Assembly: GCA_903898755.1 (NCBI GenBank)
Contig: CAIUGT010000008.1
Span: 1-64,000 of the forward strand
DNA: 64,000 nt
Source of the DNA: an uncultured bacterium
GTDB taxonomy: Bacteria > Planctomycetota > Phycisphaerae > Phycisphaerales > SM1A02
Reading direction: 5' to 3'
Shown: piece by piece, positions 1 to 64,000 of the stretch
Layout of the letters: each line of letters starts with the position of its first letter
How positions within the stretch are numbered: position 1 is the first letter of the stretch
Made by a program: the position numbers and the translations under genes
Notes under the pieces: generated by a model
What the model was told of the DNA's origin: nothing
Seen by the model: only the letters and a program-made list of their open reading frames with translations
Database searches by the model: none

Positions 1-261
1 ATTGTTGCCCGAGATGTTGAACAAGCACTTGGCTTTGTTGACGCCTTCCCAAGCTTTGTCGCCGTCGATATTCAAAATGCATTTTGATTTATTCACGCCT
101 TCATACATGAGATTGCCAGCAAGGTTGCACACCGCTGTGCCGCGATTTGGTCCTTTGTAAAAAATACGCGTACCCATGGTTGTTGCTCCAAATAGAGTGG
201 TCAGCAGCACAATGAATGCGATTCGCGAACGAGTGATTGTTGGTCGAATAAAATTGTGCAT
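1..261 (-). CDS. Hypothetical short-repeat protein, C-terminus cut by window edge
   Basis: An open frame of 87 codons runs off the left edge, so only the N-terminal part is visible. It begins with a basic stretch and a hydrophobic segment (about residues 14-28) that could be a signal peptide or membrane anchor. After that come near-repeats of about 19 residues, each with an N-[IL]-x-G-[DN] turn followed by a [YW]EGVNK[SA]KC motif. Short beta-turn repeats of this kind recall small beta-flower or beta-roll proteins, but I cannot name a family. A second ATG at 177 would remove the hydrophobic segment. The first ATG was chosen because it supplies a plausible export signal. Confidence 0.55.
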   Translation of the reverse strand, partial: MHNFIRPTITRSRIAFIVLLTTLFGATTMGTRIFYKGPNRGTAVCNLAGNLMYEGVNKSKCILNIDGDKAWEGVNKAKCLFNISGNN

Positions 262-444
262 GAAGTGGCTCGCCGGAATGGTTTCAAATCTGCGGTCGAT
301 TATGCCGCAAGAAATAGTTTAACAGGCTAGTTTGCAATTTCATGCATGGCGTACGTTGCAGGGCGGCGGTGAATTGAAACAAAATCAGATTGCATGAAGA
401 GAACTGCCGATTCAATTTCTGTCATTGATCGCAGTGGCATAACA

Positions 445-474
445 AAACCAGGCCCCGGATTAGGAACCTGGTTT
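445..474 (-). terminator. Possible Rho-independent terminator downstream of the DUF932 gene
   Basis: The arms AAACCAGG (445-452) and CCTGGTTT (467-474) are perfectly complementary with a 14-nt loop. Read on the minus strand, the second arm runs into a short T-rich stretch (TTTTGTT). It lies 39 bp past the stop of the minus-strand gene ending at 513. The loop is long, so this is only a moderately good terminator. Confidence 0.45.
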
Positions 475-512
475 CGCGGAGAATGTTCTTTAGTTCGGTT
501 GTGACCCGCGTG

Positions 513-1790
513 TTAGTTGCGATGCGTACTGAAGAACAGCGGTTTGAACTCGACCAATTCCGGGGCCGTGTCCTCCAGATCAAATTCGCGGGAAATGTAA
601 TCGGAGCTCCAACCATTCACACGCAGTGAAGCTGGCGTTGAAACATGGTGCGTGGAAATTTCCGTGGCAATGTTGATTAAGTCGTAGGCACGCATGGTGG
701 CCGGAAGCACACGCAAACGTCGCTCTGTTAGCGCCGACAAATTGGCAAAGCCGTAGCGGGCCGAGCAATCATCAATGAGAGATTGAAATCGATTGAGCAC
801 CGGCGCGGAACTTTCAGTCTTGGGCAATTTCATGATGAACGAGTGCAGACGTTGAACCTCCGCCAGCGATGCCCATGAACGTTGCGACGCCGCGAAGCGA
901 TCGCGTAGAACGCTAAAGCCTTCTTCGTTGTCGAAAGTTGAAAGTGCCCGTTCTAAAACATGTTGCGGTTCCTTGCCCATTCGCACGGCGCTAGTGAACG
1001 CATTGGTCATGCCCACCATTCCGTTCAGGCAAATGAGACGCAGTAAACCCAGATGCAATTTGGCGTCACCCAATCCGTCAACTGGCACCGACATGGTGAA
1101 CTGGTTGCGGAACAAATCGGGTCCGATTGGCAAATTGGAGTTACCTGAACGCGGCCGGCTGGAGCACATGAGCACGCCTTCGGAATAGAAAGTGCTTTCC
1201 ACTTGGTATCGCTGCAGCAATTCGTACGCGCTTTCAAAGTCAATCATGGGACGCGATTGTTGCGACAGCGAAAGCAACTTTGGACCGCTGCGTGGAGCAC
1301 GCTCAATGGTGAGGCGGAACTTTGGGTCGTTCTTTTTCTGCACAATGCGGCTGATGAGTTCGTTGGGAGTGAAGTACAGGAACATTTTTTCCTGCACGTT
1401 CAGGAACAGCGCCAGGCTGTGCCAAAATCTACGGCTGGGTTGAAATGATTCGCCGCCAAGTTCAATTTTTCCTCTGAAGGCGTACTTGGTGTTCTTGTCG
1501 CCGATTGGATCGGGTTGCGTTTGCGGCACAAAGTTTAAATCGCTTAGGCCAATGTTGCGTGTTTCAAATGTTGGAAACATGTCACGCGATTCTTTTGTGC
1601 GCAGAGTTTTGACGTCACCAGGATTGCTCACGAAGCCGGGATACGCCATGGTTGACACGATTTCGCCGTGAAGTGTGGGCGTTGGTTGCACCGGAATTGG
1701 CCAGACCCTTGCCGGACTTGGTGTGGCAGGTTGTGGATGATTGGCTGGCGTTGGTGCGGGGGAGAAACTTGGATTGACGAAGTCGAACAT
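513..1790 (-). CDS. DUF932 / phage-plasmid-like protein
   Basis: A 425-residue protein with a proline-rich N-terminal leader (about residues 10-40) followed by a globular part. The segment around residues 225-265 has the pattern of DUF932 (phage/plasmid-like TIGR03299-type) proteins: a conserved beta-rich stretch, then an RLICLNGMVG motif at about 251-260, comparable to the family's R-x-V-C-x-N-G-M box. The biochemical role of DUF932 is not established, but members are common on phages and plasmids. The ATG at 1790 has an AAAGG box six bases upstream. It sits 163 bp downstream of a same-strand SF2 helicase gene. The family call rests on motif recognition only. Confidence 0.6.
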   Translation of the reverse strand: MFDFVNPSFSPAPTPANHPQPATPSPARVWPIPVQPTPTLHGEIVSTMAYPGFVSNPGDVKTLRTKESRDMFPTFETRNIGLSDLNFVPQTQPDPIGDKNTKYAFRGKIELGGESFQPSRRFWHSLALFLNVQEKMFLYFTPNELISRIVQKKNDPKFRLTIERAPRSGPKLLSLSQQSRPMIDFESAYELLQRYQVESTFYSEGVLMCSSRPRSGNSNLPIGPDLFRNQFTMSVPVDGLGDAKLHLGLLRLICLNGMVGMTNAFTSAVRMGKEPQHVLERALSTFDNEEGFSVLRDRFAASQRSWASLAEVQRLHSFIMKLPKTESSAPVLNRFQSLIDDCSARYGFANLSALTERRLRVLPATMRAYDLINIATEISTHHVSTPASLRVNGWSSDYISREFDLEDTAPELVEFKPLFFSTHRN

Positions 1791-1953
1791 GGAATGCCTT
1801 TAAAAAGTGTGATTGAAATAAATTGAACTGAAATGAAATTGAAGTGTGAGTAGGAAGATTGAAATTCAAACGGACGAGACGATGGAGACGCATGTGTTGT
1901 AAGCGTCTATAGATAGAACGGATACATGGAGACGGTGTGACAGGGTGAATGCA

Positions 1954-3213
1954 TTACTGGGGAATAACAATTGAGCCACGCGAACGCGTTCTGGAATTGC
2001 GTTGAATCCAAGACATGGAAGTGCTTGGAGTAAGGGGTTGGGCGATCTGCTGCTCCATTTGTTTGGCGATCTCTTCAATATTGGGATTGGCCGTGAGGCT
2101 TTTCCACGCGCCATCTTGAAAGGTGAACTTGTAGCGAGGGTCCGCGATGCGCGTGAATGGGAAGTTTGTGTCGCGGCATTGGACAATTCGCTTGACTGGA
2201 AATTCCGCAAATGGTCGCAGCACTCGTCCACAAATTTGCACGGCAGGTCCTTTTGACGACGGTCTGCAGAAGACGGTCTTCATTTGCGGGCAATCAAATC
2301 CTTCGGCAAGAACAAGCATGGAGCACAACACATCCAATTTGCCATTCATGTAGTCGGCAATTTGTTGCTCGCGATCGCTTTCGCCGTCCACAACGGCGGC
2401 ACGGGCACCACCTTGGGTCAACATGCGGGCGCATTCATCGGCCTCTGATTTGAAACGAAAGAACGCCGCGGCCTGGCCCCAACTTTGCGGATCACTGAGC
2501 CAACATTGGGCCACGGATTGCGGCGTGTATTTATCCAAGCAGTAATGATCGAATTTGCTCAGCCAACCTTCGCGAATGAGTTCGCGAATGCTGACATCGC
2601 GAATGACTTTCTCAAAGCACAACTTGATGCGGTCCTGGCGAAATGGCGTGGCGGTTAAACCCAGCACCAACTTTGGACGCATCATGGAATGCAGCGAAGC
2701 CATGCTCATGGCGCCGTCGTGATGGGCCTCATCGACAATGAGTAGATCCACCTCCGGCGGCGAACGGTCGAACATGGAAATAGTTTGCATGTCAACGTTG
2801 AAACCAAACGCGACATTTTCATCGGCGGCTTGCGTGAGCAAATTGCGACGCATGGCGGTCCATCCAACTCGAAGGCCATACGTGCGTTGAAGAATGCTGG
2901 CGGTGGCAAGACCCATGAAAGTTTTGCCGGAACCAGTGGGACTGAGCACCAACGCCGAACGCTCGCTGGAGCGAAGATCGTGGTTCTGAGAATCATTTGA
3001 TTTATTGGTGTGTTTGCCCGCAAACGGATCGCGTTGCGTGGATTGACCGAGCTCTGGACAAATCTCCGGATTGCAAAGCAGGTACCCAAGGGTCTTGCGA
3101 ATGACACGGGTTTGATAGAGACGCGCCCGGTGCGACGCGGTTTCTAGATTTGCAATCAGCGTGCCCGGGTCGGAAAAATCCATCCCCGCAATGTGTGAAT
3201 TGTGTGTCGACAT
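1954..3213 (-). CDS. SF2 DEAD/DEAH-box helicase (type III restriction-like ATPase fold)
   Basis: A 419-residue superfamily 2 helicase or translocase. Visible motifs in order: Walker A SPTGSGKT (91-98), DEAH in motif II (161-164), the TATP motif III (187-190), EGFDCPQ (motif V region, about 304-310) and QICGRVLRP (motif VI, about 326-333). It therefore carries both RecA-like lobes but no extra nuclease or methylase domain. The protein is short and compact, as is common for helicases of phages and mobile elements. It is divergent from the unknown gene at 3376, and the gap between them contains a TGACACTTT half-site also found at 4075-4192. No strong ribosome-binding site precedes the ATG at 3213. 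The substrate is unknown. Confidence 0.85.
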   Translation of the reverse strand: MSTHNSHIAGMDFSDPGTLIANLETASHRARLYQTRVIRKTLGYLLCNPEICPELGQSTQRDPFAGKHTNKSNDSQNHDLRSSERSALVLSPTGSGKTFMGLATASILQRTYGLRVGWTAMRRNLLTQAADENVAFGFNVDMQTISMFDRSPPEVDLLIVDEAHHDGAMSMASLHSMMRPKLVLGLTATPFRQDRIKLCFEKVIRDVSIRELIREGWLSKFDHYCLDKYTPQSVAQCWLSDPQSWGQAAAFFRFKSEADECARMLTQGGARAAVVDGESDREQQIADYMNGKLDVLCSMLVLAEGFDCPQMKTVFCRPSSKGPAVQICGRVLRPFAEFPVKRIVQCRDTNFPFTRIADPRYKFTFQDGAWKSLTANPNIEEIAKQMEQQIAQPLTPSTSMSWIQRNSRTRSRGSIVIPQ

Positions 3214-3247
3214 GGGTCAACAATGAAACGCCTCACGCGAGCGATTG

Positions 3248-3259
3248 TGACACTTTGAA
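3248..3259. promoter_or_regulatory. Half-site related to the downstream 25-bp dyad element
   Basis: The 12 bases TGACACTTTGAA match the right arm of the dyads at 4075-4101 and 4166-4192 except for one base. This copy lies in the gap between the divergent helicase (3213) and the unknown gene (3376), which suggests a shared binding protein. No clear left arm is present here. Confidence 0.3.
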
Positions 3260-3375
3260 TATCCATTTATAGATGGGAAATACTGCCACCATTTTGAACT
3301 GACTTCTTCCCCTTGCCGCCGCCATCAATTTGAAATTGCGCTGTCACAGATGCTGATTTGAATCGTTTGAAGGGC

Positions 3376-4092
3376 ATGAGCAATCAACCCAAAAATCCAA
3401 ATATCAACCCAAGCGTCGAGGAGGCTATGAAGCAACTTTTGAACCAAACGCAGGGTCCCGCCGAGACCCCGTCTGTGGATGCTCGCGACGTGTCAATTCC
3501 TGCCCGAATTTTGGTGGCCATGCGGTTGATTGAGTTGATGAAGAGTTCGCATGCCAGTACGGCGGAATTAATGGGTGAAATCGCAAGTCAGCTGGGACCT
3601 GATGCCATGCGGATGGCCCAACGTATTCAGCGGTCTCAGCGTGCCGCGCCGAATAGAAAAAGTCCAGAGCGAATGACGTATGTCGCTGCCATGGAAGCGG
3701 TGCGTAATTATGTCAGCGGCGAGCATGGTTTCTTTGATTTCACCAATAAAGCGCAGGCGAATTCAGCGGATGACTATGTCAAAGAATTACAAGATGTGGT
3801 GCAAGCGGGTCTTGTGGCCAAGCCGGAGTCCAAGCCGGAGTCCAAGCCGGAGTCCAAGAAAAAATCCAAGGCCAAGCGAAGTGGGGATGTGGTTGGAAAT
3901 GTTGGCGCAAATCCTGGCCTTATCAACTTTGGTCAAACCAATTCGCCAAGTCTTCCAACTCCAGGGGATTCAAACGCTTCGCAAATTCCAGATGTGGGTG
4001 GTTCTGCAACACCTTTGCAATCACAAAGCGTGAAACCAATAGAGCAGCCAAAACCGCCCAAGGAGCACCCAAATGAAAGTGACAGAAATTGA
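3376..4092 (+). CDS. Hypothetical lysine-rich protein with KPES repeats
   Basis: No family recognised. The ATG at 3376 gives 238 residues; an in-frame TTG at 3358 would add six. The first half is predicted helical and charged. The centre has three perfect KPES repeats followed by a basic KKKSKAKR tract. The C-terminal part is rich in N, P, S, Q and G and looks disordered, ending in a proline/lysine tail. The basic patch could bind nucleic acid, but this is inference. The gene is divergent from the helicase and is followed by the ECF-like sigma factor. Its last codons overlap the first copy of the repeated dyad (4075-4101), so the stop lies inside a putative regulatory element. Confidence 0.6.
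   Translation: MSNQPKNPNINPSVEEAMKQLLNQTQGPAETPSVDARDVSIPARILVAMRLIELMKSSHASTAELMGEIASQLGPDAMRMAQRIQRSQRAAPNRKSPERMTYVAAMEAVRNYVSGEHGFFDFTNKAQANSADDYVKELQDVVQAGLVAKPESKPESKPESKKKSKAKRSGDVVGNVGANPGLINFGQTNSPSLPTPGDSNASQIPDVGGSATPLQSQSVKPIEQPKPPKEHPNESDRN
3820..3855 (+). repeat. Three tandem 12-bp repeats (AAGCCGGAGTCC)
   Basis: Three identical 12-bp units encode the KPES repeats of the surrounding gene. Perfect identity at all positions, including synonymous ones, points to recent slippage expansion, so copy number may vary between strains. Confidence 0.9.
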
Positions 4093-4101
4093 CACTTTCA
4101 A
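4075..4101. promoter_or_regulatory. Dyad element, copy 1
   Basis: Arms GAAAGTGACA and TGACACTTTC flank a GAAAT spacer; nine of ten arm positions pair. The element spans the stop codon of the upstream gene and recurs 91 bp later with 25 bases unchanged. It contains a TTGACA that could serve as a -35 box. It may be an operator for the downstream sigma-factor gene or an RNA hairpin in the 3' end of the upstream message. Confidence 0.5.
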
Positions 4102-4165
4102 CCGAGCTCTTTCCCATTATGGGGGAGCGTTTGTTTTTGCCGGCTGGGCGGACGGGGTCGGAGTG

Positions 4166-4192
4166 GAAGTGACAGAAATTGACACTTTCAAA
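4166..4192. promoter_or_regulatory. Dyad element, copy 2
   Basis: Second copy of the dyad, identical to copy 1 over 4168-4192. It lies 155 bp upstream of the chosen start of the sigma-factor gene, with a TATAGA at 4209-4214 further downstream. The spacing between the embedded TTGACA and TATAGA (24 bp) is too long for a standard sigma-70 promoter, so an operator role is more likely than a core promoter. Confidence 0.5.
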
Positions 4193-4346
4193 TGTCGGGG
4201 TTGCTTTCTATAGAGGGGCTGCATTTCCGGCGAAGTCGTTCCGGGTGTCCAAATAGATGTGTCGGTTTGAAGTTTGGTTTGTCCCAACCAGTTGCCATGT
4301 TGGCGGCGGTTGTTCTGCGCACTTGGCCTTTCAAAGAAAGAGATTC

Positions 4347-5228
4347 ATGAAACTGAACCGTAAGAAAAAGAAATTGAACATAAACAGGTCGCTGTCATTC
4401 GCTGGAAATCTGCGTGGTGAATTGCGTGCTTGGGAAAGTGACTGCCAGGCTAAATTGAACTCTGGCTGCATTTTGGGTTACAAAGAATTGGCTCTCTATA
4501 TGTATTGGTACGCAAACATGTCCGAGGAGACCAACAGTGGACTTGAGGCAAACCTTGCCGATGGACATGATGGCGTCATGAATCGGGCGATCAGCTTTTT
4601 AGGCAAGGCCTCTCAGAATTTAATTGACGACGCGCGTTTTCACAGTATTGGTCAGTTGAAGAGCTACGCCAATACAGCATTCAACTCCGCCGCAGTTGAT
4701 GCTGGGCGTAGGCAGTCCATGCCGCAGAAACAGGACATTTATAACCAGACGCTTGACCGGGTGGAAGTGAAGGTGCGGCGAGTGAAGCGGATGATTGAAA
4801 ATCCAAAGATCGGTCTGCACATTGTGGATTTGGTGTCGGCTTCAAATTCCACGTTCGAAAGTCTTGAACGGCGGGAATTAAAAATGAAACTGAAAGAACT
4901 CCTTGAAGTTGTCTTGTCACAGTGCAAGCAACAGAACTATGTGCAAGTGCTGCGCATGGATATGCAAGGGATGAATGGGCCGCAAATCGCCGCCGCCCTT
5001 GGCAAGAGTCACGCCAATATTCGGCAGATGTTGCATCGAGCAAAAACATATGTAGGGCAAGCCATTTTGGCCAAGCCAGACGCACGGTACTTGATCCAGG
5101 AATTCATTGGAATTCGCATTGAAGATGAATTTGAAAGTTCCATGCGGTATGTCAAATCGATCAACTTTGCGGCGGAAGATGTACTGGATGCGCAAGTCGA
5201 TCGAAATTTTTTGTGCATGGTTGCCTAG
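4347..5228 (+). CDS. ECF-like sigma-70 family factor
   Basis: The ATG at 4347 gives 293 residues and has an AAGAAAGAG stretch just upstream; the longer frame from 4257 lacks a good start. Residues about 80-123 resemble sigma region 2, ending in F-x-S-x-x-x-L-x-x-Y...N-S-A-x-x-D-A-G-R-R. Residues about 200-240 form a region 4 helix-turn-helix, with GPQIAAALGKSHANIRQMLHRAK as core (positions 211-233). The N-terminus is very lysine-rich. It is longer and more diverged than typical 180-200 residue ECF factors, and no anti-sigma gene is adjacent. It probably directs transcription of a small regulon, possibly its own neighbourhood. Confidence 0.7.
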   Translation: MKLNRKKKKLNINRSLSFAGNLRGELRAWESDCQAKLNSGCILGYKELALYMYWYANMSEETNSGLEANLADGHDGVMNRAISFLGKASQNLIDDARFHSIGQLKSYANTAFNSAAVDAGRRQSMPQKQDIYNQTLDRVEVKVRRVKRMIENPKIGLHIVDLVSASNSTFESLERRELKMKLKELLEVVLSQCKQQNYVQVLRMDMQGMNGPQIAAALGKSHANIRQMLHRAKTYVGQAILAKPDARYLIQEFIGIRIEDEFESSMRYVKSINFAAEDVLDAQVDRNFLCMVA

Positions 5229-5300
5229 TTCGCAGTCCAGGCAAATAAATTGAGCAACCAAGTTCACACGCAAATTTGAATGTTGGTCAGAATCAAACTC

Positions 5301-6479
5301 TCAATGCAGATTCACCAACGCCTGAGCCGCGGCGTGAATTTCGCGCCGCCAACTTTCGGGCTTCAACAACACAACGCGGCCGCCGTAGGCCAGAACCCGC
5401 CGCATAGTTTCAATTTTGCTTGAGGTTGTGAAAGTCACATGCAGCTCAGAAGTAGTTTGCTCCGTCTTTGACTGGTTTCCCGCCGCGTGGCTGGATTTAT
5501 TTTTAATCGGGCGAATGCGTTGGGTTTGCCGTTTCGTCCAAACTTCACCAAGCCCCATGTTCAACGCATAGTGTGGACCATCGCTTGGGAGATCGCGATA
5601 GACCAATTCAACATCGAGGGGTTGATTGTCGTCGGGAAGTCCGCCAACAGCTTGCTCCATTCGCGCGCGCAAGTCGATTGATTTCACTTTGGGAGTGAGC
5701 AGCTCGGTGGAACCTGTGGTGTCATTTGGTTCAGCGATATGTGGATCCATCTCCAATCGATGAAGCGCAAACGACTTGATTTTCTCGGGAGTTTCACTGG
5801 AAAGATCCTGGCACAACGCATAGACGCCGCCTTGGCGAATTAAAATATGGATTGGAAACAAATGGCGAGTCTCATTCGACGCGGTTTTACCTTTCACGCT
5901 TCGATATTTCATGGAGATCACGCGTTGGTCTATGGCCGCCTGCAGCATGGCGGTCCATTTTTTTTGCAGATCTGGTGAGTTGGAGTTGTATTTAATATTG
6001 TCAAAATTGCCTGCAATCGCAGCTGGAAGACCAAAGTCCGCAATGAACAGCACTTTGGTCAAGCGCTCAATGCGTGATTCCCTTGACGAGTTCGCGGCTT
6101 TCGCGCGTGAACGAAGCTCATCCACTTGTTTGCCAAGAAGTTGATCAAGCTTTTCATGCCACGGAGTTCCCGCAAGTGAAGCCGCCAACTTTCGTAGAAC
6201 CACCAGCAAGTCGTCGGGAATAAGCGGCGCCAATCCCGCGCCTGTCGGAGCCGCCGTCATCTGATATCCGAGTTGGCGTTTGTTGCGAATGATGGCGCCG
6301 CCGGCCTTCATTTGGGACAACATTCTTTTCACCGTGCGCGCGTCGCGATTGGTGGCGTGCGTCAAGACCTTCAACGGAATCCATTTGCCGCAGTCGCCCG
6401 CATCCATCAGCAACTTAGTGATGATGGAAACAGACTCATGTCGCAAAGGTCTTGATTTTGCCATGTCGACCTCATTCAA
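5301..6479 (-). CDS. WYL-domain transcriptional regulator
   Basis: A 392-residue regulator with an N-terminal winged helix (about residues 10-75, with ATNRDARTVKRMLSQMKAGG as recognition region), a central WYL domain (about 180-250) and a C-terminal WCX-type extension (about 290-390). The eponymous Trp-Tyr-Leu appears as V-Y-A at about 219-221, so the ligand pocket is degenerate at that site. WYL proteins sense nucleotide-like or nucleic-acid ligands and often sit next to defence or mobile genes. A perfect 12-bp palindrome lies 22 bp upstream of the first ATG, a plausible autoregulatory operator. A second ATG at 6464 is also possible. Confidence 0.8.
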   Translation of the reverse strand: MNEVDMAKSRPLRHESVSIITKLLMDAGDCGKWIPLKVLTHATNRDARTVKRMLSQMKAGGAIIRNKRQLGYQMTAAPTGAGLAPLIPDDLLVVLRKLAASLAGTPWHEKLDQLLGKQVDELRSRAKAANSSRESRIERLTKVLFIADFGLPAAIAGNFDNIKYNSNSPDLQKKWTAMLQAAIDQRVISMKYRSVKGKTASNETRHLFPIHILIRQGGVYALCQDLSSETPEKIKSFALHRLEMDPHIAEPNDTTGSTELLTPKVKSIDLRARMEQAVGGLPDDNQPLDVELVYRDLPSDGPHYALNMGLGEVWTKRQTQRIRPIKNKSSHAAGNQSKTEQTTSELHVTFTTSSKIETMRRVLAYGGRVVLLKPESWRREIHAAAQALVNLH

Positions 6480-6500
6480 AGAGCGGGGGATCTGAAATGA

Positions 6501-6512
6501 TTTGACGTCAAA
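6501..6512. promoter_or_regulatory. Perfect 12-bp palindrome upstream of the WYL gene
   Basis: TTTGACGTCAAA is its own reverse complement and lies between -22 and -33 relative to the WYL start at 6479. Position and symmetry fit an operator for a dimeric regulator, most simply the WYL protein itself. Confidence 0.45.
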
Positions 6513-6557
6513 AAATGCGCGCCGGAGTGTTCAACGAAATCATTTGAGTTATTTGAA

Positions 6558-7145
6558 TCAGTCGTAAATACTGTTGGCGTCTTCGATGCTTTTGTACTTG
6601 AACATTTGCAATCCAATTGAACCACCAGCCATTAAGCCTTTTTGCGCGCCGACATACACGATCACGCCGTTGGTGTACTTGGCAACTCCCGTCACGCCGG
6701 AGTCGCCGCCGACCGCTGTGCCACTGGCGCTTCCAGCCATTGTGTTGGCCTTGAACTCTTCAAGCACTTTTTTATTTTCAAACACAATGATCATTTGCAA
6801 GCCTTGACCACCAACTTGCAAACCAATATTTGGATTGTTCATGGCGGCCCATCCAATTTGTGATCCGTCTGGAGCGAACACCGCGCCGCGACCATATTCC
6901 CCGCCACCAAAGAGAACGCCCCATTTGCCGATGCCTGGAAACACGGCGTAGCCGGCGCTGGATTTCAATTGATCATTCAAACCTGGAATGGCGTTGGTGA
7001 AATAGTCCTTGCCTTGACGCGCCTCAACAAGGAATGAAGAGCGATCATCTTTACTTGGAGCTGTGCTGCAGGCGCCCATTGAAAGCGCGCAAATGAAAGC
7101 CAAACCCAATAGCGAACCGGAAATAAGTCTTTGAAGAATGTTCAT
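6558..7145 (-). CDS. SYLF-domain (YSC84-like) lipoprotein
   Basis: A 195-residue exported protein. The N-terminus has a hydrophobic signal followed by a lipobox-like LSMGAC with Cys26. The rest matches the SYLF/Ysc84 lipid-binding fold: a conserved K-x-x-x-G-Y-A-V-F-P region near residue 65, a glycine-rich GGGEYGRG, a MIIVFENKK strand and a Q-x-G-L-x-A-G-x-S-I-G-L end. SYLF proteins bind phosphoinositides in eukaryotes; bacterial lipoprotein members have no settled function. It is divergent from the dockerin protein at 7275 and appears monocistronic. Confidence 0.85.
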   Translation of the reverse strand: MNILQRLISGSLLGLAFICALSMGACSTAPSKDDRSSFLVEARQGKDYFTNAIPGLNDQLKSSAGYAVFPGIGKWGVLFGGGEYGRGAVFAPDGSQIGWAAMNNPNIGLQVGGQGLQMIIVFENKKVLEEFKANTMAGSASGTAVGGDSGVTGVAKYTNGVIVYVGAQKGLMAGGSIGLQMFKYKSIEDANSIYD

Positions 7146-7274
7146 GGCATAAACATAGCAAATTTTTCCGAGTTGGGATCATGGTTGACAGTGTTCAGTG
7201 TGTGCGGAATGTTGGAAATTATATTTTAAAAAGTATTAGGTTTTTGCAATCTTATAAGTGATACTGCATCACCT

Positions 7275-10196
7275 ATGAAGATGTCAGCCGCAATTCTCTT
7301 TTGTGTCGCTTCTTGTTTTGTATTCCCAGCGACCGCATTGGCGGTGGACCCCATTGTTCCCCAGCCGCAAATCATTTGGATTGAGCGCGACAATGGTGAT
7401 TCAACTTTCTACAACAACGTCATTCAATTTGCCACTACGCCGCAGTATCTCAAAGGCACCAAGTTGTTGTTGCGCTTGGCCGATCCGCAAAGCGTAGATC
7501 CATCCATCGCCACCAATTTTCAACTCAGCCTGGATGCGGGGTTGCTCAAATGCATACGCGGCTTGTCGGCCAATGGATACACCGGAACGATTTCGTTGAT
7601 TCCAGATTTCACCCACGCGCAAGATTGGAATTGGAATCCAGATCCAACTGTCATCACGTCTTCAGCCGTGAAATGGATGAAGCCTTATTACTGGGCCAAC
7701 CAAGCCAATCAACTTTTGGCGGCGGCTGGTTGTCCGCTGTTGATTTCAGAAGTGAACATCGAGACGGAAAGCAGCGGCATTGCCGCCGACGACACCACGC
7801 TGAATCCCGTGCGCGCGTACCAAGCCACTCTGTGGCCGGCAGGTCCAACGCAAGTGGGCTATGTGAAGTCCGCAATGACATTTGGATTTACCGCAATGAG
7901 CGGGGCGTTGGCTTGGGAAAACCCGGGCGCGCCAACTGATTCATGGACCGCGCCTATTTTAGATTTTGCCTATTTAGAGCTGTACAACATGTACAAGGAT
8001 TCACACGGTACGACTTATTTGGACGCCTATGCGGCGGGCGCGAATGTTGGAGCCGATCCGCAACCCGCGCTGCCCAACACAATTTATTCGTTGGCGGCGA
8101 GCGCGCTGAACCCCGTGGCGCAAATCATGGGCGATCCAACGGATGCAACGCCCGCGTCCACATTTGGATTTTTATTCGGCAGTCATGCGCCGGCTAATGC
8201 GTTCGCGGGCCAAGATCTTTCACGCATTTGCTTGCTGTTTTCCATTGAGAACTTTTCCAAGCAGCGCGCGGGTTCGCTCATTGACGCGTTTGGAACGTGG
8301 GACGCGCCAATCGCAGGTCCTGGCGCTGGCGTGGACGAATTCATTCAGTTTGAAAAACAATTTCTCACCACCTTCATGCCGTTTTGGGGAACGCCAAGTG
8401 CGCCACCACAAATGGGAATTTTTGAATTCAATGATTTGCCGCCGACGTGGATCAAGCCCAATCTCATGAGCACTCCAACTTTTGACGCGATGAATTTTGT
8501 CATGTGGGATTACCGCGACGCGGCGCCAAGCGAAGTGACGCTGGCTGCGTATCACGAATGGTTGCTCACCTATTGCGCGCAACATCCGCCGCAACGACTT
8601 GTGTTGTATGTCAGCAATCCAACGTCGGCGAGTGATTACAGCTTCTACAACGCCAACGACGCCGCAGTGACCGCCACTGGGTCCACGAATTTTGTGGGCT
8701 TCTTGCAAGAATTACACGCCCAATCGCCAGTGGTTGAAGTGGAGATTTTAATCGATCGATCATCGTGGCCACAAGTGGCAACGCCACCAAGTTCAGGAAC
8801 GCTGCAGCTTCCAGATGTGTGGAATGATTTGCCCGACGCGTTCACATGGTTGACCACACTCATGGGAAATTCAGCGCTTGCTGGCGGCAATCCAATCAAG
8901 GGCCTGACCGTTGACCCTGAAATGGGTTGCGCTAATCCCAACGATACGGATTGCGTGATGTCTGACAACACTTGTCCATGCGCGTCCATTGCATATCAGC
9001 GCATTGTGGATTGGCTAGACAATCAAAAGCGCGTGAATGGTTTGTCGGCGCTGCGAATTGGTTTGGCGCTTGAAGTTGATTCGCAGAATTTTGCCAAGGT
9101 GAACGTGAGTGATTTTCCAATGGCGAGTGATTTGATCGGTGTGTTGGACGCCGCATCACCAGAGTTAGCGAGCTTTACCAAAGGAATCGCGCCGCCTTCT
9201 TGGCGAGCTGCGGGCGACAACACAAGTTTGCTGCAGTCGGTGTATTTAGAGGCCTATGTTGGTTGTGGACGAGTGCCCGCAGGTAAACCCGATGCGGGAA
9301 AAATTCTCACGCAAGGTTCCTATTGGCGCTGGATGAATAATTGCGGTTGCAATGATTCCGCAACACCATTGCCTACAAGTCCCGCGGTTGCGGCGCTTGC
9401 GTTTCAACGCTCTTTGCAGCGAATTCCTTCGGTTCCAAGCGTGGGTTCCATTGTGGCAACCCCGCAGGGCGCGCCCAATGTGCAAATCACCGGCACTGGA
9501 ACCAACTTTGATTTCACAAATAAGTTTTCCCCCTACGAGGATTACACGCGTATCGCTATTTCAAAACCGGACGGAACATTTATTCCCGACATCACGCAGC
9601 AACTTTCATGGGTGTTACCGCTTGCCGAAGCTGATGTACCCGCACCAAACGCGTTGATTGCAGGAGCAACTGGTCCACAAGTCACCGCGGGAACTTCACC
9701 ACTTCCGTTTTATTACACGGAGATTCCATTTTTCTGGGGCTCGCCATCCATGACGCAATCAATGGTGAATCGAATCTTCTTTGCCTTCAGTGCGGAGAAG
9801 GACACACTGCTTCCGTTCTTCGGCTATTGGACCTCGGACAACTTCGTGTCGTTTGTGGATCAGTTTCGAAACGCAACGCAGGGAACTGATGCAACGAAGA
9901 CTATTTACCAAGACAGCGCAGGCAATGGAATTGCCATGCCCATGAACAACTTTGCGATTTACGATTTGAAGCAAGCGTGCAACCAGTGGAAAATTGCCAC
10001 GTATCCTGGTGGCGCCACCAACGAACCACCGTGCGTTGGCGATCTTGATCAAAACGGCACTGTGGATTCAGCGGATATCGCCGGCATTTTGCTGCAGTGG
10101 GGCAACATGGGTGGAAGCGCTGACTTTGATCACAGTGGCGAAACTGATGGAGCCGATCTTGGACTTGCGCTGATCAATAGTGGTCCGTGCAACTGA
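7275..10196 (+). CDS. Large secreted protein with C-terminal dockerin-like repeats
   Basis: A 973-residue protein with a clear signal peptide (cleavage near ALA-VDP, residue 24). The body is rich in aromatic and proline residues and contains strand-loop segments such as ISEVNIETES and GLTVDPEMG that could be ends of beta strands in a TIM-barrel hydrolase, but I recognise no catalytic motif. The last 50 residues carry two dockerin-type calcium loops (D-x-D-Q-N-G-T-V-D-S-A-D and D-F-D-H-S-G-E-T-D-G-A-D), a common terminus of secreted Phycisphaerae proteins. It stands alone, ending 15 bp before the convergent glycyl-tRNA synthetase stop. Confidence 0.75.
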   Translation: MKMSAAILFCVASCFVFPATALAVDPIVPQPQIIWIERDNGDSTFYNNVIQFATTPQYLKGTKLLLRLADPQSVDPSIATNFQLSLDAGLLKCIRGLSANGYTGTISLIPDFTHAQDWNWNPDPTVITSSAVKWMKPYYWANQANQLLAAAGCPLLISEVNIETESSGIAADDTTLNPVRAYQATLWPAGPTQVGYVKSAMTFGFTAMSGALAWENPGAPTDSWTAPILDFAYLELYNMYKDSHGTTYLDAYAAGANVGADPQPALPNTIYSLAASALNPVAQIMGDPTDATPASTFGFLFGSHAPANAFAGQDLSRICLLFSIENFSKQRAGSLIDAFGTWDAPIAGPGAGVDEFIQFEKQFLTTFMPFWGTPSAPPQMGIFEFNDLPPTWIKPNLMSTPTFDAMNFVMWDYRDAAPSEVTLAAYHEWLLTYCAQHPPQRLVLYVSNPTSASDYSFYNANDAAVTATGSTNFVGFLQELHAQSPVVEVEILIDRSSWPQVATPPSSGTLQLPDVWNDLPDAFTWLTTLMGNSALAGGNPIKGLTVDPEMGCANPNDTDCVMSDNTCPCASIAYQRIVDWLDNQKRVNGLSALRIGLALEVDSQNFAKVNVSDFPMASDLIGVLDAASPELASFTKGIAPPSWRAAGDNTSLLQSVYLEAYVGCGRVPAGKPDAGKILTQGSYWRWMNNCGCNDSATPLPTSPAVAALAFQRSLQRIPSVPSVGSIVATPQGAPNVQITGTGTNFDFTNKFSPYEDYTRIAISKPDGTFIPDITQQLSWVLPLAEADVPAPNALIAGATGPQVTAGTSPLPFYYTEIPFFWGSPSMTQSMVNRIFFAFSAEKDTLLPFFGYWTSDNFVSFVDQFRNATQGTDATKTIYQDSAGNGIAMPMNNFAIYDLKQACNQWKIATYPGGATNEPPCVGDLDQNGTVDSADIAGILLQWGNMGGSADFDHSGETDGADLGLALINSGPCN

Positions 10197-10211
10197 AATC
10201 CAGTTCACGCT

Positions 10212-11741
10212 TTAACCAACTTGAGCATCAAGCCACGCGGGCACGGCGTCGATATGCATTTTCTCCTGCAACTGCGTGTCGCGATGGCGAATGGTGACGG
10301 TCTGCGCGGTAAGCGTTTCCGAATCAATCGTGATGCAGAACGGAGTTCCCGCCTCATCCATGCGCGCGTAACGCTTGCCGATGGTTTGCTTGGGGTCGTA
10401 CTCGCACATGTGTCGCTTGCGCAACTCACGGTGCAGGCGCTCGGCGATTTCCGGCATGCCGTCCTTGTTGACCAGTGGAAAAATTCCGGCCTTCACTGGC
10501 GCCATGCGTGGATGGAATTTCATAAACACGCCGCTGGGACGTGATTCATCTTTGGTGTAGGCCTCGCATAAAAGCGCCAACGTGCCGCGGTCGGCGCCGG
10601 CGGATGGCTCAATGACATGCGGGAAATATCGCTCGTTCTTTTCCTGATCGAAATATTTTGCCTTGTCATTTTTGCCGGAATGCTCCGCGTGCTGGCGCAA
10701 ATCAAATTCGCCGCGATGCGCCACACCTTCCAATTCACCAAAGCCAGGAGAGGTGAAAGGAAACTTATACTCAATGTCGCTGGTACCCGCGCCAACTTTG
10801 GCGTAGTGGGCCAACTCGTCGCGGTCATGCTCGCGCAACTGCAAGTTGCCGCTGGTCAAGCCAATGGATTGCCACCATGCGAAGCGCTGGTCACGCCACC
10901 ACGCATACCACTGCGGGGCTTGGTCGGGCTGAATGAAGAACTCCAATTCCATTTGTTCAAATTCGCGGCTGCGGAATGTGAAATTGCGCGGCGTGACTTC
11001 ATTGCGGAACGCTTTTCCAATTTGCGCAATGCCAAACGGCACGCGAACGCGCGTGCTGTTGATGACGTTGTCAAAGTTGGCGAAAATGCCCTGGGCAGTT
11101 TCAGGGCGCAAGTATGCGGCGTTGGCCGGATCTTCAATCGCACCCACATTGGTCTTGAACATCAAGTTGAATTGGCGCGGTTCGGTCAGAGTTCCAGGTT
11201 CCTTGGCTTCGGGACCAACGCAACGCGCGCGCTCGTCGGCGTTGAGCGTGGTGAAAGCGCGAACTAAATGGCGCGCGGGATCAAGCACTTCGCGTCGCTC
11301 ATACTTCAGCAGAATTTTCTCCGCCTTAGCGCGTTGCTCGGTATCATTGTCAATGAACGCGTACAAGCGCGCGCCATCTTCCGCCGCGCCAAGCACCATC
11401 AAGTGGTCGGCGCGGTAGCGCGCCTTACTTTCGCGGCAATCCACCATCGGATCGTTGAAGCCGCCGACATGGCCAGAAGCCACCCACACTTTTGGATTCA
11501 TGATGATGGATGAATCAAGCCCAACAATTTGCACGGGGTCGCCGAAAGGGCCAATGAGTTCGTTGCGCACAATGTCCTGCCACCACGCGTTCTTTAGATT
11601 GCGTTTGAGTTCAGTTCCCAGTGGGCCGTAATCCCAGAAACCGTTGATGCCGCCGTAAATTTCTGAGCTTTGAAAAATGAAGCCGCGGCGACGGCAGAGC
11701 GAGACAATTTCTTCCATTGATTTGGTTGGGGCGTCTGACAT
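10212..11741 (-). CDS. glyQS: Glycyl-tRNA synthetase (single-chain, alpha2 type)
   Basis: A 509-residue class II aminoacyl-tRNA synthetase that charges tRNA-Gly with glycine. The start GFIFQSSEIYGGINGFWDYGP is the typical N-terminus of the dimeric enzyme (residues about 20-40). Class II motif 2 is seen in FRNEVTPRNFTFRSREFEQME, the substrate loop in YLRPETAQGIF, and an HGTP anticodon-binding domain fills the last 110 residues (GIFPLVNKDG...). Length fits the bacterial alpha2 GlyRS. The ATG at 11741 is 65 bp from the divergent start at 11807, so the two genes share a short promoter region. Confidence 0.96.
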   Translation of the reverse strand: MSDAPTKSMEEIVSLCRRRGFIFQSSEIYGGINGFWDYGPLGTELKRNLKNAWWQDIVRNELIGPFGDPVQIVGLDSSIIMNPKVWVASGHVGGFNDPMVDCRESKARYRADHLMVLGAAEDGARLYAFIDNDTEQRAKAEKILLKYERREVLDPARHLVRAFTTLNADERARCVGPEAKEPGTLTEPRQFNLMFKTNVGAIEDPANAAYLRPETAQGIFANFDNVINSTRVRVPFGIAQIGKAFRNEVTPRNFTFRSREFEQMELEFFIQPDQAPQWYAWWRDQRFAWWQSIGLTSGNLQLREHDRDELAHYAKVGAGTSDIEYKFPFTSPGFGELEGVAHRGEFDLRQHAEHSGKNDKAKYFDQEKNERYFPHVIEPSAGADRGTLALLCEAYTKDESRPSGVFMKFHPRMAPVKAGIFPLVNKDGMPEIAERLHRELRKRHMCEYDPKQTIGKRYARMDEAGTPFCITIDSETLTAQTVTIRHRDTQLQEKMHIDAVPAWLDAQVG

Positions 11742-11806
11742 GGGACAGCAAGTGTAAAGAAGTTTGGCGAGCGTGTTGAAGCGGGGAAATTGTTTACTCT
11801 TGCGCC

Positions 11807-13051
11807 ATGAGCAGAGTGGTAATTGTTGGCGGCGGAATTATTGGCTTGTCGTGCGCGCATTATTTGAAACGCGACGGACATGAAGTGATCGTGTTGGATC
11901 GCTCACCCAAAATGGTTGGATGCAGTTTTGGAAACGCAGGATTGGTGTCGCCCAGCCACTTTGTGCCATTGGCTTCGCCTGGCATGATCAGCAAGGGAAT
12001 CCGCATGATGGGCAATCCGAAGAGTCCTTTTTGGATTCGCCCCAAACTGAACCGCGATTTGCTGAAGTGGTTGTGGAAATTTTATCGCAGCGCAACCCCG
12101 GAGCATGTTGCCAATTGTGAAAGCCTATTGCGCGACATCAGTTTGTTAAGCAAGAAGTTGTACATCGATCTTGCGGCGGAGACGGACAACCGAATTGGCT
12201 TGGTGCAAAAAGGATTGTTGGTGCTGTGCAAGCAACCAAAGACCCTGGCGCACGAAGCGGAGCTCGCCACCCGGGCCAACCAAATTGGTTTAAGCGCGAC
12301 TGTTCTTTCAGCAAGCGATGTTGCGGCGCTTGAGCCCGAATTGACATTGGATGTGTGCGGCGGAATTCACTTTCACGATGACGGACATTTGAATCCTTCG
12401 CTGGTGATGCAGGAGTTGGCGCGCGATTTGGATGTGCGCCATGAAACCGAGGTGAAAAGTTTCGAGCGTCGCGGCGGAAAAGTTGTGGCGGTACAAACTG
12501 GTTCCCAGCGCATAGAGGCCGACGAGTTTGTCATTGCAACGGGTTCGTGGTCCGGCGATGTGGCAAAACAACTTGGTGTTGAACTTCCAATGCAAGCGGG
12601 CAAGGGTTACAGCATGACGTTGCAATCGCCGCCGCAACTGCCGCGCACATCGTGCTTGTTGGTGGAGGCGCGCGTGGCCATGACGCCAATGGGTTCAACG
12701 CTGCGCTTCGCGGGCACAATGGAAATTGGTGGCGTTGATGACACGATCAATCCCAAGCGTGTGCAAGGGATTCAAGAATCAATTCCGCGCTATTTGCCCG
12801 CGTTTTCCAAGACTTTCGCAGGCGTCAACACGCAAGCGCAACCAATATGGACCGGTCGCAGGCCCGTGTCGCCAGATGGACTTCCGTATGTCGGTCGCTT
12901 CGCGCATTTGGATAACGTCATCAGCGCGTCGGGTCACGCCATGCTTGGCCTAAGCCTTGGTCCCGCCACTGGATTGTTGGTGCGAAATATTCTGGAAAAG
13001 AAGAACCAGCCATTTGATATTGCATTGCTCAAGCCAGATCGATTTGCATGA
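11807..13051 (+). CDS. FAD-dependent D-amino acid dehydrogenase-like oxidoreductase
   Basis: A 414-residue DAO-family flavoprotein. The Rossmann FAD motif is VVIVGGGIIGLSCAHYL (residues 4-20), followed by a long DadA-like region with an FGNAG segment and a C-terminal SASGHAMLGLSLGPATG motif that contacts FAD. This is closest to DadA, which oxidises D-amino acids to keto acids and passes electrons to the respiratory chain, but glycine- or proline-type substrates are equally possible. No racemase or ligand-binding partner is adjacent. Convergent with the MFS gene, whose stop is 17 bp away. Confidence 0.85.
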   Translation: MSRVVIVGGGIIGLSCAHYLKRDGHEVIVLDRSPKMVGCSFGNAGLVSPSHFVPLASPGMISKGIRMMGNPKSPFWIRPKLNRDLLKWLWKFYRSATPEHVANCESLLRDISLLSKKLYIDLAAETDNRIGLVQKGLLVLCKQPKTLAHEAELATRANQIGLSATVLSASDVAALEPELTLDVCGGIHFHDDGHLNPSLVMQELARDLDVRHETEVKSFERRGGKVVAVQTGSQRIEADEFVIATGSWSGDVAKQLGVELPMQAGKGYSMTLQSPPQLPRTSCLLVEARVAMTPMGSTLRFAGTMEIGGVDDTINPKRVQGIQESIPRYLPAFSKTFAGVNTQAQPIWTGRRPVSPDGLPYVGRFAHLDNVISASGHAMLGLSLGPATGLLVRNILEKKNQPFDIALLKPDRFA

Positions 13052-13067
13052 TGGCGGCGTGGCAGAA

Positions 13068-14348
13068 TCATGTACGCGTAGGTTGAGTTTGTGAAGGCAA
13101 GCACAGCGTTGCCGCGAGCGCCATGAGCATGCCCAACACAAACACGCTGTGTCCAACCTGTAGCGCGATCAATGTGGTGTCGTGAAAGCCTTGAATGATG
13201 ACGCCAGGCGCCACTTGTAAAATAGCTGCGAAAAAAATGCCTGAAAAGTTCACAATAGAAATGGTCAAGCCAACCATCTGGGGAGCGACCACGCGCGTGG
13301 CAATTGGGAACGCCAGAATGCTGGTGCCTAAACCAATTCCAATAATGAACATGTTGACGCAGTCCACCCACAACGGCCAATCTGCAACATCAGTCATGAT
13401 CCATTCAGGGGGAAACACTAAATCAAAAATGTAGGACAGAATGCTTATGACAATTCCAATAATCAGCAACTTCTTTGCGCCAATTCGTGCGCTTAAAATT
13501 CCGGCAATTGGTGCGCCGATCGCAGTGCCAATGAAGAAAACGCTGTTCAGGATGACGCTTTCGCGCGGCGTCCAACCCCACGCTTCTTGCAATGGAATAT
13601 TCCAAAATCCGCCGAAGCCCATGACCATGCCGCATGTGCCGCCGTAAATGAGCACGGCTAAAATCACCTCGCGTTTTTTCAGCACGCTTTGTATTCGTCG
13701 CGTGAAGGTCAGAGTGACGGGGATCGTGTCGTGATCTTGAGTGCTTTGTATCTGTGCAAAGAATTGGCTGCGAAGTGACCAAGCGCACCCAATGGCTAAA
13801 GGCACTCCGATCAACGCGGTCGTGAGCATGATCTCACGCCAACCAAGGTGCTCGCCAAAATAGTCAATGCCAAATTCGCCAAGCGCGCCGCCAACACCAA
13901 GCGCGGAATCGCCAAGACCAATGGCAATAGCGAAACCCGCCGGCGAGAAGATGCGTTGCGCAATCATGCCCAATCCCGCAAAGGAGAAGGAGCAAGCGCA
14001 ACCAAGGCACGCGCGACATGCGATCAATTGAAGCATGGTTGTGGAACGAGAAAAGAAATAAATACTCAAGGCGCTGCACAAAACTCCAAGTGGAAAAAGC
14101 ACGCGTAGACCAAGCCGGTCAAGAAGCAGCCCGCCAGGAATTTGAAATAGTCCATACGAGATGAGGAATGAAGCGGAAACAACGCCCGATTGCAGCAGCG
14201 TGAGTCCGATTTCTTTGGCGATCATGGGATGCAAGGGCGCGTAGGAAGTCTGCGCTGTGAGCTGATAGAGCACGAATAGTTCAGCGAACACAAACGCGAT
14301 CACGCCAGTGCGCATGGAAATAGTTCGCGCTGGTGGTGATATTTGCAC
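13068..14348 (-). CDS. MFS transporter
   Basis: A 426-residue protein with about twelve hydrophobic segments and the major facilitator motif A in the first half (GGLLLDRLGLRVLFPLG after TM2) and an equivalent GILSARIGAKKLL after TM8. The fold is clear, the substrate is not; the sequence resembles anion/sugar-phosphate or NarK-like organic anion carriers only in general outline. The longest frame uses GTG at 14348. An ATG at 14315 (MRTGVIAFVF) directly before TM1 is an attractive alternative. Monocistronic; diverges from the DUF3817 gene. Confidence 0.85.
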   Translation of the reverse strand: MQISPPARTISMRTGVIAFVFAELFVLYQLTAQTSYAPLHPMIAKEIGLTLLQSGVVSASFLISYGLFQIPGGLLLDRLGLRVLFPLGVLCSALSIYFFSRSTTMLQLIACRACLGCACSFSFAGLGMIAQRIFSPAGFAIAIGLGDSALGVGGALGEFGIDYFGEHLGWREIMLTTALIGVPLAIGCAWSLRSQFFAQIQSTQDHDTIPVTLTFTRRIQSVLKKREVILAVLIYGGTCGMVMGFGGFWNIPLQEAWGWTPRESVILNSVFFIGTAIGAPIAGILSARIGAKKLLIIGIVISILSYIFDLVFPPEWIMTDVADWPLWVDCVNMFIIGIGLGTSILAFPIATRVVAPQMVGLTISIVNFSGIFFAAILQVAPGVIIQGFHDTTLIALQVGHSVFVLGMLMALAATLCLPSQTQPTRT

Positions 14349-14383
14349 GGGCGTAGAATACGAAATGCGGATTGTTTGGGTGA

Positions 14384-14821
14384 GTGGCGCGTATTCGCTC
14401 GTTCGTTATGAGCCATCATGGTTCGCAGAAACGCCAACCTATCTACCATGTCAGCATGGATAATCGCTCTCAGTCATCCCCAAGTTTGGTTGCCAGATTC
14501 GTGTCTCTGTTGACCACGCCTGTTGGCCAATTCCGTTTGGCGGCCATCACTGAGGCATGGTCTTGGGCCGGCTTGCTCGTGGGAATGTATTTCAAATATT
14601 CCGCGGCGGCCAATCCAATTGGCGTGCAAATGATGGGGCCCATTCACGGCGGACTTTTTATTTTCTATGTCATCGCCACCATTCGCGTGGCCATGCATAT
14701 GCGCTGGGGAATGTGGACAACCATCATTGGAATTTTCGCGGCTTTGCCACCGTTTTGCACCTACTTTTTCGAAGTGTGGATGTTGCGTTCGCGGCGCCTA
14801 GAAGTGAAGCCGCGCTCCTGA
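14384..14821 (+). CDS. DUF3817 integral membrane protein
   Basis: The last 110 residues match the small DUF3817 family: FRLAAITEAWSWAGLLVGMYFKY, then a GPIHGGLFIFYVIATIRVAMHM segment and a third helix before a basic tail. Members are three-helix inner membrane proteins of unknown role, often beside MFS-type carriers. The stop is certain but the start is not: GTG 14384, ATG 14408 and ATG 14456 are all in frame and none has a good ribosome-binding site. The 14456 start would give 121 residues, closest to the usual family length. Confidence 0.75.
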   Translation: MARIRSFVMSHHGSQKRQPIYHVSMDNRSQSSPSLVARFVSLLTTPVGQFRLAAITEAWSWAGLLVGMYFKYSAAANPIGVQMMGPIHGGLFIFYVIATIRVAMHMRWGMWTTIIGIFAALPPFCTYFFEVWMLRSRRLEVKPRS

Positions 14822-14945
14822 CGACGCTGGTTGCTGGGCACACGCGCATCTTTTCAATTATGAAATTTTCCAATGCCATGCGCCGTAAAAAATTGAAATT
14901 CTATTTTTAAATCACTCTGCATCGCAAGCCGTTAGCCTTGCGCAC

Positions 14946-16364
14946 ATGAATCGAATTGCTCTTGTGGCTGGTCCACTTTTTGGAATACTCGCCTGGCTCA
15001 CTTTTGATCCATCCATAATCGGCGTGAGCGACATGAGCAGGCCTGGCGCAATCGTCACGGGGCTTCTGGTGTGGATGGCCATATGGTGGGCGACGCAGGT
15101 GGTCGATCTTGCCATCACTGGTTTATTGCCGGTGATTGTGCTGACTATTTTCAACATCGGCTCCACGCAGGAAATATTGTCGCCCTACGCCAACGATGTG
15201 ATTTTTCTTTTTGCCGGCGGTTGCACTATTGGATTCGCAATTGAGCGGCACGGACTTGGCCAGCGCTTTATTGCGTTTGTGTTGAGGCATGTCGGCCATT
15301 CACCCTCGCGAATTGTCGCGGGATTTCTCATCGGCACGTCGCTCTTAAGCGCGTGGGTTTCCAACATGGCTTCCGCGGCAATCATGCTGCCGTTGGCAAG
15401 TGCGGCCGTAGCTTGTTTTGCAAATGTTTCAATTGAAAAACCAGAGCACACGCGTGCCTTTCATAATTTTGAGCGCGCCGTTTTTCTAGCCGTTGCGTAT
15501 GGCGCAAGCATCGGCGGAGTGATGACGCTCCTTGGTAGTCCACCCAATCCAATCGCCGCTGAGTGGTTGCGCGCCAATGGAAGCAAGATGGATTTTTTGA
15601 GTTGGTCCATGATCGGCGTGCCCACAGCGCTTGTCATGATGGCGGCTACGTTCATTGTTTTTAGCGTCATGTTTCCAATGAAGAGTCTCGCCTCGTCATC
15701 TATCACTCTTCCCATGAATCACGGACCCATGACGCGCGCCGCGAAGATGACCATTGTGATTTTTGTCGCGGCCATTATTGCGTGGGTGGGGGCGCCATTT
15801 ATTAAATCATGGTTGCCTGATTTAATGTTGCGCGATGGAATGATCGCCATCACTGCCGCGTTGCTGCTGTTCATCATTCCAGAAATGAAGGGCTCCAATG
15901 ACGCCATTGTTCCGTGGTCTCAAACGGCGCATTTGCCATGGGGAATATTCATTTTGTTTGGCGGTGGGCTTTGTCTTGCCGATGCCATGCAGCGCACGGG
16001 TGTATCGAACGCGGTGGCGCAATCATTCACTGGGCTCTCAGTGGTGCCCGCCCCAATCTTGTTGTTCATCATTGTGATTTCCCTGATTTTTGCCAGCGAA
16101 ATTGCCTCCAACACCGCGCTTGTGGCCACGGCTGTTCCAATCGTTGGCGCAATGGCGCCTGGACTTGGAATACCCACTGAACGATTGGTGGTGGCGTGCG
16201 CGCTTGCCACAAGTTACGCATTCATGTTGCCAGTGGGAACGCCGCCAAGCGCGTTGGTGTTTGCCACGGGCCGCGTCCCTTTGAAGCAAATGATGCGAGT
16301 TGGATTTGTGTTGAACTTGTGCGCCGCCATCATCATCACGCTGGCGTGCTCAATTCTTGCGTAA
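14946..16364 (+). CDS. DASS/SLC13 family sodium:anion symporter
   Basis: A 472-residue carrier of the divalent anion:Na+ symporter family (di- and tricarboxylates or sulfate). The two symmetry-related substrate/sodium loops are visible: SNMASAAIMLPLA in the first half (about residue 138) and ASNTALVATAVPIVGAMAPG in the second. The second keeps the canonical Ser-Asn-Thr; the first has Ser-Asn-Met. A Sec-independent 11-12 helix topology is expected. The spacing from the upstream DUF3817 gene (124 bp) suggests a separate transcript. Substrate is not predictable from the sequence. Confidence 0.88.
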   Translation: MNRIALVAGPLFGILAWLTFDPSIIGVSDMSRPGAIVTGLLVWMAIWWATQVVDLAITGLLPVIVLTIFNIGSTQEILSPYANDVIFLFAGGCTIGFAIERHGLGQRFIAFVLRHVGHSPSRIVAGFLIGTSLLSAWVSNMASAAIMLPLASAAVACFANVSIEKPEHTRAFHNFERAVFLAVAYGASIGGVMTLLGSPPNPIAAEWLRANGSKMDFLSWSMIGVPTALVMMAATFIVFSVMFPMKSLASSSITLPMNHGPMTRAAKMTIVIFVAAIIAWVGAPFIKSWLPDLMLRDGMIAITAALLLFIIPEMKGSNDAIVPWSQTAHLPWGIFILFGGGLCLADAMQRTGVSNAVAQSFTGLSVVPAPILLFIIVISLIFASEIASNTALVATAVPIVGAMAPGLGIPTERLVVACALATSYAFMLPVGTPPSALVFATGRVPLKQMMRVGFVLNLCAAIIITLACSILA

Positions 16365-16453
16365 GCCACACATTCGCCATCAACTCATTTCAATCTTCAC
16401 CTGCGCCTGCACGCTTTCCCAGCATGTCATTCAAGCGCATGCGATGGTCGCGG

Positions 16454-17602
16454 TCAAACTTTGCTCGCTCCGGACTCGTCAAAGATCACCATGATCCATG
16501 TGGCAAAGATCAACAGATGCACAACGCCTTGCATCATGTTCACACGACCGCGCATAAGGTTGACAATTGACACCGCGAATGTCAGCACAAAAAGCGCAAT
16601 ATACGGCGGCTCAAGTCCTAGTTCGGGGCTTACTCCTGTGACATAGCGCATCACAATCACTGCGGGAACGGTTAGACCAATTGTTGCCAATGCGCTTCCA
16701 AGCAGCACATTAATGGTGCGTTGCATGTCATCCTCACGCGAGGCGCGCAGCGCGGCCAGTCCCTCTGGAGCAAGCACCAGTGCGGCAATAAAGATGCCGC
16801 TGAGTGGCGCGGGCAGATTCCATGTTTGAAAAAGAACCGTGACTCTTGCGCCCACACTTTCGGCCAGCATGACCACGGCGCCAAGTGAAATCACCAGCAG
16901 CATGATGGTGATCGCGAGTGAATGATGCACGGCATGCGCGTGTATTTTTTCCTTCTCGGTTGACTTGTGCTCAAAGAATTCGCGGGAGGCGGATGTTTGC
17001 GAAATCAAAAACAAAATATAAATCACAAGACAGGTGATGCCAACATAGATCTCCATGGAGTCCGACATCCAACCGCCTTGTTCGGAATGCGTGAATGTGG
17101 GAAGAATCAGTGCGATAGTGCCCAACGCGATGATGAATGATAAATAATTCGATGAAGAGCGCGGATTGAATTCTTGTGAGCGTTTGCGCAGGCCGCCAAG
17201 CAGAATCGCAAGACCAATGAGAAGATTAAAGATAAGCATGAGCACGGCGAACATGGTGTCGCGCGCCACGGAATTGTCCTCTTGCAGTGGAAGCATCATG
17301 GCGGCCACCGCGGCCACTTCAATGGTGATGGCCGACACGGTCAAGATGATCGTTCCAATTGGCTCGCCAAATTGCACCGCCAATGCCTCCGCTTGCAGCA
17401 TGGCGCGGAAGGCGCACGTTAAAATGCAAATTAAAATCCAGCCAGTCCAAAGCAAATTCGCGCCACCCGTCATGGGGCCCGCTGGCGACCAATGTGAAAG
17501 AGCAACCGCGCCTGTTGCCAATCCAAGTAGCACGGGAATTTCTTGCATCCATACAGATTTTCTGGAAGGCAAGACTGCACTGTGTGATGAAGTGTTAGAC
17601 AT
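16454..17602 (-). CDS. chaA: Ca2+/H+ antiporter (ChaA-like)
   Basis: A 382-residue cation:proton exchanger of the CaCA superfamily. The two alpha repeats are visible: GEPIGTIILTVSAITIEVAAVA near residues 79-100 and APEGLAALRASREDDMQRTINVLLGSALATIGLTVP in the second half; the acidic residues in both repeats are the expected ion ligands. About eleven hydrophobic segments are present. The role is export of calcium (and possibly sodium or potassium) in exchange for protons. The ATG at 17602 is 54 bp from the divergent start at 17657. Confidence 0.9.
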   Translation of the reverse strand: MSNTSSHSAVLPSRKSVWMQEIPVLLGLATGAVALSHWSPAGPMTGGANLLWTGWILICILTCAFRAMLQAEALAVQFGEPIGTIILTVSAITIEVAAVAAMMLPLQEDNSVARDTMFAVLMLIFNLLIGLAILLGGLRKRSQEFNPRSSSNYLSFIIALGTIALILPTFTHSEQGGWMSDSMEIYVGITCLVIYILFLISQTSASREFFEHKSTEKEKIHAHAVHHSLAITIMLLVISLGAVVMLAESVGARVTVLFQTWNLPAPLSGIFIAALVLAPEGLAALRASREDDMQRTINVLLGSALATIGLTVPAVIVMRYVTGVSPELGLEPPYIALFVLTFAVSIVNLMRGRVNMMQGVVHLLIFATWIMVIFDESGASKV

Positions 17603-17656
17603 GGAATCAATTTACGCCCAAGTTGAAATAGCTGCCACACTCTAAACTTCAAAACA

Positions 17657-18679
17657 ATGAACGGAGAAACAACACGCAATGCGTTGGCGAATTCTTCCGA
17701 TGGTTCCGTTGTTGTTTCAACTTGGAACCACGGACTTTCCGCCAACATCAAGGCGCTGGAGGTTCTTCACGCGGGTGGCGACGCGCTGGACGCCGCCGAA
17801 GCCGGCGTGATGGTCACTGAACGCGATTCGCTGGAACACAGCGTTGGCTTAAGCGGCTATCCAGATCGCGATGGAATTGTCACGCTTGACGCGGCCATCA
17901 TGGATCATCAAGGGAATGTGGGTTCGGTTGCGTTTGTGCGCGGCGTGACTCATCCAATTTCGCTGGCGCGCATGGTGATGCAGCGCACGCCGCATGTCAT
18001 GTTGGTTGGCGAAGGCGCCGAGCAATTTGCGCGTGAGCAGGGCGTGACATTTGCGCCTGAAACTCCGCTCCATCCCGACATGTTCACGGCGTGGCAACAA
18101 TGGCTAAAAGAAAAAAAGTACGCCCCGAAAATCAACCGCGAGAATGCATCAACCAATTCCGTGGTGGCGGGGCAACACGTGCCCACAATGAAGGGAAGTC
18201 ATATCAATCACGGCGGCGCGACTGGCAATACGCCCATTGGCGGTGAACACAATCACGACACCATTGGAATGTTGGTGCTTGACGCGCGGGGGCGTCTTGC
18301 GGCGTCGTGTACCACAAGTGGCATGTCCTACAAAATGCATGGGCGTGTTGGTGATTCGCCCATTATTGGCGCCGGTCTTTTTGTCGATGGCGAAGTTGGC
18401 GCGGCGGTGTGCACAGGCGTGGGCGAAATCGCCATGCGAACGGTCGCGTCTTTTTTGGTTGTGGAAAAAATGCGCGGTGGCGCCACGGCCCAGCAAGCGT
18501 GCGAAGAGGCCATTGCGCGCATGATCAAAATCACTGGTGATCCAAAGCAAGTTCAAGTTGGCTTGCTGGCGTTGTCACTTGGCGGCAAGGTTGGCGCGTT
18601 CGCTATTCAGGAAGGATTCACGTACGCGCTTGGAAATAGCAGCGGCAATAAAATGCATGAAGCGTTGCATGCGCTTTGA
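17657..18679 (+). CDS. N4-(beta-N-acetylglucosaminyl)-L-asparaginase-like Ntn hydrolase
   Basis: A 340-residue N-terminal-nucleophile hydrolase. The autoprocessing site is the HDTIGM motif, with Thr202 becoming the new N-terminal nucleophile of the beta chain; TTSGM and a GDSPIIGAGLFVDGE-GAAVCTGVGE stretch complete the active site. These features are typical of glycosylasparaginase (aspartylglucosaminidase), which cleaves the GlcNAc-Asn bond, and of isoaspartyl peptidase relatives. No obvious signal peptide, so it is probably cytoplasmic. Convergent with the GT-C gene, stops 15 bp apart. Confidence 0.88.
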   Translation: MNGETTRNALANSSDGSVVVSTWNHGLSANIKALEVLHAGGDALDAAEAGVMVTERDSLEHSVGLSGYPDRDGIVTLDAAIMDHQGNVGSVAFVRGVTHPISLARMVMQRTPHVMLVGEGAEQFAREQGVTFAPETPLHPDMFTAWQQWLKEKKYAPKINRENASTNSVVAGQHVPTMKGSHINHGGATGNTPIGGEHNHDTIGMLVLDARGRLAASCTTSGMSYKMHGRVGDSPIIGAGLFVDGEVGAAVCTGVGEIAMRTVASFLVVEKMRGGATAQQACEEAIARMIKITGDPKQVQVGLLALSLGGKVGAFAIQEGFTYALGNSSGNKMHEALHAL

Positions 18680-18694
18680 ATTGCAAGTTCTAGG

Positions 18695-20410
18695 TTATTG
18701 CGCTGCTTCGAACAAATTAAAATAAGTTCCTTCGTACACCAGTTTTGCGTTCTCTGGCATGTCGAGTTGTTCGTCGGGTCTGCCACGGCGATCGCCCTTG
18801 ATTTTTTGAAGTATGAAGACGCGCGAGTATTTGGTGGTCGCGTCATCAGGCACTTTTCCCATGCGTACTGGCGTATGGAGCACATGTCCGGCCCACCACT
18901 GAACTCCGTGCGCCGCCACAACCAATGTGGTTTGGGGCGATGCAATTTGAGCGCGCATGTCAAACAATTCCTGCAGTTCAACTTGGCTTAGAACCGGTCC
19001 CGGCGTGGAGGTTCCCGTGATGGAGTGAATAGCTCCGTAACTCACGCTTACCGCAATCAGCCACGCAATGATGGTGCGATAGAAAGTTTGTGAGGGCGGC
19101 CAAAGTGCGCCAGCAAAACGGAGTGGTTGTGTTGTCATAACTCTTGCAAGCAAAAATGTGAAGACAATTCCAACTGGCACCGACGCCATCAAGTTGAGGC
19201 GCTGCGCATATTCAGGATTAAGCAGGGGAAAGACTAGAAAAATACAGAGCGTGCTCAAACCCAACACGGTGGCTCGGTCGGCGATTGTTTCTTTGCGCCA
19301 TCGCAAGGCCAGCACCAAGATTGCGCAGAGTCCTACACCAATACCAATAAAAGTTCCATGTGAACCGCGTCCACCTGGACCACCCATCCTTGGTGGTCCT
19401 CCCATTCCTAGTGGGCCACCGCGCGGACCACGCCGCATAAAATCTGGTTCATCCATGCGGCGATGTGGTGGTTCATCATCTCGCCCAGTCATGTCGCGGC
19501 CACGCTGACCTTGATCATCATCGGGACGTCCATGATCATCTAGTCTGCCCATCGCATCGGGACCACCTGGCCTATGCATTTCATTTCCGGCACCAAAAAT
19601 TTTCTGCGGAGCAGTGAACAAATCTGCAGCGCGACTGGGGCTGACAGCGTAAAGCAGCGTCAGCGAAATTGCGCCCACGATGACAGCCGCAAACGCGCTG
19701 AAGAGCAGCGTTCGTTTTGATGCGCCACTAATGACAAACCAAATCACAATGATTGCCAAGGCGCCAAGCACTGCGCATCCAAATGATCCGCCATGCGTGA
19801 GCGCGGTGAATGACAATGCAGCCGCTGCCATAACACACCAGCGTGCAACAATGACACGCGGCAATTTTGTTTCCGCCGCGTTGATTGCGCTCCAGAGCGC
19901 CCACCAACTGAGCGCTGCCCAAACTAGTCCAAGCGAATTTTTCTCAAAATCACTCACCATACGAATGACTGGCGCGCTCAACACCGCAAGCACGGCGCCA
20001 GCCATGACAATGGGAATACCGCGGCGCGCGCCGCCGCACCATGTGAATCCAAATAGGAATATAAACAGAGCTACCCACGGTTCCGTGACGCAGTCCACCA
20101 CTTGTGACGCGACTAAATACGCTTGGTCGCTTTGCATGCCGACGACAATAAATATTTTCGCAAGCAGTCCGTCCAGTACAAAGATCAACGGTGCGTCTTG
20201 ATACAGAAGTCGACCTTGGTTGAAGAGCCACCATGATTGCATGGGGTAATAGGCGGCGTCCATGGCAGGCGGAATCGACCCGCGAAATTGAATCCACGCA
20301 CGCACCGCGATGGCCGCGAAAAATACCACCGCAAATGCCGCAAACCACAATCGCAAATTCTTTTGAGGCAACTGTTGTAATGGGGGCAAGGATGTTTTTG
20401 AATCATTCAT
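18695..20410 (-). CDS. GT-C-like polytopic membrane protein with Gly/Met/Arg-rich loop
   Basis: A 571-residue protein with many hydrophobic helices and a first extracytoplasmic loop containing DAAYYPMQSWWLFNQGRLLYQD, the arrangement seen in GT-C glycosyltransferases that use polyprenyl-phosphate sugars. Between helices lies a very unusual insertion of about 75 residues made of Asp, Arg, Gly, Pro and Met (from GNEMHRPGGPD to GRGSHG). The ATG at 20410 is preferred over a TTG at 20419. Only 16 bp separate it from the start of the divergent GT-C-like gene at 20427, so promoters must lie inside the coding ends. Donor and acceptor are unknown. Confidence 0.7.
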   Translation of the reverse strand: MNDSKTSLPPLQQLPQKNLRLWFAAFAVVFFAAIAVRAWIQFRGSIPPAMDAAYYPMQSWWLFNQGRLLYQDAPLIFVLDGLLAKIFIVVGMQSDQAYLVASQVVDCVTEPWVALFIFLFGFTWCGGARRGIPIVMAGAVLAVLSAPVIRMVSDFEKNSLGLVWAALSWWALWSAINAAETKLPRVIVARWCVMAAAALSFTALTHGGSFGCAVLGALAIIVIWFVISGASKRTLLFSAFAAVIVGAISLTLLYAVSPSRAADLFTAPQKIFGAGNEMHRPGGPDAMGRLDDHGRPDDDQGQRGRDMTGRDDEPPHRRMDEPDFMRRGPRGGPLGMGGPPRMGGPGGRGSHGTFIGIGVGLCAILVLALRWRKETIADRATVLGLSTLCIFLVFPLLNPEYAQRLNLMASVPVGIVFTFLLARVMTTQPLRFAGALWPPSQTFYRTIIAWLIAVSVSYGAIHSITGTSTPGPVLSQVELQELFDMRAQIASPQTTLVVAAHGVQWWAGHVLHTPVRMGKVPDDATTKYSRVFILQKIKGDRRGRPDEQLDMPENAKLVYEGTYFNLFEAAQ

Positions 20411-20426
20411 AGAACACAAACCAATC

Positions 20427-22061
20427 TTGATTACACTTCATATCAACGTGAGTCGAATTTCAACTACTTTTCAAAGCGTAACGCCAACCGATACCGGTGC
20501 GCACCACGCTGGCGTCAACAATCCCGTCACAAACACGGCCGAAAAAATCGCTTGGCTCATCGCGGCAATTCTGTTCACCTGGTTGTTGCTATTTCCGCTT
20601 ATTGGGGGACTAGTTGTAGCCAATGACGACCTGAAATTTTTGCGCGGAGAACTGAATGTGGGCTCACTCGCGGACAATATTCGATGGAGTTGGCTGCACA
20701 CAAATAGTTTTCGTCCGCTTGAAAATATCGTTGCTTACTTTTGCAACGAGCAAACATTGGCATGTTGGCCCGTGGTGCCTTTGCAATTGAGCGGCTTGAC
20801 ATTGATCGCATTTGGAGTTGTCGCGCTGGTTCGGCGTGTGTTACCAAGCGCGCCCATTGCCGCGCCGCTCATTTTGATCTGGATTTTTCTGTCGCCCAGC
20901 ACCATGACCACGCTGTGGCAAATGGATACATGTTCGCAAACATGGGGCGCGGCGCTGGGATTGTGGTGCGGCATTCTGTGCTGGGATATTTTCATGGCGG
21001 CACGCGCAGGGGCTTCAGCATGGACAAAAATGCTCACGCTGTTTGTGCTGGCCGCGATTGGCATGAACATTAAAGAAACTTTTTTCGGCTGGAGCGCGTC
21101 GATTGGATGCGGTTTGATTCTTGCCATCATTCTCGGATGGAAACACAATCCTCGCGCCTCATTGCGCGCCGCAGTGGCGCTTATCCCCATCGCTTTGATT
21201 CCACTGATTTACTTGGTGATTCGCTACAAATTTGGTGGCCTTGGCGGCGTTCAATCATTGGAGGACAATCCAGAGGGACGCTACCAAGTTGGGTTGGGTG
21301 AAAATCTTGTGAACAACATCATGATGTCCGCGTTTGGAATGTTCGCAAATGGTCCGCTTCATCTTTTCAACAATGATGCCGCCATGTTGCCATTGCGCGC
21401 GCTTCCAGTTCTCAGCGGATTGGCCGCTGGCGCAATGATGATCGCTGCGGGCGCGCTGCGAGTGTTGCACAAAAAAACACCATGCAATATTTCGCTCCCT
21501 GTGGTTCTGCTTGCCGCGGCGGTGTGCATGTTCAGCATTGTGGTGACGCTTCCCATGGGTTCGGTTTCCGACCTCTACGGATTTGGTCCCAACATTGGCT
21601 CTGGTCTTTTGGTTGTCACATCGACCTTGATGCTGTGGAATGCAATCGACGAAAATGATCGCTTCATCGCGCGGGTCGTTGGTCTATGCGCAACACTGGT
21701 GCTTGCCGCGGTCGGTCTGTACGGCGTGGCCAGTCGCACGTATCAATTTTCATTGACTTGGTATTACACACGTGAACTCAATCGCATTGTTTTGACGCAT
21801 CAAGCATCGCTGCCATCACAAAAGCCAGGCGAAGCACCCGCGTACATTTATTTTCCGGCGTCTTGCTATACCGGCCATATCTACGGACAAATCATGATCC
21901 GCCCGTTGCAATCGCTCAGCATTCAATGGATGCAAGAATGGCTGAATAAAGCCGACCCAAAGCATCCACTGCGAATTGTGTTGCAGCAACAGTCTTCAAT
22001 GCGACCTGGCATTGATCTTGTTGTGGATTGCAGTCAGTTTCCAAAGCGGCAAGATTGGTAG
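20427..22061 (+). CDS. GT-C-like polytopic membrane protein
   Basis: A protein of about 540 residues with 10-12 hydrophobic segments. The first external loop reads VANDDLKFLRG...NSFRPLENIVAYF, the Asp-Asp plus Arg-Pro-Leu pattern of PMT/ArnT-like GT-C enzymes. It probably transfers a sugar from a lipid carrier at the periplasmic face. The start is uncertain: the frame opens at TTG 20427 and GTG 20448 is also possible, with no ATG before the first helix. The pairing with the other GT-C gene in head-to-head layout suggests a joint role in the surface glycan pathway to the right. Confidence 0.7.
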   Translation: MITLHINVSRISTTFQSVTPTDTGAHHAGVNNPVTNTAEKIAWLIAAILFTWLLLFPLIGGLVVANDDLKFLRGELNVGSLADNIRWSWLHTNSFRPLENIVAYFCNEQTLACWPVVPLQLSGLTLIAFGVVALVRRVLPSAPIAAPLILIWIFLSPSTMTTLWQMDTCSQTWGAALGLWCGILCWDIFMAARAGASAWTKMLTLFVLAAIGMNIKETFFGWSASIGCGLILAIILGWKHNPRASLRAAVALIPIALIPLIYLVIRYKFGGLGGVQSLEDNPEGRYQVGLGENLVNNIMMSAFGMFANGPLHLFNNDAAMLPLRALPVLSGLAAGAMMIAAGALRVLHKKTPCNISLPVVLLAAAVCMFSIVVTLPMGSVSDLYGFGPNIGSGLLVVTSTLMLWNAIDENDRFIARVVGLCATLVLAAVGLYGVASRTYQFSLTWYYTRELNRIVLTHQASLPSQKPGEAPAYIYFPASCYTGHIYGQIMIRPLQSLSIQWMQEWLNKADPKHPLRIVLQQQSSMRPGIDLVVDCSQFPKRQDW

Positions 22062-22207
22062 AACTCTTTTTTTCATGATGTCGACATGTTGGAGCTGTTT
22101 CAATTCGCAGAGTTGAAATGTACGAGCTTGGGCCGCCAACGAAATATGCAAGCACATTTGTATAGCGACAAAGGTCCACAAAGAACTTTCCAGATTCAAT
22201 GTGTGAT

Positions 22208-23245
22208 TTAAGAAGCGTTCGAAACAGAGGGTTTCTTAGAGGCTTTCTTCGCTTCTTCAACACGCACTTCGCGCCGTGGAACAATATCCTTCACAATTCC
22301 AACAGCCTTGAGCGCGCGGACTTCCCAATACGTCACATCAAGTTCCCACCATTTGTGCTGCACAGAGCAACATGACGGATCATGATGATGATTGTTGTGC
22401 CAGCCTTCACCAGCGGCCACCAGCGCAACCAACCAATTGTTGCGGCTGTTCTCATCGGTGTCGTGATTCTTGTAGCCAAACAAGTGCGTCAAACTATTCA
22501 CGCTCCACGTGATGTGCCACACCAAGACGGTGCGAACAAACACGCCCCACACCACCATGCCGGCGGCGAAATACAGCGCGCTGTTCCAATCCAGCCAGAT
22601 GCTGCCAATAGCAAGCGGCGCGGCGAAGAACACCACGCACTGCGCAACATAAAACCACAATGGACTCGTTGGATTCTTTTCCAACCACATGTAGAACGGA
22701 TCTTGCAAGATATCTTTGGCGTAGCGCTCGTAATTGCTCCACTGATGCAACTCGCGGTTATGCAAAAACAACCATCCCATGTGGCCCCAAAGAAAAGTGA
22801 CAAGCGGAGAGTGCGGATCCTCATGTTCGTCGCTGTGCACGTGGTGCTTGCGATGAGTTGAAACCCAACGGGCCGGCGAATCTTCCAAGCAGCAGAGTGC
22901 AAGCACAACAAGCGTGTATTCAAACCAACGCGGTACGGCGAAACTTCGGTGCGTGAGCAGTCGGTGATAGCCCATGGTGATGGCTTGGCCAAAAACATGA
23001 ATGCCCGCTATGCACACGGCGAGCGCGGTCCAGGAAAATAAACTTGGCATCACCGCCAGAAATGCGGCGGCGTGCACCACAACCAGCGGCACAAAATATC
23101 TCAGCATGACCAAGGTTGGTCGCGTGGAACTTGGTCGAAGTAGCGGAGAGTTGGAGGCGAGTTGGGTGATGTGTGGTCCGATGAGTCGCAAAGCTCTGTT
23201 TAGGAAAAATGACAATCCCCAGATGCAATGAGCATAGCTAGTCAT
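22208..23245 (-). CDS. Acyl-CoA / fatty acid desaturase
   Basis: A membrane-bound di-iron desaturase of about 345 residues. All three histidine boxes are present: HRLLTH (about residue 94), HRKHH and HNNHH, with the four-helix topology expected of stearoyl-CoA delta-9 type enzymes. It introduces a cis double bond in membrane acyl chains. The ATG at 23245 is used; a later ATG at 23107 would still precede the first helix. The C-terminus ends in a Lys/Glu/Ser tail. It sits between glycan genes but transcribes on its own. Confidence 0.9.
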   Translation of the reverse strand: MTSYAHCIWGLSFFLNRALRLIGPHITQLASNSPLLRPSSTRPTLVMLRYFVPLVVVHAAAFLAVMPSLFSWTALAVCIAGIHVFGQAITMGYHRLLTHRSFAVPRWFEYTLVVLALCCLEDSPARWVSTHRKHHVHSDEHEDPHSPLVTFLWGHMGWLFLHNRELHQWSNYERYAKDILQDPFYMWLEKNPTSPLWFYVAQCVVFFAAPLAIGSIWLDWNSALYFAAGMVVWGVFVRTVLVWHITWSVNSLTHLFGYKNHDTDENSRNNWLVALVAAGEGWHNNHHHDPSCCSVQHKWWELDVTYWEVRALKAVGIVKDIVPRREVRVEEAKKASKKPSVSNAS

Positions 23246-23462
23246 GGTGACTTTATCACTATGAATATCGAACAATTTAGATTTTTTCTAATACTGAGGA
23301 GTGAAATTCTTTGTTGGAGGCGCGTGAGGAAGGGGGGTTAGAACTTTGAAAGCTTGTTTCTGAAGCGGCATGTAGAAATATGTGATGTTGCACCCCCCAT
23401 GATCTTCATCTGATAGTTTCATAATTGATCATTGAGATCGTTCCAAGGGCTTGCTGAAGAGA

Positions 23463-24230
23463 ATGAACCAGAACACTTCAATCAATCTTGCGCTTGTGGT
23501 GACAACACACAACAGCATTCGGACTATTTCGCGTTGTTTGGAAAGCGTGCGCGGGTTGGCCAACACAATGTATGTGGTTGACAGCGGCAGCACGGACGGC
23601 ACCGTTGAGTTGTGTAAACAACTTGGCGCCGAAGTTGTGCATCAGCCTTGGCAGGGATTTGCAAAGCAGAAAGAATTCGCAATCGCGCTGGCTAAAACGC
23701 AGGAGTGGGTATTGTTGCTGGACAGCGACGAAAGTCTGGAGCCAAGTTTGCAGCAGGGGCTGCGGCAGGCCATCAGAAATGCCGCGCCCGACACTCGCGC
23801 CATTGAGATCAACAGAAAAATGTGGTACGTGGGCGGCTGGATCAACCATGTTGGATTTCCAGATTGGGTTGTGCGATGCGGGCGCCAAGGTGCGCTGCGA
23901 ATGGTTCACAAGCCGGTACATGAACGCTTGGAGGCTGACGGACCGACTATTCGCGCCGCAGGGATTTGCCGCCATGATTCTTGGGATGGAATTTGCGACG
24001 CGTTGGAGCGGGGCGCGAAATACGCCCGGCTTTCTGCTGAAGTACGCAAGCCAAAACAATTTCCGTTGCTCTACAGTTTCTTCAGTGTTCTGGCACTGAT
24101 TTTCAAATACGGCATTGTGCGGCGCGGATTTTTAGATGGTTGGCGCGGCACCGTGGCGATTATTTCCTATTCCATCGGAAAGTTTGCAAACACGATGGCC
24201 GCATTCGAACGCACTAAGAGAGATGGCTGA
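23463..24230 (+). CDS. Family 2 glycosyltransferase (WaaE/KdtX-like)
   Basis: A 255-residue GT-A enzyme. It opens with LALVVTTHNS, then VVDSGSTDGT and the LLLDSDESL metal-binding DxD region, followed by a WYVGGWINH...HKPVHERL segment found in LPS core glycosyltransferases such as WaaE. The ATG at 23463 was chosen over a TTG at 23451. It is the first gene of a plus-strand run and its stop overlaps the start of the O-antigen ligase gene by eight bases, so the two are co-translated. Confidence 0.88.
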   Translation: MNQNTSINLALVVTTHNSIRTISRCLESVRGLANTMYVVDSGSTDGTVELCKQLGAEVVHQPWQGFAKQKEFAIALAKTQEWVLLLDSDESLEPSLQQGLRQAIRNAAPDTRAIEINRKMWYVGGWINHVGFPDWVVRCGRQGALRMVHKPVHERLEADGPTIRAAGICRHDSWDGICDALERGAKYARLSAEVRKPKQFPLLYSFFSVLALIFKYGIVRRGFLDGWRGTVAIISYSIGKFANTMAAFERTKRDG

Positions 24231-25575
24231 AGTGGCAATATTGAGTAGCGATCAGCAGGCTGGTTGGTGTACTCGCCTCTTCGCCAAATTTGGCCTTGAC
24301 CTGCGACTTTTTTATATTGCGGTTCCGCGCGCAAAAGGCGATCTCATTGGTGAGCCAGCGCATCTTGTGGCGGCAATCGTTGCAATTGTGTGTGAGGCAA
24401 TTTCAACAGCTTCAGCCAGTGTGGGCATAAACATACTTGTACTTGCCACACTGCTGCGCGCGCTCGCTCTTCTTCCATCCTGGAAACAAATGTTGGGTCA
24501 AACATGGATTAAATTGCTCTTGATATGGATCGCATGGATGGCTCTTTCCATTGCATGGTCGCCAGATATGCCAAGGGGATTTGACCGCTTGGGACATCTT
24601 AAGTTTTTCATTTGGATCCCCATGTTGTGGCCCCTGTATAAACAATGGCGTTGGTTGTTCGCCGCATTCTTGCTTTCAGCATTTGTAGTGCAATGCATTC
24701 AATTGGCGGGTGCGTTTGGCGCCACGCACCAAATGCAAACGCTTCAAGCAGGCATGCGACATCCAACTATGGTTGGTTTATGGAATGCAATGGCGCTCAG
24801 TTGTTGGTTGTTTCTGGCTGTTTCTGTTGGTTGGCAAGCTATGGCGCTTTGCATTCCAGTGGCCGTGTTTTCCGCGGTTGGATTTGTGTGGGCAGGTCAG
24901 CGCGCGGCTCTGTGGGGAATTTTAATAGAGATCGTGATCGCAAATATTGTGTTGGTGTTCGCGGTTCGCGGCTGGATGCGTCGAACGTGCCTGCGCGTTG
25001 TATTGGGTTTGATTGTGATTGGAGGTGTTTATTTCTTTATTGGAGAAAAGCTCACTGGCAAAGTGATGCAGCTGTACAACGAAACGACTCAATCATTGAC
25101 GAGCGGAACTAAAGCGGTCAAAGGCAGTCCCGAATCCAAAGTTACTTTTGAATGTCGGATTGCGATGTGGGAAATGTCAATGATTGCTTGGCGCAAGCAC
25201 CCAATCATTGGAGTTGGGTATGGTGGCTATCAAATCGCTACCGATCCCATCAAGGACGTTGTGTATCCAGCCATAGATATTCATGGATTTGAAACACCCC
25301 ATTCAACCTATGTCATGATCTTGACAGAAAATGGAATTGTGGGGTTGGCACTTTATCTTGGTTTTGCTGCGGCTTTTTTTGTTCGCGCATTCCGCGTTGT
25401 TCAAGTTCATCCCATTCGCATTGGTGTGTTTGGAGGCGCCGTGATTTGGTTCGCTGCCGCAGCCGCTGACACCTATCACATGCGCGGCGTATTTTTAAGC
25501 ATAGGTGTGATCATGATGGCATTGGCTGCGATGCCGGTTGATAGTTCTGCTGAGTCAGTTGATACAGCGCATTGA
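24223..25575 (+). CDS. O-antigen ligase / Wzy-like polymerase family protein
   Basis: A 450-residue multi-pass membrane protein. The signature is a large external loop late in the sequence: RIAMWEMSMIAWRKHPIIGVGYGGYQ followed by PHSTYVMILTENGIVGLALYL, typical of the Wzy_C/WaaL superfamily. Such proteins either ligate polymerised O-chains to lipid A core or polymerise repeat units. The ATG at 24223 lies inside the end of the upstream GT2 gene. An earlier ATG at 24136 would overlap that gene by 95 bases and is rejected. Confidence 0.85.
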   Translation: MAEVAILSSDQQAGWCTRLFAKFGLDLRLFYIAVPRAKGDLIGEPAHLVAAIVAIVCEAISTASASVGINILVLATLLRALALLPSWKQMLGQTWIKLLLIWIAWMALSIAWSPDMPRGFDRLGHLKFFIWIPMLWPLYKQWRWLFAAFLLSAFVVQCIQLAGAFGATHQMQTLQAGMRHPTMVGLWNAMALSCWLFLAVSVGWQAMALCIPVAVFSAVGFVWAGQRAALWGILIEIVIANIVLVFAVRGWMRRTCLRVVLGLIVIGGVYFFIGEKLTGKVMQLYNETTQSLTSGTKAVKGSPESKVTFECRIAMWEMSMIAWRKHPIIGVGYGGYQIATDPIKDVVYPAIDIHGFETPHSTYVMILTENGIVGLALYLGFAAAFFVRAFRVVQVHPIRIGVFGGAVIWFAAAAADTYHMRGVFLSIGVIMMALAAMPVDSSAESVDTAH

Positions 25576-25611
25576 TTGAACAGCGTAATTTTTTCTCGCT
25601 ATATTGATTCG

Positions 25612-26526
25612 GTGAATCAATTGGCAATTTTTTTATGTTCGTATCGACGGGATCTTGAGCGGGTACGACGACTTCACACGAGCATTGTCAAGTTTAATAT
25701 CGATCAGTTGCCGGTCTATATCGCCGTTCCTAAGGCGGACTTAGCCGAGTTTCAACATGTGATTGCAGACCCATCGATCAATTGGTTGACCCAAGAGGAT
25801 GTTTTCCAGGCGTGCCCAAGCGCGCGCATTGCGAAGTATGAAAATGTCCCCGGTGGTCAGATGCAGCAGGTTGTGAAATCCGAAGCATGGCGATTGGGAA
25901 TTGGTGCAAACCTTCTAGTGATGGATTCCGACTGTAAATTCATTCGGCCATTTCAAGCCAGCGATTTTGTGACTTCGGATGGGACTCCATATTCCGTGGT
26001 GTGTGATACGGACACAATTCGCGAACTCGCCGCTCGACTTCGAAAGCCCAAAATTTGGTCGGATTGGCTTGAAACGAGCGATCGGACGCGGGACTACTTT
26101 GGCAATACCAGCGATGTGCGACATGCATTTGACGGGGCTCCATTTATTTGGAGTGCGCAGGTTTGGTCGGATCTTGCTGCATTACGGTTGGAACCAGCGG
26201 GTCAGACTTTTCTCGATCTGGTGCGGAAACTTGGATCGGAGTTGACAATCTATGGTGAAGCCTTGATCGCTTTGAAAAGTATTCAAATCAAATTGCATGA
26301 TCCATACTTCAGGCTATACCTCTATGAGGAAGATGCATGGAATGATCGGGCGCAAGGGGTAGATGAACCCATTTTGGCAAAGTCATACTTTGGTGTGATC
26401 AACCAATCGAACTGGGAATATTGGACGGATCACCAGTCATATCGCAAGTCGCTTCCTTCTCGCGTAGCCAGAGCACTTCGACGCAATATCGCTTTCGTTC
26501 GTTGGCGTCTTCAATCCCGTGACTGA
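25612..26526 (+). CDS. DUF6492-like putative glycosyltransferase
   Basis: About 304 residues. The N-terminal AIFLCSYRRDLERVRRLHTSI and the LLVMDSDCKFIRPF segment resemble a nucleotide-sugar GT-A fold with a D-S-D metal site, as in the DUF6492 family found in polysaccharide clusters. A GTG at 25612 places the start immediately before the first strand; the longer frame starts with TTG directly after the ligase stop. It is part of the plus-strand glycan run. Acceptor and sugar are unknown. Confidence 0.65.
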   Translation: MNQLAIFLCSYRRDLERVRRLHTSIVKFNIDQLPVYIAVPKADLAEFQHVIADPSINWLTQEDVFQACPSARIAKYENVPGGQMQQVVKSEAWRLGIGANLLVMDSDCKFIRPFQASDFVTSDGTPYSVVCDTDTIRELAARLRKPKIWSDWLETSDRTRDYFGNTSDVRHAFDGAPFIWSAQVWSDLAALRLEPAGQTFLDLVRKLGSELTIYGEALIALKSIQIKLHDPYFRLYLYEEDAWNDRAQGVDEPILAKSYFGVINQSNWEYWTDHQSYRKSLPSRVARALRRNIAFVRWRLQSRD

Positions 26527-26580
26527 ACATTGCCTTCTTTGAATTGCCAAGATTCTCTTTCAAGAAATTATTACAAACGT

Positions 26581-27915
26581 ATGACTCGTAATAAATGGCT
26601 CATCATCGCTCCCGCATTTAACTGCGATGGGCAAGCAGCCAGTCAAACAATGACTGACAAGATTTCCTATCTTGAAGCCGCAGGCATTGAATTGAGCGTT
26701 ATCGGTGGACTCAGTGGCAAGCGAGACAATCGGCTTCCACATGAACAAGTTTGGCCTTGGGGTCCTTCGGGCATTCGATATGAATATCGATATGTCACTG
26801 GTAATAGGTATGGACGTGGACTTCGTTATACATTGCAAACAGTCGCGGTTTCCATTTTGCTGAGTCCCTTCATGTTCATAGAAAGAATAATGACCGGCTT
26901 GTCCGGACATTGGTCATGGGCTCCGGCCGCGGCTTTCAAAGCTTGGCGGCTTCATCAAAAAAAACCGTTTGATTTAATTTATTCCTCTGGCGGTCCAATC
27001 TCCGCTCATCTTGCGGGTTGGATCGCGCACAGATTGACCGGGCTTCCTTGGATTGCTGAAATTCATGATCCAATTGTGGCAAGCGGGCAGGCGCAGCCGA
27101 CTTCGCTTGGCGCGCGGTTGAATCGCGAAAAGTTTATTGAGCGCTTGTTAGAGAAACTTGTATGCAATGATGCTCATGTTGCTTGGTGGTTTACCCAAGC
27201 GGCGCTCGCCGCTGCGCGCAGTCGCAATCCTCAACTTGGGGAGCGTGGGTTTTATGTTTTACCTGGTGTCATGCCCCCTGAAGTTTTGGAACAGCATGTG
27301 TACGGTGAATATCTCAACATCGGTCACTTTGGAAAAGTGAGTGGCACACGGTCTCTGTATGAATTTCTATTGGGATTGAATACATGGATCGAGCGCAATC
27401 CCAAAGCACGAGAAGTCATTCGATTGCATATGTATGGAGGAGGCATTGACGCGCGTGCAAGGCAAACCGCGGATCAATTGAATTTGTGGGATGTGATCGT
27501 GTGCCACGGACGCCTTGAGCGTGATCCAGTCACGGGTGAATCAGGGCGAACGCAAGTCACTCGAAAAATGCAAAAGTGCGACGCGTTGCTGTTGCTTCAT
27601 GGAAATGATCCATCGTGCGCCGAGTACATTCCGTCCAAGGTTTACGAGTATTTCTGGGCTCGACGGCCAATTTTGGCGTTGACCCATCTGAATCCACAAC
27701 TCGACGAATTAGTGGGGCAGTTTGGTGGAATCATCCCGACGAACATGACTCCTCAAGGCATCGCCGATTCGCTTGATGTGATTTGGAACAAGTGGAAAAG
27801 TAAAACACTTGAGCCAAGTGATGCATCTCCAATTGGCGTCGATGTGGCGGTGGCAACAATTTTGAAACATGTCACCGATGCGAAGAAGCGCGCGGGCCAG
27901 CACGCAAACGCTTGA
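26581..27915 (+). CDS. Glycosyltransferase, GT4-like
   Basis: A 444-residue GT-B type protein. The first domain has WLIIAPAFNCDGQAASQ, a FDLIYSSGGPISAHLAGW strand-helix pair and WIAEIHDP, all typical of the acceptor domain of family 4-like enzymes. The second domain has LNIGHFGKVSGTRSLYEFL and a KVYEYFWARRPIL motif that corresponds to the E-x7-E donor-binding region. ATG 26581 is chosen over a TTG at 26530. The 3' end overlaps the convergent GT2 gene by 44 bp. Confidence 0.8.
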   Translation: MTRNKWLIIAPAFNCDGQAASQTMTDKISYLEAAGIELSVIGGLSGKRDNRLPHEQVWPWGPSGIRYEYRYVTGNRYGRGLRYTLQTVAVSILLSPFMFIERIMTGLSGHWSWAPAAAFKAWRLHQKKPFDLIYSSGGPISAHLAGWIAHRLTGLPWIAEIHDPIVASGQAQPTSLGARLNREKFIERLLEKLVCNDAHVAWWFTQAALAAARSRNPQLGERGFYVLPGVMPPEVLEQHVYGEYLNIGHFGKVSGTRSLYEFLLGLNTWIERNPKAREVIRLHMYGGGIDARARQTADQLNLWDVIVCHGRLERDPVTGESGRTQVTRKMQKCDALLLLHGNDPSCAEYIPSKVYEYFWARRPILALTHLNPQLDELVGQFGGIIPTNMTPQGIADSLDVIWNKWKSKTLEPSDASPIGVDVAVATILKHVTDAKKRAGQHANA

Positions 27916-28828
27916 CGTCATGGATGCGTTTCAAGATGCTGCAGGCAAGTGTTGTCACGCGAAAACCGCGGCGAACGAATCGATCGTATAAAATCCAGGA
28001 AACAAATGGTTTGAAATGTCGATGCCAAGAACCTTGGGGCACAATCTTGTCGAAATCTGCCAGGTAACCAGCAATCGTGGCGTGCATGTCTGGCGCAGAT
28101 CTCACCTGCCCGGTTATTCGCTGCATGACATTTTGTGTGCGCGTTGATTCATCAAAGTCCCGCAATCGATATAGATGGCCTGGAATGGATTTGAATGGCG
28201 CCAGGTACAGCGAGTTTGAAAGCATGATGTGATCGCATGCGAAACAATTGTGAATTGGAAGTTTGCAAAGAAATTTCCTTCGAAAGACGCCGTGCATTGG
28301 ACCCAGATCAACGGTCAGTCCAGCGGACCAGAGGTATCTCAAGAGGGCGCCTGTTCGCGGCGTGGTAATTCCTGTGTCGCAGCCCCTGCGAACAATTTCA
28401 TTCGACTCATTCACGAATTCCCAATAACTGAATGAATTGCCTATACCAAGATCGGCATTCAGAGCCGCGAGATGGTTTCGCAAGTAATCTTGGTGCAACA
28501 TGTCGTGTCCACCGACCCATGCAAAGTACGGACTAGCCGTGGACTCTCGTAAAAAATTAAAATTGCTCGATGCTCCAATATTTTTTGGATGCCTGATATA
28601 GGTGAAGCGAGGATCTTGTGAAGCAATGCGTTCGCAGATCGCCTGAGTGCCATCTGTCGAAGCATTGTCTGAGATCAGAACTGCGAAATCCTTGTGTGTC
28701 TGTGCCTGTATGGATTCAAGTGTTTGTCGAATGAACTTTACTTCGTTGTAAGCCGGCACTCCAAGGGTGATCGTGCTGTGGGAGAGCGGTGGAGTGAAAC
28801 AGGATCCCTTGTGAATGGTTTCAGGCAT
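27872..28828 (-). CDS. Family 2 glycosyltransferase
   Basis: A 318-residue GT2 enzyme: TLGVPAYNEVKFIRQTLESI at the nucleotide-binding strand, ISDNASTDGT and a WVGGHDMLH region near the catalytic site. It is the last gene of the minus-strand sugar operon and its start overlaps the stop of the upstream CmcI-like gene by one base. Its end overlaps the convergent GT4-like gene. In this context it most likely attaches the modified CDP-linked sugar made by the operon. Confidence 0.85.
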   Translation of the reverse strand: MPETIHKGSCFTPPLSHSTITLGVPAYNEVKFIRQTLESIQAQTHKDFAVLISDNASTDGTQAICERIASQDPRFTYIRHPKNIGASSNFNFLRESTASPYFAWVGGHDMLHQDYLRNHLAALNADLGIGNSFSYWEFVNESNEIVRRGCDTGITTPRTGALLRYLWSAGLTVDLGPMHGVFRRKFLCKLPIHNCFACDHIMLSNSLYLAPFKSIPGHLYRLRDFDESTRTQNVMQRITGQVRSAPDMHATIAGYLADFDKIVPQGSWHRHFKPFVSWILYDRFVRRGFRVTTLACSILKRIHDVKRLRAGPRASSHR

Positions 28829-29598
28829 CAGGCAATCCGCTTCAAATATCCATCCGGCGCGACGGTGATGAGCAATTTGTCTTGAATACTTTTGTCAATT
28901 TGGAATTCTGGGTGCGTCTTCAGATATTCCCACACTGCGGTCTTTGGATTGTTGCCTGGACCCCAAGGACGGTCGGGAAACATTTCCTTAGGCAGGTCTT
29001 CCACCACGGTGTCAAAAACAACGCAGTAACTCCCAGCGCTTGTCAGTGGCGCGTATGCGTTGAGTTCCGCAAGCACGTGGTCGTGCGTGTGGTTGCTGTC
29101 AAGACACACAAGGACCTTTGAATACTTCGCGGCCACCGCATGCACTTGCGCAATAATTTCCGGCGCAATACTGGAGCCTTGGATCATCTGGATGCGCGAG
29201 GCCATTGGATGAGCCTCGATAGCAGCACGGTTGTGGGCGCGGATGTCAATATCAATGCCAAGTACTTTGCGGTTGGAAACTTTTGGATTGATTGATTTTC
29301 CAGACTCGATCGCATCGCACATGTCCAGCAACGCCAACATAGAAGCGCTGAAAATGAGCGAGCCTCCATGCGCGATACCCGTCTCAATGATCAAGTCCGG
29401 CTTGATTTCCCAGATTAATTCCTGCATGGCGGCCATGTCTTGCGGATATTGAATGATGGGGCGACCTTGCCATGAAAAGTTGTAGGAATATTGGGACGCG
29501 ATCGAAGTTTGTGTAAAAACCGCAGCGGATTGGCGCAATGAATTATTAGTTGAAACTGCTTCGATTCGCGTCAGCACTTCGGATTGAAATTGACTCAT
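28828..29598 (-). CDS. CmcI/RhmT-like SAM-dependent methyltransferase
   Basis: A 256-residue protein of the cephalosporin hydroxylase/CmcI family, which despite its name contains rhamnosyl O-methyltransferases. Key features are YSYNFSWQGRPIIQYPQDM, PDLIIETGIAHGGSLIFSASML (SAM loop), LGIDIDIR and VCLDSNHTHDHVLAELNAYAPL, plus a WGPGNNPKTAVWEYL near the C-terminus. It likely O-methylates a sugar in the glycan. The start overlaps the stop of the upstream methyltransferase gene by four bases (ATGA), indicating translational coupling. Confidence 0.85.
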   Translation of the reverse strand: MSQFQSEVLTRIEAVSTNNSLRQSAAVFTQTSIASQYSYNFSWQGRPIIQYPQDMAAMQELIWEIKPDLIIETGIAHGGSLIFSASMLALLDMCDAIESGKSINPKVSNRKVLGIDIDIRAHNRAAIEAHPMASRIQMIQGSSIAPEIIAQVHAVAAKYSKVLVCLDSNHTHDHVLAELNAYAPLTSAGSYCVVFDTVVEDLPKEMFPDRPWGPGNNPKTAVWEYLKTHPEFQIDKSIQDKLLITVAPDGYLKRIA

Positions 29599-30656
29599 TG
29601 GTCGACTCCGACATAATTAAATTTGTTGTTGGACATATGTTTGATTTCTTTCGTGTAGTTGGAATTCATAATGTAAAGGGTTGAGCCCGCTGGGAGCAGA
29701 GCCAATGCCTGTGATGGCGAAAGAACTTGCAGGCCAGTAGCGGCTAGAAATTTGCCTTGCTTTGCAGGATTAATATCGATGACTATGTCGACGGATTGAC
29801 CATTGCGGCCTTTTAACAGGGCAAAGATGACTCCCTTTGAAGCTCCGCCCCAAATGGCGGAAGACGTGGACGCCGAGGGATTATTGCAGAGTGTTTCAGT
29901 AAAATTTTCTGGAAATTGAACGCGGTCCTCCATATCAATTGTTGGATTGCGAATGGTTGACAGATCAGCGACAACGTAAAGATATTGTCCGCCAAATATC
30001 GTTCCGCTTTCAATGACCTTGCCAAACATACGGTGGAAATCAGAGATTCGAAAGTAGTTGACATGCTCGTAAAAAATATCAAACCAAGCTCGATGTTCGC
30101 AGATCCAATCAAACACGGGAACTTCTATATAAATCTTTCCGCCGCCACCATTGGCTTCCTTGAGCTGGTGTAAGAACTGAACTGGATTCTGAATGTGTTC
30201 CATCACATGACGAAGCACCAAGCCTTTGCCCTGAATACCCACGCCCGCCTTGAAGTAATGCTTCCTTACACGGGGATTTGTTCCCTCATACGTTGGGTCA
30301 AATCCTGAGATATCAAAGCCCTTCCTTTGAAGTAGCTCAAGAAAAAATCCCTTGCCGCAACCAACCTCGACAATGGACTCGCGACCCATGCTGCGATCAA
30401 TGATATTTGTGACCGTTTCAAGATGTTCTTGAAATAACTGGCTTACCGCTTGTTCATTTTGATAGTGCGCGTCGTAGACCATTAATTCAGGCTGGAATGC
30501 TGCGTTATATACAAGACCGCTTCCAAGATCTTCCACCAAACGCATGTCGCCTTTGGGGCATGCCTTCGCCTCTTCAGCACTGTCATACATTCGATTCTGA
30601 AAGATCGGTAATTGCCGCTGTTCATAAAGAAGTTTCATGGGGTGTTCAGTTGTCAT
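29595..30656 (-). CDS. SAM-dependent sugar C-methyltransferase family protein
   Basis: About 353 residues. A class I methyltransferase domain (SIVEVGCGKGFFLELLQRKGFDISGFDP, about residues 95-122) is followed by a C-terminal domain with IDINPAKQGKFLAATGLQVLSP, the signature of the Methyltransf_14-type C-methyltransferases of deoxysugar pathways. It lacks the N-terminal zinc-finger-like segment of its relative at 31491. ATG 30656 was chosen because it lies just past the stop of the upstream gene; the longer frame would overlap it. It may methylate a CDP-ketosugar or be a diverged paralog with another substrate. Confidence 0.8.
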   Translation of the reverse strand: MTTEHPMKLLYEQRQLPIFQNRMYDSAEEAKACPKGDMRLVEDLGSGLVYNAAFQPELMVYDAHYQNEQAVSQLFQEHLETVTNIIDRSMGRESIVEVGCGKGFFLELLQRKGFDISGFDPTYEGTNPRVRKHYFKAGVGIQGKGLVLRHVMEHIQNPVQFLHQLKEANGGGGKIYIEVPVFDWICEHRAWFDIFYEHVNYFRISDFHRMFGKVIESGTIFGGQYLYVVADLSTIRNPTIDMEDRVQFPENFTETLCNNPSASTSSAIWGGASKGVIFALLKGRNGQSVDIVIDINPAKQGKFLAATGLQVLSPSQALALLPAGSTLYIMNSNYTKEIKHMSNNKFNYVGVDQ

Positions 30657-30663
30657 ACTGTTC

Positions 30664-31494
30664 TTAGATGGTAATCCCAACCACTCGCGGGGGATCAACA
30701 AGGTTGTCTGCTCGCGCGCCGAACTTTAATAGATCGCGGCGCCCATACTCGTCGGCGATCTGTTCGGCCAGTGTTCGCACAGTGATTGGAATGCCTGAGC
30801 AAATGTTGATCGCTCCCGTGCGGTTACTCATAGCGGTATCCACAATCATCTCTGCCGCAACCCGCACGTCCAGGAAGTCACGGATTTGATTGCCGCTTGT
30901 GAGTTCAGCGATTTCGCCCGCTGAAAGTTTGGAGCGAATGTAAGGCACCAATCGCCGCGAATCTTCGCCTTCGCCATGCAGATAGAACAACCTGCACCAT
31001 GCGAATTCAACCGATTGGGCGGGAAGCCACTGCGAAAGCGCCAGGTATGCCGCGGCCTTTGCGCCGGCGTAAGGCGTGAGTGGGCGTAGCGGAGTTTCTA
31101 TAGAGAGATTGCCAGTCGTTAAGTCGTATTCGAAGCATGTTCCAATTCCAACAACTCGGCGCACGCCAGTTTGCGCAGCGCCCTTGGCCAGTTGAAGCGT
31201 TCCAGCTAGGCAATCCAAATTCTTTTCGGACTGTAGATACTGTCCGCTCTCCGCATACCAAGCGCAATGGATCACAGTGTCTATGCCTTGGCATGCTTGC
31301 TTCCACCAATCCAAAGTTTCAGCGAACAGGTCATTGGTGGTGATGATCTGTTCAATATTCTTGGATTGGGAAATAAGCGATTCTTTCCCTTGGCGCACAA
31401 TCACGCGCGTTTGAACTCCGCGTTCGCATAATTCCCGCAATACTTGACGACCAACAAATCCGGTTGCGCCTGTCAGAAGAACAGTGCCGCTCAC
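30664..31494 (-). CDS. NAD(P)-dependent epimerase/dehydratase or sugar reductase (SDR)
   Basis: A 276-residue extended SDR. Nucleotide motif TGATGFVGRQVL (about 8-19) and a catalytic YAGAK (Y-x-x-x-K) are visible, with GIGTCFEY upstream of it. Size and context fit a 4-ketoreductase finishing a deoxysugar, similar to RfbJ-type enzymes. The start overlaps the stop of the upstream C-methyltransferase gene by four bases. Confidence 0.85.
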   Translation of the reverse strand: MSGTVLLTGATGFVGRQVLRELCERGVQTRVIVRQGKESLISQSKNIEQIITTNDLFAETLDWWKQACQGIDTVIHCAWYAESGQYLQSEKNLDCLAGTLQLAKGAAQTGVRRVVGIGTCFEYDLTTGNLSIETPLRPLTPYAGAKAAAYLALSQWLPAQSVEFAWCRLFYLHGEGEDSRRLVPYIRSKLSAGEIAELTSGNQIRDFLDVRVAAEMIVDTAMSNRTGAINICSGIPITVRTLAEQIADEYGRRDLLKFGARADNLVDPPRVVGITI

Positions 31495-32717
31495 GCAATC
31501 TCCAACTTCGGCACTGCCGTGACAAATTGTGTTCCAAGCTTGGCAAGCGCGGCATTTTGTTGCGTCACTTCATCGGCAATGTTCCAAGGAAGAATGACTA
31601 GATAGTCGGGGCGTTGTGAGTGAAGCGCTTCAGGCGACACGATTGGAATGCGGCTGCCTGGCATGAATTTGCCTTGTTTTGCCGGGTTTTTGTCCACTAC
31701 ATATTGGATCAGGTCCGAGCCAAGCTCCGCGAAGTTCATCAGTGTGTTGCCTTTTGCGGCCGCGCCATAAGCGGCAACGATTTTTCCTTGACGCTTTGCA
31801 TCTGCCAGAAAATTCACAAAGTCGTCTTTCACTTTTTCGGCGCGTACTTGAAATGCCAAATAGTATTTTTCAGTTTGAATACCAATGGCTTCTTCTGCGC
31901 GCAGCATTTTTGCCACGCGATCGCTGATAGGTTGCTTGCCAGTGTCGGTGCGCTGCGCGAACACACGAAGGCTACCGCCATGCGTTGGATGTTCTTCCAC
32001 ATCAAACACTGTCAATCCGTTCGCGGCAAAGATGCGCTGCACAGCGATCAGTGACAAGTATGAAAAGTGCTCGTGATAAATGGTGTCGAACTGGTTCAAC
32101 GCCATGAGCTGCATCAGATGCGGAAACTCGAAAGTGGCCACGCCGGTTGGCTTCAGCAAGACGGTGAAGCCCGCGACAAAGTCATTGATATCTGGCACAT
32201 GCGCCAGCACATTATTTGCGGCAGTGAGATCGGCTTGTTTGCCTTGCGCGACCAACATGTTCGCAAGAGCAACACCGAAAAATTCTTGCACAATGTCAAT
32301 GCCTTTGGCGCGCGCCGCTGCCGCCGTGCTGGCAGTGGGTTCCACACCGGTACACGGAATGTTGGCCGCCTTGAAATACTGCAGTAAATAGCCGTCGTTT
32401 GCTGCGATTTCCACCACGTGGCTTGATGAACCCAAGTGAAAGCGCGCCGACATTTCGTCTGCATAGCGCTTGGCATGCTCTAGCCACGTGCTGGAGAAAC
32501 TGCTGAAGTACGCGTAGTCGGCATCGAACAACTCATGCGCCTGCGCAAAGTCTTCGGTCTGCGCCAGCCAACATGTTTGGCAAACAAGAACTCGTAGTGG
32601 ATATTTTTTTTCAGGTTGCTGAAGTTGCTGTGTGCTGAGATAGGCGTTCGACGGGGGCGCAAGCCCAAGGTCAATCAATGGCAGAGTTAAAGCTGCGTAG
32701 CAATGACGGCACTTCAT
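31491..32717 (-). CDS. CDP/TDP-sugar C-methyltransferase (NovU/TylC3-like)
   Basis: A 408-residue three-part enzyme: an N-terminal zinc-binding segment (CRHC at 3-6 and CQTCW near residue 46-50), a SAM methyltransferase domain (VVEIAANDGYLLQYFKAANI and GVEP), and a C-terminal domain with VVDKNPAKQGKFMPGSRIPIVSPE. This architecture is that of sugar 3-C-methyltransferases, which act on 4-ketodeoxyhexoses after an epimerase exposes C3. It follows directly on the 3,5-epimerase gene with a four-base overlap, so the sugar made here is probably branched. Confidence 0.88.
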   Translation of the reverse strand: MKCRHCYAALTLPLIDLGLAPPSNAYLSTQQLQQPEKKYPLRVLVCQTCWLAQTEDFAQAHELFDADYAYFSSFSSTWLEHAKRYADEMSARFHLGSSSHVVEIAANDGYLLQYFKAANIPCTGVEPTASTAAAARAKGIDIVQEFFGVALANMLVAQGKQADLTAANNVLAHVPDINDFVAGFTVLLKPTGVATFEFPHLMQLMALNQFDTIYHEHFSYLSLIAVQRIFAANGLTVFDVEEHPTHGGSLRVFAQRTDTGKQPISDRVAKMLRAEEAIGIQTEKYYLAFQVRAEKVKDDFVNFLADAKRQGKIVAAYGAAAKGNTLMNFAELGSDLIQYVVDKNPAKQGKFMPGSRIPIVSPEALHSQRPDYLVILPWNIADEVTQQNAALAKLGTQFVTAVPKLEIA

Positions 32718-33277
32718 AGAGTGACTCCCTTGAAGTTCGGAGTGATCAACGCATGCGACTTGTCACGCTCTGATTGCTCAGTGATTGCCATGGGCCACTT
32801 GATGGTCAGGCGTGGATCTTGCGCATTGAGCGCTCCTTCCGAATCCGCGTGGTAGGCCGCGGTATGGAAATACAGCATCTCACAATCGCTCGTCAATGTT
32901 TGAAACCCATGGGCAAATCCTTCGGGAATGAGCAATGTGGTGTGATTGTCTTGTGTGAGCAATTCGCCATGCCAGTGCAGAAAAGTGGGGGAGTTCTTGC
33001 GCACATCAACGGCTACGTCAAACACTTCGCCGCGAAGACATGTGACGAACTTCATTTCAGCGTGCGGCGCATTTTGAAAGTGCATGCCGCGGACAGAGCC
33101 GTATTTTCCAGTGAGCGTGCGATTGATTTGGGCGATCGTTTTTCCGCCAAGGATGTGCGCAAACTCCTGCGCGCAGAACATCCGCTCTAGAAATCCACGC
33201 GAATCACCAACAGGCTTTCGCCGTAGCACTTTTAATCCTTCAAGTGGTGTGGGCAGAATGTCAAAGCGATTTGTCAT
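32714..33277 (-). CDS. NDP-4-keto-6-deoxyhexose 3,5-epimerase (RfbC-like)
   Basis: A 187-residue cupin of the RmlC family: GFLERMFC, INRTLTGKYGSVRGMHFQ with the catalytic His, EVFDVAVDVRKNSPTFLHWHGELL and IPEGFAHGFQTL. RmlC acts on dTDP sugars, but here the gene is linked to CDP-glucose genes and no rmlA or rmlB is present in the window. It therefore probably acts on CDP-4-keto-6-deoxyglucose. Overlaps rfbG upstream by four bases. Confidence 0.88.
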   Translation of the reverse strand: MTNRFDILPTPLEGLKVLRRKPVGDSRGFLERMFCAQEFAHILGGKTIAQINRTLTGKYGSVRGMHFQNAPHAEMKFVTCLRGEVFDVAVDVRKNSPTFLHWHGELLTQDNHTTLLIPEGFAHGFQTLTSDCEMLYFHTAAYHADSEGALNAQDPRLTIKWPMAITEQSERDKSHALITPNFKGVTL

Positions 33278-34350
33278 GATGCGCTTGCCGCCATTTGCAT
33301 TGCTTTAGAATATTCATTCATCTGCGCCAAACTGACAGAGTGCAAGTTCTTGTCTTGCTTCCATGCGCTGTGCCAATCAAGCGTATGGCGCAACGCGTCG
33401 GTCAGATTCCATTTGGGTTGCCAGCCAAGTTGCTTTTCAGCCTTGGTGCTGTCAAGCGTGAGTGTGTGCGCTTCGTGTGGTTGCTGGGCCGTTTCGCTGC
33501 TCCAAGACGCACCAGGAATTGCCTCGCAAAGGTGCTCCACAATCCACTGAACTGATTTGCTGTCATCAAGCCGTGGACCAAAATTCCAAGCCTGCGCAAA
33601 TTTTTCACCGTGCGTGAAAAGTTTTTCGGCAAGCATCATGTATCCAGAAACTGGCTCAAGCACGTGTTGCCACGGGCGAGTTGCATGCGGTGATCGAATC
33701 ACAAGTGGTTGTTGTTGATCAAGCGCGCGCAGAAAATCCGGGATCAATCGATCAGCGGCCCAATCACCTCCACCAATCACATTGCCCGCACGCGCAGTTG
33801 CAACCTGAATTCCTTTGGGCGCCAGAAATGAGCGGCGATAGGCGGAGGTCACCAATTCCGAGCAAGCTTTGCTGCTTGAGTATGGATCGTGGCCACCCAT
33901 CGCTTCGGTTTCTGTATATGGTTCTGCGCGTTCATGATTTTCGTAACACTTGTCGGTGGTGACATTCACCAAGGCACGCACGCTTGGCGTGTTGCGTACC
34001 GCCTCAAGAAGGTTCACTGTGCCCATGACATTCACGGCGTATGTTTCAACAGGCTGGGCATATGAGTGGCGCACCAATGGTTGCGCCGCCAAATGCAGCA
34101 CGATCTCTGGACTTGCGGCTTGGATTGCGCGAGTCAAGCTCGCAGCGTCGCGGATGTCGGCGATAGTGCTGCTGGCTAAACGCGAGGGGAGATTGCAGGC
34201 ATAAAAGAAATTTGGATGTGTGTTTGGCGCAAGCGCATATCCATGAACTTCTGCGCCAAGTTCCGCAAGCCATAGCGACAGCCATCCGCCCTTGAAGCCA
34301 GTGTGACCAGTGACAAGGACGCGTTTGCCTTTCCAGAAATTGAAATTCAC
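33274..34350 (-). CDS. rfbG: CDP-glucose 4,6-dehydratase
   Basis: About 358 residues of extended SDR: NFWKGKRVLVTGHTGFKGGWLSLWL at the N-terminus is the RfbG hallmark, with NVTTDKCYENHE and a catalytic YSSSK. The enzyme converts CDP-glucose to CDP-4-keto-6-deoxyglucose, using bound NAD. GTG at 34350 is chosen because it makes a GTGA overlap with the rfbF stop and places the start next to the conserved N-terminus; an ATG at 34386 would extend into rfbF by 40 bases. Confidence 0.93.
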   Translation of the reverse strand: MNFNFWKGKRVLVTGHTGFKGGWLSLWLAELGAEVHGYALAPNTHPNFFYACNLPSRLASSTIADIRDAASLTRAIQAASPEIVLHLAAQPLVRHSYAQPVETYAVNVMGTVNLLEAVRNTPSVRALVNVTTDKCYENHERAEPYTETEAMGGHDPYSSSKACSELVTSAYRRSFLAPKGIQVATARAGNVIGGGDWAADRLIPDFLRALDQQQPLVIRSPHATRPWQHVLEPVSGYMMLAEKLFTHGEKFAQAWNFGPRLDDSKSVQWIVEHLCEAIPGASWSSETAQQPHEAHTLTLDSTKAEKQLGWQPKWNLTDALRHTLDWHSAWKQDKNLHSVSLAQMNEYSKAMQMAASAS

Positions 34351-35120
34351 TGCCAGGTTTTCCACGGGGCTTTGCCTGAAGCCCATAGTTCCTCAAGTTG
34401 CGTTTTGTCGCGCAAGGTGTCCATGGGTTGCCAAAAACCAGAGTGTTGGAAAGATTGCAATTGACCATCGGTTGCAAGTTTGGTGAGTGGGTGACCTTCC
34501 CAACTTGTTTGATCATCCTGAATCAAGTCAATGCATTTTGGTGACAGCACAAAAAATCCGCCGTTGATAAGACCGCCATCGCCGCGTGGTTTCTCGGTGA
34601 ATCCTTCGACATTTGTCCCCTGTAATTGCAGCGCGCCGTAGCGACCAGGAGGTTGCACCGCCAAAACTGTCGCTAATTTTCCGTGCGATTTATGAAAGGC
34701 AAGTTCCTTGGTGATATCGACATTCGCAACACCGTCGCCATAGGTGAAAAAGAATGCATCTTCGTTTTTGACGTATTCAGCCACTCGTTTCAGGCGACCG
34801 CCCGTGAGCGTGTCTTCACCCGTATCGACAAGCGTCACGCGCCAAGGTTCCGACTTCTGCTGGTGCACTTCCATCTTGTTGTGCTCCATGTCAAATGTCA
34901 CATCCGACATATGCAGAAAATAGTTGGCGAAGTATTCCTTAATGATGTAGCCGCGGTAGCCGCAGCAAATCACAAAGTCGTTCACTCCGTGAGCGGAATA
35001 CATCTTCATGATGTGCCACAGAATGGGGCGCCCACCAATTTCGATCATGGGCTTTGGTTTGAGATGGGTTTCCTCGGAAATTCGAGTTCCAAGACCACCT
35101 GCGAGTATGACGGCTTTCAT
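34347..35120 (-). CDS. rfbF: Glucose-1-phosphate cytidylyltransferase
   Basis: A 257-residue nucleotidyltransferase that makes CDP-glucose from CTP and glucose 1-phosphate. MKAVILAGGLGTRISEET is the nucleotide loop, KPKPMIEIGGRPILWHIM the sugar-phosphate region, and FFTYGDGVANVDI contains the metal-binding Asp. All are typical for RfbF. It is the first gene of the minus-strand operon; its start is 84 bp from the divergent GT2 gene at 35205. Confidence 0.95.
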   Translation of the reverse strand: MKAVILAGGLGTRISEETHLKPKPMIEIGGRPILWHIMKMYSAHGVNDFVICCGYRGYIIKEYFANYFLHMSDVTFDMEHNKMEVHQQKSEPWRVTLVDTGEDTLTGGRLKRVAEYVKNEDAFFFTYGDGVANVDITKELAFHKSHGKLATVLAVQPPGRYGALQLQGTNVEGFTEKPRGDGGLINGGFFVLSPKCIDLIQDDQTSWEGHPLTKLATDGQLQSFQHSGFWQPMDTLRDKTQLEELWASGKAPWKTWQ

Positions 35121-35204
35121 AGGTATTTTCTCGATATGTCGACTTTTTGATGATATACAATTTCACCCGATGACGAAGATGCTGAACGATAAGGATTGGA
35201 CGTC

Positions 35205-35984
35205 GTGTTGATCACGGTTCTTCTGGCAACTTACAATTGGCCGCAAGCACTTTCATTGAGTTTGCAGTCCTTGCGTACGCAGACTGATTTGGATTTTGAG
35301 ATTGTCATCGTGGATGATGGCTCCAGTGAGGAGACTCGTCGCAATATCTCTGAATTTCAAAAAGATTTTCCAGTGCCGATCCACCATATTTGGCAGGAAG
35401 ATCTAGGGTTTCGTAAAGGCCGAATTTTGAATCAAGGAATTGCCAAGGCACAAGGTGATTACCTTGTCTTTTTAGATGGCGATTGCATTGCGCAGCCTGA
35501 TTTCATTGCGCAGCACCGTCACTTGGCGGCGCCGAAACACTTGGTAACGGGAAGTCGAATTTTGTGCGATCAAAAATTGACAAATACTTTGATTGCAACG
35601 GGCCAATGGCAAGGTTGGTCTATTTTGCGGGTTTTGCAATGGCGTCTTCACCGCAAGATCAACAAGTGTCTTCCTATTTTTATCAAAGTTCCCGACAATC
35701 TATGGCGTGTGTATACAAAATTTGTATGGCGACGCATCAAAGGTTGCAACATGGCCTGTTGGAAAAGTGATGCGCTAGCCATTGGCGGTTTCGACGAGCA
35801 GTTGGTTGGATGGGGACATGAGGATGCTGACTTTGTGTTCCGTTTGCAAAAGCACCGAAACATTTTTAGAAAATCGGGTGCGTTTGCTACAGAAATATTA
35901 CATTTGTGGCACCCACAAGGCGATCGTGCGCAGGCCGAAAACAACGCAGCAGTCGTTCGAGCTAAGATTTTGGCCAAAGGCTGA
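35205..35984 (+). CDS. Family 2 glycosyltransferase with galactosyltransferase-like C-terminus
   Basis: About 259 residues. N-terminal ITVLLATYNWPQALSLSLQSL and VIVDDGSSEETRRN, a metal site FLDGDC, then a C-terminal KGCNMACWKSDALAIGGFDEQLVGWGHEDADFVFRL, the Glyco_transf_7C motif. This pair of domains is seen in capsule and LPS glycosyltransferases. GTG at 35205 has an AAGGA nine bases upstream; TTG 35196 and TTG 35208 are alternatives. Divergent from rfbF. Confidence 0.85.
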   Translation: MLITVLLATYNWPQALSLSLQSLRTQTDLDFEIVIVDDGSSEETRRNISEFQKDFPVPIHHIWQEDLGFRKGRILNQGIAKAQGDYLVFLDGDCIAQPDFIAQHRHLAAPKHLVTGSRILCDQKLTNTLIATGQWQGWSILRVLQWRLHRKINKCLPIFIKVPDNLWRVYTKFVWRRIKGCNMACWKSDALAIGGFDEQLVGWGHEDADFVFRLQKHRNIFRKSGAFATEILHLWHPQGDRAQAENNAAVVRAKILAKG

Positions 35985-36076
35985 TATGCTGCCAAATCTC
36001 GAATTCTTTCATACATAACCAATTTAAAAGTATTTTGAAGCCCTGACGCAAACGTGTCTTCGAAACATCAATATTT

Positions 36077-37039
36077 ATGATTTATATTTTAGGAAATTAT
36101 AGAAAAAATTCGAGATTGCTTTATTTTTTTGTAAATATCCTGCGTTTGGGTATTCCAGGTTTTTTATACCGAATGCGCCGAATGTGGTTGCTCAGTCGGT
36201 GCAAGGGCGAAGCTGCGCGGCGGTTGCAATTACGCGCGGATTACTACTGTAAGTTGGATCAATTGACTCAACTCAGTCCCTCCGCAAAACCATTTCGTTT
36301 TAGAATATTCACCGAGCATTCTCGAAACTATCAATTCGATCTGGGTCAGTACATGCGATATTGGAAGAGGAATTACCCTATTCAGTACCGCTTTAATGAT
36401 GACACGCATTTGGCTGAATTTCCAATATTTACGAAGGCAAGGGTGATTGAAGGGGATGTTCGAAATTTAGTGGTCATGAATATGGATAAGGTTCGGCACT
36501 TTGACTTTGTTCATGATCGAACTCCATATCAATCTAAAAATAATCTGGCTGTGTGGCGCGGTCCGGCCTATCAGCCTTGGCGGGTTGAATTTTTAAATAG
36601 GTGGTTTGGTCATCCAAGGTGTGATATTGGCCGCACTGATAAAAATTTAGATGGGATTCATCAGCGTAAACAGTGGCTCACAGTCGCGGATCAATTAAAA
36701 AGCAAGTTTGTTGTTTCGATTGAAGGTGGTGATGTCGCCACAAATCTCAAATGGATCATGTCGTCTAATTCATTGTGTTTTATGACGCGTCCAACCAAGG
36801 AGACTTGGTTTATGGAGGGGCTACTGAAGCCGAATTATCACTATGTGATGCTGAAAAATGACTACTCGGATTTGCTTGAAAAGATGGATTATTACTTGGC
36901 GCATGAAGACGAGGCGTTGGCAATTATTGATAACGCGCATAAGTGGGTGGCTCAGTTTCAAAACCCGCGTGATGAGGAAATAGTTTCGCTGCTGGTGTTG
37001 CAAAAATATTTCCAAATGACCGGCAGTCTTAAAACATAA
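36077..37039 (+). CDS. Family 90 glycosyltransferase (LpsA/CAP10-like)
   Basis: A 320-residue protein. The diagnostic stretch is near the C-terminus: VVSIEGGDVATNLKWIMSSNSLCFMTRP followed by WFMEGLLKPNYHYVMLKNDYSDLLEKM, as in LpsA-type GT90 enzymes that add hexose or xylose to LPS or capsule. The gene is visibly more A+T-rich than its neighbours (many AAA, TTT and ATT codons), a sign of transfer. It ends four bases before a hairpin terminator and converges with the H-NS-like gene. Confidence 0.8.
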   Translation: MIYILGNYRKNSRLLYFFVNILRLGIPGFLYRMRRMWLLSRCKGEAARRLQLRADYYCKLDQLTQLSPSAKPFRFRIFTEHSRNYQFDLGQYMRYWKRNYPIQYRFNDDTHLAEFPIFTKARVIEGDVRNLVVMNMDKVRHFDFVHDRTPYQSKNNLAVWRGPAYQPWRVEFLNRWFGHPRCDIGRTDKNLDGIHQRKQWLTVADQLKSKFVVSIEGGDVATNLKWIMSSNSLCFMTRPTKETWFMEGLLKPNYHYVMLKNDYSDLLEKMDYYLAHEDEALAIIDNAHKWVAQFQNPRDEEIVSLLVLQKYFQMTGSLKT

Positions 37040-37042
37040 AAA

Positions 37043-37069
37043 AATCAGCCACCCCAAAGGTGGCTGATT
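37043..37069. terminator. Bidirectional Rho-independent terminator
   Basis: AATCAGCCACC (37043-37053) and GGTGGCTGATT (37059-37069) form a perfect 11-bp stem with a 5-nt loop. A-rich sequence precedes it and a T-rich run lies a little further downstream, so it can end both the GT90 message and the opposing H-NS-like message. Confidence 0.85.
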
Positions 37070-37090
37070 ATGTAAACATTATTTCGTTTT

Positions 37091-37483
37091 TTACTTGATC
37101 AAAAACGAATCGCGCTTCTTGCCAGCTTTGATCTCGTCGGCCATCCAACGTGGAGTCTTGCCACGACCTGACCAGGTCGCTCCGCTCTTGGCATGCTTGT
37201 ACTTTGGCTTCACAACGCTTCGCTTGTCTTTGCCCGCGCTCTTTGCTGGGGTCTTTGCAGCCTTTGTCTTGCCTGCTGCAGCCTTGCTGTCGCTTATGGA
37301 CTTGCGGGCGCTTGCATAGGCCGCAACACCAGCCGCGCCTAAATCATGCAGGCTGAGTTGGTATTCCGCCATTTTGCTTTGGATTGCCTTCTTCACATGG
37401 GCAATTTCTTCCTTGCGAATCTTGTTGGCGGTGGCTGTCATTTGCGCGATGTCATTCATGAGTTGTTTGTAGGATTTTTTCAT
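37091..37483 (-). CDS. H-NS family nucleoid-associated protein
   Basis: A 130-residue protein. The N-terminal half is a helical oligomerisation region, the middle a Lys/Ala-rich linker, and the C-terminus the H-NS DNA-binding domain with TWSGRGKTPRWM at 103-114, including the minor-groove hook GRG. H-NS proteins silence A+T-rich, often foreign, DNA. ATG 37483 is chosen over TTG 37492. The gene lies beside the A+T-rich glycan genes and its own upstream gap (37484-37635) is A+T-rich, with GAATAC and GTATTC arms at 37542-37574, so autoregulation is plausible. H-NS of this type is best known from proteobacteria. Confidence 0.85.
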   Translation of the reverse strand: MKKSYKQLMNDIAQMTATANKIRKEEIAHVKKAIQSKMAEYQLSLHDLGAAGVAAYASARKSISDSKAAAGKTKAAKTPAKSAGKDKRSVVKPKYKHAKSGATWSGRGKTPRWMADEIKAGKKRDSFLIK

Positions 37484-37635
37484 AGGGATCAAATATAGTG
37501 ATGGTATAAGACTATGTCAACTATTCTGCCAATATTTTTTTGAATACTGTATTTCGGAATATTGTGGGGTATTCATTCCTCAAGTGTTTATAACACTAAG
37601 CGAATTGTTCCTGCATTGACTAGGATGAAACAATA

Positions 37636-38589
37636 ATGCTGCATGTAAGCCTTCTTCTTGGAGCACTTCTTATATTTCAAGTTCCTGTTTCATCGGGATT
37701 TGTGGAAGAATCAGCCACTCTGACTACGCCATCGGGTGTAATACATGGAACAATTGATCTACCAAGCGGCACTGGACCCTTTCCGGTTGTCCTGATGATT
37801 GCGGGCTCTGGTCCCACTGACCGCGATGGCAATAGCGCCATGCTTGCGGGCAAGAATAATTCCCTGAAAATGCTGGCCCAGTCTTTGGCCACCGCCAATA
37901 TCGCATCGTTGCGTTTTGATAAGCGGGGCATTGCCGCGAGCGCCGCCGCAGGTCCCAAAGAAGCGGATCTTCGATTTGAAAACTATGTTGATGATGCCGC
38001 AGCATGGGTGGAGCAACTTCGACATGACAAACGTTTTTCAACTGTCACCATCATTGGTCATAGCGAAGGTGCGCTCATTGGCGCGATTGCGACAGCGCGA
38101 ATGCATCCAAACGCGTTCATTTCTGTTGCAGGAGTTGGGCGCTCCGCTGGCTTGGTTCTTCGTGAGCAAATGAATGGCAAGTTGCCTGCGCCACTCTTTC
38201 AAGCCAACGAAAAGATTTTGCGTGAGTTGGAAGCGGGTCGAACCACGGAAGACGTGCCTCCCGCTCTGAAATCGTTGTACCGCTCATCTGTGCAGCCATA
38301 TTTAATTTCTTGGTTTAAATATAATCCCTCAGAAATCGTGGCGTCTATCAAGGAGCCCATATTGATTTGCCAAGGCACCACTGATATTCAAGTTGCGGTT
38401 GAAGAGGCAGAGGCGCTGAAGAAAAACGCTTCGGCCGCCAAATTAGTCATCATTGAGGGCATGAATCACGTTCTTAAATCCGTTCCTGCTGACCCAGTGA
38501 AGCAGACTTCGTCATATACCGACCCAGCTTTACCGATTAACGCCGAGTTGATGAAAAACATCATCGAGTTCGTGCCGCGCGCGAAGTGA
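37636..38589 (+). CDS. Secreted alpha/beta hydrolase
   Basis: A 317-residue hydrolase with a short signal peptide. Visible elements: oxyanion strand VVLMIAGSGPTDRDGN, nucleophile elbow GHSEGA (Ser about 137), acid in ICQGTTDIQV and catalytic His in EGMNHVLK. This looks like the serine aminopeptidase S33 / dienelactone hydrolase-like esterases attached to or exported from the cell. Substrate unknown. The 3' end overlaps the convergent tag gene by 29 bp. Confidence 0.85.
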   Translation: MLHVSLLLGALLIFQVPVSSGFVEESATLTTPSGVIHGTIDLPSGTGPFPVVLMIAGSGPTDRDGNSAMLAGKNNSLKMLAQSLATANIASLRFDKRGIAASAAAGPKEADLRFENYVDDAAAWVEQLRHDKRFSTVTIIGHSEGALIGAIATARMHPNAFISVAGVGRSAGLVLREQMNGKLPAPLFQANEKILRELEAGRTTEDVPPALKSLYRSSVQPYLISWFKYNPSEIVASIKEPILICQGTTDIQVAVEEAEALKKNASAAKLVIIEGMNHVLKSVPADPVKQTSSYTDPALPINAELMKNIIEFVPRAK

Positions 38590-39178
38590 ATTGCACGCTT
38601 AATTTTTTTACCGCGGCATGTCGCGGGCACGAGACCAAATGGTCATTTGTCATGCCCACGGCTTGCATGAACGCATAGCAAATGGTCGGTCCGCAAAATT
38701 TGAATCCTGCTTTTTTGAGCGCCTTCGCCATGGCGCGGCTCTCTTCTGTTTCAGTTGGAATATCCTGCTTCTGTTTGAATCTATTTTGTTTGGTGCGATG
38801 GCTTGTGTGTTGCCACAGAAAATCTCGGAATGAGCCTTGGCCGCCCTCCATAATCTTTAGCCACGCCTTGGCATTGCCAATTGAGCTTTGAATTTTACTT
38901 TTACTGCGAATAATTCCTGCATTTCCAAGCAACCGTTTGACATCGCGCGCATCAAACTTGGCAATACGATTCGGATGAAAGTTGTGAAACGCTTTGCGAA
39001 ACGCCTCGCGCTTTTTCAAGATGGTGATCCAAGACAGTCCGGCTTGGAATCCATCGAGAACCAGTTTTTCAAATAACGCGCGGTCGTCAAGTTCAGGCAC
39101 GCCCCATTCCTTGTCGTGATATGCGACATATGTTGGATCAACTCCACACCACCAACATCGTTGCTTGAATTGCGCCAT
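38561..39178 (-). CDS. tag: DNA-3-methyladenine glycosylase I
   Basis: A 205-residue base-excision repair enzyme that removes 3-methyladenine. RCWWCGVDPTYVAYHDKEWG at the start and NDHLVSCPRH near the end supply the Cys and His zinc ligands, and FEKLVLDGFQAGLSWITILKKREAFRKAF is the conserved helix-hairpin region. The length fits Tag. A Lys/Gln-rich insertion (about residues 130-143) is slightly unusual. Stand-alone gene. Confidence 0.93.
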   Translation of the reverse strand: MAQFKQRCWWCGVDPTYVAYHDKEWGVPELDDRALFEKLVLDGFQAGLSWITILKKREAFRKAFHNFHPNRIAKFDARDVKRLLGNAGIIRSKSKIQSSIGNAKAWLKIMEGGQGSFRDFLWQHTSHRTKQNRFKQKQDIPTETEESRAMAKALKKAGFKFCGPTICYAFMQAVGMTNDHLVSCPRHAAVKKLSVQFTSRAARTR

Positions 39179-39285
39179 GAAATGCTCCGTTTCATTGAAA
39201 TGATATTTTGGTGGTATGAGTTTCTACTCAAGATTGAATTTGTATGCTTGAAATCCTGCGCACCGAATTTGCGCTCACTTGAAAT

Positions 39286-41934
39286 TTATTGCGTGTGCGC
39301 CACAATCATTGAATAGGGCGGCATTTCAAATTTGCCACTGGTTGTGCGCAATGTTTCTACGCCCGCATGTGTTGAATCAACAACGATTGCCCATGTTCCT
39401 GCAGGAAGATTCACGGATTGAACCTTGGGCTCTCCGTTGTAGGCAACAAAAATACTATTCCATGTGTCGCCTGCTTCTGCGCCGTTGATTAAGAATGAAA
39501 TTAAGCCCGCGTTGTCAAGAAACGTGATCGATTTGCGTATCAGGGCATCGTCGCTCATGCGAAATGCCACGTGGGCTTTGCGAAGAGCGATTAATCCACG
39601 GACATATTCAAACACGTCGCGATATTGCGCCTTTCTATTCCAGTCCAAGGCGTTGACTTCATCGCCAGAGTTGTAGGAATTATTGTTTCCGTTTTTGCTG
39701 CGGCAGAAATCACTGCCTTCATCAAGGAATGCAATTCCTTGGCTGGTCAACACAATGCCGAGTGAAAGTTGTTGCATCGCGCGCCGCGTGGGCTCGCTTT
39801 CCTTGGGGGCAACCTTGAGCAACTTGTCCCACAGAGTCAGATTGTCATGGGCGGAAACATAGTTCACGGTTTCAGTGGGTTCGCTGGTGAAGTCATCAAT
39901 GGCGCCAACAACCCCACGCTGAATGGCTGCTTTGTCTCCACCAGGTCCTGTTGCAAAGCCAATGGAATTGCCGTCTAAATCACCGCGAATGGCGTTTCGA
40001 ATATTGTCATTGAATACCGCCATGTGCATTCCTTTTTGCGCGCCCTTGCCAAAGTATGTTTCGCCACCACCCGTCCAGGGTTCTCCATACAACATGATGT
40101 CGGGTTTCATGGCGACCAGGCGATCGCAAATGGCGCGCACTGTTTGAGGGTGGGTCGTGCCTAACAAATCAAAACGAAATCCATCTACTTTGAAATGACT
40201 TTGCCAATACGCAAGGCTGTCCACGATGTACTTGCGCATCATTGGGCGCTCGTCCGCAATCGCATTACCAACGCCAGTGTCATTGATCAATCGGCCATCA
40301 TCGCTCACACGATGAAAGTAGTAGGGCACTGTTTGATCAAACGGAGATGTCGCGCCAGTGCTCGAAGTATGGTTGTAGACCACGTCAAGGATGACTCGAA
40401 TCTGATTGGCGTGCAATTCTTGAATCATGCGCTTGACGTCGCGTATGGGTTGCAACGGATCGCTGGCATTGCTTGCGTAGTTTGATTCAACAACATTGAA
40501 GAACGCGGTCCAGTAGCCCCAGTTGTATTCCTTGGCGCCGGCCGTGAAATCTTCAATTGGAAGTAGATGCACAGCGGTCACGCCAAGGTCTTGCAAGTGC
40601 GAAAGGCCGCTGCTGACTCCCTTGTTTTTGGCTGTATTTGCATGGGTAATCCCCAAATACGTTCCGCGTATTTCTGATGGGCAACTTGTATCAGCCACGG
40701 AAAAGTCACGCACGTGCACTTCATAAATAATTTCGTCCGTTGGTTGTTTCAGCAACGGCGCAGTAGTGGTATCCCAATCTTTGGGACTGAGTCGATTGAC
40801 ATCCGCTACGACAGAAAATGCGCCATCAGCCGTGGCCGCGAAGGTGTGAATGTCTGGAACTTCACGTCGCTCTCCATAACTATCAAATTGATATCGATAC
40901 AACTTGCCTTGAAGATCTCCAGGAACTTCCACACTCCATAACCCTTTCTCGCCTTGCTTCATTGCCAACTCTCGCGCCGATTTTGTTGAATCAATGCTGT
41001 CGTAGAAAAGAAGTTGCACGCCATGGCTGACGGGCGACCACGTTTGGAAAACAGTTTTTTCTGGCGTACAGATGGCGCCCAATGTGGCTTGGAGCGGGGT
41101 GAAGCGCTCTTGATCAAGAATATTGCGAGCGTAGATTGTGTTTGTTTGAGTGCCAGGAATTTCCAGCTGCAGCGAGGCGATGTTGGCGTCTGCGACTGGC
41201 TTCGTAAGTTGAATGGCGTACATGGCTCGCGAAGACAGTGATTTTTGAATTTGCACAAATGCCTTTATTTTGTGCTTGATTTCAACATTTCCACGTTGCG
41301 TCACCTGCGCCTTCTGGATCTGCTCCTTGGTCAGTGGGGCGGTGGTTGCCAGAGTGATCTCATTGTCCTTGTCTAGAAACGCGGCGAGCACGCGTACTGA
41401 AAGATCGATCTCGTTTGGATTTGTATACACGCGTTCATCGCCAGCCACCAGCCAAATTTCCTGCGCGTCGCCTGTGTCGAACGTGATGGTGCGGTCGTGA
41501 TCAATGTCCTTCTGTTCCCAATCGCCAAGACGAATAACAAACCCCGCGCTCTTGGGTTTTTCCTTGAACGGAATAACCGCGTAGTGGCCAAACGTGTCTT
41601 TGCCCGTGAATGAAAATGCAGCGCCTTCGCCACCCTCTGGCCAGCACCACGCGTTCCATCGATCATAATTTTTGTCAGCGCGCGCGTAATGCACAACCAG
41701 TAGGGCTTTCGCGGTGGCGTTCTTTGCCTTGAGTGATTGCGCGATACGCGGAGATGGAGTTACTTGCGCGGACTGCGCGGCTTTACTTGCTTTGTTGTTG
41801 AGCGCGCCGGCGTCGTAGGCGCTTGCGACATTGCCCACAAACAAAGCCGTTACGCAACAAATAAATGCGCGCACAACATTGCCATTGCGTGACAAGCGTC
41901 CGTTGAATATGCCGAAAGTTATTGTAGATTTCAC
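39286..41934 (-). CDS. pulA: Type I pullulanase
   Basis: An 882-residue secreted GH13 debranching enzyme that cleaves alpha-1,6 links in pullulan or glycogen. Order: signal peptide (to about residue 38), a pullulanase-associated carbohydrate module (LLVVHYARADKNYDRWNAWCW), a CBM48-like domain (HGVQLLFYDSID), then the catalytic barrel with YNWGYW, DVVYNH, GFRFDLLG (nucleophile Asp), YGEPWTG (acid/base Glu) and YVSAHDN. All four GH13 regions are intact. It is monocistronic, 62 bp upstream of the Rrf2 gene's stop on the same strand. Confidence 0.93.
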   Translation of the reverse strand: MKSTITFGIFNGRLSRNGNVVRAFICCVTALFVGNVASAYDAGALNNKASKAAQSAQVTPSPRIAQSLKAKNATAKALLVVHYARADKNYDRWNAWCWPEGGEGAAFSFTGKDTFGHYAVIPFKEKPKSAGFVIRLGDWEQKDIDHDRTITFDTGDAQEIWLVAGDERVYTNPNEIDLSVRVLAAFLDKDNEITLATTAPLTKEQIQKAQVTQRGNVEIKHKIKAFVQIQKSLSSRAMYAIQLTKPVADANIASLQLEIPGTQTNTIYARNILDQERFTPLQATLGAICTPEKTVFQTWSPVSHGVQLLFYDSIDSTKSARELAMKQGEKGLWSVEVPGDLQGKLYRYQFDSYGERREVPDIHTFAATADGAFSVVADVNRLSPKDWDTTTAPLLKQPTDEIIYEVHVRDFSVADTSCPSEIRGTYLGITHANTAKNKGVSSGLSHLQDLGVTAVHLLPIEDFTAGAKEYNWGYWTAFFNVVESNYASNASDPLQPIRDVKRMIQELHANQIRVILDVVYNHTSSTGATSPFDQTVPYYFHRVSDDGRLINDTGVGNAIADERPMMRKYIVDSLAYWQSHFKVDGFRFDLLGTTHPQTVRAICDRLVAMKPDIMLYGEPWTGGGETYFGKGAQKGMHMAVFNDNIRNAIRGDLDGNSIGFATGPGGDKAAIQRGVVGAIDDFTSEPTETVNYVSAHDNLTLWDKLLKVAPKESEPTRRAMQQLSLGIVLTSQGIAFLDEGSDFCRSKNGNNNSYNSGDEVNALDWNRKAQYRDVFEYVRGLIALRKAHVAFRMSDDALIRKSITFLDNAGLISFLINGAEAGDTWNSIFVAYNGEPKVQSVNLPAGTWAIVVDSTHAGVETLRTTSGKFEMPPYSMIVAHTQ

Positions 41935-41996
41935 CCTTCTACGTTACGAGAGACGGCAAATGAACTCAACCGAGCCACGCACAGACGGCGCCCGAA

Positions 41997-42494
41997 TTAA
42001 GAGCGGGAGCGTTTTGCCGCGCGGAAACTTTCACGCTTTGAAACGGTTGGGCGCGTTCCAGATGGAACAGGTCTGTGGCCAAGTTCTTGATACGCCACGC
42101 GAAATGGTTCAAGCGTGGTTTTGTCTAGGAAGACATCCAAGTGCTTTTGCACATCGACCAACTCTTGATGCATGGCGCAAGGAGCTCCAGCGCCGCAGAT
42201 ACCGCCACCAAACGGACAGTTCGTGCTGGGATCATTTCGCTCGAATAATTCAAAAATATCTCGAAGCGCAATTTGCTTGGGTGGCCGCGCAAGGGCATAC
42301 CCGCCACCAGGTCCACGTGATCCATCAACAATGCCAGCCTTGGAAAGCACGGAAAGAATTTTCGCAACCGAAGGAGGTTGTAAACCACGAGCTTCGGCAA
42401 TTTCCGCGGCGTTGAGCCGAGTCTTGCCGCCGTCAAAAACTTCAGCCAGACGACTGGCACAACCTATGGCGCATTCTGTTTGTTTTCCGTACAC
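41997..42494 (-). CDS. Rrf2-family transcriptional regulator with Fe-S-type cysteines
   Basis: With the GTG start at 42494 the protein has 165 residues and begins VYGKQTECAIGCASRLAEV, the usual Rrf2 N-terminus; an AGGAG five bases upstream decides this start over the longer frame from 42569. The winged helix (about 25-70) includes PPSVAKILSVLSKAGIV and GPGGGY. Cys93, Cys100, Cys106 and His109 have nearly the spacing of the IscR/NsrR Fe-S ligands, so it may sense iron-sulfur status, oxygen or nitric oxide. An inverted repeat at 42516-42533 lies between it and the divergent ChaN-like gene. Confidence 0.85.
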   Translation of the reverse strand: MYGKQTECAIGCASRLAEVFDGGKTRLNAAEIAEARGLQPPSVAKILSVLSKAGIVDGSRGPGGGYALARPPKQIALRDIFELFERNDPSTNCPFGGGICGAGAPCAMHQELVDVQKHLDVFLDKTTLEPFRVAYQELGHRPVPSGTRPTVSKRESFRAAKRSRS

Positions 42495-42515
42495 GTGATC
42501 TCCTAGGTGAATACT

Positions 42516-42533
42516 ATACAAACCGCTCTGTAT
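42516..42533. promoter_or_regulatory. Inverted repeat ATACA-N8-TGTAT, possible Rrf2 operator
   Basis: Short but perfect arms lie 22 bp upstream of the Rrf2 start in the shared divergent region with the ChaN-like lipoprotein gene. Rrf2 regulators commonly repress their own promoter through such sites; the arms are only five bases, so the evidence is modest. Confidence 0.35.
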
Positions 42534-42584
42534 TTCGTGAGCATGACGTGTGCTAGTCCCTGTATTCAAATGAAATGATCATTG

Positions 42585-43556
42585 ATGACAATAATTCAAA
42601 CAGCTTGCAGATTTGCAGCATTTTTCATTTTTTCAATAGTGTTGTCCGCGTGCGTTTCCGCCGTCGCCGTGGAAAAGCCAGCCGTGCGAGTGGAGGTGCG
42701 GCAGGACAATACGTGCGTGTTTCTTGGTGACGGCACGCCCACAACATGGGGTGCAATGGTTGGCGCGCTTGCCCATTGCGACGTTGTGTTTATTGGCGAA
42801 ACGCATGACGACGCATATGGTCATGCGTTAGAGGCGCAACTTGTTGGGGAGTTGATTGACGGTTGGCATGGAGGCGCGCTGAGCATTGAAATGTTGGAGC
42901 GCGACGAGCAGAAGGCTGCTGATCAATGGCTTGCGGGTGAAATCGATTCGCCTCAACTGGCCGATCAAACAAAAAGCGCAAGCTGGGCTGGGAAAAACTC
43001 TTGGGTGGAGTGGTATCAGCCAGTGTTGGACGCGGCGAAAGTGAACGGCGGTGTTGTGATTGCGGCCAACGCGCCGCGCAAATATGTGCGCATGGTTTCC
43101 AAGGATGGAATGAAGGCTTTGCCGCCCGTCACCAGCGAGGAACGCGCGTTGTTTGACACGCCGTCGGTGAAGCACCCTGAATACCGCGAGGATTTACGCG
43201 CGATCATGGTTGAAATGCGCCAAGAGGATGGGCAACCCACACCAATTGTTTCCGACGAGGACTTGGATGGGTTTCTTGCGTCGCAATTAATGTGGGACGC
43301 AACCATGGCGCGGTCTGTCGCGAGGGCGCGCGAGAAATTTCACGTGGTGCACATGGCGGGTTGTTTTCATATCGATCGCAGCGGCGCCACAGTGGGGGAG
43401 TTCAGGGCGCTTAGACCCAGCGACACGGTTGCAACTGTCTCGTTGGTTGCAAGCGATATGTGTGAATTTGATTTTCAGAAAGACAAGTCGCGCGCGACAT
43501 TTGTGGTGTACACCAAGAGTGCGCACCAACATGATTCGGCAAGTCCGTCCAAGTGA
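42585..43556 (+). CDS. ChaN-family lipoprotein
   Basis: A 323-residue lipoprotein with signal peptide and lipobox LSAC (Cys23). It has the ChaN/DUF399 signature VVFIGETHDD near residue 65, SIEMLERD, and HMAGCFHID in the second half. ChaN-like proteins bind haem in some species and are thought to act in iron uptake. ATG 42585 is chosen over the overlapping TTG 42582. It is divergent from the Fe-S-type Rrf2 regulator, which could link its expression to iron. Confidence 0.85.
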   Translation: MTIIQTACRFAAFFIFSIVLSACVSAVAVEKPAVRVEVRQDNTCVFLGDGTPTTWGAMVGALAHCDVVFIGETHDDAYGHALEAQLVGELIDGWHGGALSIEMLERDEQKAADQWLAGEIDSPQLADQTKSASWAGKNSWVEWYQPVLDAAKVNGGVVIAANAPRKYVRMVSKDGMKALPPVTSEERALFDTPSVKHPEYREDLRAIMVEMRQEDGQPTPIVSDEDLDGFLASQLMWDATMARSVARAREKFHVVHMAGCFHIDRSGATVGEFRALRPSDTVATVSLVASDMCEFDFQKDKSRATFVVYTKSAHQHDSASPSK

Positions 43557-43564
43557 ATTGGTGT

Positions 43565-44554
43565 TCAACCCAATTCAAATGTGGTCACGCCAAAAATATT
43601 TTGGAATGGGCGCGGTAGCGGGGGACCAAATGCCATGCGGGCGCAGCCAAATACCTCTGTGAAACCGTTGTGTTTCACCATTTCGACGCCAGATGTGTTG
43701 CACTCTGGAACATCAATTTGCACTTGCTGATTTGGCAAGCGCGCCAGCAACGATTGGAAAAGTATGCGCGCGGTTTCGGGATCGTTCGCAAAAAGCGGAC
43801 CAATTTTGTAGCCCGTTCTGCACGGTCTTGCCACCGCATAGCCAGAGAGATTTCCATTGCGCATGGCGCCAAGAGCGTGGCACGCAGGTTGCGAAATCCA
43901 TCGCCGTAAAAATTGGGAGCGCGGCGCCATAAAAATTGCTTGGTCGAATTGGTTGATTTCTTCAAAGGCAATTGTGGACAGATCAACAACACTGACGCCG
44001 GCGAAATAAGTTGCAGAGGGAACAGGGTTGTCTGAGTCACGTTGATGAACTAAAGAAACTTGTGAATCAATTGTGGCTGAGTTCACAAGAGTGCTGTCCG
44101 ATGACATTGTCAGCTGAGTTGCTGATGTACTTTCGCGCGAGGATTCCACTCTTTGAAATCGCAAGTCACGGTAAAGAAACTGAAAGCCGCCTTTGGCGTA
44201 AAAACTTTGCATGTTGAACACGCCATCCATCTCAATGCGAGCTGGCGCATGAAGTCGCTGGATCAAACGGTCACGTCGAGCGATCCATAATTGATGGCCA
44301 AAATTGCGACCTCGAAATCCTGGATGGACAATAAATAAGCCCATAAAGCCGCAGACTCCGCTGTAATTCACAATGGATCCGCCTCCGATCATTTCGCCGT
44401 TGAATTCCGCCGCTATGAACGCGTCAGGATCGGTCGCCCAAAATATGTCCGCGTCATGTAGGCCAGGATTCCAACCTTCATTGGCCGCCCAGTCCACAAT
44501 GACATCAAGTTCCGCTCGCGTCATGTTACGAATGTGAAGTTGATCAGTGGTCAT
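43565..44554 (-). CDS. GNAT acetyltransferase with C-terminal Acetyltransf_18-like domain
   Basis: A 329-residue two-domain protein. The N-terminal GNAT domain shows GFMGLFIVHPGFRGRNFGHQLWIARRDRL, the acetyl-CoA pyrophosphate loop. The C-terminal half (about 190-329), with GYAVARPCRTGYKIGPLFANDPETARILFQSLL, resembles the YitH/Acetyltransf_18 extension. Substrate unknown. Its start lies 73 bp after the YgaP-like rhodanese stop on the same strand and it may belong to that transcript. Confidence 0.82.
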   Translation of the reverse strand: MTTDQLHIRNMTRAELDVIVDWAANEGWNPGLHDADIFWATDPDAFIAAEFNGEMIGGGSIVNYSGVCGFMGLFIVHPGFRGRNFGHQLWIARRDRLIQRLHAPARIEMDGVFNMQSFYAKGGFQFLYRDLRFQRVESSRESTSATQLTMSSDSTLVNSATIDSQVSLVHQRDSDNPVPSATYFAGVSVVDLSTIAFEEINQFDQAIFMAPRSQFLRRWISQPACHALGAMRNGNLSGYAVARPCRTGYKIGPLFANDPETARILFQSLLARLPNQQVQIDVPECNTSGVEMVKHNGFTEVFGCARMAFGPPLPRPFQNIFGVTTFELG

Positions 44555-44627
44555 GCATGGACTCTGCTGTCAAAATGAGGTGGTAATTTTTTAGCGAAGG
44601 TCATTCCAATAAATAATCGCGAATATT

Positions 44628-45272
44628 TTAGATGCCACACGAATCGGTGCCGGAATTGAATTTGTTCCAAGGCATTTTTCCAATGATCGACGCCAAGGCG
44701 CAAGTTCCAGAAACGCCAGCGAATGTGAGACCCGCGCCGAAAAACGCCGGAATTGCAATGAAGGTCGGGTGAACAAACCATGCGAGCGCGGCGCCCACAA
44801 GGACTCCAAGACCGATCACAATTTGAACTTGGCGCATGACGCTGATCTTTGAAACTGCTGTATTGAGCACAACAGGAAATTGTTCTGATTTCCACCCTTC
44901 AATGCCGCCAGTCATGGAGCTGATAGCCAATCCCGTGCTTGCGAACTCCGCCATCATGCGAGCGGCGTCAGTGGCGCGGCGCCCACTTTTGCAATGCATC
45001 ACCATGCGTTGACCAGGTTTTGCCATGGAGCGCACTTGGCTGGGATTGAAAGTTGACAGTGCTGCAAGTTGCGCGCCTTGAATTCGCTCGCGCGCATGCT
45101 CGTCGGCCTCGCGGACATCAACTAAAATGGCATCCCCAGACTCAAGCCATTTTCGCACTTCGCGCGGATGCACATTGGCTACGGCGCTGTTTGTAGATTT
45201 AGTTTTGTCTTGAATTTCAGAGATTGTTTGTGCTGAAAAAGAAGTTTGTTGTGTGTCTTTTGTTGAGTTCAT
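44628..45272 (-). CDS. YgaP-like membrane rhodanese (rhodanese-DUF2892)
   Basis: A 214-residue sulfurtransferase. The rhodanese domain (about 30-130) has the active-site loop HCKSGRR with its persulfide-forming Cys; the C-terminus (about 140-214) is a DUF2892 two-helix membrane domain with glycine-rich helices. This is the layout of E. coli YgaP. ATG 45272 is preceded by GGAG at six bases and is preferred over upstream ATGs. It directly follows the persulfide dioxygenase-like gene, so both probably handle reactive sulfur. Confidence 0.9.
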   Translation of the reverse strand: MNSTKDTQQTSFSAQTISEIQDKTKSTNSAVANVHPREVRKWLESGDAILVDVREADEHARERIQGAQLAALSTFNPSQVRSMAKPGQRMVMHCKSGRRATDAARMMAEFASTGLAISSMTGGIEGWKSEQFPVVLNTAVSKISVMRQVQIVIGLGVLVGAALAWFVHPTFIAIPAFFGAGLTFAGVSGTCALASIIGKMPWNKFNSGTDSCGI

Positions 45273-45330
45273 GGAGTTCTCCGAATTGAATTGTGATTTC
45301 TGGGCGCTCATATGCAACGCAATAACCCTC

Positions 45331-46752
45331 TCATACTTTAGCTTTTTGCCACGCGTTCAATCCGCCTGCAAGATTTGCAACCTGATAGCCGTGTTTCTGT
45401 AACAGTGAGCATGAAAGCGATGAGCGCCCGCCACCAAAGCAGTTCACAAGCACGTTTCGGTCTTTTGGCACTTCCTGAATCCGTGCAAGTAGCCGTGTGT
45501 GCGCAATATTGACTGCGCCAGGAATGTGGCCGCCAGCAAATTCTGTTTTTCGCCGCGCATCAAGCACGAATGGGTGCTCATTGGCAAGCAATGTTTGCGC
45601 TTGCGCAACCGAAACTTCGTCAGTGGAAACAAGCTTTCCGCCCGCGGCTTCATAGTGCTTCATGTCACTAGCTTCAAACCAACCAGCGAAGTTGTCCAAG
45701 CCAACTCGAATCAAATCGCGCACGGCCTCGTCCAAACGTGATGCTTGAACAATGAGATATATTTTTTCATGCTCATCAATAACTGAGCCCGCGTCCGTGT
45801 TGAATGAATTGGAAAGACGCAATGACAGCGCGCCTGCAATATGTCCCGCTTTGAAATCAGCCCATGGACGAGTGTCCACGATGGCGCACGTTCGGCCATC
45901 GATTGATTTCATTTCTGCTGCGGTGATGTGTTGCAACTTTGGAACGCCACCTAGAACTTTGGGACCCATCTTGTTGTCGCGTTTCATGTTGGCGAAATAC
46001 AAAGGCGGTTCGGGTTGACCATCCAAAATAAAATCCACAAATCGCGCCTCGCTTTGCGCGGCCAAGATGGATGGGTTGAACATTTTTTCGTAACCAACTG
46101 TGGTTTGAGGAACAGCGCCAAGTGATTTTCCACACGAACTTCCCGCACCATGACCCGGCCAAACCTGCAGGTAATCAGGCCATTTCATGAAATTTCCAAC
46201 GGCCTGGTACAGCCGATGTGCCGACTTGTCCGCGATGCCCACAAGACCAGCGGCCGATTCCAAAAGATCGGGTCGGCCCACATCACCTACAAAAATAAAA
46301 TCGCCCGTGGCCACACCCATGGGTTTGTCAGCGCCGCCACCAATGTCGGTGACCATGAAACTGAGATGCTCCGGAGTGTGGCCCGGGGTGTGAATTGCCT
46401 TGAGTTGAATTTTTCCAATCATGAATATGTCGCCATCTTTGAGCAACTGATGGTTGTAACTTCCGCCGCCAATTTTCTTGTTGAGCCATTGGTATTTCCA
46501 ATCGGCGTCGCCTTCGTCGCTGACAAAAACTTTCGCTCCTTTTTCCGCCAACTCGCGCGCGCCAGAAATAAAGTCTGCGTGGATGTGGGTTTCCGCCACG
46601 GCAACAATACGTAGGCCGTTGGCTGCCGCGACCATTTCATAGCGATCCACATCGCGTTCAGGATCAATCACAACGGCCTCACCAGTGCGTTGACAACCGA
46701 TCACATAGGCGGCCTCCGCCAATTTGTCGTCGTAGACCATTCGTAAAAACAT
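45331..46752 (-). CDS. Persulfide dioxygenase-rhodanese fusion (CstB-like)
   Basis: A 473-residue three-domain enzyme. The metallo-beta-lactamase part has THIHADF, HTPGHTPEH and GDVGRPDL, the iron ligands of persulfide dioxygenases. A middle rhodanese domain (about 275-360) has LIVQASRLDE where the catalytic Cys should be, so it is a pseudo-rhodanese. The last domain has VNCFGGGRSS with an active Cys. Staphylococcal CstB shares this order and oxidises low-molecular-weight persulfides. ATG 46752 has AAGGAG seven bases upstream. Divergent from arsD. Confidence 0.92.
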   Translation of the reverse strand: MFLRMVYDDKLAEAAYVIGCQRTGEAVVIDPERDVDRYEMVAAANGLRIVAVAETHIHADFISGARELAEKGAKVFVSDEGDADWKYQWLNKKIGGGSYNHQLLKDGDIFMIGKIQLKAIHTPGHTPEHLSFMVTDIGGGADKPMGVATGDFIFVGDVGRPDLLESAAGLVGIADKSAHRLYQAVGNFMKWPDYLQVWPGHGAGSSCGKSLGAVPQTTVGYEKMFNPSILAAQSEARFVDFILDGQPEPPLYFANMKRDNKMGPKVLGGVPKLQHITAAEMKSIDGRTCAIVDTRPWADFKAGHIAGALSLRLSNSFNTDAGSVIDEHEKIYLIVQASRLDEAVRDLIRVGLDNFAGWFEASDMKHYEAAGGKLVSTDEVSVAQAQTLLANEHPFVLDARRKTEFAGGHIPGAVNIAHTRLLARIQEVPKDRNVLVNCFGGGRSSLSCSLLQKHGYQVANLAGGLNAWQKAKV

Positions 46753-46843
46753 ATGAAAGCTCCTTGTGTGCGCAATGTCTTTCATTGATCGGCGCTACGT
46801 GATTCTATCCTTGTATGTGTTTCAGGCGATTGCGTTGCAATAG

Positions 46844-46865
46844 TTTCAATAAATCAATATTGAAA
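46844..46865. promoter_or_regulatory. Inverted repeat TTTCAATA-N6-TATTGAAA in the persulfide/arsenic divergent region
   Basis: Perfect eight-base arms with a six-base A+T-rich spacer lie between the CstB-like gene and arsD. ArsR-family repressors of arsenic (ArsR) or persulfide (BigR/YgaV) bind dyads of this general kind, but no such repressor is encoded in the window. A related dyad lies upstream of the H-NOX operon (56291-56308). Confidence 0.5.
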
Positions 46866-46922
46866 ATCTTAAATTGAAAAACGCAATTCACTTATCATGA
46901 AGTCACTACAGAAAGGATGTGT

Positions 46923-47285
46923 ATGACAACAATTCAAGTGTTTGATCCCGCCATGTGTTGCGGCACTGGCGTGTGTGGGGTGGACATCAATCAGCAACTT
47001 GTTCATTTTGCGGCGGATTCTGAGTGGGTGAAACAACAAGGAGTGAAACTTGAGCGTTTCAATTTGGCGCAGCAACCCATGGTGTTCGTTGAAAATGCTT
47101 TGGTGAAAAACTTTCTTCAACACTCGGGACCAGAGGGTTTGCCTTTGGTGTTGCTCAACGGAGAGATCGCGCTTGCGGGGCGCTATCCAAGTCGTGATGA
47201 ATTGAAGCGGTGGGCTGGTTTGCAAATCGCACAAGACAAACCGAAAGGTGGCGATTGTTGCGGCGGCAAGGGTTGCTGCTCTTGA
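46923..47285 (+). CDS. arsD: ArsD arsenite metallochaperone / trans-acting repressor
   Basis: A 120-residue ArsD. With the ATG at 46923 (AAAGG six bases upstream) the As(III)-binding cysteines fall at 12, 13 and 18, exactly the E. coli numbering, which supports this start. The C-terminus carries vicinal pairs at 112-113 and 118-119. ArsD passes arsenite to the ArsA ATPase and can act as a weak repressor. It is followed after 36 bp by arsA. Confidence 0.93.
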   Translation: MTTIQVFDPAMCCGTGVCGVDINQQLVHFAADSEWVKQQGVKLERFNLAQQPMVFVENALVKNFLQHSGPEGLPLVLLNGEIALAGRYPSRDELKRWAGLQIAQDKPKGGDCCGGKGCCS

Positions 47286-47321
47286 TGAACTCAAGCTTGT
47301 AATTGTCTGAAGAAGACCAAT

Positions 47322-49082
47322 ATGCTTTTTCTTGATTCCCCACCGCAATTCATATTTTTCACGGGCAAAGGCGGCGTGGGGAAAACATCTCTTGCTTGTG
47401 CCACTGCGGTGCGTTTGGCGGACCAAGGTTCGCGCGTGTTGTTGGTGAGTACGGATCCCGCTTCCAATGTTGGGCAAGTGTTTGGTGTTGCGATTGGCAA
47501 CCACATCACGGCGATTCCTGGCGTTGTAAATTTGTCGGCGCTCGAAATTGATCCGCCCGCAGCCGCGCAAGCTTATCGAGAGCGCATTGTTGGTCCGGTG
47601 CGCGGAGTGTTGCCCGACGCAGTTGTGAAAGGAATCGAGGAACAACTTTCTGGCGCATGCACCACCGAGATCGCGGCCTTTGATGAGTTCACTTCGCTGC
47701 TGACTGACGCGGAATTGACTCGGCAATATGACCACATTCTTTTTGACACCGCCCCAACTGGTCACACCATCCGATTATTGAAATTGCCGGGCGCGTGGAG
47801 CGGGTTTCTGAAAGAAGGTGCGGGCGATGCTTCCTGCTTGGGACCGTTGTCGGGTTTGCAAAAGCAGCGCGATCAATACAAGTCCGCGGTGGACGCGCTT
47901 GCAAGTCCAACTCGCACGCGCTTGGTGTTGGTTGCGCGCGCGCAAAGTTCAACATTGCGCGAAGTGTCGCGAACGCATGAGGAATTGGCTGCGATTCACT
48001 TTGCGAATCAATATCTAGTGATCAACGGCATATTGCCGCAGAGCGAGGCATTGATCGATCTATTGGCTGCCGCTGTTGTGCGCCGCGAGCAGCAGGCGTT
48101 GGCGAACATGCCAGCCATCTTGCGCGCATTGCCAATTGATCATGTTCCGTTGAAGGCATTCAACCTGGTTGGGCTTTCTTCGTTGCGCGAATTATTGAAG
48201 CCTGGTGCTTGCGATCCACCGTGCGCGCCACTTGTTCTTGCTCAGTTCGCGGCTCCCAAACTCTCCACGTTGGTGGATGGAATTGAAATGGACGGGCATG
48301 GTTTGGTGATGGTCATGGGCAAAGGCGGCGTTGGCAAAACAACATTGGCGGCGGCGATCGCAGTGTCGCTTGCTCGTCGCGGTCACAAGGTGCATTTGAC
48401 AACATCCGATCCCGCGGCGCATCTTGCTGAGACGTTGCATGGCGCTCTTGAAAATCTGCAAGTGAGTCGCATCGATCCACTGGTGGAAACAGAGCGTTAC
48501 CAAGCGCACGTGTTGGAAACCAAGGGCAAGGATTTGGATGAGCAAGGTCGATTGATGTTGATGGAAGATTTGCGCTCTCCGTGCACGGAAGAAATAGCTG
48601 TATTTAGCGCATTTTCACGCATTATTCGCGAGGCGGGGAAATGCTTTGTGGTGATGGATACCGCGCCCACGGGCCACACTCTTTTACTGCTTGATGCCAC
48701 GGGCGCGTATCACCGTGAAATTGCGCGGCAGATGACGAAGTCAAACATGCATTTCACAACTCCCATGATGCAGTTGCAGGATCCAAAGCAAACCAAAGTG
48801 TTGTTGGTGACATTGGCGGAGACCACGCCGGTTCTTGAGGCGGCGAATCTTCAAACGGACTTGCGCCGCGCTGGCATTGAGCCTTGGGCTTGGATTGTGA
48901 ATAATAGTTTGGCGTTGGCGCGCCCCGTGTCGCCTTTGTTGCAACAGCGGGCGCGCAACGAGTTGGCGCAAATTAAATTGGTCTCACACACACATGCCAA
49001 GCGCTATGCGGTGGTGCCACTTCAAGCGAGCGAACCTGTTGGTGTGGAGTTGTTGGAGCAACTGACGCTGGACGTACATTGA
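47322..49082 (+). CDS. arsA: ArsA arsenite-stimulated ATPase
   Basis: A 586-residue duplicated ATPase. A1 half: P-loop GKGGVGKTS (15-23) and DTAPTGHTIRLLKLPG; A2 half: GKGGVGKTT (333-341) and DTAPTGHTLLLLDATG. The metalloid-site cysteines are at 113, 172 and 421, matching E. coli 113, 172 and 422. ArsA normally energises the ArsB exporter, yet no arsB or acr3 follows here; the next gene is a DUF4239 membrane protein. It may work with a membrane partner encoded elsewhere. Confidence 0.95.
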   Translation: MLFLDSPPQFIFFTGKGGVGKTSLACATAVRLADQGSRVLLVSTDPASNVGQVFGVAIGNHITAIPGVVNLSALEIDPPAAAQAYRERIVGPVRGVLPDAVVKGIEEQLSGACTTEIAAFDEFTSLLTDAELTRQYDHILFDTAPTGHTIRLLKLPGAWSGFLKEGAGDASCLGPLSGLQKQRDQYKSAVDALASPTRTRLVLVARAQSSTLREVSRTHEELAAIHFANQYLVINGILPQSEALIDLLAAAVVRREQQALANMPAILRALPIDHVPLKAFNLVGLSSLRELLKPGACDPPCAPLVLAQFAAPKLSTLVDGIEMDGHGLVMVMGKGGVGKTTLAAAIAVSLARRGHKVHLTTSDPAAHLAETLHGALENLQVSRIDPLVETERYQAHVLETKGKDLDEQGRLMLMEDLRSPCTEEIAVFSAFSRIIREAGKCFVVMDTAPTGHTLLLLDATGAYHREIARQMTKSNMHFTTPMMQLQDPKQTKVLLVTLAETTPVLEAANLQTDLRRAGIEPWAWIVNNSLALARPVSPLLQQRARNELAQIKLVSHTHAKRYAVVPLQASEPVGVELLEQLTLDVH

Positions 49083-49160
49083 TTCCCTCCCAACTTTTGC
49101 CATAGCTACATACGCCCTCGAGCAACGTACCGACTCTGCTCTCGTTGCTATTCTCGGAAC

Positions 49161-49931
49161 ATGTATCCCGTAGTCGACAAGTTCCTTTCATTTCCAACAC
49201 CAGTGATCTTGGTGCTTGCTGTTCTACTTTGGGCCGCGATCGCGGTGTTTGTCAATCTTTTTGTTGTCCCCATTTTGTGCGGGCGCGACGGAAAAAAACT
49301 TGGCAAGTTTGAGGCCGAAGTGACATCGCAAATCGCGTTGGCATTTGGCTTGCTTATTTCTTTCAATGCTGTGTGGATTTGGGATCGAAGCGAGCGCGTT
49401 CACTCCGCGGTGATTGATGAAGCCTCCGCGTTGACAACCGTGCTTGATGATTGCGAAAATATGAGCGACCCCGCGCAAGCCAAAGAAATTCGTCAAACGG
49501 TGGCCGAATACACACGCAATCTGATAGAGAATGAGTGGCCGTTGCTGAGTGGCCCACCATTTTCAATAACGCGATCGCGTGAAATTATAAAACTGCGTGA
49601 TCTGGCAAAAAAAAGCGGCGACTCCGACATGATTGAAGGGATTAAATCCGCCGAAAAATCCCGCGAAGTTCGCATCCGTGATGGCATGGCGTATATGTCA
49701 CCATCGCGCTGGAGCGTTGTTTTTGTATTGGCTATTTTGTTGTTGATCTCCATTGGCGCGTTGCACGGCGAGTCCCCGCGCGGACGAAAATTGGCGCTGA
49801 CCTTGGTGACACTCGCGGTTGCGTTTTGCTTCGCGGTATTGTTGGTGCACGCGCGACCCTTTGTTGGGCAGATGGCGATTCGACCCACGGAACTTCAATC
49901 GGTTTTCGTGCGCGCCCAAGCAACCCCTTGA
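49161..49931 (+). CDS. DUF4239 bestrophin-like membrane protein
   Basis: A 256-residue membrane protein of the DUF4239 type: two helices at the N-terminus with GFEAEVTSQIALAFG-like topology (here KFEAEVTSQIALAFGLLISFNAVWIW), a charged central region with EASALTTVLDD, and two C-terminal helices (VFVLAILLLISIGALHG and LALTLVTLAVAFCFAVLLV). Function unknown; a channel role is only suggested by the bestrophin comparison. It lies 78 bp after arsA and could be co-transcribed. Confidence 0.8.
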   Translation: MYPVVDKFLSFPTPVILVLAVLLWAAIAVFVNLFVVPILCGRDGKKLGKFEAEVTSQIALAFGLLISFNAVWIWDRSERVHSAVIDEASALTTVLDDCENMSDPAQAKEIRQTVAEYTRNLIENEWPLLSGPPFSITRSREIIKLRDLAKKSGDSDMIEGIKSAEKSREVRIRDGMAYMSPSRWSVVFVLAILLLISIGALHGESPRGRKLALTLVTLAVAFCFAVLLVHARPFVGQMAIRPTELQSVFVRAQATP

Positions 49932-50029
49932 AACACCAATTGTGTGAACCGTTTTCGTCGGCATGGCATTTGCAAGCAGTCATTTCTGATCCATCAATTC
50001 TAAAATAGGCAGCCACCCTTGGAGACCAT

Positions 50030-51361
50030 ATGAAGTTGAGCGAAACAAAACATGGCACCACGCTTGTTCTTTCTGTCAAAGGCCGCATTGACATGGAGAC
50101 CGCCGCTGAATTTGGCGACGAGTTGCTTGCAAAGATCAAGGTGGAAGGTATTGAGAAAATTGTTCTTGATTTCAGCGGAGTTGGATTTGTTTCAAGCGCA
50201 TGTTTGCGCGCGCTTATGCTTGGCTTGAAACAGGCGCGTGAATTGAAGGTCGCATTTGCGATCGCCGCAATGCAGCCCAAAGTTTTAGAAATATTCCAAC
50301 TCAGCCGCATTGACACGCTGATTCCATGTTTTGCCACCATTGAGCAGGCGATGAATAAAGTCGCCACGTCCGCCGCCGCCCAACAAGTGGTACGCGGGGA
50401 AAATGCAATGTCCGTTCATTTCTGGGGAACGCGAGGGTCCTTGCCCGCGCCGCTGACATTGCAACAGTTGCGTAATAAATTGGCGAGCGCGTTAGTGGCG
50501 GGGGTTGGCATGAATTTAGACACGATTGAAAGAGCCCATAGTTTTCTGGAGAGTTTGCCCTTTCACATTGGTGGCACATACGGAGGAAGCACTTCGTGTG
50601 TCGAGTTGAGCGCAAGTGAAAACAATGTGGTCTTGCTTGACATGGGTTCAGGCGCTCGCTTGGCGGGACAAGAAGCATTGCGCCGGTTGGCCGGGCGTGC
50701 CGGTGAATTTCATATTTTCATGTCGCACTTGCATTGGGATCACATCATGGGATTTCCGTTTTTCACTCCGGCATATATCCCAGGTCAGCGCATTCATATT
50801 TATGGATGTCACGATCAAATGGAGAATGCGTTTCGTCGCCAGCAAATGGAGCCAAGTTTTCCAGTTGATTTGTCGAAAATGGCTGCAAATATTGAATTTG
50901 TGCGCATTGAACCGGGGCGCGTGCACAACATTGCGGGTTACCAAGTGAGCGCCAAGTTGCAGCAGCATCCAGGTGATGCCTATGGCTATCGATTTGAACG
51001 CAATGGAAAGTGTGTTGTGTATTCCACCGATGCGGAGCACAAACCGGAAAACAATCAGGATGCCGCCGCTTTTATTGAATTTTATCGCGATGCCGATTTG
51101 GTTATTTTTGACGCCATGTATTCACTGGCCGACAGTGTCTCTGTAAAGGAAGATTGGGGACACTCCAGCAATGTGGTGGGCGTTGAATTGTGCCAGCAAG
51201 CGCGCGTCAAACGTCTTGCATTGGTGCATCACGATCCAGCCAATGATGACGCCACCATTGAGCGTTTATGCCACGACGCTTTGCGGTTGGAAGAAATCAC
51301 GCGCCAAGATTCGCGCCTTGAAGTTCTTGCCGCCTATGACGGGTTGGAGATTCAAATTTAA
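50030..51361 (+). CDS. STAS domain fused to metallo-beta-lactamase phosphodiesterase-like domain
   Basis: A 443-residue fusion. Residues 1-110 are a STAS (anti-sigma factor antagonist) domain: IVLDFSGVGFVSSACLRAL puts Ser55/Ser56 at the usual phosphorylation loop. Residues about 127-443 are an MBL domain of the PhnP/COG1235 kind, with FWGTRGSLPAP, HLHWDH (233-238), a TDAEH and HSS region for a second metal. An in-frame ATG at residue 127 (50408) sits exactly at the MBL domain start. STAS usually binds a kinase or GTPase-like partner; here it may switch the enzyme. It lies opposite the NO-sensing operon. Confidence 0.85.
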   Translation: MKLSETKHGTTLVLSVKGRIDMETAAEFGDELLAKIKVEGIEKIVLDFSGVGFVSSACLRALMLGLKQARELKVAFAIAAMQPKVLEIFQLSRIDTLIPCFATIEQAMNKVATSAAAQQVVRGENAMSVHFWGTRGSLPAPLTLQQLRNKLASALVAGVGMNLDTIERAHSFLESLPFHIGGTYGGSTSCVELSASENNVVLLDMGSGARLAGQEALRRLAGRAGEFHIFMSHLHWDHIMGFPFFTPAYIPGQRIHIYGCHDQMENAFRRQQMEPSFPVDLSKMAANIEFVRIEPGRVHNIAGYQVSAKLQQHPGDAYGYRFERNGKCVVYSTDAEHKPENNQDAAAFIEFYRDADLVIFDAMYSLADSVSVKEDWGHSSNVVGVELCQQARVKRLALVHHDPANDDATIERLCHDALRLEEITRQDSRLEVLAAYDGLEIQI

Positions 51362-51429
51362 ATTGCCATTGTGGTTGGATTTTCAAACGTGCGCTTACCC
51401 CGCCAACTTGAATTTGGTACAACGGGCGC

Positions 51430-52350
51430 ATGAACACCAATCGCATTTGTAAATTGTTTTGTTCCGCCTCATTCATCGTGTCAGTTCTTTTGTGCTCGCC
51501 ACTGACGGCGCAAACAACCGCGCCCGCTGCGCCAACTTCCGCCGCCGCAACAGCTGTCGCCGCCTCATGGCCCGCGGATGAAGCGGGTTTGAATGCGCTT
51601 GCTGCAAAATTAATCAATGGTTGGTTCAAGCAAATTGCGGACAAGGATATGAAGGGCGTCATGGCCGCCATGCAACCCGCGTTCCAAGTGATCACGTTTG
51701 AGGGCGTCTTTGATCCAGCCACAAGCATGGGCTATATCAGCAGTCTGGGAACCAAGGCGCCCAAGGTGAGCGACGTGATTGCCACACGTGTTGGCGACGC
51801 GTTGATTGCAACGTGTCTTGTGAAAGCCGATCAAGAACTGGATGGCAAAAAACTTTCTTCAGACGCGATGCCGCGCTTGGGTGTGTGGCAGATTGTGGAT
51901 GGCGCTTGGAAAATGGCGGCGTGGGCCTCACTGAGTTCGCCATCTCCGCGACCCGCGCCCAAAGCGCCAGCCTTTGCCGGCGACGCTGCGATGAACACGC
52001 AGGGTGCCGCATTGTTGACCAAGTTGTTAATGGCGCAGCATAAAAAAGATTTGCCCACCTTTGACGCCATGTTGGCAACAGGAATGCAAGTTGTGAATTT
52101 CAAGGGTCAGAAAGTGCGCGATGACATGATCAAGGGCGCGAAGATGGCGACCACGGAATTGCCTGTCATTGCCGACGCGCGCGCCACAAAGTGCGGCGAT
52201 CTTCTGGTGGTGACATGCAATCTCACCATGGGACAGAAAGTGGGTTGGGCCACTCTGCCCGCAAATCCAGCGCCATTTCTGGCCGTGTTTCAAGGTTCAG
52301 GTGATGCCGCAAAAGTAATCGCGCTGGCGAACACCAACAAGGAAAAATAA
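51430..52350 (+). CDS. Secreted protein with two NTF2-like (SnoaL/DUF4440-type) domains
   Basis: A 306-residue protein with a signal peptide (cleavage near LTAQ, residue 28) and an alanine-rich linker. Two halves (about 60-175 and 190-300) repeat the same order: a helix around the Lys-Asp motif, a VITFEG or VVNFKG strand, an ATRVGDALIATC or ATKCGDLLVVTC strand and a final VW/VF strand. This is an internal duplication of an NTF2-like cone fold. Ligand unknown. Its stop is two bases from the convergent HD-GYP gene. Confidence 0.7.
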   Translation: MNTNRICKLFCSASFIVSVLLCSPLTAQTTAPAAPTSAAATAVAASWPADEAGLNALAAKLINGWFKQIADKDMKGVMAAMQPAFQVITFEGVFDPATSMGYISSLGTKAPKVSDVIATRVGDALIATCLVKADQELDGKKLSSDAMPRLGVWQIVDGAWKMAAWASLSSPSPRPAPKAPAFAGDAAMNTQGAALLTKLLMAQHKKDLPTFDAMLATGMQVVNFKGQKVRDDMIKGAKMATTELPVIADARATKCGDLLVVTCNLTMGQKVGWATLPANPAPFLAVFQGSGDAAKVIALANTNKEK

Positions 52351-52352
52351 AT

Positions 52353-53369
52353 TTACTCTTCTATGGTTGATGGATTGGAGTCGCCCACCATCATTTGCAA
52401 AAAGAGTTCGACCGCCTTGGGGTCAAAGTGCGTTCCTGATTGCTCGCGCATGTGCGCGACAATTTTTGCATAGGGCCATGCTTTGCGGTAGGGGCGGTCC
52501 GATGACAGAGCGTCCCACACATCAATCACGGCGAAGATGCGCGCGATTAAAGGAATTTGCTCGCCCTTGAGTCCGCGCGGATACCCAGTCCCATCCCAAC
52601 GTTCGTGATGGCAATATGGAATGTCCAAAGCTGAGCGCAGATATTCAATTGGAGCCAACATGTCGTGGGCAAATTGCGGGTGCTTTCGCATAATCACCCA
52701 CTCTTCTTCTGTCAGTGGTCCCGGCTTGTGCAAAATATGATCGGGCACGCCAATTTTTCCAATGTCATGCAGCAATGCGCTGCGTCGCACATGGATCAAT
52801 TCGTTGTCAGACATTCCCATCAAGCGCGCAAGTTCAACAGTGAGCAGTGTCACGCGCCGAGAATGATGTTCGGTTTCATTGTCGCGCAAATCCAAAGCGC
52901 GCACCCAGCCTTTCAGCGTGGCCTCGTAGGCGTCCTGCAATTCACGGTGAATCTGCAGCAAATCGGCTTGCTGCTTCATTAACTTTCGATAGCGATTCAA
53001 ACGAATAATAGTGTTCACGCGCGCGCGAATTTCCATGCGATCGATGGGTTTGGAAATAAAATCGTCGGCGCCGGCCTCAATGCCTTGAAGCCGCGATGCC
53101 TTGTCGTCAAGGGCCGTGGTCATCACCACGGGTACGTCGGCTAAAATTGGATCCGCGCGCAGTCTGCGGCACACTTCAAATCCATCCATGTCTGGCATCA
53201 TCACATCGAGCAAAATGAGATCAGGCTGCAATGCACTGGCTTGCTTCAGCGCGTCGAGTCCATTGTCGGAGAAGTGGAGGTTGTGACCCAATCCAGTGAG
53301 CACCGCCTCCAATGTTTCACGGCCACGCGAGTCATCATCCACAATTAAAATATTCGATAGTGAGCTCAT
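52353..53369 (-). CDS. Response regulator with HD-GYP phosphodiesterase output
   Basis: A 338-residue two-domain regulator. Receiver domain 1-120 with ILIVDDDS, phosphoacceptor Asp55 in LILLDVMMPDMDG and SKPID. After a linker helix comes an HD-GYP domain with HD at 201-202 (LLHDIGKIGVPD) and HHERWDGTGYP at 254-264, so the metal ligands and GYP triad are intact and c-di-GMP hydrolysis is predicted. It is the last gene of the minus-strand H-NOX operon, 12 bp after the kinase, and is the likely cognate output. Confidence 0.95.
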   Translation of the reverse strand: MSSLSNILIVDDDSRGRETLEAVLTGLGHNLHFSDNGLDALKQASALQPDLILLDVMMPDMDGFEVCRRLRADPILADVPVVMTTALDDKASRLQGIEAGADDFISKPIDRMEIRARVNTIIRLNRYRKLMKQQADLLQIHRELQDAYEATLKGWVRALDLRDNETEHHSRRVTLLTVELARLMGMSDNELIHVRRSALLHDIGKIGVPDHILHKPGPLTEEEWVIMRKHPQFAHDMLAPIEYLRSALDIPYCHHERWDGTGYPRGLKGEQIPLIARIFAVIDVWDALSSDRPYRKAWPYAKIVAHMREQSGTHFDPKAVELFLQMMVGDSNPSTIEE

Positions 53370-53381
53370 GGCGAATTTTGT

Positions 53382-55067
53382 TTAAAGCGTTTCGTCGTTG
53401 GGCAAGTGAGCTCGAATGGTTTTCACCAGTTGTTTCATATTCACTGGCTTGCTGAGATAGTCGTTGGCTCCAACAGCGATACAGCGTTCGCGGTCGCCCA
53501 CCATTGCGCGCGAAGTTAAAGCGATAATAGGCATATCGGTGTGTTTATCATCTGCACGCAAATGGGCGATGGCGTCCAGGCCATCCATCAATGGCATTTG
53601 AATATCCATGAGCACCAACGAAGGAATGTGCTCGCGCACCATTTTCACGGCTTCCAATCCATCGCGCGCTTGAATCACCCGTAATTTGTTGGCGCGCAGA
53701 TAATCAGTGACCGTCATAAGGTTGATCTCATTGTCGTCAGCCACCAAGATGAGGGGTGTGTTGCTTGGAAGTGTTTCGGCGGGAGTGATTTCAGTAAGGG
53801 ATATTGTTCCGCTGGGGTTGTGTTGGTTCAAAGTATCCAAACCCTTGCATGGAATTCGAACAGTGAAGCAGCTGCCTTTGCCAATTTCACTTTCCACTGC
53901 CACGCTGCCACCATGCAGTTCGACCAGTTTCATAACCAAAGTCAGACCAAGTCCGGTGCCGGCGTACTGGCGGGAAAGTTTGGAATCCAATTGTGTGAAG
54001 GGACTAAAGAGGCGCTTTAAATCTTCAGTGGCAATTCCAATGCCAGTGTCACGAACGGAGAACATAAGGGATTCACTTTCCAAATCGCACTTGGTCTCCA
54101 GAGTTACGCTGCCGCCATTCGGAGTGAACTTCACGGCATTGGAGAGCAGATTCACCAGGATTTGTTTCAAGCGGCGTTCGTCGGCAGTGAGCATGACGGA
54201 TTGATTGTCCATGACCAGCTTGAGATTTATTTTTTGCTTTTGCGCTTGTTCCATAACAAATCGCAAACTTGCCTGGCACAGATCCTCCACATTGGCTTTC
54301 GTCAACTCAAGTTCCATTTTGCCGGCGCCAATTTTGGCGATGTCCAGCAAGTCGTTGATCAGCGCTAAAAGATGGTGGCCACTTTCCGCGATGGTGTTGA
54401 TGGATTTGACTTGCTTGGTGTTCATATCTCCATATACGCCTTCGGCAAGCGATTCGGAAAGTCCAAGTATGGCGTTGAGCGGCGTGCGCAATTCATGGCT
54501 CATAGCCGACAAGAAATCATCCTTGGAGCGCATGACGCGCGACAGTTCGGCGTTGGCCATTGATAGTTCAGCGGTGCGATCGGCCACGCGTTGCTCAAGT
54601 TTTTCAGAAAGTTGTTTGGCGTCGTGCAGCGATGTGCTGGTGGCTTGAACTAATTGCAATAGATCAACCGTGGAATCATGCAGCGCGAAGTCCTGCAAAA
54701 CCAAATGCAAGGCTTTTAATTCGGTTGGATTGCGCACCCATGGCGACCCCAGAAAAAGATAGCGCTCTGGGTCGCGTAAAATGAGAACTTGACATCGCAG
54801 CATTAAATCGGTGGATGTGGATTTAAAAACAAACAGCGTGTTTTCCTGCCGCGCAATGAAATCACGGTTGAAAGCCTTGATTGGCTCCGACGCCAGTCGA
54901 AACAACAAGAAATGATCATTAATTAAAGCGCCTGGAACGATCTTGGGGCAAACACGCGCCAACACTGACCCCGTATCAATAACCCGCATGTCCGCGTCCA
55001 CAATAAAATGAAATGGAAACAGCTTTGAAAACTGCCCGTGGTCAAGCATGGGCGCGGAGTCCGTCAT
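53382..55067 (-). CDS. Hybrid histidine kinase with HNOBA sensor domain
   Basis: A 561-residue kinase. Residues about 12-145 form the HNOBA (haem NO-binding associated) domain: LFPFHFIVDADMRV, RYLFLGSPWV and LVLQDFALHDSTVDLLQL are diagnostic. A coiled coil (150-182) leads to HisKA with His191 in SHELRTPLNA, an ATPase domain with NLLSNAVKFTPNG, DTGIGIA and GTGLGL, and a C-terminal receiver with Asp488 in LVLMDIQMPLMDG. No membrane segment. ATG 55067 makes an ATGA overlap with the H-NOX stop, so sensor and kinase are translationally coupled. It probably relays H-NOX haem state to the HD-GYP regulator. Confidence 0.94.
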   Translation of the reverse strand: MTDSAPMLDHGQFSKLFPFHFIVDADMRVIDTGSVLARVCPKIVPGALINDHFLLFRLASEPIKAFNRDFIARQENTLFVFKSTSTDLMLRCQVLILRDPERYLFLGSPWVRNPTELKALHLVLQDFALHDSTVDLLQLVQATSTSLHDAKQLSEKLEQRVADRTAELSMANAELSRVMRSKDDFLSAMSHELRTPLNAILGLSESLAEGVYGDMNTKQVKSINTIAESGHHLLALINDLLDIAKIGAGKMELELTKANVEDLCQASLRFVMEQAQKQKINLKLVMDNQSVMLTADERRLKQILVNLLSNAVKFTPNGGSVTLETKCDLESESLMFSVRDTGIGIATEDLKRLFSPFTQLDSKLSRQYAGTGLGLTLVMKLVELHGGSVAVESEIGKGSCFTVRIPCKGLDTLNQHNPSGTISLTEITPAETLPSNTPLILVADDNEINLMTVTDYLRANKLRVIQARDGLEAVKMVREHIPSLVLMDIQMPLMDGLDAIAHLRADDKHTDMPIIALTSRAMVGDRERCIAVGANDYLSKPVNMKQLVKTIRAHLPNDETL

Positions 55068-55624
55068 TTTTGATCCGCGGCGCCCCAATTCACAAGGAAC
55101 TCATCATGGTCAGCGCCTTTGTCTTTGAACTTGGTGTGGGTCACAACGGCGGGTGTTTTGTAAAGTTTCGAAATGCCATTGAGCATTCCAACAACCACCA
55201 TGGAGAGACCTGGTCGGTCGCTGAAGTAATGCAGGGTGATTCCATTTTCATGTCGGTCAGAACATTCAAATCGCGGTGGTTTGAGATTTGGAAAAATCAA
55301 AGCGACGCGCGTGTGGAACAAGGGGAGATAGTCCAAGAATTCACCAATGGTGCGTCCCGCTGACATCAACATGTCGCCGTAGCCTTTGAACGCTGTATGC
55401 GTTACCCAAAACTCGCCGAACGCATAAAGAACTTGATCCGCGGTCAGGCCAAGCACTTCGGTGGCCGCTCCAACCAAACCATATGTCATTGCGTCTGGAT
55501 AACTTTGGTTGCTAACGAATGCGGTCTCGGTCACGCCGGCTTTCTTTTTCACGGCTTCCCATTTGTCAGCGCCAAATTGAATTGTGACCAAGTCTTCAAT
55601 GGATTTGTTGATCATTCCATGCAT
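55064..55624 (-). CDS. H-NOX haem nitric-oxide sensor, copy 1
   Basis: A 186-residue soluble haem protein. The proximal His104 lies in LPLFHTRV and the propionate-binding Y-x-S-x-R is Y133-S135-R137 (HYFSDR). The residue equivalent to the distal Tyr140 of O2-binding H-NOX proteins is Met142, so O2 should be excluded and NO favoured. The start at 55624 (MHGMINKSIEDLV) matches the family N-terminus. It is directly upstream of and coupled to the HNOBA kinase, and 66 bp downstream of a close paralog. Confidence 0.95.
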   Translation of the reverse strand: MHGMINKSIEDLVTIQFGADKWEAVKKKAGVTETAFVSNQSYPDAMTYGLVGAATEVLGLTADQVLYAFGEFWVTHTAFKGYGDMLMSAGRTIGEFLDYLPLFHTRVALIFPNLKPPRFECSDRHENGITLHYFSDRPGLSMVVVGMLNGISKLYKTPAVVTHTKFKDKGADHDEFLVNWGAADQK

Positions 55625-55690
55625 GTGCTTCTCGTTTCTGTTGGAAAGATTATGAAGTGCTTGAATTCTGAGTGTATCGGAATTGTTATT

Positions 55691-56257
55691 TTATCCACTC
55701 TTTTGAATGGCGTCGCCCCAGCACACCAAGAACTCGTCGTGGTCGTCGCCCTTGTCTTTGAATTTGGTCTGCGTGATCTGAGCGGGCGTGTCATACATTT
55801 TTGCAATGCCACTGAAGAGCCCCCGTACAAACACGGACAAGCCAGGACGGTGGCTGAAATAATGCATTGTGATTCGATCCGCTTGCCGATCGGAACATTC
55901 AAAGCGCGGCGGTTTGAGATGCGGAAAAATCAGCGCCACACGCGTGTGGAACATTGGAAGGTAATCAAGAAACTCCGGCATATTGCGACCAGCGGAACTG
56001 AGCAAGTCCCCGTAGTCCTGGCGCGCCGTGTTTAAAACCCAAAACTCGCCAAAGGCGAAAAGAATTTCGTCCGCGCTCAACTTCAGCACTTCAGTGGCCG
56101 CGCCAATAAGTCCATAAGTCATGGCATCGGGGTAGCTCTCATTGCTAATGAAAGCCTCAATTGTCACTCCCGCCTTCTGTTTAATTTCTTCCCACTTGTC
56201 AATTCCAAATTTGGTCGTAACGAGTGCTTGCACCGATTTGTTGACCATGCCGTACAT
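55691..56257 (-). CDS. H-NOX haem nitric-oxide sensor, copy 2
   Basis: A 188-residue paralog of the gene at 55064, aligning without gaps over nearly its full length. Proximal His104 (LPMFHTRV), Y133-S135-R137 (HYFSHR) and Val142 at the distal position. The first gene of the operon, with AGGAG six bases upstream of ATG 56257. Tandem H-NOX copies feeding one kinase could give two affinities, a heterodimer or antagonistic control. The gap to the divergent lipoprotein gene contains two dyads. Confidence 0.95.
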   Translation of the reverse strand: MYGMVNKSVQALVTTKFGIDKWEEIKQKAGVTIEAFISNESYPDAMTYGLIGAATEVLKLSADEILFAFGEFWVLNTARQDYGDLLSSAGRNMPEFLDYLPMFHTRVALIFPHLKPPRFECSDRQADRITMHYFSHRPGLSVFVRGLFSGIAKMYDTPAQITQTKFKDKGDDHDEFLVCWGDAIQKSG

Positions 56258-56290
56258 GTCGGACTCCTAAAAAAAAGTGGAAATATCCAA

Positions 56291-56308
56291 TTCAATATAC
56301 GTATTGAA
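56291..56308. promoter_or_regulatory. Inverted repeat TTCAATA-N4-TATTGAA upstream of the H-NOX operon
   Basis: Perfect seven-base arms, 34 bp upstream of the copy-2 H-NOX start and in the gap shared with the divergent lipoprotein gene. A separate perfect palindrome ATCAATTGAT follows at 56316-56325. The arms match those at 46844-46865, though with a different spacer, so a shared regulator is possible but unproven. Confidence 0.5.
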
Positions 56309-56418
56309 AATGGTAATCAATTGATACTAGGCGAAATGACTCGCGCGGAAATAGTTCTGTGGGGTCGTGAGCAACGTGACGGGATTCCTTTGTATGGGCT
56401 TTGCCTTATTATTGAGAT

Positions 56419-57528
56419 ATGCATATGCGAAAACTATTTCTGCTCGCACTCATTGGCGCGCTGTTCTGTGTTGATTTCGGTTGTCAAAGTGGTCTACCGA
56501 AGCTGAACACTGAACAAAAAGCCGAGAAGTTACAGACATATATAGATCAGCAAACGCAGTTCTGGACACTGCGCCATGACCTGGTGCCAATCGCCAGACA
56601 GATTTCAGTTGTCATTCCATTGGATTGTGATTTGGCGTTGCGCGATATCAAGGATCCGCAAATTCGTGAATACGTTCTCAACATCGCCGCTGGCGCCGGT
56701 ATTTACGCCACTACTCGGGTCTGGGTTTCTGATCCGCGCGTGGGGTTGGCGGACCTGATCATCATCACGCACTCAATTGAACAGACCATGAAAATCATGG
56801 CGAAGAAGGGGCCATATCCATCGCTTGATCCCATGATTCAAACCATGGCTTCCATCATGGAAGATTTAAATATTTTGGGAACGAAATGGCTTGAGCCGCA
56901 AGTGCAGGTGCAGATTCAGAAAGCGATAGAGGAGGACGCGCAAACAAATTGGACCCCCGCGGCTGACTTGATGAAGGTGAATGAACTGCTGACCACCAAG
57001 TTCAAGGAGCCGGTTGGAATTCAAATTGATTCATCCTTTCTTCAGTTTGACGACAACGGTTTATTTGAGCGCGGCATAAGCGAACTGCATGACATGAATT
57101 TGGCTGCTGAGAAGGCATCCGTTATTTTGGGAATATTGCCTCAAGCCGTGGAGTTGCGCGCGCGCCGCGCCATGTTGATGACGTTGAACGAGCCGATTGT
57201 TGTTGAGATGCGCGCCAACCTTGCGCAGATGGCGGCGCAACTGAAAGAGTTGAAAGAATTGAAGGGGCTTCAAGAGTTGAAGATGCTGGAAGAATTAAAA
57301 GGTCTTGAAGCGATGAAGGATTTGCGGGAACTGAAGAATCTGGAAAGTTTGAAGGGGTTGCAAGAGTTGAAGAATCTTGAAGGCATTCAGAAAGAGTTGC
57401 AGGGGTTGCGTCCGCTGAAGGCCTTGGATGAACTTGTGGAATTCAAATGGAAGTTGGCCATATTGGTGATGTGCGGATTTATTGCACAAACCGTGGTGTT
57501 GGTATGGGCCATTCGAAGCCGCCGTTGA
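56419..57528 (+). CDS. Putative lipoprotein with period-3 leucine repeat and C-terminal membrane helix
   Basis: A 369-residue protein of unknown family. N-terminal hydrophobic signal followed by a Cys (position 22, FGC), not a perfect lipobox. The body is helical. From about residue 273 to 335 leucine (or Met/Ile) recurs at every third position in units such as LKE, LKG, LQE, LKM and LEE, about twenty in a row. A final helix (LAILVMCGFIAQTVVLVWAI) and an RSRR tail suggest a membrane anchor with a cytoplasmic positive end. ATG 56419 and 56425 are both possible. Divergent from the H-NOX operon. Confidence 0.65.
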   Translation: MHMRKLFLLALIGALFCVDFGCQSGLPKLNTEQKAEKLQTYIDQQTQFWTLRHDLVPIARQISVVIPLDCDLALRDIKDPQIREYVLNIAAGAGIYATTRVWVSDPRVGLADLIIITHSIEQTMKIMAKKGPYPSLDPMIQTMASIMEDLNILGTKWLEPQVQVQIQKAIEEDAQTNWTPAADLMKVNELLTTKFKEPVGIQIDSSFLQFDDNGLFERGISELHDMNLAAEKASVILGILPQAVELRARRAMLMTLNEPIVVEMRANLAQMAAQLKELKELKGLQELKMLEELKGLEAMKDLRELKNLESLKGLQELKNLEGIQKELQGLRPLKALDELVEFKWKLAILVMCGFIAQTVVLVWAIRSRR

Positions 57529-57580
57529 TGGACATGCCTTTGCAAAACATTTCAAATGCCTTTGGTAATATCTGAAATCT

Positions 57581-58444
57581 ATGAAAAATTTTACAACTTC
57601 AGCGTGTGCGATTGTGTTTGCTTGTTCCATGTCAATGGCTCAGGCTCCTTCGACAACTCCTCCAGCTGGCGCGCTAACAGCACCGCCATCTGGTCAAGCC
57701 GTGGGTCAACCGCGCGGGCCAGGACCAGGTCAGCCTGGTGGACCTGTTGGAACTCCTGCGAACTCCGATCAAATTGCGCAACTGTTAATGCGTGGCGATA
57801 AGAACAACGATGGAAAATTATCGCCGGAAGAAATTCCTCCGCAAATAAAGGACCGATTTGGTTCGATCGATTTGAACAAAGATGGTTTGATTGATCAAGA
57901 CGAACTTGTTGCGTTTGCCAAGACGCAAGATAAAACTGGAAACGCGCGTCGTGGTGGTGGCCAAGGACAAAATTTTGAAGGCGCCATGAAGCAAATGAAC
58001 CGCGGTTACAAAGGGCTTGAAAAATCCGCGTTTGATGCAGGCAGCAAGGCGCAGGATTTGGCCAATATTCAAATGGTTGAAGCTGGAATTGTGAATGCAA
58101 AGGGAATGATCTCCACGGTGAAGATGGCTCCGCAAGCAAAAGAAAAGTACGGGGAAGACGTCGCCAAGTATGAAGCCGACATGCGTGCACAATTGCTTGC
58201 CACGCTGAACGTGGCAATTACCTTGGAGAATGCGGTCATTCGCGGCGACGCTGTCGAGGCCAAGAAATTGGTGGCCAAGCTTGATCAGGAAGAAGAAGAA
58301 GGTCACGATATGTTCAAGCGCGAAGAGAATGAGGAGAAGGGCGAAAAGAGTGAAGGCGGCGAACGTGGGGCGCGAGCGCCAACAGCACCAAGTGGAGCGC
58401 CAGCAGCTCCGCCAGCAGCTCCGCCAGCAGGCGCTCCAAAGTAA
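57581..58444 (+). CDS. Secreted EF-hand calcium-binding protein
   Basis: A 287-residue exported protein: signal peptide (to about residue 21), a Pro/Gly-rich linker, two EF-hand loops (DKNNDGKLSPEE at about 73-84 and DLNKDGLIDQDE at about 97-108), then a helical domain (about 140-235) resembling a four-helix bundle and an acidic-to-Ala/Pro-rich tail. EF-hand proteins of this plan are frequent in planctomycetes. The helical domain may be cytochrome b562-like in fold, which is only a suggestion. It ends before a strong terminator. Confidence 0.8.
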   Translation: MKNFTTSACAIVFACSMSMAQAPSTTPPAGALTAPPSGQAVGQPRGPGPGQPGGPVGTPANSDQIAQLLMRGDKNNDGKLSPEEIPPQIKDRFGSIDLNKDGLIDQDELVAFAKTQDKTGNARRGGGQGQNFEGAMKQMNRGYKGLEKSAFDAGSKAQDLANIQMVEAGIVNAKGMISTVKMAPQAKEKYGEDVAKYEADMRAQLLATLNVAITLENAVIRGDAVEAKKLVAKLDQEEEEGHDMFKREENEEKGEKSEGGERGARAPTAPSGAPAAPPAAPPAGAPK

Positions 58445-58471
58445 TTTTTGTAAATCATCAACTTGAAGATC

Positions 58472-58508
58472 ATTGCCCCGCGGCTTGTTGCGCGGGGCAA
58501 TTTATTTT
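58472..58508 (+). terminator. Rho-independent terminator of the EF-hand gene
   Basis: ATTGCCCCGCG (58472-58482) and CGCGGGGCAAT (58491-58501) form a perfect 11-bp G+C-rich stem with an 8-nt loop, followed by TTATTTTT. It lies 27 bp after the stop at 58444. Confidence 0.92.
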
Positions 58509-58598
58509 TGTGGCTGCGCGCTGAGTGCAGCAGGCTTCTGTGGTAACAGTGTTGCTTTGGAATGCTGCAAGCGCAATCAAAGGGGTGAAGAAAGATGC

Positions 58599-59201
58599 TT
58601 AGTGATGAGGCGGTAGCGTTTTTTCCAGAACTTCAAAATACAAATCGTCGCGCCGCGGCGTGCCCGCCCGCGGTTCGTCATAAGGAAACTTTTCGCGCTT
58701 TCCGGTGAGCAAATAGCCGCGTCGTTGATACCAAGTGATCAGTGTCTCGCGCTGCCCAATCACGGTCATGCGGGCGCGCGATAAGCCAAATTCTTCGCGG
58801 ATCACGCGCTCCGCTTCTTGTAAGAGTTGGCGGCCAATTCCTGCGGCTTGCAATGTTGGGCGCACGGAAACCATGCCTATGTAGCCAGCGTCGCCAGCTT
58901 TTTCAATGCGCACGCACGCAACAATCGAGCTTGTTTGATTGTTGCGTGCGCGGGCCTCAGTCTGCTGGAGGTCTTGCTCAATCGCATTGTGTTGCTGGGC
59001 CAGCCGAATGCGCGAGTGCGCTCCAGAAATAATTTCACGAATTTCAAGTTCATCGGTGCGTTGACCATCTAAAAGATCCGCTTCGGTGGTCCACCCCGCG
59101 CGACTGCCTGTGCCGCGGTATGCGCTTTCAACCAACTCAACAACGGCGGACACATCGGCAAGTGTGGCGTTGCGAAAAACAATGGACTGCGCGGAATTCA
59201 T
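58599..59201 (-). CDS. GNAT N-acetyltransferase
   Basis: A 200-residue single-domain acetyltransferase. FRNATLADVSAVVELVESAYRG opens the fold, and YIGMVSVRPTLQAAGIGRQLLQEAERV is the acetyl-CoA site (Q/R-x-x-G-x-G/A), with WYQRRGYLLTGKREKFP at the end. It resembles small-molecule or polyamine acetyltransferases but the substrate cannot be told. Stand-alone gene with ATG at 59201. Confidence 0.87.
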   Translation of the reverse strand: MNSAQSIVFRNATLADVSAVVELVESAYRGTGSRAGWTTEADLLDGQRTDELEIREIISGAHSRIRLAQQHNAIEQDLQQTEARARNNQTSSIVACVRIEKAGDAGYIGMVSVRPTLQAAGIGRQLLQEAERVIREEFGLSRARMTVIGQRETLITWYQRRGYLLTGKREKFPYDEPRAGTPRRDDLYFEVLEKTLPPHH

Positions 59202-59563
59202 CAGTCAATCATAGAAGATGTTTGGAATTGGAAGCGGTGACGGCGATGGTCTTGTGCGGTGCGGGTGATCCGCGACATGTTGTTGTTCGATTGCATTTCA
59301 TACGATGTCCATTCAAGCAATGTCAAAGGCCAGCAAGACTGTGGAAATAATTTCAAACACGCAAGCGCGGCGCGTTGGTGGTGCGTGGATTGTGGTGGAT
59401 GAATTCAGCTGGCAACCCGGTGAAGCAAAAGCGCAAACTTGCCAATTCGCTAGATGGTCTTGCACAGCAAATTGGCGCGGACACTTGTGAGTTGCGCTAG
59501 GCAGACGTGGTGTTTAGCAGCGGTGAACTATTGAATCGCCACAATGTGAAATTGGAGCGCGCA
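59202..59563. other. Gene-poor gap with two weak small ORFs
   Basis: No convincing gene. On the plus strand a 61-residue frame (59305-59490) begins MSIQAMSKASKTVEIIS and a 33-residue frame (59399-59500) overlaps it in another phase, ending ANSLDGLAQQIGADTCELR. Protein-like texture switches between the two frames near 59400, as in a decayed or frameshifted small gene. No hairpin or repeat was noticed. Confidence 0.3.
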
Positions 59564-60625
59564 TTAAGTTTTGGTTTTGGAATGCGCTTTCCAAGCGGCG
59601 ATTAATTCCGCCTCGCGCGCGCGGCTCATGCCTGGCGCGCCGGGCTTGGCCCCGAAATCAAAATCTGGTTTTGTTTTCATGAACCAATCAGCGGTGTCGC
59701 GCGCGGTCTGTGCCAGCGGACGAAATTTCAATCCTTGCTCAATGGCTTTGCGTCGGTTGATGCCGCCCATTGGCGCCTCGGCGGCCATGGAGGCGGGAAT
59801 CCACAGCGGCATTCCCATCCAAGGTTGCACTTGTTGTTCAAGCAACCAGTCATCATCGGCTGGAACAAAGTCGACATGATTTCCAAACGCTCCGCGGCAG
59901 CCAAAAATAAATCCATCAAAGGTGAGCGCGCCATCTGGACCCGCGCAATTGAACGCGCCGCCGTGGCCGTTTTGAGCGCAAATACAGGCAAAATCCGCTA
60001 AATCGCGCGCGTCAATAAAGGACGTCTCGCATCCCCACGGATTTTTTGAATTGGGAATCAACACTTCGCCGCCGCGCTGCATACGCACGGGCCAGTACGT
60101 GAAACGATCAGTTGGATCACCGGGTCCCACAATCAGACCCGGACGCAACATGGTTGCGCGATCCGCGTACACGGCGGTCAACGCACGCTCGCACGCGGCC
60201 TTCAGCGGACCGTAGGTTTCATTGGATAATTTTTCATCGATCACTTGCGGATCCGCGGCCAGCGGAGCCGATTCGTCCGCATGCACAGGCAATGGATCGG
60301 CGTACACATTCAGTGTGGTGATCAAAATATATTGGCGCGCCGCAGGCTTTAACAATTCAGCGCTTGCGCGCGTGATGCGCGGAACAAACGCGCTTGTATC
60401 AATGACCGCGTCCCAAGTTCGACCTGCGCGAATTGCGGCGGCCAAGGGCTCTAGGCCTGGTGCCTTGTTGGGATCCCGGTCGCCATGGATTTGCTCAAGA
60501 TCCTTGAACATGCCGGGATTTGTTTTGCCGCGATTGAACAGCGTCACTGTCCATCCGCGCGCCCGTGCGCTTTCCACAATGGCTGGTCCAAGAAAAGATG
60601 TGCCGCCAAGAATTAAAATGTTCAT
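59564..60625 (-). CDS. NAD-dependent epimerase/dehydratase (extended SDR)
   Basis: A 353-residue extended SDR: NILILGGTSFLGPAIVESARARGWTVTLFNRGKTNP at the N-terminus (GGTSFLG nucleotide loop), LITTLNVYAD in the active-site strand and a Y-G-x-L-K motif (YGPLKAACE) in place of Y-x-x-x-K. It resembles the SDR group annotated as NAD-dependent epimerases of unknown substrate and RNA-binding CSP41-like proteins. ATG 60625 with AAAGG five bases upstream is preferred over the longer frame from 60664. Confidence 0.85.
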   Translation of the reverse strand: MNILILGGTSFLGPAIVESARARGWTVTLFNRGKTNPGMFKDLEQIHGDRDPNKAPGLEPLAAAIRAGRTWDAVIDTSAFVPRITRASAELLKPAARQYILITTLNVYADPLPVHADESAPLAADPQVIDEKLSNETYGPLKAACERALTAVYADRATMLRPGLIVGPGDPTDRFTYWPVRMQRGGEVLIPNSKNPWGCETSFIDARDLADFACICAQNGHGGAFNCAGPDGALTFDGFIFGCRGAFGNHVDFVPADDDWLLEQQVQPWMGMPLWIPASMAAEAPMGGINRRKAIEQGLKFRPLAQTARDTADWFMKTKPDFDFGAKPGAPGMSRAREAELIAAWKAHSKTKT

Positions 60626-60758
60626 GATTGCCTTTGGGTTGAAGCGTGTCCGTTGAGAAAGCAATCGTACTTCACTTCATTTTCAATGCAACCAAATCTC
60701 ACGCATGACGGGTGCGTAGGTTGGCCTCTCGCCTATTCAAAAAACCTTTCGAAATAAG

Positions 60759-62786
60759 CTATTTTGGCTTTTTCTTGGACGCTCCGCTTGGGCGTGCGTA
60801 TCGAAGATCAATCGCGGCGCTTCCCAAGGTGATGTCCTTGATAGCCGTCAACACATCAGCGCGGGAAACTTTTTCGCTCGTGGAAAGTTTGGGTTCGGCG
60901 CTGAGGGCATACAGCGTGACCACGTATATTTTTTCGCCCGGACCTTTTGAACAAGGCGGCGCGTATTCAGCGCGGCCATTCACGGTGTTCACTCCCCAAG
61001 TGCCAACATTTTTCTGGCCAGCATCAAGTGACTTGGTGGTTGCGGGAATGTTCCAAGTGACAATATAAACATGCTCATCACCGCCTGGACCAGGCAAGTG
61101 GTGCATGGTCAACGCCAGACTTTTGGTTCCCGCAGGCAGATCGCTCCACTGGAATGGTGGCGACACGCCATCACCATCGCAGGTGAACTTTGCATCAAGC
61201 AAACCATTCGCGCCAACGCCTGAACTTGAAAATGGAAATGCATTTGCCGCGCGCGGCGTGGATGCGGTGGATGAATTTTCGCCCGCACTTGGTCGATCAT
61301 TCGCGCCGCGATCGCCGCGCGCAGGTCTGTCACCATCATCACGCGGCGGAGGTTGGTCATTTGGATCGTCATTTTCCCGTGGGGGTGGTGGACCATCCTC
61401 ACGCGGAGGCGGTGGACCATCTTCACGCGGTGGCTTATCGCCCTTGTCGCGGCGATCACCTTTCTTGGGACCTTTTCCATTGTCGCGGCCTTCTTTGGCG
61501 GAAAGTGTTTCAGAGGTTTTTTCCCCGTCCACACTGGTGTAATTGAAAATGACTTTGCCTGAAGCGTCAACGGAATATTCAACAAAGCCAGACTTGCCGC
61601 CAATTTCATAGGTCAACTTCCACGCCTTGGGCGCAGTTTGTTTGAAGCCAGTGATCTTGGCGCCGCGCAAAGGAGTGGTGGCTTGGCGCAATGGTTGCGC
61701 GTGCGCTTGCGGAACAATCTCATCGCCTTCCACTTTCACGTTGCCGCGCATGCCGCCATTGATATATGGATACGTCTTGCTTGCGTGATAGTGATACGAG
61801 CGCGTTCCGCCATTGAGACCTTGACCCGCGGCGACCACGCAAAAATGTCCGTTGAGTTCATCAAGCGCGTCGGTGCTTCCAAGCGGACAAGATTCAGGCG
61901 TGCCAGATTTTGCTTTTGGGTCGTACAGACCGTAGATGGCGAACCCATCCAGCGCGAAGGCGATTGGATTTTTTAGTCCGACTACTTTTTGAATTGCAAG
62001 CGGTGCCGCGTGATAGTGGTAGTCATCGCCACGGCCGCAGTGCCCGCCGAACTCGTCAAGTTCGCCAATGGAAAACGAATCAACGCCGCGATTGTTGAGC
62101 GCGTTGAAAATAGGAATACCATTTGCCGCAAGCGCTATGGCGCCGCGGCGAAGTTGCGTGCGACCAGAAATGGGTTTATCAGAAAGCGTGGATTTGAGCG
62201 GGATTTGCCATGCATTTGCGCCCGTGTAATTCTGGGGCAGCGGCACTTGTTGCTGCCAAGCGGTAATTCCAACCATCATGGTGAAGTCCAGCGGCGCATG
62301 CGGAAGCCCGTCGGATTCAACATAGAGCCACTGCGCATCCCAGTGCGTCTTCACGCTGGGCGCGAATAGTTTGTACGCAGCCGCTTGCCATGGATCGTTT
62401 GGTGGATTGATGGGCGTTGCGTTTTGCGTGGTGGCGGTGGGTTGCAAGTTTGTGGTCGTGATCATGTCCACGCTTTGGTTCATGGCGCGCACGCGATTCA
62501 ATTGCGCTTGCGCACGCGCGCGGTCGTGCTGATTCAAATCAGCCATGTCAATTGTGGCGGTGCCGCCATCATGCAAATCAATTGTCACGCTGTTCTTGCC
62601 AACCGTCAGCAACCAACCTTCAAGGTCGAGCTTGTTGCGTTCATCGCGCCACACATGAATGGAATTGTGGTCGTGAGCGCCAGTGCTTTGAATGTGTGTT
62701 TGATCGAGCGCGTCGGCGTGTTCACCAGGCGGGTGCGCAGCGGCAAAGTTGACGACAATGAATAAAATAGCTGGTATTGCGTGCAT
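60759..62786 (-). CDS. Secreted YHYH-domain protein with C-terminal PEBP (YbhB/YbcL) domain
   Basis: A 675-residue fusion. Signal peptide [17 protein letters not shown]; a short SLA1-like segment ([20 protein letters not shown], about 45-65); a YHYH domain with [12 protein letters not shown] and [16 protein letters not shown]; a linker rich in Lys, Asp, Pro and Arg; then a PEBP domain ([47 protein letters not shown]). YHYH domains are common in planctomycetes, of unknown function. ATG 62786 gives the signal peptide; the longer frame to 62870 does not. Confidence 0.88.
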
Positions 62787-62873
62787 TTCATGAATCCTTT
62801 GTTCGATGAATCCGGAAAGGGACACGCACTTTATACAAATAGCGGCTTCTGGTATTGGCTGTATGGCCACAAC

Positions 62874-64000
62874 TTAGTCGTACGACAAAAGCACCAACGA
62901 AATATCGGCGGAGTCCGCCGTGCCACTGTGATCCAGATCACTCGTGCATCCTAGGCATGGACCAAACTCAAGCAGGACCATGGACACATCTCCGCTATCA
63001 ACAAAACCACTGCCGTCGATGTCCGCAAACTTGCCCATGGACACAAGTGCATGTTGCTGGCCCGTCACAGTGCGCAAGTTTGGCGCCGCGCCAAGTTCGC
63101 TTGAACCAAGTACCAATCCTGGCAGCCATTGATTGGTCAACGTTCCATCAGCGCGTTCAAGGCAAGCCGAGAGCCCGATTGATCCATTGAAATCCGCCGC
63201 AAGTCCAAGCTCTGAAAATGGAATTAGAATTTCAAGTCCGGTGGTGGCGGTTTGCGCGGCTGCCACGGAAATGCTTGTAATTCCCGCTGTATTTGTATTG
63301 TCCAGCGCAATCTCAATGCCGTGAGGATTGGTTCCGCCACTGAGCACGCCGCGGCCAGCATTGACAGCGACTACTCCACGAAATTCCTTGATGGCGGCGC
63401 TGGCGCTTGGAAGATCAATGTGATCCACATACATGTTTGTGCCCGAAGCATTGATGAAATACATGTGGTCGGGCACAAAGCCCTGATCAAATGTGAGTCC
63501 GTTTAAAAGAGCAAGTCCTTGCGGAGGAGCCGCCAGCATGCTTGTGGCAAGCGTTGATTGTCCGTTGTTCAAACCATTTGAAGAATTTGGATCCACGTCA
63601 ATGAAGAGCGCGAGTGGAGTGGCGTCTTGCGGAATATTTCCGGTGATTGAAATTCGCAGCGCGTCGCCATCGCGTCGGGCGAACAGTTGATCAAGCTCGC
63701 CAATGTTGTTGCCAAGGGACGAGAGACAACTTTGCGAAGCGATGAGGGCGTCGGGGCCGGCATCCGTATCGAGCGCGCGACCATTGATGTCCGCGTGCGC
63801 GCTTGACTGCGCCGACGTGAGCGCTGCGCGCGCGATAAACCATGAACGCGCGCCAATTTGAATTGGATACGCGCTTTTGTTGGCGCTCGTCACCGCGGTC
63901 AGCGTGGCGGCGGTCTGAAGATCGGTGGGCACGGTTCCGCTGGTTGGCACGGTGAAATCAGCCAAATTCAGCGTGCCGCTTGCGGTGGCGGAATCAAGAT
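62874..64000 (-). CDS. Dockerin-like repeat protein, N-terminus outside window
   Basis: The frame stays open to the right edge (LDSATASGTLNLADF at the visible start), so the gene is truncated by the window. The visible 375 residues form a secreted beta-rich protein: DALRISITGNIPQDATPLALFIDVDP resembles the calcium-binding start of a lamin-tail or adhesion-type domain. The end holds two dockerin-like loops (DIDGSGFVDSGD and DLDHSGTADSAD). A Cys-x-x-Cys (CLGC) precedes the second loop. Its end is 88 bp downstream of the YHYH gene's start region. Confidence 0.8.
   Translation of the reverse strand, partial: LDSATASGTLNLADFTVPTSGTVPTDLQTAATLTAVTSANKSAYPIQIGARSWFIARAALTSAQSSAHADINGRALDTDAGPDALIASQSCLSSLGNNIGELDQLFARRDGDALRISITGNIPQDATPLALFIDVDPNSSNGLNNGQSTLATSMLAAPPQGLALLNGLTFDQGFVPDHMYFINASGTNMYVDHIDLPSASAAIKEFRGVVAVNAGRGVLSGGTNPHGIEIALDNTNTAGITSISVAAAQTATTGLEILIPFSELGLAADFNGSIGLSACLERADGTLTNQWLPGLVLGSSELGAAPNLRTVTGQQHALVSMGKFADIDGSGFVDSGDVSMVLLEFGPCLGCTSDLDHSGTADSADISLVLLSYD

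Follow-up and report, generated by a model that had tools for sequence, protein, structure and literature searches.

Judged by what recurs in other genomes, the core of the gene island described here is a pair of genes for a phage-type SF2 helicase and a DUF932-like protein, and not the sigma factor. The pair with its recurrent linkage to WYL regulators is by the same comparison a more general finding than a cluster centred on a sigma factor. The island probably works as an inducible unit of DNA repair or phage defence, because it carries switches of its own, namely a regulator of sensor type, the gene of a divergent sigma factor and private palindromic sites. A first-pass annotation had suspected an accessory or defence-like, self-regulated module driven by its own sigma factor. 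The accessory and self-contained character held, whereas drive by the sigma factor is the less likely reading, and defence is possible but so far indistinguishable from a role in DNA repair or replication. The window, i.e., the whole analysed stretch of 64 kb, is the first part of an 81-kb contig from a draft genome that totals 2.59 Mb (Table 1).

Table 1. Genes and sites of the island and its flank in the window
Feature	Position	Strand	Remarks
Bflower_3 beta-flower protein, part of ~156 aa	1-261	-	outer island edge; contig starts inside the gene
DUF932-like protein, 425 aa	513-1790	-	Pfam DUF932 E 0.18; helicase partner
SF2 (ResIII/DEAD type) helicase, 419 aa	1954-3213	-	phage-type, RadD/UvsW-like core
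Promoter-like stretch with half-site	3245-3273	+	TTGTGA - 17 bp - TATAGA; eight-genome alignment
Unknown Lys-rich protein, 238 aa	3376-4092	+	helical at ~residues 41-147; disordered Lys/Pro-rich tail with KPES repeats
Dyad 1	4075-4099	.	GAAAGTGACAGAAATTGACACTTTC, exact
Dyad 2	4165-4189	.	GAAAGTGACAGAAATTGACACTTTC with 1 mismatch
-10-like box TATAGA	4209-4214	+	32 bp downstream of dyad 2 centre in 8/8 genomes
Divergent ECF-like sigma factor, 293 aa	4347-5228	+	conserved start 4347; ORF could begin at 4257
Probable wHTH-WYL-WCX regulator, 387 aa (ATG start)	5301-6464	-	candidate dyad binder
SYLF-type lipoprotein	6558-7145	-	glyS side of island; between WYL and glyS in carriers
glyS	10212-11741	-	island flank

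A probable old integration site beside glyS

Within the genus, each of the five cluster proteins (DUF932-like protein, helicase, Lys-rich protein, sigma factor and WYL regulator) has a match in the identical eight of 16 genomes; the neighbours are thus conserved together. Several assemblies break inside the cluster. Relatives that share the locus are represented by MAGs with the label Phycisphaerales or Planctomycetia, and the isolate names point to lakes for some of them. In the carriers the island separates an esterase gene from glyS. The nearest non-carrier, with a glyS of 94% identity, has an empty site, the gap between esterase gene and glyS being about 45 bp. At the far island edge, next to the esterase gene, a degenerate ~100-bp copy of the 3' end of glyS is present in the carriers whose contigs span this edge, with up to 75% identity over 102 bp (E 1.7e-14). 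An empty site and a duplicated target end, the marks of an integrase-borne island, are therefore both found, and they support the accessory nature claimed in the first-pass annotation. These features suggest that an element integrated next to glyS long ago, although no integrase was seen. Most simply, an island of ~7 kb (about 10 kb in this genome) would have been acquired once, at the 3' end of glyS, in the ancestor of a clade of freshwater phycisphaeral planctomycetes and then inherited vertically, since all carriers share its position. Among carriers with long matches, glyS is 98-99% identical.

The edges of the island are occupied by further genes. The beta-flower gene sits between the esterase and DUF932-like genes in other carriers (Pfam Bflower_3 E 7.7e-14 in a relative). 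The SYLF-type lipoprotein matched NCBIfam lipo_BPSL1445 (E 2e-11, below its cut-off) and Pfam Ysc84 (E 1.8e-5). Between the SYLF gene and glyS the window has an added gene (7275-10196) for a secreted-type protein of 973 aa with a C-terminal stretch resembling a dockerin-type repeat; it is absent from this junction in the carriers where the junction is readable.

The helicase and its DUF932-like partner

The helicase scored above the Pfam cut-offs for ResIII (48.8 bits, E 9.9e-13) and Helicase_C (35.7 bits, E 1.1e-8), matched the DNA helicase family phrog_16 (E 1.8e-43) and gave PDB profile matches to a putative helicase (7clg) and to RadD (6jde). The motifs PTGSGKT and DEAH are present in the helicases of all carriers. 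The partner reached 12 bits against the cut-off of 23 for PF06067, and the best of 17 relatives an E-value of 0.00016. Of the gene calls, the SF2 helicase and the WYL regulator are clear and the ECF-like sigma factor is plausible at scores below the cut-offs, while DUF932 is a weak match only.

Compared with the proteins of all carriers except the near-twin G015, the window proteins were 91-96% (DUF932-like) and 91-92% (helicase) identical, the WYL regulator 71-76%, the Lys-rich protein 69-76% and the sigma factor 53-58%. The ECF-like sigma factor and the Lys-rich protein are the fastest-evolving proteins of the cluster; by these identities, the pair stays constant and the regulators drift. 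In genome G003, two helicase N-termini of ~88% identity (L036 on contig C324, L043 on contig C453) reflect a strain mixture or a second copy.

Twenty related loci were recruited by the DUF932-like protein, save L105-L107, which were recruited by the helicase. Profile searches located the helicase and DUF932-like genes close to each other and on one strand in 19 of these 20 loci, sometimes with one small gene between them. Six of the 19 are from Phycisphaerae, six from one Planctomycetia family (L094-L099) and seven are contigs of viral collections (L101-L107); L101 and L102 seem to derive from a single virus. The exception was L191, a fuller view of L100, whose DUF932-like gene had no detected helicase neighbour. 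In five loci, four of one lineage (L186, L187, L189, L190) and L078, the pair lies among housekeeping or core genes and no WYL gene was seen, so a constitutive role fits as well. In L077 a protein resembling Schlafen AlbA_2 and the RecG C-terminus is encoded a few kb from the pair (14461-15879), and in L079 the pair is near serine-recombinase-like and XRE-like genes, possibly on an integrated element.

The viral contigs with the pair (IMG/VR) have a size of 18-408 kb; four of the seven carry a terminase gene, and ligase or dCMP deaminase genes are nearby in some. The DUF932-like protein had no match in plasmids or named phages, and its phage-contig versions had none in named phages either. The helicase had only distant relatives in 50,697 named phage records, with <30% identity among the matches listed. 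An origin from a plasmid or a cultured phage was rejected on the missing matches of the DUF932-like protein (plasmids, phages) and of the sigma factor (phages). The viral contigs, with ligase or dCMP deaminase genes near the pair in some, and the repeated glyS 3' end at the island edge would also suit an island left behind by an integrated phage or satellite, with the pair as a leftover replication cassette of no role in the host. We consider this quite improbable: in the stretches covered by contigs the carriers have open reading frames for the genes, no integrase or structural gene is among the island genes listed, and the 91-96% identity of helicase and DUF932-like proteins between genomes speaks for selection. 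A known anti-phage defence system was rejected as well, PADLOC-DB 2023 giving no system-specific match; helicase and WYL regulator matched generic models and three of the five cluster proteins none.

Palindromic sites and their candidate binders

Two copies of a 25-bp near-palindrome are present, as had been noticed in the first-pass annotation; the coordinates given there (4077-4101 and 4168-4192) were wrong by 2-3 bases. The sites have arms of 11 bp and a spacer of 5 bp and read AAGGTGACA-GAAAT-TGTCACTTTC (dyad 1) and TGAAAGTGTCA-GAAAT-TGACACTTTCA (dyad 2) in the relatives. Dyad 2 was found in 8/8 carriers and both dyads in all seven carriers where both are readable, with centres 89-90 bp apart in 7/7. 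The mean column conservation of dyad 2 was 0.97 versus 0.78 for the stretch between the dyads. A search with the 25-mer consensus (<=3 mismatches) gave matches confined to this intergenic region in the eight carriers and none in the eight non-carrier genomes, the reversed control yielding 0. With a relaxed dyad pattern, both sites were recovered in this genome together with a background equal to the reversed control, and the dinucleotide-shuffled 64-kb window contained no GAAAGTGACAGAAATTGACACTTTC-type match. Full dyads were found solely at this locus, to which the dyad is thus private, and the idea of a genome-wide repeat was rejected on this ground; a chance repeat was rejected by the shuffles, the whole-genome scans and the conservation.

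A box resembling TATAGA or TATGGG lies 31-32 bp downstream of each dyad. For the box downstream of dyad 2 no good -35 hexamer was present, and the consensus scan gave no sigma-70 promoter match. The recurrence of the right arm in the gap between the divergent helicase and Lys-rich genes, also part of the initial description, was confirmed: the half-site TGACACTTTGAA is present at 3248-3259 and its core TGTGACACTT is invariant in 8/8 carriers, at a constant distance from the helicase start. Alone, the half-site exceeds chance weakly, with 3 matches in the window versus 0.89 expected. The TATAGA of this promoter-like stretch is kept in 6/8 carriers.

The dyads might act in RNA, as hairpins in a leader or at the end of the Lys-rich gene transcript (terminator or attenuator), rather than as DNA operators. 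Dyad 2 of a relative folds well (z -3.2), and in the window a terminator-like hairpin with a T-rich tail (4106-4128) lies 3' of dyad 1 and the Lys-rich gene. We regard a role in RNA as highly improbable, with the GAAAT spacer conserved almost like the arms, pairs broken by arm changes in G000 and G015, a window dyad 2 that does not fold as a hairpin (z -0.6) and a T-run that is absent from the relatives.

The sigma factor remained below the cut-offs for NCBIfam sigma70-ECF TIGR02937 (29.8 bits versus 42.9, E 3.9e-7) and Sigma70_r4_2 (21.5 bits versus 25.7). The top PDB matches in Foldseek were sigma factors (E 0.04). The Lys-rich protein had no Pfam or NCBIfam match, and its helical model had no PDB match; the fold matches of both proteins are weak because the predicted structures are of low confidence. 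Both proteins were found only in this clade: the sigma factor had no match in 45 genomes of other genera, the profile of the Lys-rich protein detected none among a further 396 genomes taken from the class, and neither had a match in the viral contigs. A 12-bp tandem repeat, CCAAGCCGGAGT, at 3819-3861 encodes the KPES motifs of the Lys-rich protein, with a copy number different from that of the nearest relative.

The two dyads and their boxes lie ahead of the sigma gene and share its restriction to one clade. The units of dyad and -10 box may thus be read as autoregulated, sigma-specific promoters, with the WYL protein as a mere neighbour. ECF promoters are asymmetric -35/-10 pairs, whereas the sites here are palindromes with arms typical of a dimeric regulator. 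Furthermore, the sigma factor diverged to 53-58% identity between genomes while the dyad stayed at 0.97, and the WYL gene also accompanies the pair at loci that lack the sigma gene. A sigma factor acting on the dyads is therefore unlikely in our judgement, and so is the initial view of a module driven by its own sigma factor. The Lys-rich protein could itself be the regulator that binds the dyads and form a separate control pair with the sigma factor. The protein combines helices with a basic tail, and in the window dyad 1 overlaps the stop codon of its gene; it co-occurs strictly with these dyads, both being present only in this clade. A DNA-binding domain was not recognised in it, however, and its low-confidence model is without a PDB match; we attach little probability to this role.

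The WYL protein is the better candidate for a dyad binder than the sigma factor, since the latter is found only in the clade and the former recurs with the pair. The WYL domain scored 26.9 bits for PF13280 against a cut-off of 21.8 (E 5e-6) and matched the PADLOC WYL model (E 6.1e-15); the WCX domain PF25583 reached 21.9 bits in the window protein, versus a cut-off of 23.9 (E 2.3e-4), and 47 bits in the relative from L076. A WYL gene adjoins the pair in this clade and in five other planctomycete loci (L076, L080, L081, L185, L188). In L076 (10606-12939) it follows a gene for a RuvB-like AAA ATPase, both divergent from the pair. A dyad resembling ours, a modest similarity noticed post hoc, lies between the WYL and DUF932-like genes of L080 and L081 and matches the DriD consensus at 11/14 and 10/14 positions; apart from these sites, the scan of the related loci with this consensus gave mostly background. 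Around the pair in L076 and L185 no related dyad turned up, and L188 has a strong inverted repeat that is unrelated to the window dyads. Many WYL-type regulators autoregulate, yet the upstream region of the WYL gene itself contains no dyad, which counts against the model proposed below. In L044 (genome G013), a short tandem repeat of the type CGGACGCGATCGA is located between the sigma and WYL genes.

Proposed regulation and known systems

We infer the WYL protein as binder of the dyads, be it activator or repressor, because the dyad geometry is BrxR-like and the arrangement of palindrome and -10 box DriD-like. In the proposed model, the helicase and its DUF932-like partner would form a two-gene cassette that remodels or processes branched or damaged DNA. 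The wHTH-WYL-WCX protein would sense stress, most plausibly as single-stranded DNA or a nucleotide, and bind the dyads, from where it would control the -10-box promoters ahead of the sigma gene; through the half-site it would control the promoter region between the divergent helicase and Lys-rich genes. In the weakest step of the model, the sigma factor may relay the signal locally, with the helical Lys-rich protein acting as its partner or antagonist. The output would be an inducible repair or anti-phage response. To the model as a whole, an island in which a WYL sensor and a private sigma relay govern a phage-type pair for DNA processing, we give an even chance. More tentative, and on balance rather doubtful, is a wider reading in which the two proteins form a widespread and so far undescribed machine for DNA processing, common to planctomycetes and very large phages and repeatedly WYL-controlled in the hosts, with a private sigma factor and operators added here for a two-tier response to stress or phages. 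WYL-controlled accessory operons are already known, but a helicase-DUF932-like pair common to hosts and large phages, with its own sigma factor, was not found described in the literature searched. Should the pair work in defence or repair, its occurrence on phage contigs would suggest a use in phage replication or counter-defence, and the uncharacterised DUF932-like family would have a testable partner.

On the integrated element CP4-57 of Escherichia coli, the DUF932 gene yfjQ likewise lies beside a gene for a putative transcriptional regulator, yfjR. We take YfjR to be a WYL-type regulator. Unlike in our pair, a helicase gene is not adjacent to yfjQ, and the profile comparison of our DUF932-like family with YfjQ was weak (probability 10, E 0.0032). 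Similar in architecture are BrxR and CapW, WYL regulators of phage-defence operons (PMC9122601, PMC9122588), in which a wHTH-WYL-WCX protein, the probable type of the regulator here, is encoded beside an accessory operon. The inverted repeats of BrxR have 11-bp arms and a 5-bp spacer (PMC9122601), the geometry of our dyads, and two boxes per island are shared as well. The partner operon there is BREX or CBASS, whereas here it is the helicase-DUF932 pair with the ECF-like sigma gene, and our dyads are candidate operators. DriD activates from a palindrome that covers the -35 region and keeps a constant spacing to the -10 element, the -35 being poor (PMC12340889). The spacing of our palindrome to a -10 box is likewise constant, and a good -35 is missing here too; the DriD site, however, is centred on the -35 element, and the centre of dyad 2 is further upstream at about -44. 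From the sites of DriD, SiwR and PafBC (PMC12340889, PMC10693628, PMC11804915) our dyads differ in sequence, the GAC-N7-GTC core occurring only in dyad 1 of relatives. SiwR, a WYL activator that binds ssDNA and acts on adjacent genes under genotoxic stress, is a fair model for the WYL regulator here. With the phage UvsW/RadD-like SF2 helicases (phrog_16) the helicase core is common, and the DUF932-like neighbour is the feature of our pair.

Follow-up and report, generated by a model that had tools for sequence, protein, structure and literature searches.

It is an open question how H-NOX proteins set their affinity for nitric oxide (NO), and another how cells read NO at concentrations that span a wide range. 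An operon in a 64,000-nucleotide stretch of DNA from an uncultured bacterium of the Phycisphaerales lineage SM1A02 (hereafter the window) has two H-NOX genes beside a single kinase gene. As the initial annotation had proposed, four genes lie on the same strand, and Pfam domain matches bore out the identities assigned to them, i.e., two H-NOX proteins, an HNOBA hybrid kinase, and an HD-GYP regulator (Table 1). The hnoxA and hnoxB genes are separated by 66 bp and the kinase and HD-GYP genes by 12 bp, and the hnoxB stop codon overlaps the kinase start codon as ATGA, also as described earlier. Within the same genome (91.6% complete), hnoxA and hnoxB were the only H-NOX matches and the operon kinase was the only HNOBA match, leaving no second HNOBA protein as an alternative target. 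The parts of the operon are of a known kind, that is, an H-NOX/H-NOXA kinase system with HD-GYP output; the novelty is the sensor pair.

Table 1. Positions of the operon features within the window, with the codons of selected H-NOX residues.
Feature	Coordinates	Strand	Description	Basis
hnoxA	55691..56257	-	188 aa, stand-alone H-NOX (HNOB) protein	Pfam, PDB match
hnoxA Leu147 (Nostoc Leu148)	55817-55819	-	codon
hnoxA Tyr2	56252-56254	-	codon
hnoxA haem His104	55946-55948	-	codon
hnoxB	55064..55624	-	186 aa, tandem paralogue of hnoxA	Pfam, identity to hnoxA
hnoxB Met147 (Nostoc 148)	55184-55186	-	codon
hnoxB His2	55619-55621	-	codon
hnoxB haem His104	55313-55315	-	codon
Hybrid kinase	53382..55067	-	561 aa, HNOBA/H-NOXA - HisKA (His191) - HATPase - REC (Asp488)	Pfam, PDB, motifs
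REC-HD-GYP response regulator	52353..53369	-	338 aa	Pfam, PDB matches, motifs
Possible regulatory dyad TTCAAT-N6-ATTGAA	56291..56308	-	upstream of hnoxA

The H-NOX fold of both sensors is clear from their sequences. Both exceeded the curated Pfam HNOB cut-off of 25.5 bits (hnoxA, E 9.7e-47, 159.3 bits; hnoxB, E 5e-46, 157 bits), and they are 70% identical to each other (E 4e-105). The closest PDB chain to hnoxA was Alr2278 (E 7.6e-55), with 85 of 180 residues identical, compared with 84 of 180 for hnoxB. The proximal haem histidine, Pro118, and the YxSxR motif are intact in both copies. Both are under strong purifying selection; dN/dS between the window and its relative G491 (NG86) was 0.063 for hnoxA and 0.095 for hnoxB. 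Synonymous divergence between the two copies reached 2.2 in G491 and G412 and was saturated in the window, where dS was not computable. The haem pockets and gas tunnels of the two copies are not alike: they differ at Tyr2/His2, Val5/Ile5, Ile66/Val66, and Leu148/Met148, and also as Phe/Val at position 144 (Nostoc numbering, A/B). Position 144, which we take to be the counterpart of the tyrosine tied to O2 binding, is not Tyr in either window copy. Cys121 (Nostoc 122) is common to both copies and to the Nostoc H-NOX, and therefore does not set A and B apart. Two explanations were discarded: the Pfam matches and A-B identity rule out a chance resemblance to H-NOX, and dN/dS rules out hnoxB as a pseudogene.

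The adjoining kinase carries an N-terminal HNOBA domain (1.5e-21; 77.3 bits, over the cut-off of 23.4) together with HisKA (3.9e-19), HATPase_c (5.4e-31), and Response_reg (2.9e-27) domains, and both the phosphorylatable positions His191 and REC Asp488 are present. The best PDB matches of its N terminus were 2p08 (E 2e-15) and 2p04, annotated as "signal transduction histidine kinase" domains, followed by sGC beta1 and alpha1. Its likely start is the ATG at 55067 rather than the upstream TTG of the open reading frame list, a choice we preferred because the kinases of three relatives (L156, L157, and L158) are also 561 residues long and begin at a comparable ATG, and two of the three open with the identical MTDSAPML. 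The highest Kyte-Doolittle mean of any 19-residue stretch was 1.38, and since no such stretch is strongly hydrophobic, the earlier description of the kinase as cytoplasmic is reasonable. The regulator contains Response_reg (9.2e-29) and HD_5 (2.1e-38) domains, the Asp55 named in the initial annotation, and both signature motifs, HDxGK (HDIGK at 201) and HHExxDGxGYP (HHERWDGTGYP at 254). Its PDB matches included 4mcw and were headed by 5z7c, a 3'3'-cGAMP phosphodiesterase, which counts against c-di-GMP as the substrate. The genome has a c-di-GMP toolkit: GGDEF and EAL matches, two of each, share two loci, and there are also one PilZ match and 11 HD_5 matches on eight contigs. The comparison of gene order in relatives that had been suggested recovered the order H-NOX, HNOBA kinase, REC-HD-GYP in 15 of 101 mapped family loci (with remnants between in one, L042), and because this order recurs, the HD-GYP link is not a one-off. 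Among these 15 HD-GYP proteins, that of G380 fails the HDxGK pattern and that of G403 fails both motif patterns.

Several known systems share parts of this layout. The Nostoc-type system, with the H-NOX Alr2278 (PDB 2o09) and an H-NOXA (HNOBA) kinase (PDB 2p04 and 2p08, which we take to come from Nostoc), likewise places a stand-alone H-NOX beside a kinase with an N-terminal HNOBA domain, whereas the window has two H-NOX genes per kinase, one of them diverged in its haem pocket, and a REC-HD-GYP gene next to the kinase on the same strand. Soluble guanylate cyclase (sGC), the alpha subunit of which binds no haem and has lost the haem histidine, is similar in that the HNOBA domains of both its subunits match the window kinase and its beta H-NOX matches both sensors, but its output is a cyclase and both window copies retain the haem ligand. 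More distant matches were PDB 2kii and 4u99 (E 7e-6 to 1e-5 for hnoxA and 2e-8 for hnoxB), presumably Shewanella H-NOX proteins. The Shewanella and Vibrio systems combine an H-NOX, which controls a kinase, with regulators, one of which, HnoD, is a degenerate HD-GYP protein. In the H-NOX-HnoK-HnoB/HnoD pathway, as given in an excerpt of one report, the regulators of the kinase change c-di-GMP, with HnoB a phosphodiesterase that HnoD inhibits (PMC8846402); the window operon differs in its two sensors, its intact HD-GYP motifs, and its lack of an EAL regulator. The NosP-NosK-NosR system of Burkholderia also unites an NO sensor, a kinase, and an HD-GYP regulator, with phosphotransfer from the NO-sensor kinase to the regulator shown in the available extract (PMC12570481), and a NosR-family model (NF053512) was the best NCBIfam match of the window regulator; its sensor, however, is a FIST-domain protein rather than an H-NOX, and the window regulator scored 178.2 bits, far under the curated cut-off of 400. 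Legionella has two H-NOX proteins in one organism, but portions of two papers place Hnox1 and Hnox2 in separate operons with separate partners and describe no tandem pair on one kinase (PMC11237717, PMC8738867). In the parts of the open-licence literature covered, no description of a tandem H-NOX pair on one kinase was recognised, and no open-licence paper was found that joins H-NOX, Planctomycetes, and nitric oxide.

Two H-NOX genes for one HNOBA kinase had been called unusual, and the distribution agrees: 97 of the 181 family genomes searched gave H-NOX matches, in 17 of these a tandem pair adjoins a single HNOBA kinase, and a sample of 50 further H-NOX genomes of the phylum contained no such pair. 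Sequences from other classes comprised one match each from 20 of the 34 H-NOX genomes. Some of the single loci border a contig end, so that a pair there could have been scored as single. A length filter removed short H-NOX pieces (including L049, L050, L051, L078, L086, L093, L094, L116, L117, and L122), loci L164-L166 fell outside the analysed set, and nine divergent family H-NOX proteins, all with Leu148 (L046, L048, L080, L082, L085, L133, L135, L152, and L153), entered neither the tree nor the count of single loci. The pairs fall in four lineages in both the H-NOX and the kinase tree; in the latter, pair loci occupy four parts, scattered among single loci, with at least seven changes of pair label. 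AU tests, based on quick trees and on groups named after the tree was inspected, rejected joining the extra copies of two lineages (p = 0.0023, 0.00018, and 0.0058; window's clade, g3, and g2), ruling out one single duplication for these three. A fourth lineage (G431) is counted as a probable separate origin only, because its branches are long and it lay outside the AU test. Within g2, the H-NOX tree joins the two first copies as sisters, while the kinase tree does not do so for the two kinases. Judging from the trees, sensor pairs of this kind appear to have arisen on several occasions in this family. This repeated origin and the haem-pocket differences between copies go beyond the initial annotation.

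One residue recurs in these differences. Leu148 is lost in exactly one copy of each of the 17 pairs. Of 64 single loci in the family, 61 have it, as do 35 of 36 H-NOX proteins outside the family, where the single H-NOX L169 also has Met. The replacements (Met, Val, and Ala) are mild, and sGC has Ile. Alteration of the same column in all four pair groups gave a permutation p of 0.0009, a post hoc value that treats conserved columns as equal. In the window's clade, the four fully fixed A/B positions all fall within a 31-position pocket/tunnel list drawn from the literature once the sites were known (p = 0.0007); the enrichment was weak when the full set of 11 B-specific sites was taken (p = 0.099), and none appeared in g3 (p = 0.62 for fixed sites, 0.87 for all) or in g2 (p = 0.83). 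The YxSxR motif is numbered one residue higher in human sGC, which makes Ile149 the counterpart of Leu148, and Ile149 is named as a haem-pocket residue in an extract of PMC8448884; an extract of PMC6225106 lists Leu148 and Tyr2 as contacts of haem-pocket drugs. No open-licence paper was found for L144F or for sGC Ile149/Ile145, and PMC9592903 and PMC6387030 contained none of the residue names sought.

On balance, we lean towards reading the operon as a form of the H-NOX/H-NOXA-kinase system in which two differing NO sensors act on one kinase with HD-GYP control. Both HnoxA and HnoxB would carry haem, bind to the HNOBA domain of the one hybrid kinase, and set the balance between its autokinase and phosphatase activities. 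The kinase would pass phosphate, directly or via its own REC domain, to the REC-HD-GYP protein, which once phosphorylated would alter a cyclic dinucleotide, most likely c-di-GMP. Because their haem pockets and gas tunnels differ, HnoxA and HnoxB should bind or release NO differently, so that the single kinase would respond to NO over a wider range or in two steps. The single H-NOX copy of the close relatives G484, G478, and G488 counts against this reading; if it is true, NO-to-cyclic-dinucleotide signalling is extended to planctomycetes. More tentatively, three or, more probably, four tandem duplications next to a single HNOBA kinase, each with one copy retuned at Leu148, might have yielded an NO sensor with paired receptors, either of two affinities or joined as an A:B heteromer on the kinase dimer, and bacteria would thereby have a counterpart of the two-subunit animal guanylate cyclase. 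The pattern hints at the repeated division of a single gas sensor into two that are tuned differently, and the natural A/B pairs, each differing at one pocket residue, form a ready set of test proteins.

The pocket differences would also suit a division of the signal, one H-NOX reporting NO and the other another ligand or a redox state, with the kinase integrating two inputs. According to an excerpt on Caulobacter, NO-bound H-NOX does not inhibit HnoK and cysteine oxidation makes H-NOX inhibitory (PMC12329717), so the signal may be something other than the state of the haem. We nonetheless regard such a division as unlikely, as all 34 pair copies keep Trp74, His105, Pro118, Tyr134, and Arg138 (Ser136 is Thr in one), position 144 lacks Tyr in both window copies, and the shared Cys121 offers no distinction. 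Retention of the haem histidine in every pair copy, unlike in sGC alpha, and single-copy relatives that suggest a working homomeric form make it quite doubtful that A and B each occupy one HNOBA protomer of a kinase dimer, in a layout like that of sGC, with their surfaces and not their ligand binding adapted to each other, even though the kinase HNOBA domain matches both sGC subunits and 23 of 26 copy-specific sites in g3 lie outside the pocket list.

Least credit goes to dosage or drift, under which the tandem copy would merely supply more of the same sensor, or copies would come and go without special function; we consider this very improbable. Copy number is indeed unstable, as in G484, and pair loci are scattered among single loci in the kinase tree, but the high synonymous divergence between A and B, the dN/dS below 0.1 in each copy, and the alteration of one copy of each pair at the same residue speak against it. 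In G484, hnoxA DNA is 97% identical to that of G491, and the last 50 or so bases of the single H-NOX gene are of hnoxB type. This end points to an A-B crossover, and G484 apparently lost hnoxB by recombination with hnoxA. The dyad is perfect in the window, G491, and G488 and, by eye, imperfect in the genus relatives G484 and G478.

The two H-NOX genes, the HNOBA kinase and the REC-HD-GYP regulator lie head to tail on one strand, and their coordinates together with Pfam domains, all above cut-off, bear out the four-gene arrangement proposed in the initial annotation. The ATG of the kinase gene indeed overlaps the hnoxB stop codon (ATGA), as had been claimed; the resulting length of 561 aa is shared by three relatives, two of which also have identical first residues. 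The hnoxA and hnoxB proteins are 70% identical and are the only H-NOX matches in the window genome (91.6% complete), in which no HNOBA match other than the operon kinase was found. The inverted repeat TTCAAT-N6-ATTGAA before hnoxA is perfect in the window and in genomes G491 and G488 and imperfect in G484 and G478; none was seen in ten other upstream regions examined.

Features of the window and of related loci
Feature	Location	Strand	Remarks
hnoxA	window 56257-55691	minus	H-NOX; Pfam
hnoxB	window 55624-55064	minus	H-NOX; Pfam
Hybrid kinase	window 55067-53382	minus	HNOBA kinase with own REC; Pfam
REC-HD-GYP regulator	window 53369-52353	minus	Pfam; HD-GYP motifs intact
Inverted repeat TTCAAT-N6-ATTGAA	window 56291-56308		before hnoxA
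STAS and metallo-beta-lactamase-fold domain fusion	window 50030-51361
GGDEF-EAL frame	G000 (window genome):C8:77658-78890		same contig past the window
H-NOX and cyclase domain protein	L095 (G409) 4780-6647	minus
GGDEF-EAL protein and divergent H-NOX	L152 (G435) 3715-6256	minus
Remnants of an additional REC and HD-GYP	L042 (G380) 9538-9848	H-NOX orientation	between kinase and regulator

Genomes with H-NOX make up 97/181 of the family, 34/397 of the class sample and 42/392 of the phylum sample, the window genome being counted in each. Domains were mapped in 101 family loci (100 stretches and the window); 67 contained a long enough HNOBA kinase, and in 15 of the 101 a REC-HD-GYP gene came after the kinase, so that this gene order does recur in relatives. 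The family search found side-by-side full H-NOX genes in 17 genomes: the window genome and G491 (genus g1), G412 (g10), G459 and G460 (g2), eleven genomes of g3, and G431 (g280), with within-pair identities of 43-79%. Two H-NOX genes per HNOBA kinase had been called unusual, and this holds, with 17 of 97 H-NOX-bearing family genomes against 0/50 sampled outside. Two neighbouring H-NOX matches occurred in 0/16 class genomes and 0/34 other-class genomes, all H-NOX-bearing; six of the latter 34 carry two or three, widely spaced or on separate contigs.

In an H-NOX tree built by a quick method (100 rows), three sets fall in different places: hnoxB with its relatives (5 rows, SH-aLRT 97), the g3 second copies (11 rows, SH-aLRT 100) and the g2 first copies (2 rows, SH-aLRT 96). 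Uniting any two of these sets, which were named only after inspection of the tree, as one clade was rejected (p 0.0023, 0.00018 and 0.0058). A separate tree of 67 kinases (17 labeled pair, 43 single and 7 undecidable because the contig ends there) places the 17 pair loci in four parts and requires at least seven label changes, some of which may be losses of a copy. The single H-NOX gene of G484 tracks hnoxA of G491 until about the last 50 bases and hnoxB thereafter, the form that an A-B crossover with loss of one copy would produce, or possibly an artefact of metagenome assembly. Low dN/dS values between the window and G491 (NG86; 0.063 for hnoxA and 0.095 for hnoxB) indicate that both copies are kept; between A and B, dS is very high or not computable.

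All 34 pair copies conserve Trp74, Pro118, the haem His and, in the YxSxR motif, Tyr and Arg (Nostoc H-NOX numbering); Ser136 is Thr in one. Leu148 is missing from exactly one copy in 17/17 pairs, replaced by Met, Val or Ala, this copy being the second in 14 pairs and the first in g2 and G431. Single loci have Leu148 in 61/65; one lacks a residue there and three have another, namely L077 (which starts at a contig end) and L112, both grouping with hnoxB, and L095, whose H-NOX partner is a nucleotide cyclase. Outside the family, Leu148 is present in 35/36 H-NOX proteins, with Met in one (L169). Fisher's exact test of Leu148 loss against pairing gave 9e-15 on loci that are related and represent about four independent events; a crude permutation across conserved columns gave 0.0009. 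Tyr2 is lost from one copy in three of four pair groups. In the window's clade, four sites (2, 5, 66 and 148) carry fixed differences that separate all A rows from all B rows, and all four fall within 31 pocket and tunnel positions compiled from the haem motif and from parts of PMC7356049 and PMC6225106 (p 0.0007). Enrichment was not significant for all 11 sites of that clade (p 0.099) or in g3 and g2. Retuning of the pocket is therefore supported at the fixed sites of the window's clade; for the lineages taken together, support is limited to position 148 and, in part, position 2. The evolutionary pattern of the pairs yields a sharp prediction on one residue.

The closest PDB match of both H-NOX proteins is Alr2278, the Nostoc H-NOX, followed by the sGC beta subunit. 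The best PDB matches of the kinase N-terminus are 2p08 and 2p04 (signal transduction histidine kinase; the H-NOXA domain of a Nostoc kinase), then both sGC subunits. Solved HD-GYP likenesses of the regulator are 5z7c (a cGAMP enzyme) and 4mcw; its best NCBIfam model, the NosR family, scores 178 bits where the cut-off is 400, which puts it outside that family. Phosphorylation of the HD-GYP regulator by the kinase has been demonstrated for a NosP-NosK-NosR system (PMC12570481), and in other published systems H-NOX acts on a kinase that feeds c-di-GMP enzymes (PMC8846402). By analogy with such systems, both H-NOX proteins would act on the one HNOBA kinase. Since this kinase contains its own REC, none of the four operon proteins has a Pfam Hpt match and the genome has one (within an 805-aa frame), direct phosphate transfer to the HD-GYP REC would be the simplest route. 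The arrangement is new and its parts are known. Further c-di-GMP network parts are present in the window genome; GGDEF and EAL matches occur together at two loci, one of them the GGDEF-EAL frame that lies some 21 kb away from the operon.

Other arrangements were observed in relatives. The L042 regulator does not match the HDxGK pattern. Both H-NOX loci of G155, a member of the genus (L049 and L050), are split across frames, one with an internal stop, and are either pseudogenes or sequencing errors. In L114 and L118 (g298), L121 (g5) and L126 (g15), H-NOX is followed by HNOBA with an HWE-type kinase domain, and three of the four also have PAS; their neighbours in these genera and g297 have H-NOX then HNOBA without a HisKA-type domain. 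In L095, the protein encoded after H-NOX combines an HNOBA-like segment (below the Pfam cut-off) with a nucleotide cyclase domain (Guanylate_cyc, 1.3e-14), both covered by a PDB match to sGC alpha1; the locus is a bacterial pair that resembles a split sGC. In L152, the GGDEF-EAL gene lies downstream of the divergent H-NOX, the direct H-NOX/c-di-GMP layout known elsewhere.
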